From a virus, in the IMG/VR virus record IMGVR_UViG_3300017782_000168, positions 1 to 26,974 of that record: a DNA stretch of 26,974 nucleotides. One strand, written 5' to 3'. Below are positions 1-26,974 of the stretch, piece after piece. Position numbers and translations under genes: made by a program. The notes beneath the pieces were generated by a model. It had not been told where the DNA came from. It saw nothing but the letters and a program-made list of their open reading frames with translations, and did no database searches. How positions within the stretch are numbered: position 1 is the first letter of the stretch; every line of letters starts with the position of its first letter.

Positions 1-576
1 AGTGATGGTATGCCTCTTGGTATTTCTGGTACTTTTAACTTCATGTTCGTATTCCAAGCAGAACACAATATCCTTATGCATCCGTTCCACATGCTCGGTG
101 TTGCTGGGGTATTCGGTGGATCTCTTTTCTCTGCTATGCACGGAAGTCTTGTTACTTCCTCAATTATTAAGGAGACAACAGAAGATATGTCACAGAACTA
201 TGGTTATAAATTTGGTCAAGACGAGGAGACTTACAACATCGTTGCAGCTCATGGCTACTTCGGTAGATTAATTTTCCAGTATGCGTCTTTCAATAACTCT
301 CGTTCTCTTCATTTCTTTCTTGCTACTTGGCCGGTTGTTGGCATATGGCTAACATCTATGGGTGTATGTACTATGGCGTTTAACCTTAATGGTTTTAACT
401 TTAACCAATCAATTGTTGATACTAATGGCAAAGTTATTCCTACTTGGGCTGACGTTGTAAATAGACAGAACCTTGGAATGGAAGTGATGCATGAACGTAA
501 TGCTCACAACTTCCCACTTGATTTGGCTTCAACTCAATCAACAGAAGTTGCATTAACAGCTCCACAAATTGGCTAA
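1..576 (+). CDS. psbA: Photosystem II D1 protein, 3' part (5' end outside window)
   Basis: Encodes the C-terminal 191 residues of D1, the photosystem II reaction-centre subunit of the thylakoid membrane that binds the Mn4CaO5 water-splitting cluster. Reading from base 1 and aligning to D1 numbering, the fragment starts at Ser169. It keeps all Mn ligands expected in this part: Asp170, Glu189, His332, Glu333, Asp342 and Ala344. His190, the iron ligands His215 and His272, and Ser264 are also present. By this alignment the full protein would be 359 residues, the normal size, including a 15-residue extension after Ala344 that the host CtpA protease removes. Cyanophage psbA is known to be expressed in infection to replace turned-over host D1. 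Here it sits directly upstream of the capsid gene region, so it is probably transcribed with middle/late genes. Its last bases overlap the next ORF. No lesion is seen. Confidence 0.97.
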
Positions 577-769
577 AAATTTTTGTTTATACCTAACCTT
601 AATCACTAACTTATTTATATGCTCTGGCGTTATCCGCCATTGGAATAGTATGCAAACTAAAGACACAGAAATTCTAGAACTACAGAAACAGGTAGATAAA
701 TTACTAGAGGAATATAGACAAGAAGAATATAAAAGGAAAGATGAGCCAATAGGCGATTCTTCATATTAA
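569..769 (+). CDS. Small membrane-anchored protein with coiled-coil tail, unknown function
   Basis: A 66-codon ORF that starts with TTG inside the last codons of psbA (8-base overlap) and ends before the riboswitch-like RNA. Residues 4-21 are hydrophobic (a membrane anchor or uncleaved signal). Residues 30-60 are highly charged with leucines spaced as in a short coiled coil ([20 protein letters not shown]). An ATG at 650 in the same frame would give a soluble 39-residue version lacking the membrane segment. The overlap with psbA argues for translational coupling and for the TTG start. The plan of N-terminal anchor plus charged coil resembles i-spanins and other small phage envelope proteins, but it is short for one and no partner with a lipobox is nearby. 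Function is not recognised. Confidence 0.55.
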
Positions 770-778
770 CCACGACTT

Positions 779-843
779 CCGTTCATCCTGTTTTAGGACG
801 CATGAAAACCAAAGCATGGAACGGGGCTTTGGTATATGGGAGA
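779..843 (+). promoter_or_regulatory. Glutamine-riboswitch-like RNA (Downstream-peptide type) with pseudoknot
   Basis: A compact three-stem junction can be drawn by eye: P1 CCGTTC (779-784) with GAACGG (819-824); P2 TCCT (786-789) with AGGA (795-798); P3 CATG (801-804) with CATG (815-818). The P3 loop ACCAAAG (808-814) is perfectly complementary to CTTTGGT (827-833), a 7-bp pseudoknot just upstream of the ribosome binding site GGGAGA (838-843). The core GTTCATCC...GGACG...GGAACG matches my memory of the glnA / Downstream-peptide RNA motifs, which are glutamine-binding aptamers found in marine cyanobacteria and cyanophages ahead of very short ORFs. The start codon at 849 follows directly. Ligand and direction of control are inferred from the family, not visible in the sequence. 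Confidence 0.8.
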
Positions 844-848
844 AACCA

Positions 849-890
849 ATGGTTACTTACGTATATCGTGGCGTTGTTTACACTAAGTAA
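849..890 (+). CDS. 13-residue downstream peptide of the riboswitch
   Basis: ATG at 849 lies 5 bases after a clear GGGAGA ribosome binding site. It reads MVTYVYRGVVYTK and stops with TAA at 888-890. The TYVYRGVVYTK core resembles the short YRGV-Y peptides that follow Downstream-peptide RNAs in picocyanobacteria, and the start of DUF4278 proteins (typically LTYRGVxY). Its position directly after the pseudoknot, with its own ribosome binding site, suggests that translation of this ORF is the controlled output. A competing frame from ATG 801 (31 codons, TGA at 891-893) passes through the aptamer and is less likely. Function unknown; possibly a glutamine synthetase or nitrogen-regulation effector by analogy to other small cyanobacterial inhibitors, which is speculation. 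Confidence 0.6.
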   Translation: MVTYVYRGVVYTK

Positions 891-899
891 ATGACAACA

Positions 900-945
900 G
901 AAAGGGAGCACCTCAGAGTCGGACTCCCTTTCACTTTGGCTTTTT
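900..945 (+). terminator. Hairpin terminator after the peptide ORF
   Basis: GAAAGGGAG (900-908) pairs perfectly with CTCCCTTTC (924-932), a 9-bp stem with a 15-base loop. A TTTTT tract (941-945) follows, but with 8 bases between. The stem is strong while the U-tract is short and displaced, so termination may be partial, as would suit read-through into the capsid gene. Confidence 0.6.
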
Positions 946-1054
946 GCCCTCCAAGGAGGATACCAATCAGCCGTCTAGACGGTGGGATAGACCACAAAAA
1001 TTGATCAAAAAATTCTGTACGGAAGAAAGTAAACAATAAAATTTTTTAAATAAA
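946..1054 (+). promoter_or_regulatory. Leader of the capsid gene with palindrome and stranded Shine-Dalgarno sequence
   Basis: Three elements stand out. CCTCC-AA-GGAGG (948-959) puts an ideal Shine-Dalgarno sequence next to its complement, yet no start codon lies within reach of it. CCGTCTAGACGG (971-982) is a perfect 12-base palindrome. From about 1000 the leader is very A+T rich and runs into the capsid ATG without a ribosome binding site at the normal distance; the nearest purine-rich stretch, GGAAGAAAG, is about 26 bases upstream. A promoter for the phage RNA polymerase is expected here by analogy with T7 phi10, but I cannot identify one. Confidence 0.4.
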
Positions 1055-2368
1055 ATGGCTGATGCTAATCAGGTCGGTGTAGGTAGAATTAATCTATCTT
1101 CCGGCGTAGGTTATGACGGAGCTGGTGACAAGTACGCCACCTATCTTAAATTATTCTCAGGCGAGATGTTTAAGGGCTTCCAACATAATACAATCGCTCG
1201 TGACTTAGTTACGAAGCGTACACTGAAGAACGGAAAAAGTCTTCAGTTCATCTATACAGGTCGCATGACAAGTGACTATCACCAACCTGGAACTCCTATC
1301 TTAGGAAATGCTGATAAGGCACCTCCAGTTGCTGAGAAGACAATTGTTATGGATGACCTTCTAGTCAGTTCTGCATTCGTGTATGACCTTGACGAGACAC
1401 TTTCTCATTACGATCTACGTGGAGAAATTTCTCGTAAAATTGGTTATGCTCTTGCTGAAAATTATGACAGAAAAATATTCAGAGCTATTGCTAAAGGTGC
1501 ACGTCAAGCATCTCCTATATCTGCTACTGGGTTCGTTGAGCCAGGTGGTACTCAGATTCAGTTAAATAGTACACAGAACAATACACAAGCAACTACTGCT
1601 TCTAACCTTGTTACTGGTTTCTATGACGCTGCTGCTGTATTAGATGAGAAAGGAGTAAGTTCTGACGGACGTGTAGCTGTACTTAACCCAAGACAGTACT
1701 ACGCACTTATCCAACAAACAGGTGACAATGGACTAATCAACAGAGACGTTCAGGGTACAGGTTTACAGTCTGGAGAAGGTGTTGTATCTATCGCTGGTAT
1801 TAAGATCTACAAGTCAATGAACCTACCATTCTTAGGTAAGTTCGGTACTGCTAATACTATCTCCAATGCTGGTTCATTCATAGGTCAATCTATGGATTCT
1901 GGTTCTGGTAGACAGACAGCAACTTATGCAAGATCTGGAACAACTATCACAGTAACTCTTAACGCTCACGGTCTATCCGTTGGTGATAAAGTTGTCTTTG
2001 ATGCTACAGCTGGTGGAGGTACTTCAGGTACATACACAGTTGCTACTGTTGCTACTAATACATTCACAATTACTGATACTGTAAGTGGAACCGTTTCAGG
2101 CGGAACAGCTTGTGCTTTCAATATTGCTGGTGTTAACAATGGCTATGGTGAGGCTGGAGACTTTGCTGGATCATGCGGTTTAATCTTCCAAAAAGAAGCT
2201 GCTGGTGTAGTAGAGGCAATTGGTCCTCAAGTTCAAGTAACTAATGGAGACATATCCGTTATTTACCAAGGCGATGTGATCCTCGGACGCATGGCTATGG
2301 GCGCAGACTACTTAAACCCTGCTGCTTGCGTAGAATTACACGTTGGTACTGCTGACGCTGCATTCTAA
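1055..2368 (+). CDS. Major capsid protein (T7 gp10-like)
   Basis: A 437-residue protein that builds the icosahedral head. The T7 gp10 family is recognised from its N-terminal region (FSGEMFKGFQ followed by RTLKNGKSLQF and MDDLLVSSAFVYDLDE, a short distance into the protein), from the VLNPRQYYALIQ segment, and from position: the next genes are gp11 and gp12. T7 gp10A has 345 residues and most of the extra length is explained by an insertion at about residues 288-356. That insertion is rich in Thr, Ser, Gly and Val (TITVTLNAHGLSVGDKVVF) and looks like a small beta-sandwich or beta-barrel domain of the kind displayed on phage surfaces. After it the capsid fold resumes (GLIFQKEAAGVVEAIGPQVQ). A strong terminator follows, as after T7 gene 10. 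The start is the only ATG that gives the usual N-terminus; no clear ribosome binding site. Confidence 0.95.
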   Translation: MADANQVGVGRINLSSGVGYDGAGDKYATYLKLFSGEMFKGFQHNTIARDLVTKRTLKNGKSLQFIYTGRMTSDYHQPGTPILGNADKAPPVAEKTIVMDDLLVSSAFVYDLDETLSHYDLRGEISRKIGYALAENYDRKIFRAIAKGARQASPISATGFVEPGGTQIQLNSTQNNTQATTASNLVTGFYDAAAVLDEKGVSSDGRVAVLNPRQYYALIQQTGDNGLINRDVQGTGLQSGEGVVSIAGIKIYKSMNLPFLGKFGTANTISNAGSFIGQSMDSGSGRQTATYARSGTTITVTLNAHGLSVGDKVVFDATAGGGTSGTYTVATVATNTFTITDTVSGTVSGGTACAFNIAGVNNGYGEAGDFAGSCGLIFQKEAAGVVEAIGPQVQVTNGDISVIYQGDVILGRMAMGADYLNPAACVELHVGTADAAF

Positions 2369-2385
2369 ATTTATATACTTTATAC

Positions 2386-2409
2386 GGGACCTTCGGGTCC
2401 CTTTTTTTT
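2386..2409 (+). terminator. Strong intrinsic terminator after the capsid gene
   Basis: GGGACC (2386-2391) pairs with GGTCCC (2396-2401) around a UUCG tetraloop in its stabilising C(UUCG)G context, followed by eight T (2402-2409). It occupies the position of the T7 T-phi terminator after gene 10. The next gene begins only 4 bases after the T-tract. Confidence 0.93.
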
Positions 2410-2413
2410 ATCT

Positions 2414-3031
2414 ATGGCTACTACAACAATTGACCCCGATACCGAACTATCCGCAGTGAACTCAATCTTGGGTAGCATAGGTCAATCACCTTTAACTACT
2501 CTTAATTTTAATAATCCTGAAACTGCATTTGTTTATAACCTATTAGTTGAATCTAATAAAGATATACAAAACGAGGGATGGCATTTTAATACTGAGGAGA
2601 ATGTAAAAGTTACTCCTGATACAACTACAAAATATATAGTTATCCCTAGTAACTATTTAAGATACGATTTACATGATAAACGTATTGATAAATCAAAAGA
2701 TTTAGTTAGAAGAAATGGAAGGCTATATGACTTGGTTGAACATACTGATCAATTTACTGAAGATCAATATTTAGATATTGTCACTCTATATCCATTTGTA
2801 GATGTACCTCCAGTTTTTCAGAGATATATTATTTCACGAGCTTCTGTTCGTGCAGCTGTACAACAAGTCGCAAATAAAGAATTAGCAGCATTACTTCAGA
2901 TACAAGAGCAAGCTGCTAGAGCAAACGTAATGGATTATGAATGCAGTCAAGGCGACCATAACTATATGGGCTGGCCGGAGAAAACTTCATATGCTCCATA
3001 CCAACCGTTCCAAATATTAAATAGAAGATAA
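2414..3031 (+). CDS. Tail tubular protein A (T7 gp11-like)
   Basis: A 205-residue protein, close to T7 gp11 (196), that forms the ring joining the portal to the tail nozzle. The family is recognised from the N-terminal AVNSILGSIGQSPLTTL and NEGWHFNTEENV, the central LRYDLHDKRI with VRRNGRLYDL, and VPPVFQRYIISRASVRA, all typical of gp11-like adaptors, and from its place between capsid and nozzle genes. The start codon is 4 bases after the terminator U-tract, so there is no room for a ribosome binding site. Its stop codon overlaps the next start by one base (TAATG), indicating coupled translation with the nozzle gene. Confidence 0.93.
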   Translation: MATTTIDPDTELSAVNSILGSIGQSPLTTLNFNNPETAFVYNLLVESNKDIQNEGWHFNTEENVKVTPDTTTKYIVIPSNYLRYDLHDKRIDKSKDLVRRNGRLYDLVEHTDQFTEDQYLDIVTLYPFVDVPPVFQRYIISRASVRAAVQQVANKELAALLQIQEQAARANVMDYECSQGDHNYMGWPEKTSYAPYQPFQILNRR

Positions 3032-6006
3032 TGGCAAGTGTTACTCAAACAATACCAACGCTGACTGGAGGTTTATCTCAACAGCCAGATGAACTGAAGA
3101 TTCCTGGACAAGTTAGTGTCGCTAAAAATGTAATACCTGACGTAACACATGGCTTATTAAAGCGTCCAGGAGGTAAGTTAATTGCATCAATTAGTGATAA
3201 TGGAACTTCAGCACTAAACTCACAAACAAACGGTAAATGGTTTAGCTATTACCGTGATGAAACAGAAAGTTATATAGGACAAATTAGTAGAACTGGCGAT
3301 ATAAATATGTGGAAATGTAGTGATGGAGCAGCTCAAACTGTTAACTATGATTCTGGTACAGCCAGTGCATTAGCTACATATTTATCTCATAGTGATGACC
3401 AAGATATACAGACTTTAACTCTTAATGACTACACATTTATAACCAATAGAACTAAGACAGTAGCAATGTCTAACACTATAGAAGCAGTTAGACCTCCTGA
3501 AGTTTTTATTGATTTAAGAGCGACAGCTTATGCAAGACAGTACTCAGTTAATTTATTTGATAATACAAATACAACAGCTGTTACTACAGCTACAAGAATT
3601 AGTGTTGATTTAGTTAAGTCAAGTAATAACTATTGTAATTCCGATGGAAGTTTACCAGCTAGAAACAGTAGAATTTCTCAGTCAACTAGATGTGATGATA
3701 GTGCTGGAGATGGTAGGGATGCATATGCACCAAACGTAGGAACTAGAATATTTGATATTGATGATGGAGCTAGTCTTACAGATGAAGCTAACTCAGGAAA
3801 TCATACATACACAATTGATGTAAAAGCTTCTAATGGTAGCTCAGTTAATAGAGGTAAAAACCTTTATTTTAGAATTAGAACTATAGGTCAATCAGTTCCA
3901 TATACAACTGGTTCAGGTGAAAACCAAGAAACTACATATCAAGCTAGATACACTACTACTTTTGATCTTCTTTATGGTGGTGCTGAATGGCAGCAAGGAG
4001 ATTACTTTTATGTATGGATGGATGATGGTTACTATAAAGTTACTGTTGAAAAAATTAGTACTACAAACGTACAAGCTAACTTAGGTTTAGTCAGACCAAA
4101 CCCTACACCTTTTGATACTGAAACAGCAGTAACTGCTTCAAGTATTCTTGGAGATATAAGATCAGGAATATTAGGAACCAGTTATGGAGGAACTAATGCT
4201 TTATATGGATTTAGAGATGACTCTGCTAACGGTTACGAAGTAAAAATGATAGGTACGGGTTTATACATAACTCGACCTACAGCTCAAGGGACATTCAACA
4301 TAACAGCACCATCAAGTGACTTGCTTAAAGTAATGTCTAATCAGGTTAAGAACGTAGATGATTTGCCGTCCCAATGTAAGAACGGTTATGTCGTAAAAGT
4401 TGCTAACAGTGAAGCTGACGCTGATGATTACTACGTCAAATTCTTCGGTCATAACGACAGAGATGGGGATGGAGTATGGGAAGAATGTGCAAAACCTGGC
4501 AGAAATATCGAGTTTGATAAAGGCACTATGCCTATCCAATTAGTAAGACAAGCTAATGGTACATTCACTGTTTCACAAGCTACTTGGGAAAATGCACAGG
4601 TAGGTGATTCTTTAACTAACCCAAACCCTTCTTTTGTAGGTAATAAAATTAATCAGTTAGTTTTCTTTAGAAACAGATTAGTATTCTTAAGTGATGAAAA
4701 CGTAGTCATGTCAAGACCTGGCGAGTTCTTTAACTTCTGGTCTAAGACTGCTACTACATTCACACCTATGGATGTTATTGATCTTTCATGTAGCTCTGAA
4801 TATCCAGCTATTGTTTATGACGGTATTCAAGTTAATGCCGGATTATTATTATTTACTAAAAATCAGCAATTTATGCTGACTACAGATAGTGATATTTTGA
4901 GTCCTGAAACTGCCAAGCTAAACGCAGTATCTTCTTATAATTTTAATGAGAAAACTAATCCTATTTCTTTAGGAACAACCGTTGCATTCATTGATAATGC
5001 TAATCAATTTACACGTTTCTTTGAAATGTCTAATGTTGTTAGACAAGGAGAACCAGAGGTTATTGATCAAAGTAAAGTTATAGGAAAATTATTAAATAAA
5101 AATGTAGAAATAGTATCAGTATCTAGAGAAAACTCAGTTGTATTTTTTAGTCAAAAGAATACAGATACAATCTATTGTTTTAGATATTTTACTTCTGGTG
5201 ATAAAAGACTATTACAAGCATGGACTACATGGACAGTAACAGGAAATATTCAATATCATTGCATGCTAGATGATGCTTTATTTGTTGTTACTAGAAACAA
5301 TAATAAAGATCAAATTGTTAGATACTCTATGAAATTAGATGATAGCGGTCACTTTGTTACTGATACAAGAGATACTGCTGATACAACAGATGATTATGTA
5401 TATCGTGTTCACTTAGATCATGCATCATCAGTAACGTCAGCTTCTAATACATATAACAGTGCAACTATAAAAACTACTATTCCTAAACCAAATGGATATG
5501 AGAGTACTAAACAGTTAGTTGCTTATGAAACGGATTCAGGAAATGATCTTGGTAGATATGCAATGGTCACTGTTAATGGATCTAACTTAGAGATAAGTGG
5601 AGACTGGTCTAATAATTCTTTTATTATTGGATATCTATATGAAATGGATGTACGAATACCAACCATATATGTTACTCAACAAGTAGGAGATAAATACAGA
5701 TCTGATGCTAAGTCATCTCTTATTGTCCATAGAATTAAATTTAGCTTTGGACCATTAGGAGTTTATTCAACAACCTTACAAAGAGTAGGTAAACCAGACT
5801 ACACAGAAACTAAAGAACTAGCGTTAGCTGGTGTGGTTTCTGCAAGTAGATTACCGATAGTAAATGAAGTTATAGAAACAGTACCTTGTTACGAAAGAAA
5901 TACAAACTTAACAGTAAACGTTAAATCAGAACATCCAGCACCAGCCACCCTGTATTCATTGGCATGGGAAGGAGACTTTACAAATAGATTTTATAGACGT
6001 GTCTAA
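3031..6006 (+). CDS. Tail tubular protein B / tail nozzle (T7 gp12-like)
   Basis: A 991-residue protein forming the beta-propeller nozzle at the end of the short tail, through which DNA and internal proteins pass. Family hallmarks are the N-terminal TQTIPTLTGGLSQQPDELK with NVIPDVTHGLLKRPGG, the central segment NKINQLVFFRNRLVFLSDEN with MSRPGEFFNFW, and QFMLTTDSDILSPETAKL. It is about 200 residues longer than T7 gp12 (794). The extra length appears spread through Ser/Thr/Asn-rich loops in residues 180-450, which would face the outside. The start overlaps gp11 by one base and its end overlaps the next gene by eight bases, as expected for a tightly coupled late operon. Confidence 0.93.
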   Translation: MASVTQTIPTLTGGLSQQPDELKIPGQVSVAKNVIPDVTHGLLKRPGGKLIASISDNGTSALNSQTNGKWFSYYRDETESYIGQISRTGDINMWKCSDGAAQTVNYDSGTASALATYLSHSDDQDIQTLTLNDYTFITNRTKTVAMSNTIEAVRPPEVFIDLRATAYARQYSVNLFDNTNTTAVTTATRISVDLVKSSNNYCNSDGSLPARNSRISQSTRCDDSAGDGRDAYAPNVGTRIFDIDDGASLTDEANSGNHTYTIDVKASNGSSVNRGKNLYFRIRTIGQSVPYTTGSGENQETTYQARYTTTFDLLYGGAEWQQGDYFYVWMDDGYYKVTVEKISTTNVQANLGLVRPNPTPFDTETAVTASSILGDIRSGILGTSYGGTNALYGFRDDSANGYEVKMIGTGLYITRPTAQGTFNITAPSSDLLKVMSNQVKNVDDLPSQCKNGYVVKVANSEADADDYYVKFFGHNDRDGDGVWEECAKPGRNIEFDKGTMPIQLVRQANGTFTVSQATWENAQVGDSLTNPNPSFVGNKINQLVFFRNRLVFLSDENVVMSRPGEFFNFWSKTATTFTPMDVIDLSCSSEYPAIVYDGIQVNAGLLLFTKNQQFMLTTDSDILSPETAKLNAVSSYNFNEKTNPISLGTTVAFIDNANQFTRFFEMSNVVRQGEPEVIDQSKVIGKLLNKNVEIVSVSRENSVVFFSQKNTDTIYCFRYFTSGDKRLLQAWTTWTVTGNIQYHCMLDDALFVVTRNNNKDQIVRYSMKLDDSGHFVTDTRDTADTTDDYVYRVHLDHASSVTSASNTYNSATIKTTIPKPNGYESTKQLVAYETDSGNDLGRYAMVTVNGSNLEISGDWSNNSFIIGYLYEMDVRIPTIYVTQQVGDKYRSDAKSSLIVHRIKFSFGPLGVYSTTLQRVGKPDYTETKELALAGVVSASRLPIVNEVIETVPCYERNTNLTVNVKSEHPAPATLYSLAWEGDFTNRFYRRV

Positions 6007-6445
6007 TTACATTCACCCAATAACATTGGAAGCTGCACTTGATGTAGCTTCTAATCTTTTACCAGATGACCGTAGAGAAGTTGAAGAGGGTCATGGACAT
6101 GATCCTGTTGTGGCTATACCAGCATGCACCGAGATAGGTGACAGCGTATATTTCACAGTTCCGAACGGAGATTTAGCCGGAGTAGCCGGCGTACAAGAAG
6201 ATGGCAGAATCTGGATGCTATGTACACCAGCTATTCATAAATACCCACTAACTTTTGCTAGAGAAGCTAAAAGATATGTGGAAAGTAGACAAGAGAAGTT
6301 GCTCTGGAACATCGTTGATAAACGAAACAGAGTTCATATAAAACTACTCAGATTCCTAGGGTTCAAATTTTTAAGGGAATTAAAACACGGACCCAATAAT
6401 TTATCCTTTATGGAGTTTTGCCGTGTGTTTAGGAGCAGCAGCTAA
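5999..6445 (+). CDS. Internal virion protein A (T7 gp13-like, DUF2833 type)
   Basis: 148 residues, near the 138 of T7 gp13. It begins with GTG inside the last codons of the nozzle gene (8-base overlap) and its end is overlapped by gp14. The segment GRIWMLCTPAIHKYPLTF followed by RYVESRQEK and the middle DSVYFTVPNGDLAGVAGV resemble the GNAT-like fold of gp13-type proteins (inferred from pattern). In T7 gp13 is needed for proper assembly of the internal core and may leave the particle. No acetyl-CoA binding motif is evident, so it is probably not an active acetyltransferase. The position between nozzle and gp14 strengthens the call. Confidence 0.8.
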   Translation: MSNYIHPITLEAALDVASNLLPDDRREVEEGHGHDPVVAIPACTEIGDSVYFTVPNGDLAGVAGVQEDGRIWMLCTPAIHKYPLTFAREAKRYVESRQEKLLWNIVDKRNRVHIKLLRFLGFKFLRELKHGPNNLSFMEFCRVFRSSS

Positions 6446-7025
6446 GACAGCTAATGAGAATGCTCGTAGAAGATACAAATACGAGAATGAAAGAAGAGAG
6501 CGTAACTGGATGCAAACAACATCTATTTACAATGCTCAAAAAGTTAAATACGAAGAAGACGTACAAAATGCTGGTCTAGCTCAAGCTCAAGCACGAGTTG
6601 ATCAACAAGAAGCAATGGACAATGCCAGAGGCGAAGCCCAGCTTAAGTATCAAGAGTTATTTAGAAAATTATTAGAAGATAGTACTTATGGAAAATTAGT
6701 AGCAGCTGGTCAAACAGGTCAGTCAACTAGAAGAAGAGGTACTATTGAATATGCTAAATATGGTAGAGATGTTAGTGACATTGCAAGAAGATTAACTCTG
6801 AATGATAGAGAGTTAGCTCGTAAGAGTTCAGGTGAAATATCTAAATATAAACAATTTAAAGATCAAGCATTTGCAAAGGTTGCGTTCCAACCTATTCCAG
6901 ATGTTGCACCACCTCAACCTGTTATGCAGAACGTAGGAGCTGCAATGTTTATGGATGCTTTATCTATTGGATCATCTATAGCCACAGCTGGTGGTTCTGG
7001 TGGATTCGGAATCTGGGGAGGTTAA
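6423..7025 (+). CDS. Internal virion protein B (T7 gp14-like)
   Basis: 200 residues (T7 gp14: 196). The start is GTG and the protein opens with MCLGAAAK, like the MCWAA start of T7 gp14. A long charged helical segment follows (residues 10-75, Ala/Gln/Glu/Arg rich), then a Gly/Ala-rich hydrophobic C-terminus (residues 165-200). In T7, gp14 is ejected first and forms the channel in the host outer membrane; the hydrophobic C-terminus here fits that role. It overlaps gp13 by 23 bases. Its last codons carry GGGGAGG, which serves as ribosome binding site for gp15. Confidence 0.85.
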   Translation: MCLGAAAKTANENARRRYKYENERRERNWMQTTSIYNAQKVKYEEDVQNAGLAQAQARVDQQEAMDNARGEAQLKYQELFRKLLEDSTYGKLVAAGQTGQSTRRRGTIEYAKYGRDVSDIARRLTLNDRELARKSSGEISKYKQFKDQAFAKVAFQPIPDVAPPQPVMQNVGAAMFMDALSIGSSIATAGGSGGFGIWGG

Positions 7026-7026
7026 T

Positions 7027-9345
7027 ATGACAAACAGTTTTTTTAATTTTACAGAAGCTCCTGATTTTGGATCAATTCTTGCAGACAGTTATAGCTCAGT
7101 TAATACAAGCTATGACAGACGAGAAGAGCTTGAACAGGAGAATGATAAAACACGGCTGAAGAATGCCGAAATGCCATTAGAGATACTTAAAGAAATAATT
7201 GAATTATCTCCAAAGGCGAAGAAGACGGCAGATGCTATAAATGAGAAAAGAAGAGAAGGTCTTTTAAGTCAAGGTTATAAAGATATTGCTGAGACAGATT
7301 TAGAATCAGATCAAAATACATTAACAAGTATTTTTGATATTGGTAAGGCTGAAAACTTTATTAAAAATGAGGCTTTAAACAATGGTGATAATACTACCTA
7401 CGAAACTATAGATCTTAGTGGTCCTCATGGAGCAAGAAGACGACTCCTAATGATGGAAGAAATGAAGACCAGACTTGGAACAGAATTTACTCCTTGGGTT
7501 ACAAAAAACTATCCCGCTGGAATTAACAGTGTTTCAGAAGCAAGAATGGCTTTCGATAAATATAAAACAGGTATTCTTACTAATGCTGATCAATTAGGTT
7601 TCAATTTAAGGTTTACTAAAAATCAATTAAAAGACAGTTTTGCTGGAGTGGAATCAAAATTCTATGAAACAACCAACCAAAATATAACTTCCAAAAATAT
7701 ACAAAAAGAACAAGGCAGAATGATAAGTGAAGTTAAAAATGCCTTAAATAGTGAAAATCCATTACAGGCTTTTATAGAAACATCGGAATATAACGTTGGT
7801 TATTTTGAAGGAAACATTGCTAAAGCTGAAAGAGCATTCATAAACATAGGACTTATGGGTATGAAGAAAGGCGTTGTTAATATTGATAAATTTGAAAGTG
7901 TACTCTTTGGAGAAATTACAGCTAAAGGTGATAAAACCAAATTACTTATAGACAAGTTAGGTGGTGGTGAAGAAAATGCATTATGGGCTGAAGGTGTACT
8001 TGCATCTATAGAAGAAGCAAAGAAAGGTGTATTTGAAAACAAAGCTTTATTAAGAACTAACTATGCAAAAGGATTTGTAGAAGATATACAAAAGGTAGAA
8101 GACGGGCGAGATACCCGTATGACTAAACTTGAGTTAGCTAAATATGTACAATCTAATTGGGATATAAAGCAAGGTGGAAGTAACCTTCCTGAAGCTGTAA
8201 AAAACAGATTTGCAAAAGAAGAAGGTGACGATATTCTTATCAGAGCACAATTAGATTACAAGATTGATAAAGGTATTCCTATAACAAAAGAAGAAGTTCT
8301 TAAATTAAGTGACCCTTTTGTCGAAGCTCAATATTTACCAAAAATTGCTGACGGTGGTAATCCACTAGCACCATCAAAAGATCTACAAGATTTAGCCAAG
8401 ACTCAAATTAAAGGTTTTGCAACAACCCATGCTAAACAACAAGGTGTAGCTCCAGGAAGGGAATCTACTCAATGGAATAATATTGTAGAGAATGCTGAAA
8501 GAGAATATCCAATACTGTTTGCTAAACATATGCAAACAACTAACAGTGCAGTAGATGCTCATATTCTTGCTTTACAAGATATTCAAAAAAGAACAAATGG
8601 TCAAGTTTATGATCATTTAGTTGTTAATAGGGATGGTAATAAAACTAGAAACCTAAACCTAATTAAAGCTGAAGAACATATAAAAACTATTGACCCCAAT
8701 ATTGTTAATACAGGTCTTATTTTTGGTACTGAGGATATTGTTGTACAAGCAAGTAAATACTCAACAGGTAAAACACATTTATTTTATGAACAACTTGCTG
8801 ACAAAATTCCTGGCGTGACGGGAGCCGAGCTGCAATATAAACAAGTAGAAATCTATAACAAGATGAATGGGTTAGAAAAACCGATAAAGTCTGATGTTTT
8901 ACTTGCATATGAAAAACTTGATCCTAACGTTCGATTCTTTTTATCTCATCATCCATCTCCAGCCAAAGTTGCTAGAGCAAAGATTGAAGCATTTAAAGAT
9001 GATGCACAGATTGACTACGATGAGATTTCATTGTTAGTTCCTGAAGCACAAGCAGTTGTAGAGAAAATGATAAAAGAAAATCCTTCTGCTATTAGAAGTG
9101 AAATCTCAACAGAAGACTTTATGAATCTCTCACCTGAAATGCAACAAGACATTCTACAAACTCCGCAATTAGGTAAGCTTGAACCTCGCAAAGGTGATTG
9201 GCAAAGAACTGATCAAGATACTTTTATAGTTTGGAATGGCGATCAATGGATAGAAAGAGGTGTATTTGCAACAGGCAATAAGAAACCATTTGAAGGGGAA
9301 ATAAACGAATATCTCGATAGAGACAAAGTAAGAAGAAAAATTTAG
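7027..9345 (+). CDS. Internal virion protein C (T7 gp15-like)
   Basis: 772 residues, close to T7 gp15 (747). gp15 and gp16 together form the ejectosome tube that spans the periplasm and draws in the first part of the genome. The protein is mostly helical and charged, without membrane segments or a recognisable catalytic site, as expected for gp15. Identification rests on position (between gp14 and gp16), size and composition more than on motifs. I chose ATG 7027 over a longer in-frame alternative because it follows the gp14 stop by one base and has a good Shine-Dalgarno sequence (GGGGAGG, 7015-7021) at proper spacing. Confidence 0.85.
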   Translation: MTNSFFNFTEAPDFGSILADSYSSVNTSYDRREELEQENDKTRLKNAEMPLEILKEIIELSPKAKKTADAINEKRREGLLSQGYKDIAETDLESDQNTLTSIFDIGKAENFIKNEALNNGDNTTYETIDLSGPHGARRRLLMMEEMKTRLGTEFTPWVTKNYPAGINSVSEARMAFDKYKTGILTNADQLGFNLRFTKNQLKDSFAGVESKFYETTNQNITSKNIQKEQGRMISEVKNALNSENPLQAFIETSEYNVGYFEGNIAKAERAFINIGLMGMKKGVVNIDKFESVLFGEITAKGDKTKLLIDKLGGGEENALWAEGVLASIEEAKKGVFENKALLRTNYAKGFVEDIQKVEDGRDTRMTKLELAKYVQSNWDIKQGGSNLPEAVKNRFAKEEGDDILIRAQLDYKIDKGIPITKEEVLKLSDPFVEAQYLPKIADGGNPLAPSKDLQDLAKTQIKGFATTHAKQQGVAPGRESTQWNNIVENAEREYPILFAKHMQTTNSAVDAHILALQDIQKRTNGQVYDHLVVNRDGNKTRNLNLIKAEEHIKTIDPNIVNTGLIFGTEDIVVQASKYSTGKTHLFYEQLADKIPGVTGAELQYKQVEIYNKMNGLEKPIKSDVLLAYEKLDPNVRFFLSHHPSPAKVARAKIEAFKDDAQIDYDEISLLVPEAQAVVEKMIKENPSAIRSEISTEDFMNLSPEMQQDILQTPQLGKLEPRKGDWQRTDQDTFIVWNGDQWIERGVFATGNKKPFEGEINEYLDRDKVRRKI

Positions 9346-9363
9346 TTACTACGGTAATGCATT

Positions 9364-12300
9364 ATGAGTTCTGATTTTCAGATTGATATTGATGCTCAGG
9401 CTCTACAAGATACAGAGCTGGAGTTCAATAAAATTTATGAGGAGAATGAAAAGGTTGAAGCTCAACAAAAAGAGCAAGAACTTTTACTCCAACAACAACA
9501 AGAACAAGCTAAGGCTGAGTTCGATGATCCAAGAGAGAAAGAAGGTGGAGGTGGACTAAGAGGAGTTTCTAAGGAAATTCGATCTGCTATAGGCGGAGGA
9601 TTGCAAGATACTGCGTCCTCTGTTGTCACCTTACCTGAAAGAGCCATTGATATGTTTAGTGGTGAAATGGTACAAGAGCAACAAACTGAAGAAGGTTATG
9701 GTGCTGAATGGGATGACTGGTTTGTAAATGATGCAAACCCAATAGAAACTAAAACATGGTGGGGAGGTGCTCTACGGAGTCTTGTTCACTTTGGTTCAAT
9801 GGCTGCTGCCATTATCCCAGCTGCAAAAGTAGCTGGCGTGACAGCTGCAACTACTGCACTCGGCAGTTTAGTTAGAGGTGCTGGAATTGGTGCGGTCTCT
9901 GATGTAGTTTCTAAATATTCCCAAGAAGATAACGGTCTTGGTATTTTAAGAGATCGTTTTAATTTTATTGATACACCACTATCTACAAAAGAAGATGATC
10001 ACCCTGCAATGAAGACATTGAAGAATGTCGTAGAAGGTATGGGTATCGGTGTGGTTTTTGATGGCGTAGGTATGGCTTTAGGTAAAGGTATTAAAAAGTT
10101 TAAAACACCTAGTGGTAAATATATTCCTGAATCTAACCAGCTACCTAACGGAACAATAATAGAAGATGGTACACAAGATGCTGTCGAAAGAGCTATGGCT
10201 AGAGAAGCCAATGTTAATGCACAAATAGGAGAAAAAGCTGCATTACAGGCTCAATCAATGAGAGGGCAATATGGTGCTTATAAAAACAAACCTATTTCTG
10301 ATCCTTGGCAAGCAGCTCCTAACTCAACTGGTAAACCAGCCGATGTCTATTATCAAAAACAAAGAATAGATAATGACTGGGGTTCCCAGCATGGTTCTAC
10401 GGATAGTCCATTCACTCAACGTCAGATAGAGAATCTTTCTGAAAGTGCAGATATTGCAGAAAAAGAAATGGTAGAACTTCTTCAACCATTTATGTCAGAT
10501 GCCAGAATCCAGGCCGAGATTGCTGCTTTAAAAAAAGGTCAATCCTTATCAGACAAATTTTATGACTCTATAAGAAGAGCACATGAAGTAATGCATGGTA
10601 GAGAACGTTTGGAAGATATAGATCCAGAAATGTTTGCTGCATTTGATGCAAGAAGTGACACTATTAAAGGTAAGAAGGTTTGGCAAACAGGTGATGTTTT
10701 AGCAGCTGATTTCGTAATAGGTGCATTATTTAGAAAAGCTAGAGATCATGGTATTGCTGGTAGAGAACTATTTGATATTGCTGATTTAGCAGATATAGAT
10801 GGTCCAGCTAAAAACTTATACGACACCCTTGTTGGTGCAGTCGTACAAAGAAAGATAGCATCATATACACGAGGTATGGAATTAAAAAACCTTGATGTAC
10901 GTAACCCAGCAAACAAAGCTCAATTTAAAGAAGCTGTACAGGCTGAGATAGATAAAACAAAAACTGCTTATCAGATAGCTTTTAAATATGCTGGCGACAA
11001 TCAAGATGACAGTCTATTCAGAGCATATTATGAAGCGGTATCAATGAGTAATGATATCCATAACTTTGATGATTTTGATGCTTGGATTAAAAAGAAACTA
11101 AAAGGTGGCGAACTAAACGGTAAAACACAAACTGGTGTTCTTATTAAAGAATTACAAGGTGTAATGATCAACAGTGTTCTTAGTGGACCTAAGACTTCTG
11201 TTAGAGCAATTATGGGTACAGGAACTGCTACGTTCTTAAGACCTTTTGCACAAGTAATTGGTTCAACTATTACTGGTGATAAAACCACACAGAGAGCTTC
11301 TTTAGCTGCTATGAGTGGAATGATTGAATCTATACCAGAAGCTTGGAAAGTATTTAGTACTAAGTTAAATGCTTACTGGTCAGGAGATCTATCTACAATT
11401 AAAACAAGATATGTTCAAAAAACTAAAGGTGATGAACAGTGGGCTTTATTTGGTGACTGGATAGAAAACAGTGGCAAGGCAGATGCTGGAGATAAGGCTG
11501 CATACTATATGGCTAACATGGCTAGATCATTGAATGACAATAAGTTTCTGACTTATTCAACAAAGATGATGGCTGCCACTGATGATACTTTTGGTTATAT
11601 TCTTGCAAGATCCAGAGCTAAAGAAAAGGCAATGCGTCTAGCAATGGAGCAATTAAATAAAGGTAATGTAACTGACATAACTCCTGATTTATTAAAGAAT
11701 GCACAAGATAGATTTTATTCTCAGATAACAGATGCTGACGGTAATATCACAGAAGCTGCAACTATCTTTGCTAAACAGGAAGCTACTTTAACTACTGACT
11801 TAACTGGATTTTCTAAAGGATTAAATGATGTATTTGAATCAGCTCCTTGGGCTAAACCATTTTTCTTGTTTGCAAGAACAGGTGTAAACGGTTTATCTCT
11901 AACAGCTAAACACACTCCAGGATTTAACTTTTTAGTCAAAGAGTGGAATGATATAGCTTTTGCAGATCCTAATAATTTAAAAGGTCTACAGAAATATGGT
12001 ATAGAAACAGTAGAAGATTTAGCTAATGCAAAAGCATTACAAGCTGGAAGATTAGCTATTGGTGGTTCTGTTATATCTATGGCTGCACTTCACTTTATGA
12101 ATGGTGGTCTTACTGGTAATGGACCAGCTGATAGACAAAAAAGACAAGCATGGATTGATGCTGGATATAAACCTAGAACTATAACTATAGGTGGAGTACA
12201 AGTTAGCTATGACTCATTTGAGCCATTTAACTTAATGCTTTCAACTATTGCTGACATTGGTGATTACAGCCAATTAATGGGAGAAGAGTGGACAGAAGAT

Positions 12301-13134
12301 AATTTCCAGAAATTAGCATTAGTAGTTGCTCAAGGTATCTCTAGTAAATCCTATATGGCTGGAATACAGCAGTTTGTAGATTTATTTGGAGGTCAAGCTG
12401 GTTCATGGGAAAGAATTATTGCTGGATTAGTTAATAACCAAATTCCTCTTTCTTCTCTAAGAAATGAATTAGGTAAAGTATTTAATCCTCATATGAAAGA
12501 ATTAAACTCTGGAATACAAGATGCTATTAGAAATAGAAACTTGATTACTGAGGGACTAGATCCTGAAGGTGGTTTACCTACTAAATACGACATGCTTAAT
12601 GGACAACCAATTAAAGATTGGGATTTTCCAACTCGTATGTTTAATGCATTTAGTCCTTTCTATATAAATTTAGATCAAGGTGAAGGTAGGAAACTTTTAT
12701 TTAATAGTGGTTATGACATGAGAATGTCAACCTACTCATCACCAGATGGAATCGATCTAAGTGATAATCCACGTTTAAGATCTAAGTTTATGAAAGCAAT
12801 AGGTGATCAAAACTTAGAAGCTAAATTAAATAAATTAGCTACTGATGAAAGAGTTATTGCATCACTTGAAAAGATGCAAGGTGATCTAAGAGCTGGTAGA
12901 AGAGAAATAAATCCAAGAACAGCATATGTCCATAATAAAATTATCCATTCATTATTTTTAGATGCCAGAAGAAAAGCTTGGGCAATGGTTTCTAACGATC
13001 CCGAAGCTCTACTTTTATATCAAGAAGATAAAAGAATCAATATACAAAACGCAACCTCATTAAACGAAACAAGTAATTACACATATCAAAACAGAGATAG
13101 TAATCCATCTGATTTATTACTGCCCTACAGATAA
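9364..13134 (+). CDS. Internal virion protein D (T7 gp16-like), no visible transglycosylase domain
   Basis: 1256 residues, near T7 gp16 (1318), the largest internal core protein, which inserts into the host inner membrane at DNA entry. The N-terminus is a Gln/Glu-rich coil (residues 25-55), then a Gly-rich stretch. Hydrophobic Ala/Gly/Val-rich segments at about 140-185 and 220-240, and a helical region around 935-955, could insert in membranes. The soluble middle and C-terminal parts contain typical gp16-like segments ([39 protein letters not shown]). In T7 the first 150 residues are a murein lytic transglycosylase; I see no such motif here, only the coil. The gene follows gp15 after 18 bases. 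Position, size and C-terminal character make the call strong. Confidence 0.88.
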
Positions 13135-13174
13135 CCCACCCGCCAACTAAATAACAATACGTTTGTAATAACAA

Positions 13175-16100
13175 ATGGCGACAACTGAACATTTTTATAC
13201 AGGCAATGGTTCTACAACAACCTTTGCCTTTACATTTCCATATTTATCGAATGCGGATGTTGAGGTAGAACTTAACAACGTACTAAAAACTGAAAACACA
13301 AGTGGTCAAACAGATAATGACTACACCATTTCAAATACAAATATTGTCTTTAATAGTGCTCCAGGAAATGGAGTAGCTATACATATTTATAGAACAACTA
13401 ACGTAGACTCAGCTCAAGCTCAATATGCAGCTGGTTCATCAATACGTGCAGCTGACTTAAATAATAACCAAACTCAATTATTGTACTCAGCTCAAGAAGC
13501 AGCTGGTCAATTAATAAGACAATCAGATTTAAAAGATTCAATAGTTACCTCAGCTAAAATAGTTGATGGTTCTATTGCAACAGGAGACTTAGCAGATAGT
13601 CTTATAACAACTGCAAAGATTAATGCTGACGCAGTAACTGGAGCTAAAATTGCAGATGATCAGATCAACTCTGAGCATTATGTATCAGGTTCTATTGATA
13701 CTGAACATATAGCTGACAGTCAAGTAACAACTGCAAAAATAGCTGACAGTAATGTAACTACAGCTAAGATTGCAGACTCAAATGTAACTACAGCCAAGAT
13801 AGCTGCTGATGCTATTACAGGTGCAAAGATAGCTGATGACCAGATAAACTCTGAGCATTATGTAGACGGAAGTATAGATACTGCTCATATTGCAGACAGT
13901 CAAATTACTTCAGCTAAAATTGTAGATGGCACTATTGTTGCTGGAGATTTGGCAAGTAACTCTGTTACTACAGTTAAAATTACAGATGCTAATGTCACAA
14001 CTGCAAAAATAGCTGACAGCAACGTTACTACAGCAAAGATTGCAAACAGCAATGTAACTACAGCAAAGATAGCAGCAGACAATATAACAAGTGCATTAAT
14101 AGCTGACGATCAAATCAACTCAGAACATTATGTTGACGGGTCAATTGATACTCAACATATTGCTGACGCTCAGATTACAAGTGCAAAGTTAGCGGCTAAC
14201 TGCGTAAGTACTGCAAACATTATTGATGGTGCAATAGCTACAGCAGATATAGGCGATAACCAAATTACTACTGCAAAGATTAATGCTGACGCAGTTAACG
14301 GTACTAAGATTGCTGACGACTCAATAAATTCTGAACACTATGTAGATGGATCTATTGACACAGCTCATATAGCTGGTGCTCAAGTTACAGATGCAAAGCT
14401 TGCGTCTAACTCAGTAACAACATCTAAAATTACTGACGCTAACGTAACAACAGTAAAAGTAGCAGATGCAAATATAACCCTTGCTAAATTAGCTAGTGAT
14501 CTAAAGCAAACATCTATATCTAATAGCGATACACAGCTACCAACATCTGGAGCTGTTGTTGATTATGTTGCTGCACAGATTGCACCTATCGGTGGACTAG
14601 AAGTTATAGCAACAGACGCAGCTTTCCCTAATACACAACCTAGTGCTGGTGTAGTTATATCTATATCGGATGCTGGTGGAGTTGTAGTAAGTGGTACTTC
14701 TAGCAATACAGGTAGAACAGTAGGCGGTTCAACAGTAACTATTAATGGATTCCCATCAACGTTAACTGGTGAAACTATTGCTGCTGGAGCTGGTCTTATG
14801 GTTAGTTCTACTGGCTCAGGTCAGGTATATAACTACCATAAACTATTAGCTAAAGAAGCTGATGTAAAACAACTTAGTGATGATATAAATGACTTTGCAT
14901 CGAGATACAGAGTTGGTTCTTCTAACCCTACAAGTTCTCTTGATAATGGTGATTTGTTCTTTAATACTGGTTCGTCAAAACTTCTTGTATATAACGGAAC
15001 TACTAGTGCATGGGAAGAGACCCAATCCGTAGGTAACTTCTTTATTAATACAATATCTAGTTACTCAGGAACAGGAGGAAACAGTGCATCATTTAATGGT
15101 TCAGCTTACAGATTCGTACTTTCAAGTCCCGGACTTAATGCAGAACAACATATTGTTTCTATCAATGGAGTCATTCAGAAACCTAACTCAGGAACAAGTC
15201 AACCCAGTGAAGGATTCGCTATTGACGGTAGCTCTATTATATTTAGTTCCGCTCCTGTTAGTGGTGCTGACTTCTTTATTATCACCATCGGAGCAGCAGT
15301 AAGTATTGGTACACCAAGTAACAACACGGTAAGTACAGATGTTTTAACAAGTGGTGCGGTAACTACAGCTAAGATTGCAGACCAAGCAGTAACACTGGCT
15401 AAATTACCTCATGGTGATGGATCTAGTAACGGAAAGTTTTTAAGAGCTAATAATGGTGCAGACCCTACGTTTGAAAGTGTTATTACTGATCTTGTTAATG
15501 ACAGTTCACCACAGCTAGGTGGTGACTTAGATACTAATAGTTTTGAAATACTTTTAGATGATAGTCACTCTGTTAAATTTGGTGATGGCGCAGATTTACA
15601 GATTTATCACGATGGCTCACATAATAGGATAGATAGCTCTAACGGTAATATATATCTTCGTCATGGCACAGATAATGCCATATTGACAAAACCAAATGAT
15701 TCTGTAAGTCTATATTTTGATGATAGTAAAAAGTTTGAGACTACAAGTTCAGGAATAAATGTTACTGGACAAGCTGATGTTGACAGTATTAATTGTACTG
15801 GTGAGTTAGATTTAGTTGGAAATCTTGATTTAAACTCTGACAGCTCTAGAATTAAACTCGGAGCAGGTGATGATTTTCAGCTATATCATAATGGTAGTAA
15901 TAATTATATTGAAACTAATAATGGTGACATATTTATAACTACTTCAGCAGATAATGGAGATATTGTACTTTCTGTTTCAAATGTAAATGGTGGTTTTGTT
16001 GCTAAAACTTCAGCAAATGAAAATCTGATAAATGCTGTTGCTAACGGAGCCGCAGAGTTGTACCACAACGGTACTAAAAAGTTTGAGACTACAAGTGGTG

Positions 16101-16660
16101 GAGCAACAGTAACAGGAAGTTTTATTGCTACTGCCAACGTAGAAGCACAAAATAACATGCACGTTGGTGATAATAAAAAATTCCTTGCTGGAAATGCTAA
16201 TGACCTACAAATTTATCACGATGGAGGCGATTCATATGTTTCGCAAACTGGTACAGGTAATTTAATAATACAAGGTAATGCTTCTAATAATATTGCTATA
16301 AGAGCAAAATCGGGAGAGGAAGGTATAAATTTAATACCAAACGGAGCAGTAGAGCTATATCACGACAACGCTTTACGTTTTCAAACAGATGCAAACGGAA
16401 CCACATTACGAGGTGGTGTAGAACATAGATGCGAAGGTACTTTTAGACCTTGGAATAATAACACATACGATCTAGGTAGTTCTGCTGATCGTTGGAGAAA
16501 CATCTACACCAATGACCTTAACTTATCTAACGAAGGTTCATCTAATGATGTAGATGGTACATGGGGTAACTGGACAATACAGGAAGGAGAATCAGACTTG
16601 TTCTTAAAAAATAATCGTTCTGGTAAGAAGTATAAATTTAATTTAACGGAGGTATCATAA
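13175..16660 (+). CDS. Tail fibre protein (T7 gp17-like N-terminus, repetitive shaft)
   Basis: 1161 residues, twice T7 gp17. Residues 1 to about 110 are the T7-type fibre attachment domain (TEHFYTGNGSTTTFAFTFPYL, then AGSSIRAADLN), which anchors the fibre to the tail. Residues 120-445 form a shaft of 10-residue units around the core (V/I)TTAKIAD. A beta-rich region follows with repeated (G)DLQIYHDGS/ELYHNG segments near residues 810, 900, 960 and 1015, and a C-terminal LGSSADRWRNIYTNDL motif common in tail repeat proteins. No S74 chaperone signature is present at the C-terminus, unlike the second fibre gene at 17490. The stop overlaps the following ATG by one base. It recognises the host surface; the receptor is not known from sequence. 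Confidence 0.92.
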   Translation: MATTEHFYTGNGSTTTFAFTFPYLSNADVEVELNNVLKTENTSGQTDNDYTISNTNIVFNSAPGNGVAIHIYRTTNVDSAQAQYAAGSSIRAADLNNNQTQLLYSAQEAAGQLIRQSDLKDSIVTSAKIVDGSIATGDLADSLITTAKINADAVTGAKIADDQINSEHYVSGSIDTEHIADSQVTTAKIADSNVTTAKIADSNVTTAKIAADAITGAKIADDQINSEHYVDGSIDTAHIADSQITSAKIVDGTIVAGDLASNSVTTVKITDANVTTAKIADSNVTTAKIANSNVTTAKIAADNITSALIADDQINSEHYVDGSIDTQHIADAQITSAKLAANCVSTANIIDGAIATADIGDNQITTAKINADAVNGTKIADDSINSEHYVDGSIDTAHIAGAQVTDAKLASNSVTTSKITDANVTTVKVADANITLAKLASDLKQTSISNSDTQLPTSGAVVDYVAAQIAPIGGLEVIATDAAFPNTQPSAGVVISISDAGGVVVSGTSSNTGRTVGGSTVTINGFPSTLTGETIAAGAGLMVSSTGSGQVYNYHKLLAKEADVKQLSDDINDFASRYRVGSSNPTSSLDNGDLFFNTGSSKLLVYNGTTSAWEETQSVGNFFINTISSYSGTGGNSASFNGSAYRFVLSSPGLNAEQHIVSINGVIQKPNSGTSQPSEGFAIDGSSIIFSSAPVSGADFFIITIGAAVSIGTPSNNTVSTDVLTSGAVTTAKIADQAVTLAKLPHGDGSSNGKFLRANNGADPTFESVITDLVNDSSPQLGGDLDTNSFEILLDDSHSVKFGDGADLQIYHDGSHNRIDSSNGNIYLRHGTDNAILTKPNDSVSLYFDDSKKFETTSSGINVTGQADVDSINCTGELDLVGNLDLNSDSSRIKLGAGDDFQLYHNGSNNYIETNNGDIFITTSADNGDIVLSVSNVNGGFVAKTSANENLINAVANGAAELYHNGTKKFETTSGGATVTGSFIATANVEAQNNMHVGDNKKFLAGNANDLQIYHDGGDSYVSQTGTGNLIIQGNASNNIAIRAKSGEEGINLIPNGAVELYHDNALRFQTDANGTTLRGGVEHRCEGTFRPWNNNTYDLGSSADRWRNIYTNDLNLSNEGSSNDVDGTWGNWTIQEGESDLFLKNNRSGKKYKFNLTEVS
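13531..14510 (+). repeat. 30-base (10-codon) repeat array encoding the fibre shaft
   Basis: About 33 diverged units of 30 bases encode decapeptides such as TTAKIADSNV. A larger module, DDQINSEHYVDGSIDT plus HIAD, occurs four times. Its codons for QINSEHY start at 13661, 13841, 14111 and 14321, so spacings are 180, 270 and 210 bases, all exact multiples of 30. This points to growth and loss by recombination in register. Confidence 0.9.
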
Positions 16661-17160
16661 TGGCTTTTAGGACAGCACAAGGAACTATTCATGGTCCATT
16701 ATTAAATTTTGGATTTGCTACAAAAACTGGAACCCAAACATTTGGAGCAAGTTCTAGTTACACAACTATTAGTGGAATGACTGTAAACTTGGCTTTGCAA
16801 CACGCTAATAATTTCTTTCTAGTCATGGCTCAACTTACGATTGGGTGTAATAGTGCAACTTCAGTAATCGCTACACTTCAAGCTAATGGTAGTCCAATAG
16901 ACGCATTAAGAGGAGCATCAGATGGAAATAGAATAAGGTCAACATCAAGAAGTAGTCAAGATGGTCAATATGAAGCACATACAATACCGTTAATAGGTAT
17001 GTACTCACCCGGAAATACCAACACTTATGCTTTTACAGTTGGTGGCTCAACAAATAGTGGAACTTTTTCTGTAAATAGAAGTCATACATCTAATAATGAC
17101 ACCTCTAGAGACTCTACAAAATCTTTTTCAAGTATTCAAGTTTTTGAATTTCACTCATAA
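16660..17160 (+). CDS. Tail-fibre-associated protein, unknown
   Basis: A 166-residue protein starting one base inside the fibre stop codon (TAATG), with a GGAGG ribosome binding site at the end of the fibre gene. It is rich in Ser, Thr, Asn and Gly, with alternating hydrophobic residues in the pattern of a beta-sandwich (MTVNLALQHANNFFLVMAQL; KSFSSIQVFEF at the C-terminus). No signal peptide, membrane segment or catalytic motif is seen. Its place between the fibre and a chaperone-like gene suggests a fibre tip, adhesin or decorating subunit. No family recognised; the structural role is inferred from context. Confidence 0.7.
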   Translation: MAFRTAQGTIHGPLLNFGFATKTGTQTFGASSSYTTISGMTVNLALQHANNFFLVMAQLTIGCNSATSVIATLQANGSPIDALRGASDGNRIRSTSRSSQDGQYEAHTIPLIGMYSPGNTNTYAFTVGGSTNSGTFSVNRSHTSNNDTSRDSTKSFSSIQVFEFHS

Positions 17161-17163
17161 ATT

Positions 17164-17454
17164 ATGACTAATTACGATCACGAAGCTATTAGAAAAGCAT
17201 ATCCAAATGTTTTTATGATAGATGACGATACTAATACTATCGTAGATGCAGACGAAAAACCTGTAACTATAAATCAATCACTTGTTGATGCTGCAAGGGT
17301 TGAATTAAATAAATTACTTTATCAAAATGATAGAGCATCAGAATATCCAGATTGGCAAAGTCAACTTGATTACATCTACCACAACGGACTTGATAAGTGG
17401 AAGACAGATATAGTCGATCCTGTCAAAGCTAAATATCCTAAACCCTCAACTTAA
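17164..17454 (+). CDS. Probable tail fibre assembly chaperone
   Basis: A 96-residue acidic soluble protein. The N-terminal half has the layout of small fibre-assembly proteins (YPNVFMIDDDTNTIVDADEK). The C-terminal half carries the YPDWQSQLDYIYHNGLDKWK block followed by VKAKYPKP, a pattern I know from marine phage proteins annotated as tail-fibre or structural chaperones. It follows the previous gene by 3 bases and is closed by a strong terminator, making it the last gene of the gp17 transcription unit. The role is inferred from pattern and position. Confidence 0.7.
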   Translation: MTNYDHEAIRKAYPNVFMIDDDTNTIVDADEKPVTINQSLVDAARVELNKLLYQNDRASEYPDWQSQLDYIYHNGLDKWKTDIVDPVKAKYPKPST

Positions 17455-17464
17455 TAATTTAACC

Positions 17465-17489
17465 GCCCTCTAACAAGAGGGCTTTTTTT
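17465..17489 (+). terminator. Intrinsic terminator after the fibre operon
   Basis: GCCCTC (17465-17470) pairs with GAGGGC (17477-17482) around a TAACAA loop, followed by seven T (17483-17489). The start codon of the next gene begins at the very next base. Confidence 0.92.
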
Positions 17490-19070
17490 ATGGCATTAAC
17501 AAAAATAAGCACCGATGGAGTCAAAGACGATGCGGTGACGGCTGGTAAAATCCCAGCCAATGCTGTGGGGTCTAGCGAGTTAGCGGACAACGCAGTCGAT
17601 ACGAACGCTATCCAAGATCAGGCAGTAGCTTTATCTAAACTTCCACATGGCGATAGCAATAACAATGGTAAGTTCTTACGAGCAAACAACGGAGCAGATC
17701 CTAGCTTTGAAACAGTAAGCATCCCTGCTGGTACAACAATAAACAACAACGCAGATAACAGAGTTATTACTGGCTCTGGTACTGCTAATACTTTAAATGG
17801 TGAGTCAACTTTAACTTGGAATGGAACTTTATTAGACATAAATCAAAGTGGAACAGTTGATACTGGATTAAAACTTCGTAATAGCGAAGGAGGTTTATAT
17901 GTTCGTACAAATGACGATAAAACATTTATTGACACAGACCAGCTAATAATTAGAAATGAAGCAGAAACAGAACGTATGCGTATAGATTCGTCTGGGAAAG
18001 TGGGTATAGGTACAACAAGTCCTAGTAGAACATTACATGTTTCTGGTGATGTTCTCGGAAACGCTTTTATGTTAGCTGCTAATACAACTCCATCATCAAG
18101 CATACAAGCACAAATATATAGACCAGCAGATAATGAATTAGCTTTTGCAACTAATGGTGCAAATGAACGTATGCGTCTTACATCAGGTGGGGCATTACTT
18201 TTAGGAACAACTACTGATCTTGGTCATCTTACAGTATCTCAAGCTCAAAATACTACTAACAGTAATGGAGCTTTTACTAGCCCTCATATTCGATTAGATG
18301 CACCCCAAACCACAAATACACATGGGTTTACAGGAATTGCATATTCTATAAGTTCTCTTACTAACTATGGATATACTTGCGGAGCAAAAAGAACTGGAAC
18401 AGGTGGCGGTACTGGTGCATTTATATGGCAACATCACAATAATAGTGCAACAGGAAATTTCAATATGGGTTTATTTGGTGATGACGCTAATTTAATTTTA
18501 GGTCGTAGTACAAATCAATTTGTTGGTTTTGGTACTGCTGACGGTATAAGGTATGCAGGACTTAAAGGGCAATATGGTGCAGCACAAGATGTTGGTTTAA
18601 ATTTCTTTACAACAACTAATGCTGGAACGTCTATTGTTAATCATTTTAGAATCGAGCATAACGGTGAGTTATATGGTACAGACCAAGGGATAGGTAGCAT
18701 ATCAGATAGCAGAGTTAAGAAAAATGTTGCGGATTATTCTTACGATATTGAAAAATTTAAACAATATAAATCAAAAACTTTTGATTGGATTAATCCAGAA
18801 ATGCATGGAGATAAAACAAATGTAAAAGGATTTTTAGCTCAAGATTTAGAAGCAGTAGATAATCAATGGGTTACAACTATTAACATTGATAAAGATGATC
18901 CTGATTATGATTTAGTAGATAAAGGTACAAATGGACAAGGCGAAGATGTTGGGATTATAAAAACATCAAAATTTGGTAGTAAAGATGCAATGTATATTTC
19001 TGTAATAAATCAACTTATTGCTAGAGTAGAAACATTAGAAACCAAAGTCGCTGCAGTAGAAGCTGATTAA
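17490..19070 (+). CDS. Second tail fibre/spike with C-terminal S74 self-cleaving chaperone
   Basis: 526 residues. Residues 1-45 are short repeats of the gp17 shaft type. Residues 45-75 (LPHGDSNNNGKFLRANNGAD) are nearly identical to a segment of gp17, so the two genes share a module. A beta-rich middle (RNEAETERMRIDSSGKVGIG) leads to a C-terminal intramolecular chaperone of family S74: ISDSRVKKNV with Ser405-Asp406 and Lys410, the Ser/Lys dyad spacing of five known in endosialidase-type domains, then FLAQDLEAV and a final coiled coil (INQLIARVETLETKVAAVEA). Such domains trimerise the fibre and cut themselves off before the Ser. The start is ATG abutting the terminator T-tract, with no ribosome binding site. 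Probably a second receptor-binding protein or a side fibre. The stop overlaps the next start. Confidence 0.9.
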   Translation: MALTKISTDGVKDDAVTAGKIPANAVGSSELADNAVDTNAIQDQAVALSKLPHGDSNNNGKFLRANNGADPSFETVSIPAGTTINNNADNRVITGSGTANTLNGESTLTWNGTLLDINQSGTVDTGLKLRNSEGGLYVRTNDDKTFIDTDQLIIRNEAETERMRIDSSGKVGIGTTSPSRTLHVSGDVLGNAFMLAANTTPSSSIQAQIYRPADNELAFATNGANERMRLTSGGALLLGTTTDLGHLTVSQAQNTTNSNGAFTSPHIRLDAPQTTNTHGFTGIAYSISSLTNYGYTCGAKRTGTGGGTGAFIWQHHNNSATGNFNMGLFGDDANLILGRSTNQFVGFGTADGIRYAGLKGQYGAAQDVGLNFFTTTNAGTSIVNHFRIEHNGELYGTDQGIGSISDSRVKKNVADYSYDIEKFKQYKSKTFDWINPEMHGDKTNVKGFLAQDLEAVDNQWVTTINIDKDDPDYDLVDKGTNGQGEDVGIIKTSKFGSKDAMYISVINQLIARVETLETKVAAVEAD

Positions 19071-19447
19071 TGGAAATACCCACCATAGTATTACCACCAG
19101 TAGAAAAAATAGAAACTATATCCATCCCTTTACCTACAGCAGATGTTCCTTCTTATATTCCAATGGTTGTACCTCCTAGTGATTTACAAGCAGAAGAAGA
19201 ACCTGAAGAAACTACTTCTGAAGAGCCGGAATCTCCCGGAATGAGAAAGGTAGACATACCTTTTACAGATCAACAAATGCCAGTACCTGAGACTGAGATC
19301 TTAGTAACGGCAACAACAACTGCGGTTGTTTCTGTGGCTGCAACACTGACAGCTACAGCAGCGTTTAAATACGTTGTAACTGCAATGAAACCAATATTAA
19401 AAACAGGATGGAAGAAGATAAGTCAGTCAAAGAAAAAGGTTTCTTAG
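19070..19447 (+). CDS. Pro/Glu-rich single-pass membrane protein, unknown
   Basis: 125 residues, starting one base inside the preceding stop. Residues 1-75 are rich in Pro, Ile, Val and acidic residues (IVLPPVEKIETISIPLP; EEEPEETTSEEPESP). Residues 77-98 are a small-residue hydrophobic helix (VTATTTAVVSVAATLTATAA), and the C-terminus is strongly basic (KTGWKKISQSKKK), so the N-terminal part would lie outside the cytoplasm. I know similar proteins from cyanomyoviruses, where they lie near structural genes. Function is unknown; a virion or envelope-spanning role is possible. Its end overlaps the holin candidate by 40 bases. Confidence 0.75.
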   Translation: MEIPTIVLPPVEKIETISIPLPTADVPSYIPMVVPPSDLQAEEEPEETTSEEPESPGMRKVDIPFTDQQMPVPETEILVTATTTAVVSVAATLTATAAFKYVVTAMKPILKTGWKKISQSKKKVS

Positions 19448-19719
19448 GTAAGGTAAAAGATCTTGCTGAAGATAAAGAACACCAAATAGAATTTCTGGGA
19501 ACTGTAGTCAGGTTAGGCGTTGTTGTCTGGTCTGGTTTCATCATTACGATGAACTACGTTGAAATTCCTATGGTGAAGAAATCTGGTAACTCAGATATCA
19601 CTTTCGTCGCCAGCGTATTTACTGGAGCCCTAGCAACTTTTGGCTTGACGACTGGAAAAAATGGCAATGGAAAACCTCCAGCTTGCCCAATGGCTAAAAA
19701 ACCAACAACAAAAGTATGA
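19408..19719 (+). CDS. Two-TM small membrane protein, holin candidate
   Basis: 103 residues with a charged N-terminus (1-27), two predicted membrane helices (about 29-50 and 63-82) separated by a short loop (EIPMVKKSGNSD), and a basic, Pro/Lys-rich tail. This is the layout of a class II holin. It lies in a run of small envelope-related genes after the fibres, overlaps the previous gene by 40 bases and the next by four (ATGA). No endolysin is in the window, so the lysis role is an inference from topology and size. Alternatively it is a structural membrane protein. Confidence 0.65.
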   Translation: MEEDKSVKEKGFLGKVKDLAEDKEHQIEFLGTVVRLGVVVWSGFIITMNYVEIPMVKKSGNSDITFVASVFTGALATFGLTTGKNGNGKPPACPMAKKPTTKV

Positions 19720-20072
19720 CTAAATTATTCATACTCTTAGCATTGTTATCACCCGCAATAGCAAGAGCTAATACCGTCACTCCTCAGTTCACAACAGGGA
19801 ATATGACGAGTAATACAGTCACGACTCAGACTATAAAAGAAGTCACAAAAAAGGAAGTGATGGGAGCTGCCGTAAAAACTTGGTCAGGTACTAACGTAAC
19901 TGCTTCAGGTAGCTTATCTGCTGCTGACACAACATTCTCAGTTAAAGATGACACTAAAGCTTGGCAGTTGGAAACAACTACTAGAGCTGCTGGAATTATA
20001 GAAAAATGGGATATAACCACAGACTATACAATAAACTCCACTACAAATTCCTTCTCTGTCTTCTCACAGTAG
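19716..20072 (+). CDS. Exported small protein with signal peptide, unknown
   Basis: 118 residues. Residues 1-19 are a good signal peptide (MTKLFILLALLSPAIARA, cleavage likely after ARA). The mature part is Thr/Ser/Val rich with amphipathic beta pattern (NTVTPQFTTGNMTSNTVTTQ; SLSAADTTFSV) and has no cysteine or catalytic motif. It starts with a four-base overlap on the holin candidate and its last 67 bases are overlapped by the next gene in another frame. It should be periplasmic or on the cell surface. Similar exported proteins occur in cyanomyoviruses. Not a spanin by sequence, since there is no lipobox. Confidence 0.75.
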   Translation: MTKLFILLALLSPAIARANTVTPQFTTGNMTSNTVTTQTIKEVTKKEVMGAAVKTWSGTNVTASGSLSAADTTFSVKDDTKAWQLETTTRAAGIIEKWDITTDYTINSTTNSFSVFSQ

Positions 20073-20527
20073 GCAGTCCGGTATTTGCTGAAGGAGACAC
20101 AAATAACAATTCAAATCCAGTCGCCGCAGCTACTGGAAACGTGACCAATCAGGCAGTGCAATTTCAAAACAATGGAGCTCCCTCGAGACAACAGTTTGCT
20201 CCGGGAACTTCATGTAATGGAAGCACTATGACGTTTAGTCCTTTTTATATGGGCAACGATGTACAACCTGAAACTGAAGATGGTTACGTAATTAATGAGA
20301 ACTGGGGGTTTCAAATAAACTTCTCAGTTCCTTTAAATAGAGATCTGACTGAACAATGTCAACGCATCGGTGCGTTACATGAACGGAATATGAGACTCTC
20401 TCAAGAAATGACTAGAGCACTTAAATGTGCCGAACTACAACGGAAAGGTTTCACCTTCCGACCCAATACAGACTCAGCCAAATTATGTGCTGATGTCGTA
20501 CCTATCCAATTAACCAAAAAAGAATAA
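20006..20527 (+). CDS. Exported protein overlapping the previous gene, unknown
   Basis: 173 residues. The ATG at 20006 lies 67 bases inside the preceding gene. It is the only start that supplies a signal peptide: basic start, hydrophobic FLLCLLTVGSPVFA, and likely cleavage before EGD. The mature part contains ATGNVTNQAVQFQNNGAPS and a block with GTSCNGSTMTFSPFYMGND, a pattern I recognise from proteins common in cyanomyoviruses. A C-terminal helical part follows (LHERNMRLSQEMTRALKCAE). Four mature cysteines could form two disulfides in the periplasm. No ribosome binding site is visible, so translation is probably coupled to the upstream ORF. Function unknown. Confidence 0.75.
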   Translation: MGYNHRLYNKLHYKFLLCLLTVGSPVFAEGDTNNNSNPVAAATGNVTNQAVQFQNNGAPSRQQFAPGTSCNGSTMTFSPFYMGNDVQPETEDGYVINENWGFQINFSVPLNRDLTEQCQRIGALHERNMRLSQEMTRALKCAELQRKGFTFRPNTDSAKLCADVVPIQLTKKE

Positions 20528-20685
20528 TGTTAGCACTAGCAAAACCATTCGTACTTTCTGCATTAAGAAGTCCAAAATTTAAAACATTCGTTATTGACCT
20601 ACTACAGAAGTTAGTTGAGCAATCAGATAACGAACTAGATGATAAAGCACTCGCAATAGTTAAAAAAGGCTTAGGAATTAAATAA
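20527..20685 (+). CDS. 52-residue conserved small phage protein
   Basis: ATG overlaps the previous stop codon by one base (TAATG), and the stop overlaps the following ATG in the same manner. The protein opens MLALAKPFVLSALRSPKFK, has an amphipathic helix (FVIDLLQKLVEQSDNELDD) and ends KKGLGIK. Closely similar small proteins are known to me from cyanomyoviruses in the same neighbourhood. Predominantly helical, with a moderately hydrophobic N-terminus that may associate with membrane. Function unknown. Embedded in an unbroken chain of overlapping starts, so very probably translated. Confidence 0.75.
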   Translation: MLALAKPFVLSALRSPKFKTFVIDLLQKLVEQSDNELDDKALAIVKKGLGIK

Positions 20686-20927
20686 TGACTAAAAAAAACG
20701 TCAGTTTAAAAATCGGTAAACATAAAAGTCGTACTGGCGGACTCACCAAAGCTGGTAGAGAAAAATACAACAGAGAAACTGGTTCTAATCTTAAAGCTCC
20801 ACAACCTGGTGGAGGTTCTCGTAAAAAATCTTTTTGTGCTCGCATGTCGGGTGTAAAAGGACCAATGAAAAAACCAAACGGCAAGCCTACTCGTAAGGCA
20901 CTTGCCCTTCGCAAATGGAAATGTTAA
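20685..20927 (+). CDS. Basic small phage protein (DUF6321-like)
   Basis: 80 residues and strongly basic. It has a GGLTKAGREKYNRETGSNLK block, then PGGGSRKKSFCARMSGVKGP, then a final PTRKALALRKWKC. This arrangement (K/R-rich, central S-x-C-A-R-M-x-G-x-x-G-x-M, C-terminal ALRKWxC) is a conserved marine phage family that I believe corresponds to DUF6321. The two Cys may bind metal or form a bridge. The chemistry suggests nucleic-acid binding or packing in the virion. Start overlaps the upstream stop. Confidence 0.75.
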   Translation: MTKKNVSLKIGKHKSRTGGLTKAGREKYNRETGSNLKAPQPGGGSRKKSFCARMSGVKGPMKKPNGKPTRKALALRKWKC

Positions 20928-20929
20928 TT

Positions 20930-21067
20930 ATGGCAAAACAAGGTTTATACGCAAACATCAATAAGAGAAAAAAAGCTGGTACTAGCAGACCTAAGTCTAA
21001 AAGTACAGTTACAGCCAAAGCTTATAAGAATATGCAAGCTGGCTTTCCTAAGAAGAAAAAAACCTAA
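20930..21067 (+). CDS. 45-residue basic phage protein
   Basis: A short ORF from ATG 20930, two bases after the previous stop, to TAA 21065-21067. It begins MAKQGLYANINKRKKAGTSR and ends AGFPKKKKT; about one third of the residues are Lys or Arg. Very similar tiny proteins occur next to terminase or structural genes in many marine phages, which makes it likely real despite its size. Function unknown; candidate nucleic-acid-binding or virion-packed peptide. It is the last gene before a terminator. Confidence 0.72.
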   Translation: MAKQGLYANINKRKKAGTSRPKSKSTVTAKAYKNMQAGFPKKKKT

Positions 21068-21089
21068 AACTACAGGTACAAATATAACC

Positions 21090-21137
21090 AGCCCTTTTTT
21101 CATTGCCCTTGTAGGCGATTCTGAGAGGGCTTTTTTT
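21090..21137 (+). terminator. Intrinsic terminator before the terminase block
   Basis: AGGGCT (21126-21131) followed by a run of T (21131-21137) can pair with AGCCCT (21090-21095) or, through GCCCT, with the nearer copy at 21105-21109. Both pairings end at the same U-tract, so termination is supported even though the exact stem is not settled. Confidence 0.8.
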
Positions 21138-21147
21138 ACGAAAAACA

Positions 21148-21396
21148 ATGAAAAAGGCAACTGAAGAGCAATTTAACGAACTCCACCAGTTAGTCACAAA
21201 AGAATTTTTATCTAGAGTCAAAAGCGGAGACGCTACAACTCAAGACTTAAAAGCAGCCTGTGATTGGCTGAAATCAAACGATATTTCAGGTGTTGCATAC
21301 GATGGCAACCCATTACACAAACTGGCAAATGTTTTGCCGGAAATAGATCCAGACTTAGTAAAGAGAAGACTCTATGGCAAAGTCCAACGGAGCTAG
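21148..21396 (+). CDS. Small terminase subunit (T7 gp18-like)
   Basis: 82 residues (T7 gp18: 89). It would recognise the concatemer junction and present DNA to the large subunit. Family features are the N-terminal helix (EEQFNELHQLVTKEFLSRV), the block SGDATTQDLKAACDWLKSND typical of helix-turn-helix TerS proteins of podoviruses, and the C-terminal NPLHKLANVLPEIDPDLVKR. It is 10 bases after the terminator T-tract. In T7, gp18 and gp19 are adjacent apart from small overlaps; here two nuclease-like ORFs (21374-22967) separate them from each other along with a basic ORF. Its end is overlapped by the next gene by 23 bases. Confidence 0.85.
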   Translation: MKKATEEQFNELHQLVTKEFLSRVKSGDATTQDLKAACDWLKSNDISGVAYDGNPLHKLANVLPEIDPDLVKRRLYGKVQRS

Positions 21397-21634
21397 ATAT
21401 GCCAACGGCAATCTTAAAGCTTCCCAAAAAGCATATAACAAAACAAAAAAAGGGGTAGCACTACGTGTCAATGCGAATGCTATTAATCGAGCCAAAGGTA
21501 CTTATGGCAATGGTGACGGAAAAGATGTCGCCCATAAGCCAGGGAAACAAAACAGTAAAAACCCAAAAGATGCGACTCTCCAAAGTCCATCTAAAAACCG
21601 AAGCCGAAAAAGCAGACTCAAAATACGTAAATGA
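21374..21634 (+). CDS. Basic protein with degenerate HNH-like tail, unknown
   Basis: 86 residues, starting 23 bases inside the terminase small subunit gene. Very basic (Lys, Arg, Asn). The N-terminus is SNGARYANGNLKASQKAYNK. The C-terminal half has GDGKDVAHKPGKQNSKNPKD and SPSKNRSRKSR, which follows the layout G-D-x-K-D-x-x-H ... S-x-N-R-S seen in many small phage proteins related to HNH folds. It lacks the zinc cysteines and a complete catalytic set, so it is more likely DNA-binding than cutting. The overlap with TerS and with the following HNH gene (ATGA) suggests a joint role at packaging. Homology to HNH is an inference. Confidence 0.65.
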   Translation: MAKSNGARYANGNLKASQKAYNKTKKGVALRVNANAINRAKGTYGNGDGKDVAHKPGKQNSKNPKDATLQSPSKNRSRKSRLKIRK

Positions 21635-21963
21635 CCCCTCTACTACCTAGTCCAAAACATTACTTACAAAACCTAATAACCATGACAAGTTCAGATTCTA
21701 AAAGGCTCTGGAGAAGAGCCGTTAAAGAGCACTTCAAATGTACATGTGTTTATTGCGGAGAAACTTATGAATTTAAAGAACTTACACTCGATCACGTTAA
21801 ACCTCGTAGCCGAGGTGGGCAAAATCTTACGACCAATGTTGTATGTGCCTGTCGAAAGTGCAATCAGGATAAAGGTAGTAGAAATTGGCTCTCTTGGATG
21901 AGAGACAAATTTGGACATAAACCAATTAGAGAACAAACAATAAGCGACCACATCGCTGCATAA
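21631..21963 (+). CDS. HNH endonuclease next to terminase
   Basis: 110 residues containing a full HNH domain: zinc knuckles C39-x-x-C42 and C74-x-x-C77, catalytic LTLDHVKPRSRGG with Asp54-His55, Asn69 and Asn78 (CNQDKG), making it an H-N-N version. It would nick or cut double-stranded DNA using one metal ion. ATG 21631 overlaps the upstream stop (ATGA). An ATG at 21682 also gives a complete domain. HNH proteins beside terminases in HK97-like phages are known to assist packaging; free-standing HNH genes can also be homing endonucleases. The position between TerS and TerL fits either. A terminator follows. Confidence 0.9.
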   Translation: MTPLLPSPKHYLQNLITMTSSDSKRLWRRAVKEHFKCTCVYCGETYEFKELTLDHVKPRSRGGQNLTTNVVCACRKCNQDKGSRNWLSWMRDKFGHKPIREQTISDHIAA

Positions 21964-21964
21964 C

Positions 21965-21972
21965 TTATCCAC
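21965..21972 (+). promoter_or_regulatory. TATCCAC motif, copy A
   Basis: ACTTATCCAC right after the HNH stop codon, 39 bases before the next start. One of four intergenic copies (others at 22973, 25947 and 26714). Function unknown. It resembles a DnaA box (TTATNCACA) but lacks the final A here. Confidence 0.4.
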
Positions 21973-21987
21973 TTTGGAAATATATCC

Positions 21988-22010
21988 GCACCCGAAAGGG
22001 TGCTTTTTTT
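21988..22010 (+). terminator. Intrinsic terminator with GNRA loop
   Basis: GCACCC (21988-21993) pairs with GGGTGC (21998-22003) around a GAAA tetraloop, followed by seven T (22004-22010). The next start codon is the adjacent base, 22011. Confidence 0.93.
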
Positions 22011-22967
22011 ATGGCAATTCTTGCAACATATGAGAAATTAGGTTTAGAACCTACAGCAAAACCAAAAGGACAATTTGAGAGAGAATATAATCAAATAAGA
22101 AATAGGCTCATTAATAGCGGAGAGTTTAGAAGTACAGATAGAAATTTAAATAGAACAATCCTTACTGAAATAGGAGAATATCCTAGTTGGGATGGTGAAG
22201 TTTATAAAATGAGTCAAGGTGTAGCTAGACCTGAAAGTAAAAGAGATGCTTCACAAAAAAAATCTATTGATAAACGAAACCAGATTTTAACTGAAGCAGA
22301 CGAATTAATGACCGCAGCTGGTTATGGAAAATTAGTTAAAAAAGGAAAAAGAAATTTTAAAAAACAAGACCGATCTGGCGGTATGGCACTAGATCACGAA
22401 TATGAAACACAAGAATTTGGTGCGGATTACGAACGATTAAAAAAAAACTTTGCTGCGGGAGTTATTTCTGAAAACAGATTTAAACAAGATTTAAACAAGA
22501 TTGTTAATAAAAAACCTGGAAATATAGACAGCAATTTAACGCTTAAAACCGAAACGGAAAACTATGATAAGAATGTCCGTACTAGGGCTGTAATAAAAAA
22601 TAAAAATTTACGTGAAAAATATAAAGTCCGTGATGCCAGCTATACAAAAAAAATGGCTGCTTTTACAAAAAGTTTAAATAAAGTTAACTTGCTTAGTGGA
22701 GTTCACGCATATGCTAAACAATTCTTAGAAGGTCAAAGGCAAGGTTACGATACTTCGTATGTTCCTAAAAATGGTAATGGTAACGGCAAAGTAAACGGTA
22801 ACGGCAACGGTAACGGCAACGGTAAGAAAATTGTTTTGAACGGAAATAAAACCAATAACTACAGAGGGCTATCAGCCTTAATAGAAACACCTAATGATTG
22901 GTCTGATCCTCTACTAATGACACCTCGCTTCAGAACCCTCGATAAATCGATTGACGTAAGCCTATAA
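22011..22967 (+). CDS. Lys/Asn-rich protein with possible HNH-like core, between terminase genes
   Basis: 318 residues, very basic, not recognised. Residues 115-190 contain GGMALDHEYETQEFGADY, then KKPGNIDSNLTLKTETENYD. This follows the spacing of endonuclease VII/HNH folds (D-H, then G-N-x-D-x-N-L, then N), with Asp128-His129, Asn171, Asn175 and Asn184, but no zinc cysteines. Residues 254-271 are an Asn-Gly linker, and the last 45 residues form a separate tail (RGLSALIETPNDWSDPLLMT). The ATG directly touches the terminator T-tract and has no ribosome binding site. Its position just upstream of TerL suggests a packaging or DNA-trimming job. Nuclease identity is a hypothesis. Confidence 0.72.
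   Translation: MAILATYEKLGLEPTAKPKGQFEREYNQIRNRLINSGEFRSTDRNLNRTILTEIGEYPSWDGEVYKMSQGVARPESKRDASQKKSIDKRNQILTEADELMTAAGYGKLVKKGKRNFKKQDRSGGMALDHEYETQEFGADYERLKKNFAAGVISENRFKQDLNKIVNKKPGNIDSNLTLKTETENYDKNVRTRAVIKNKNLREKYKVRDASYTKKMAAFTKSLNKVNLLSGVHAYAKQFLEGQRQGYDTSYVPKNGNGNGKVNGNGNGNGNGKKIVLNGNKTNNYRGLSALIETPNDWSDPLLMTPRFRTLDKSIDVSL
22770..22823 (+). repeat. Six-base repeats encoding an Asn-Gly linker
   Basis: Short tandem units of the type GGTAAC/GGCAAC encode alternating Asn and Gly, broken once by KV. A flexible linker in the 318-residue protein. Such arrays are prone to length change by slippage. Confidence 0.85.
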
Positions 22968-22972
22968 CTAAT

Positions 22973-22981
22973 CTATCCACA
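22973..22981 (+). promoter_or_regulatory. TATCCACA motif, copy B
   Basis: ACTAATCTATCCACA starts right after the preceding stop codon and ends 7 bases before the TerL start. It sits where a ribosome binding site would be expected, and none is present. Nearly the same block (ACTAACCTATCCACA) precedes the methyltransferase gene at 26741. Confidence 0.45.
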
Positions 22982-22988
22982 AACGTAC

Positions 22989-24722
22989 ATGAATGATACT
23001 TTAACCGCCTTACAGGGCGATTTCAAGCTGTTTCTGCAAGCATTATGGGACCAGCTTGATCTCCCACAACCTACGAGGGCACAATATGCAATTGCAGATT
23101 ACTTGCAGAGTGGTCCCAAGCGACTACAAATACAGGCGTTTCGGGGAGTTGGTAAGAGCTGGATTACTGGTGCTTTTGTTCTATGGACTCTATTTAATAA
23201 CTCGGAAAAGAAAATAATGATTATCTCTGCGTCTAAAGAACGTGCAGATAACATGTCCATCTTCCTACAGAAACTAATTATTGAAACACCGTGGCTAAAG
23301 CATCTAAGACCTAAATCTGACGATGCCAGATGGTCACGTATATCCTTTGATGTCTTATGTTCACCTCACCAAGCACCCTCAGTCAAATCAGTTGGTATAA
23401 CTGGACAGTTAACTGGAAGTCGTGCAGACTTAATGATTTTAGACGATATAGAGGTGCCTGGAAACAGTATGACGGAGTTAATGCGTGAAAAACTACTTCA
23501 ACTCTGTACCGAAGCTGAATCCATCCTTACGCCGGAAGACGATAGCCGTATTATGTATCTCGGGACTCCTCAGACTACTTTTACTGTTTATCGTAAGCTG
23601 GCACAGCGGAATTATCGACCATTTGTTTGGCCGGCAAGATTCCCAAAAAACATCACTCCATATGAAGGGCTAATAGCTCCACAACTACAGGAAGACTTAG
23701 ATAATGGTGCAAAATCAGGAGACTGTACAGACCCAGACAGGTTTGATGACGAGGATCTCCTACAAAGGGAGTCAGCTATGGGACGAAGTAACTTTATGCT
23801 TCAGTTCATGCTTGATACTTCTCTCAGTGACTCTGAAAAGTTTCCTCTTAAAATGGCTGACTTGGTTATTACCAGTGTTAATCCTACTGAAGCACCCGAT
23901 AATGTCATATGGTGCTCAGACCCAAAAAATGTCATCAAAGATGCTCCAACAGTTGGACTTCCTGGAGACTACTTCTATTCACCTATGCAACTACAAGGTG
24001 ATTGGACTCCCTATCAAGAAACAATCTGCTCGGTTGACCCCAGCGGAAGAGGATCTGATGAGACAGCAGCTTGCTATATCTCCCAAAAGAATGGCTTTCT
24101 CTATCTTCACGAAGTGCGAGCCTATAGAGATGGGTACTCAGACAATACCTTGCTTGACATACTAAAAGGTTGCAAGAAATACAACGTTTCTACCTTAGTC
24201 GTAGAGACAAACTTCGGAGACGGAATAGTAAGTGAACTTTTTAAAAAACACCTTCAACAAACAAAGCAGAACATTTTTGTGGATGAAGTTAGAGCGAATG
24301 TTCGGAAAGAAGACAGAATCATTGATAGCCTTGAGCCTGTTCTCAACCAACATCGCCTTATTGTTGATAGGTCTGTTATTGATTGGGACTATAACTCAAA
24401 CAAAGAACACCCTCCAGAACAAAGACTTCTCTACATGCTCTTCTACCAAATGAGTAGGATGTGTCGAATGAAATTTGCAGTTAAACATGACGACAGAATT
24501 GACTGTTTAGCTCAAGGGGTTAAATACTTTACTGACTCTCTCTCAATTTCAGCACAGACACAGATAGACCTAAAGAAACAAGAAGAATGGAACGATATAC
24601 TTCAAGGTTTCCTAGATGACCCTCAATCCAGTGCTAATCATTTAGTGCTTGGGATGGATGTTGAACAAAGACAACAAGCCAGACTTAAGACATCAAATAA
24701 AGATGCTCCTAACTGGGTTTAG
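22989..24722 (+). CDS. Large terminase subunit (T7 gp19-like)
   Basis: 577 residues (T7 gp19: 586). This is the packaging motor: an ATPase that pumps concatemeric DNA into the prohead and a nuclease that cuts it. ATPase: Walker A FRGVGKSW at 51-58, Walker B LMILDDIE at 148-155 with Asp152/Asp153 and catalytic Glu155, and a coupling segment IMYLGTPQT at 188-196. Nuclease (RNase H-like): first acid Asp350 in SVDPSGRGSDET, second around Glu396 in VVETNFGDG, and a third in KHDDRIDCL near residue 495. No frameshift or missing key residue. The start at 22989 has no ribosome binding site but follows the TATCCACA motif. A structured spacer follows the stop. Confidence 0.96.
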   Translation: MNDTLTALQGDFKLFLQALWDQLDLPQPTRAQYAIADYLQSGPKRLQIQAFRGVGKSWITGAFVLWTLFNNSEKKIMIISASKERADNMSIFLQKLIIETPWLKHLRPKSDDARWSRISFDVLCSPHQAPSVKSVGITGQLTGSRADLMILDDIEVPGNSMTELMREKLLQLCTEAESILTPEDDSRIMYLGTPQTTFTVYRKLAQRNYRPFVWPARFPKNITPYEGLIAPQLQEDLDNGAKSGDCTDPDRFDDEDLLQRESAMGRSNFMLQFMLDTSLSDSEKFPLKMADLVITSVNPTEAPDNVIWCSDPKNVIKDAPTVGLPGDYFYSPMQLQGDWTPYQETICSVDPSGRGSDETAACYISQKNGFLYLHEVRAYRDGYSDNTLLDILKGCKKYNVSTLVVETNFGDGIVSELFKKHLQQTKQNIFVDEVRANVRKEDRIIDSLEPVLNQHRLIVDRSVIDWDYNSNKEHPPEQRLLYMLFYQMSRMCRMKFAVKHDDRIDCLAQGVKYFTDSLSISAQTQIDLKKQEEWNDILQGFLDDPQSSANHLVLGMDVEQRQQARLKTSNKDAPNWV

Positions 24723-24726
24723 GGGG

Positions 24727-24796
24727 GTCCCCCTCCGTATACAGGGGAAGGGTGGACCCTTGTAGGGGGACAGGTACTAAAACTACCGTCCCCTTT
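24727..24796 (+). promoter_or_regulatory. Two mutually exclusive hairpins after the large terminase gene
   Basis: First option: GTCCCCCT (24727-24734) with AGGGGGAC (24764-24771). Second option: GGGGAC-A-GGTA (24766-24776) with TACCGTCCCC (24784-24793), a 10-bp stem with one bulged A, followed by TTTAATAAAT. The two share bases 24766-24771 and cannot form together, so the layout is that of an attenuator or of an inefficient terminator. The local G/C runs also stand out from the A+T-rich surroundings. Confidence 0.6.
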
Positions 24797-24854
24797 AATA
24801 AATATCCGTGAATGATATTACTTTAAAACACTACTCTCCACTGCCTTTAACTAT

Positions 24855-25121
24855 ATGGAACATAAACTAAAGATTATTACGTTTAAAGAGTTATATAAGA
24901 GTCTGAAGACTCCTTTCCCTCCGCTTAACTTCTTAATACTGGGTGTGTTGATTGGTTTAGAGAACAGATATATAGATTTAAAAGCTAAACAGACTGTAGA
25001 TTCAGCTATAGAGACATATATGACTGAACATCCTGATACTGTCTATGAAGCAGTGGTAGAAGAGTGTGAAGACGGTAATGGATATACCATTGGTTACTTT
25101 CCTGAAAAAGAGGATGAATAG
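24855..25121 (+). CDS. Small protein with one hydrophobic segment, unknown
   Basis: 88 residues from ATG 24855. Residues 22-36 (PPLNFLILGVLIGL) are hydrophobic and may cross or touch the membrane. The rest is charged, with an acidic C-terminal half (EAVVEECEDGNGYTIGYFPE). It follows the terminase after a 132-base structured spacer. In T7 the same place, between gene 19 and the right end, holds small genes 19.2-19.5 of unclear role, and this could be a counterpart by position only. The end overlaps a tiny membrane peptide ORF by eight bases. Confidence 0.65.
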   Translation: MEHKLKIITFKELYKSLKTPFPPLNFLILGVLIGLENRYIDLKAKQTVDSAIETYMTEHPDTVYEAVVEECEDGNGYTIGYFPEKEDE

Positions 25122-25197
25122 TTTAGGTCTTGAGATTACCTTCTGGATTGTTATTACTGTATATCTATTTACCAGGTTAGGTCTCTTCAAAAAATAA
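25114..25197 (+). CDS. 27-residue single-TM peptide
   Basis: ATG at 25114 is preceded by GAAAAAGAGG and overlaps the end of the upstream gene by eight bases; TAA at 25195-25197. It begins MNSLGLE, then has an unbroken hydrophobic stretch (ITFWIVITVYLF), then TRLGLFKK. A short helix with a basic C-terminal end fits a transmembrane peptide. It is the last ORF before the 800-base non-coding region. Coupled translation is likely. Too short for family assignment. Confidence 0.5.
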   Translation: MNSLGLEITFWIVITVYLFTRLGLFKK

Positions 25198-25441
25198 CAT
25201 AAATTTCTCTAACCTATTATCGATATAGGATGGGCGCGATTACCCCCGCGGGGGGGTGCGTGCGTTAGAGGGAGCCGCTCGCTAGATTCATTATCCAGCG
25301 TCAGCCCAGTCATACCAAGGGATCTGCTCGCTTCGCTCGCTCCCTGAGCGAAAGTTGGTACATATCGCGCGATATTCGCACGTGTTATGCGTGCTAAACA
25401 TTCGCGACACGCGGGCGGGCGGGGATTATATCGCATCACAA
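25198..25441 (+). other. GC-rich, palindrome-rich non-coding island (candidate genome-end region)
   Basis: No convincing ORF on either strand. Composition changes sharply to G+C rich from about 25231 to 25430. Contains CCCCCGCGGGGG-type symmetry near 25243-25257, CGCTC/GAGCG arms near 25335-25350, a perfect 14-base palindrome ATATCGCGCGATAT (25362-25375), and GCACG/CGTGC arms (25378-25394). It lies between the packaging genes (right end in T7 order) and genes that look early (left end), so I infer that it belongs to the terminal repeat or concatemer junction. Confidence 0.5.
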
Positions 25442-25503
25442 TCTCAAGCGACCTGTTGCGTTACACTTTGAAACAATACCCAACTATCCAGGTGTGGACA
25501 GGG

Positions 25504-25604
25504 TTCTCGGCGATTTGAGAAAGTTTTTGGATTTTCTTAAGATTCGCTGAGATCCCAGACTATACCTGGTTTCTTGGCGATTTGAGGAATATTGGTGAAT
25601 TTAA
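25504..25604 (+). repeat. Diverged direct repeat pair in the non-coding region
   Basis: TTCTCGGCGATTTGAGAAA (25504-25522) and TTCTTGGCGATTTGAGGAA (25571-25589) match at 17 of 19 positions. Both are followed by a T-rich stretch with TTGG and ending near TTAA. Both are preceded by ACTAT and a CCAGG/CCTGG element. Copies are 67 bases apart. They could be promoter, packaging or protein-binding sites. Confidence 0.65.
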
Positions 25605-25665
25605 TCTCTCCACTAGGGGACAAATTGGGCTACAATGGAGGAACAGAGATTGTTGTTTACGTTAT

Positions 25666-25705
25666 GTTAGCTATCTCTCCCTTTAGGGTGAGAGAGATAA
25701 CTAAC
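25666..25705 (+). ncRNA. Long stable hairpin in the non-coding region
   Basis: GTTAG (25666-25670) pairs with CTAAC (25701-25705), then one mismatch, then TATCTCTC (25672-25679) with GAGAGATA (25692-25699), with a small CC/GG inner stem. Thirteen pairs plus the inner stem. No U-tract follows, so it is not a plain terminator. May be part of a structured RNA or a DNA-end signal. Confidence 0.55.
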
Positions 25706-25777
25706 TTAACTACAACAACTCTCAAAACATACCAACCAAACTTTCAATCCAAAGCGATTGTTAACTGGCTTAAGTAG

Positions 25778-25811
25778 CTCGATAACTCAGTGTCAACCAA
25801 CAGAGTTCGAG
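25778..25811 (+). ncRNA. Hairpin CTCGA..TCGAG in the non-coding region
   Basis: CTCGA (25778-25782) pairs with TCGAG (25807-25811), and ACTC (25785-25788) with GAGT (25803-25806), with a TA bulge and a 14-base loop. It lies between the 25666 hairpin and the tRNA-like element. The remaining bases 25812-25900 show only weak pairing (CAGC/GCTG) and no ORF. Confidence 0.4.
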
Positions 25812-25900
25812 GTTAAAACATAACAGCGTAGCCTTGATAAGCTGCAGACGTGACCATCAGAGTCAGCGGACAGAGTGGGAATAAAACAAACGGGAAACAA

Positions 25901-25945
25901 GGCAGTGCCGGTGCACTTGTTCAAGGTTCGACTCCTTGACTGCCA
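25901..25945 (+). ncRNA. tRNA-like minihelix 1 (acceptor plus T-arm)
   Basis: CAAGG-TTCGACT-CCTTG (25922-25938) is a perfect T-arm: a five-pair stem and a seven-base loop with the TTCGAxT consensus. It is followed without a gap by ACTGCC (25939-25944), which pairs with GGCAGT (25901-25906) as an acceptor stem, and then a single A in the discriminator place. Only 15 bases (25907-25921) stand where the D-arm and anticodon arm of a real tRNA would be. There is no anticodon and no encoded CCA (CTT follows). The 11-bp coaxial helix is the size recognised by RNase P and other tRNA enzymes. Not a functional tRNA; the function is unknown. Confidence 0.65.
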
Positions 25946-25946
25946 C

Positions 25947-25971
25947 TTATCCACATTTGTATTACATACAA
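25947..25971 (+). promoter_or_regulatory. TATCCACA motif copy C with adjoining inverted repeat
   Basis: TTATCCACA (25947-25955), a perfect match to the DnaA-box consensus TTATNCACA, directly follows minihelix 1. Next to it TTGTAT-TAC-ATACAA (25957-25971) is an inverted repeat of operator type. Together they lie just upstream of the KTSC-like gene. Confidence 0.45.
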
Positions 25972-25977
25972 GGTCGG

Positions 25978-26007
25978 ATAATTGTTCACTTATTTAAAAA
26001 CAATTAT
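25978..26007 (+). promoter_or_regulatory. Hairpin that includes the start codon of the KTSC-like gene
   Basis: ATAATTGTT (25978-25986) is complementary to AACAATTAT (25999-26007), nine pairs around a 12-base loop. The A and T of the ATG at 26006 are within the stem. No Shine-Dalgarno sequence is present. It could restrain initiation, for example in a temperature- or factor-dependent manner. Confidence 0.45.
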
Positions 26008-26302
26008 GTTTCAAATTAAATCTCGTACTAGTGTTTGTGCTGCTTACAAGGGCGTAAAGGTTAACCCTTTTAACAAGACTGTTCAGTTCACATATCAAAA
26101 CGGTAGAACTTACCTATACAAAAACGTTGCAAGGACTAAGATTCTTAATCTTATGTTCAACGATGTAATAAGCCTTGGTTTATGGGTTCAATCACTTGTT
26201 AACGAGTCTGTTTATGAGAACAGATACAACGTCCAAACAGGGCGTCTTACCTACACAGAGTGTGGGTTCTCACCATATACCGACAAGTATATCAACTACT
26301 AG
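26006..26302 (+). CDS. KTSC-domain-like small protein
   Basis: 98 residues from ATG 26006. I prefer it over an upstream in-frame TTG at 25982 because that codon lies inside the hairpin arm. The segment VQFTYQNGRTYLYKNVARTK, followed by a helix, resembles the KTSC domain (typical pattern: short strand, F-x-N-G-x-x-Y-x-Y-x-x-V), a small fold found alone or fused to lysyl-tRNA synthetase or phage proteins. The C-terminal part (GRLTYTECGFSPYTDKYINY) is aromatic and unassigned. It is the first gene after the long non-coding region and so probably an early gene. Its stop codon's G is also the first base of minihelix 2. Confidence 0.7.
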   Translation: MFQIKSRTSVCAAYKGVKVNPFNKTVQFTYQNGRTYLYKNVARTKILNLMFNDVISLGLWVQSLVNESVYENRYNVQTGRLTYTECGFSPYTDKYINY

Positions 26303-26340
26303 ATCAATGGTTGTAAGGGCGGTTCGATTCCGCCCTGATC
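26302..26340 (+). ncRNA. tRNA-like minihelix 2 (acceptor plus T-arm)
   Basis: GGGCGG-TTCGATT-CCGCCC (26317-26335) has a perfect T-loop consensus. It is followed directly by TGATC (26336-26340), which pairs with GATCA (26302-26306). That gives 11 pairs in total, as in minihelix 1, with only ten bases (26307-26316) replacing the D and anticodon arms. A shared TTGT-(n)-AAGG sequence precedes both T-arms. No anticodon and no CCA. It starts on the last base of the KTSC-like stop codon and lies upstream of the next gene. Confidence 0.65.
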
Positions 26341-26344
26341 CCTT

Positions 26345-26363
26345 GCTACTCAATGAGAGTAGC
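26345..26363 (+). terminator. Hairpin between minihelix 2 and the next gene (weak terminator?)
   Basis: GCTACTC (26345-26351) pairs with GAGTAGC (26357-26363), seven pairs around AATGA. It is followed by CATTATTT rather than a clean T-run, so it may end few transcripts or instead protect a processed 5' end. Confidence 0.45.
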
Positions 26364-26376
26364 CATTATTTAAATC

Positions 26377-26712
26377 ATGCAAGAATCAAGATTAACAGTG
26401 GCACTCGATGAAAGATTTACTGACATCGAAGAGGTCAAGGACACAGCTAACCACGGTTGCGGCGGTGGTGTTAGCGGTTTCATTTACTATTATGAAACTC
26501 GTAAATTCTTTAATGAATACGAGGAAGAAATCGAGCAAGAACTAGAAGATATCTTCGGTGATCGTTGGATGGCTGACATGGTAGCAAGTCAATCAGTACA
26601 CGACACGGTGACATTTAAAAATCATTGCGTCTGGGTAATCGTTGAACTCTATTGTCAAGATAAGAGGGACGCTTACGAGTTAGCACAAGAAATAATTAAT
26701 AAAGTTAACTAA
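26377..26712 (+). CDS. Conserved phage protein (DUF7222-like)
   Basis: 111 acidic residues. The pattern ANHGCGGGVSGFIYYYETRK, followed by F-x-x-Y-E-x-E-I and a C-terminal helix (AYELAQEIINKV), matches in outline the small phage family I know as DUF7222 (HG..GG.SGFIYY..T..F). Soluble, no signal peptide or membrane segment. No catalytic set can be named, although the conserved His-Gly-Cys and Tyr residues could form a site. The start lies 13 bases after a hairpin and has no clear ribosome binding site. Probably early or accessory, by its place in the putative left end. Confidence 0.7.
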   Translation: MQESRLTVALDERFTDIEEVKDTANHGCGGGVSGFIYYYETRKFFNEYEEEIEQELEDIFGDRWMADMVASQSVHDTVTFKNHCVWVIVELYCQDKRDAYELAQEIINKVN

Positions 26713-26713
26713 C

Positions 26714-26722
26714 CTATCCACA
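26714..26722 (+). promoter_or_regulatory. TATCCACA motif, copy D
   Basis: ACTAACCTATCCACATTT begins on the stop codon of the preceding gene and continues into ACATAC, a sequence shared with copy C (25947). It ends about 20 bases before the methyltransferase-like start. Confidence 0.45.
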
Positions 26723-26740
26723 TTTACATACCATACTAAC

Positions 26741-26974
26741 ATGAACGTTTTAATCGGTTGCGAATACAGCGGTGTTGTACGTGAGGCATTCGCTGCACGT
26801 GGTCACAATGCATGGAGCTGCGATCTCCTACCCAGTGACACACCAACAAATAAACATTATCAAGGTGACATCTTCGACTTCATCGAGGGTGACTGGGATT
26901 TAGCTATCTTCCATCCACCATGCACTGATCTAGCTATCAGCGGCGCGGCGTGGTTCCCTGAAAAGATCAAGGAT
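26741..26974 (+). CDS. DNA cytosine methyltransferase-like protein, 5' part (cut by window end)
   Basis: The first 78 residues are present and the frame is open to the window edge. MNVLIGCEYSGVVREAFAAR has the SAM-binding motif I layout; WSCDLLPSD has the acidic residue that binds the SAM ribose; and DLAIFHPPCTDLAISGA has the P-P-C motif whose Cys attacks C6 of cytosine in m5C methyltransferases. Phage proteins of this compact kind may methylate the phage genome against host restriction, or may be altered-function relatives. The target-recognition part is outside the window. No ribosome binding site; the start follows TATCCACA motif D. Confidence 0.75.
   Translation, partial: MNVLIGCEYSGVVREAFAARGHNAWSCDLLPSDTPTNKHYQGDIFDFIEGDWDLAIFHPPCTDLAISGAAWFPEKIKD

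Follow-up and report, generated by a model that had tools for sequence, protein, structure and literature searches.

The early region of the window, by which we mean the whole 26,974-nucleotide stretch of viral DNA that was analyzed, carries two tRNA-like elements (TLEs) that lack an anticodon arm. Both are genuine and not chance folds, and TLEs are a large cyanopodovirus family of anticodon-less tRNA-like elements that is missing from Rfam. They are probably minimal tRNA mimics at which host RNase Z, and in some cases RNase P, cuts the early mRNAs apart. With a little less assurance, we also favor a broader reading: a widespread processing code in which mimics interchangeable with tRNAs recruit RNase Z to early transcripts and to those of the capsid gene, dividing them into mRNAs of one gene each, all with one standard hairpin-capped 5′ leader.

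Table 1. Positions in the window of the two elements, their flanking hairpins and the adjoining genes.
Feature	Position	Strand	Details
Non-coding early leader	25640-25900	+	ends at TLE-A; long hairpin ATCTCTCCCTTTAGGGTGAGAGAGAT at ~25660-25710
TLE-A	25901-25945	+	acceptor GGCAGT (25901-25906)/ACTGCC (25939-25944); 15-nt linker
TLE-A T-arm		+	CAAGG-TTCGACT-CCTTG
Hairpin TTATCC...GGATAA	25947-25981	+	starts at tRNA position 74 of TLE-A
First early ORF	26006-26302	+	98 aa; phrog_7365 (function unknown)
TLE-B	26302-26340	+	acceptor GATCA (26302-26306)/TGATC (26336-26340); linker ATGGTTGTAA
TLE-B T-arm		+	6-bp T-stem GGGCGG/CCGCCC, loop TTCGATT
TTGC + pentaloop hairpin GCTACTC-AATGA-GAGTAGC	26343-26363	+	covarying stem
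Second early ORF	26377-26712	+	111 aa; DUF7222; ATG 34 nt after TLE-B position 74

As listed in Table 1, TLE-A and TLE-B are acceptor/T-arm elements of 11 pairs each (acceptor and T-stem summed), just as an earlier sequence-only reading had described them. We searched both strands with one structural definition: five T-stem pairs around TTCRANY, an acceptor of 5-7 pairs, a linker of 8-20 nt, and a 3′ strand of 11-13. The window gave two matches compared to 0.1 expected per dinucleotide shuffle, both on the + (coding) strand and both within the early region. TLE-A scored 52.4 bits with model R2 and TLE-B 47.7 bits (rough E-value 3e-15) with model R1, each being among the training sequences of its model. 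Single-sequence folding was weak for TLE-A (z -0.98) and moderate for TLE-B (z -2.4) and is not decisive; the proof of the elements is therefore comparative. The linker of TLE-A has space for a small D-arm-like hairpin, which is clear in most relatives.

ARAGORN found no tRNA at TLE-A or TLE-B, and neither element matched any Rfam 15 family, RF00005 included, above its gathering score; cyano_tmRNA gave a 17-nt match to the T-arm only (11.5 bits compared to a gathering score of 70). No complete cloverleaf was recovered from the TLEs by ARAGORN or RF00005, and the anticodon arm is absent, the linkers being 8-20 nt long in most of them. What they retain, as judged from sequence, are parts able to form the elbow: a T-loop TTCRANY and a D-loop-like GG. 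The GG was present in 65 of 65 linkers of three alignments, and it is consistent with docking between D-loop and T-loop. We prefer this count to 118/119 because the finder gave a small bonus for GG in the latter. The GG is also the conserved part of what had been read as “TTGT-AAGG upstream sequences”; these proved to lie within the linkers and are not conserved in relatives. In searches of the open-licence PMC literature, several of them directed at the enzymes, we found no report of such elements and no description of a phage that punctuates its transcripts with recurring mimics lacking an anticodon and, at some slots, with real tRNAs. Punctuation by tRNAs is known from mitochondria, and the principle is therefore not new.

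The family extends well beyond the window. Both positions are also occupied in P-SSP7 and in eight IMG/VR contigs, by elements whose stems differ in sequence; the TLEs of P-SSP7 lie at about 603-648, 965-1046, and 2563-2603. Scans for the T-arm, for neighboring genes, and for the T-arm with a trailing hairpin added P-SSP2/P-SSP3, P-GSP1, P-SSP10, NATL2A-133, S-RIP2, and S-CBP3, while covariance models added S-TIP37, Syn5, and S-RIP1. A model built from the P-SSP7-like class A elements recovered untrained elements in S-RIP2 (E 6e-7), Syn5 (5e-6), and P-SSP10 (2e-5), E-values being rough for the covariance models built in this analysis. Altogether, 185 candidates with five T-stem pairs came from 106 contigs. 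Fifteen were called tRNAs, and 14 of these were judged real; the other, an ARAGORN tRNA-Arg in contig L166, is a false call at the site of a TLE and was set aside manually. There were 170 TLE candidates in about 100 contigs, taken from finder output uncurated row by row, and a few are probably chance matches; many of the contigs are interrelated, and their hosts were assigned by inference. Of the short-linker TLEs, 105 are distinct; among them the 5′ strand of the acceptor occurs in 61 versions and that of the T-stem in 36.

Model R1 had no match in 19 genomes of the Prochlorococcus/Synechococcus group, the positives for this model coming from phage records in a separate run, and model R2 gave one borderline match (rough E-value 0.048) in 8 host genomes. 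The class A pattern, when searched in viral contigs, returned among the matches listed mostly unrelated contigs with apparently ordinary tRNAs. A pattern built on the conserved trailer gave no match. TLE-like elements were also seen in contigs unlike cyanopodoviruses, one of them 177 kb (L259 1614-7260 and L185 1690, with TGACACG..CGTGTCA at L259:2465). Class C elements (L021 8565-8624; L151, L222-L224) have an extra arm, GCTGACTCCGAACAGC, and are intermediate between a D-stem-less tRNA and the minimal form. The annotated P-SSP2 ORF CYLG_00016 (L021 8479-8805) overlies the long TLE at L021 8565-8624 and may therefore be spurious.

Conservation of the structure was measured in alignments of the first-slot elements (A1), the short elements (A2), the class D elements upstream of the PSSP7_001 homologue (A3), and a mixed short set (A5); alignment A4 was left out of the counts because it mixes two break positions. 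RNAalifold recovered the acceptor and T-stem in A1 and A3 and the T-stem and trailing hairpin in A2. Pairing was 98.8% in A1, with a covariation score of 0.471 compared to 0.163 after shuffling, and 94.1% in A2 (0.581 compared to 0.164). A5 was 89.1% paired (0.692 compared to 0.153), although it leans towards the structure because its members were chosen by pairing. None of 500 shuffles reached the observed covariation score in A1, A2, or A5, and structures slid along the alignments were only 35-57% paired. Homologues, compensatory changes and a retained position before early genes, by which the sequence-only reading had proposed to judge the elements, were thus all found. Class A elements also have a D-arm-like hairpin, which is small and occurs in either of two registers.

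The placement of the elements follows a pattern in which a tRNA or tRNA-like element lies between consecutive genes. Between successive elements there is usually one ORF and sometimes two; contig L284, for example, reads TLE-ORF-TLE-ORF-TLE-ORF-tRNA-Asp-ORF. Some gene boundaries have no element, and there is none between ORFs 2 and 3 of the window. A trailing UUG/UUA-hairpin starts exactly 13 nt past the T-loop, which is tRNA position 74, in 66 of the 77 TLEs with a hairpin within the search range of 10-16 nt, and at 14 nt in 10 more. The same spacing of 13 nt was obtained for all 11 of 11 real tRNAs, and it is exact at TLE-B, where TTGC and the pentaloop hairpin together begin at position 74. 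The commonest form of the hairpin has the loop ANUGA. Positions 74-76 are TTG or TTA in 114 of the 170 TLE candidates, and CCA falls outside the eight commonest triplets. The ATG most commonly lies 31-35 nt from position 74, and a second cluster of distances is seen at 41-43 nt. On the other side, an upstream ORF was identified for 106 TLEs, and in 53 of these its stop codon overlaps the 5′ strand of the element; at TLE-B the acceptor shares its first base with the stop TAG (26300-26302). The upstream stop codon of real tRNAs is 23-43 nt away, often ahead of a small hairpin.

Real tRNAs can occupy the slot of a TLE. Before homologous genes, tRNA-Asp in one contig corresponds to a TLE in another (L287 compared to L254, 65% protein identity; L267 compared to L284, 46%), and the spacing is unchanged where tRNA-Asp replaces the TLE. 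A second slot lies upstream of the major capsid gene: here S-TIP37, Syn5, S-RIP1, and P-GSP1 have a TLE and NATL1A-7 has tRNA-Gly. The P-GSP1 element in this slot has the variant T-loop TGCGATT and no GG, and Syn5 is among the phages with a single element, which is the one upstream of the capsid gene.

Several other features of the window adjoin these slots. The leader before TLE-A, taken here as 25630-25900, has a TACAAT -10-like box and no Rfam match; it is conserved and common to members of Tiamatvirus and Tritonvirus. The hairpin behind TLE-A makes up the 5′ section of the first ORF's leader and is homologous in relatives. One of its arms is TTATCCACA (25947-25955), a perfect DnaA-box consensus directly 3′ of TLE-A that is kept in several relatives. 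The gene between the elements, previously read as KTSC-like, has no KTSC match in Pfam and matched only phrog_7365. The sole Rfam 15 match above gathering score in the window is a Glutamine-II riboswitch at 777-833 (56 bits). A mini-ORF (about 850-890) follows it, and the major capsid gene (1055-2368) lies further downstream. The gap between mini-ORF and capsid gene holds a TLE or tRNA in related phages; the window has only a plain hairpin there (~896-930).

The cut site of RNase Z is tRNA position 73/74. The RNase Z model TIGR02651 scored above cut-off in four of four host genomes, and only 1 of 30 host tRNAs encodes CCA, position 74 being mostly U. RNase Z recognizes the tRNA elbow (PMC4810234), and the enzyme of B. 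subtilis is activated ~200-fold when a U lies no more than 2 nt from the discriminator (PMC10100781). Human ELAC2 seems to probe for earlier 5′ maturation; this counts against the favored reading, as do the nonstop messages that a 5′ cut would leave at overlapped stops, the phages with a single element and the gene boundaries that have none. Cyanobacterial RNase P favors substrates without CCA (PMC4264200). From the host genes and tRNAs and this literature, we infer that a 3′ cut by RNase Z is the constant step. An 11-13 bp coaxial acceptor/T helix, with a GG D-loop equivalent able to dock with the T-loop, would let the host enzyme gauge the distance from elbow to acceptor and cut after position 73. 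The downstream mRNA would then begin with UUG or UUA at or a few nt from a stable hairpin, in the commonest layout some 32-35 nt ahead of the AUG, and every gene would thus receive a 5′ UTR of standard form, capped by a hairpin. The 3′ end of the upstream mRNA would be protected by the TLE or, after RNase P, by a hairpin of its own. Early polycistronic RNA would thus be divided into units of about one gene.

One possibility is that the TLEs are not cut and act as folded mRNA elements, as a 3′ stabilizer, a road-block, or a 5′ translation aid for the next gene, by means of tRNA-like stability or binding of the ribosome or EF-Tu. The stop codon is frequently within the TLE strand, the start codon is nearby, and the adjoining hairpin covaries; however, this view predicts neither the strict register at position 74, nor the U found there, nor the replacement by complete tRNA-Asp genes, and we consider it unlikely. 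It could also be speculated that the main cleavage is the 5′ cut of RNase P and that the 3′ hairpin only protects. A ~12-bp acceptor/T helix without CCA suits the cyanobacterial enzyme, and there is a hairpin just 5′ of real tRNAs and of class D TLEs. Nevertheless, the constant register is found on the 3′ side, and where the stop codon overlaps the acceptor, as in TLE-B and half of the TLEs counted above, a 5′ cut would yield nonstop messages; this makes RNase P as the main enzyme improbable. A 5′ cut is likely for real tRNAs, plausible for class D, and doubtful for B-type elements, since in TLE-B the upstream stop codon sits within the acceptor strand. The proposal in the sequence-only reading that host tRNA enzymes cut out the messages is therefore kept in part: the tRNA substitution and the leader starting at position 74 speak for punctuation by a host enzyme, but a 5′ cut by RNase P would remove the upstream stop in half of the TLEs that have an assigned upstream ORF.

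We give still less weight to the idea that the TLEs decoy or soak up a tRNA enzyme, a tRNA-modifying enzyme, or a tRNA-directed defence. The T-loop and GG elbow are a handle common to many tRNA enzymes and there are several copies in one genome, yet a decoy needs neither a fixed intergenic position nor a fixed spacing to hairpin and start codon. Least probable are decayed tRNA genes or attachment-site remnants without function. Descent from tRNAs is plausible given the real tRNAs in the same slots, but the extensive compensatory changes, the exact spacing, the many genera, and the lack of a match to model R1 in the 19 host genomes all speak against loss of function. We rejected a pure remnant because the stems covary. 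The most likely explanation is that RNase Z cuts at the TLEs.

TLEs add to the known RNAs a family that is not in Rfam. If the proposed mechanism is true, they would be unusually small natural substrates of tRNA enzymes within mRNAs, a possible reason for the odd single tRNAs retained in such phages, and a ready-made part for RNA punctuation. Like the tRNA-like domain of tmRNA, they have an acceptor, a T-arm, and a D-loop without a D-stem; unlike tmRNA they are far shorter, the minimal forms being too small for a tag ORF. Known phage substrates of RNase P include M3 RNA and the C4 antisense RNA of P1/P7 (PMC11143913). These are phage RNAs processed by a host tRNA enzyme, as is proposed here for TLEs, but they are small RNAs whereas TLEs are repeated intergenic elements.

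In the TMER transcripts of MHV68, a tRNA-like element is followed by hairpins and cut by RNase Z. The TLEs would share the hairpin directly at the cut site; in contrast, TMERs are Pol III transcripts of a eukaryotic virus with microRNAs as their output. In T7, intergenic cuts by RNase III split the early transcript and leave terminal hairpins. TLEs would likewise divide an early transcript at intergenic sites in phages akin to T7, although their fold differs and so, presumably, does the enzyme. In mitochondria, RNase P and RNase Z release the mRNAs lying between tRNAs. Here too, tRNA structures lie between single genes of a polycistronic RNA, and real tRNAs occupy some slots; the differences are that the setting is a phage, that most elements are anticodon-less mimics of ~39-60 nt, and that a dedicated leader hairpin stands behind them. 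If the reading is right, abundant marine T7-like phages separate their mRNAs by way of a host enzyme, as T7 does with RNase III and mitochondria with their tRNAs.
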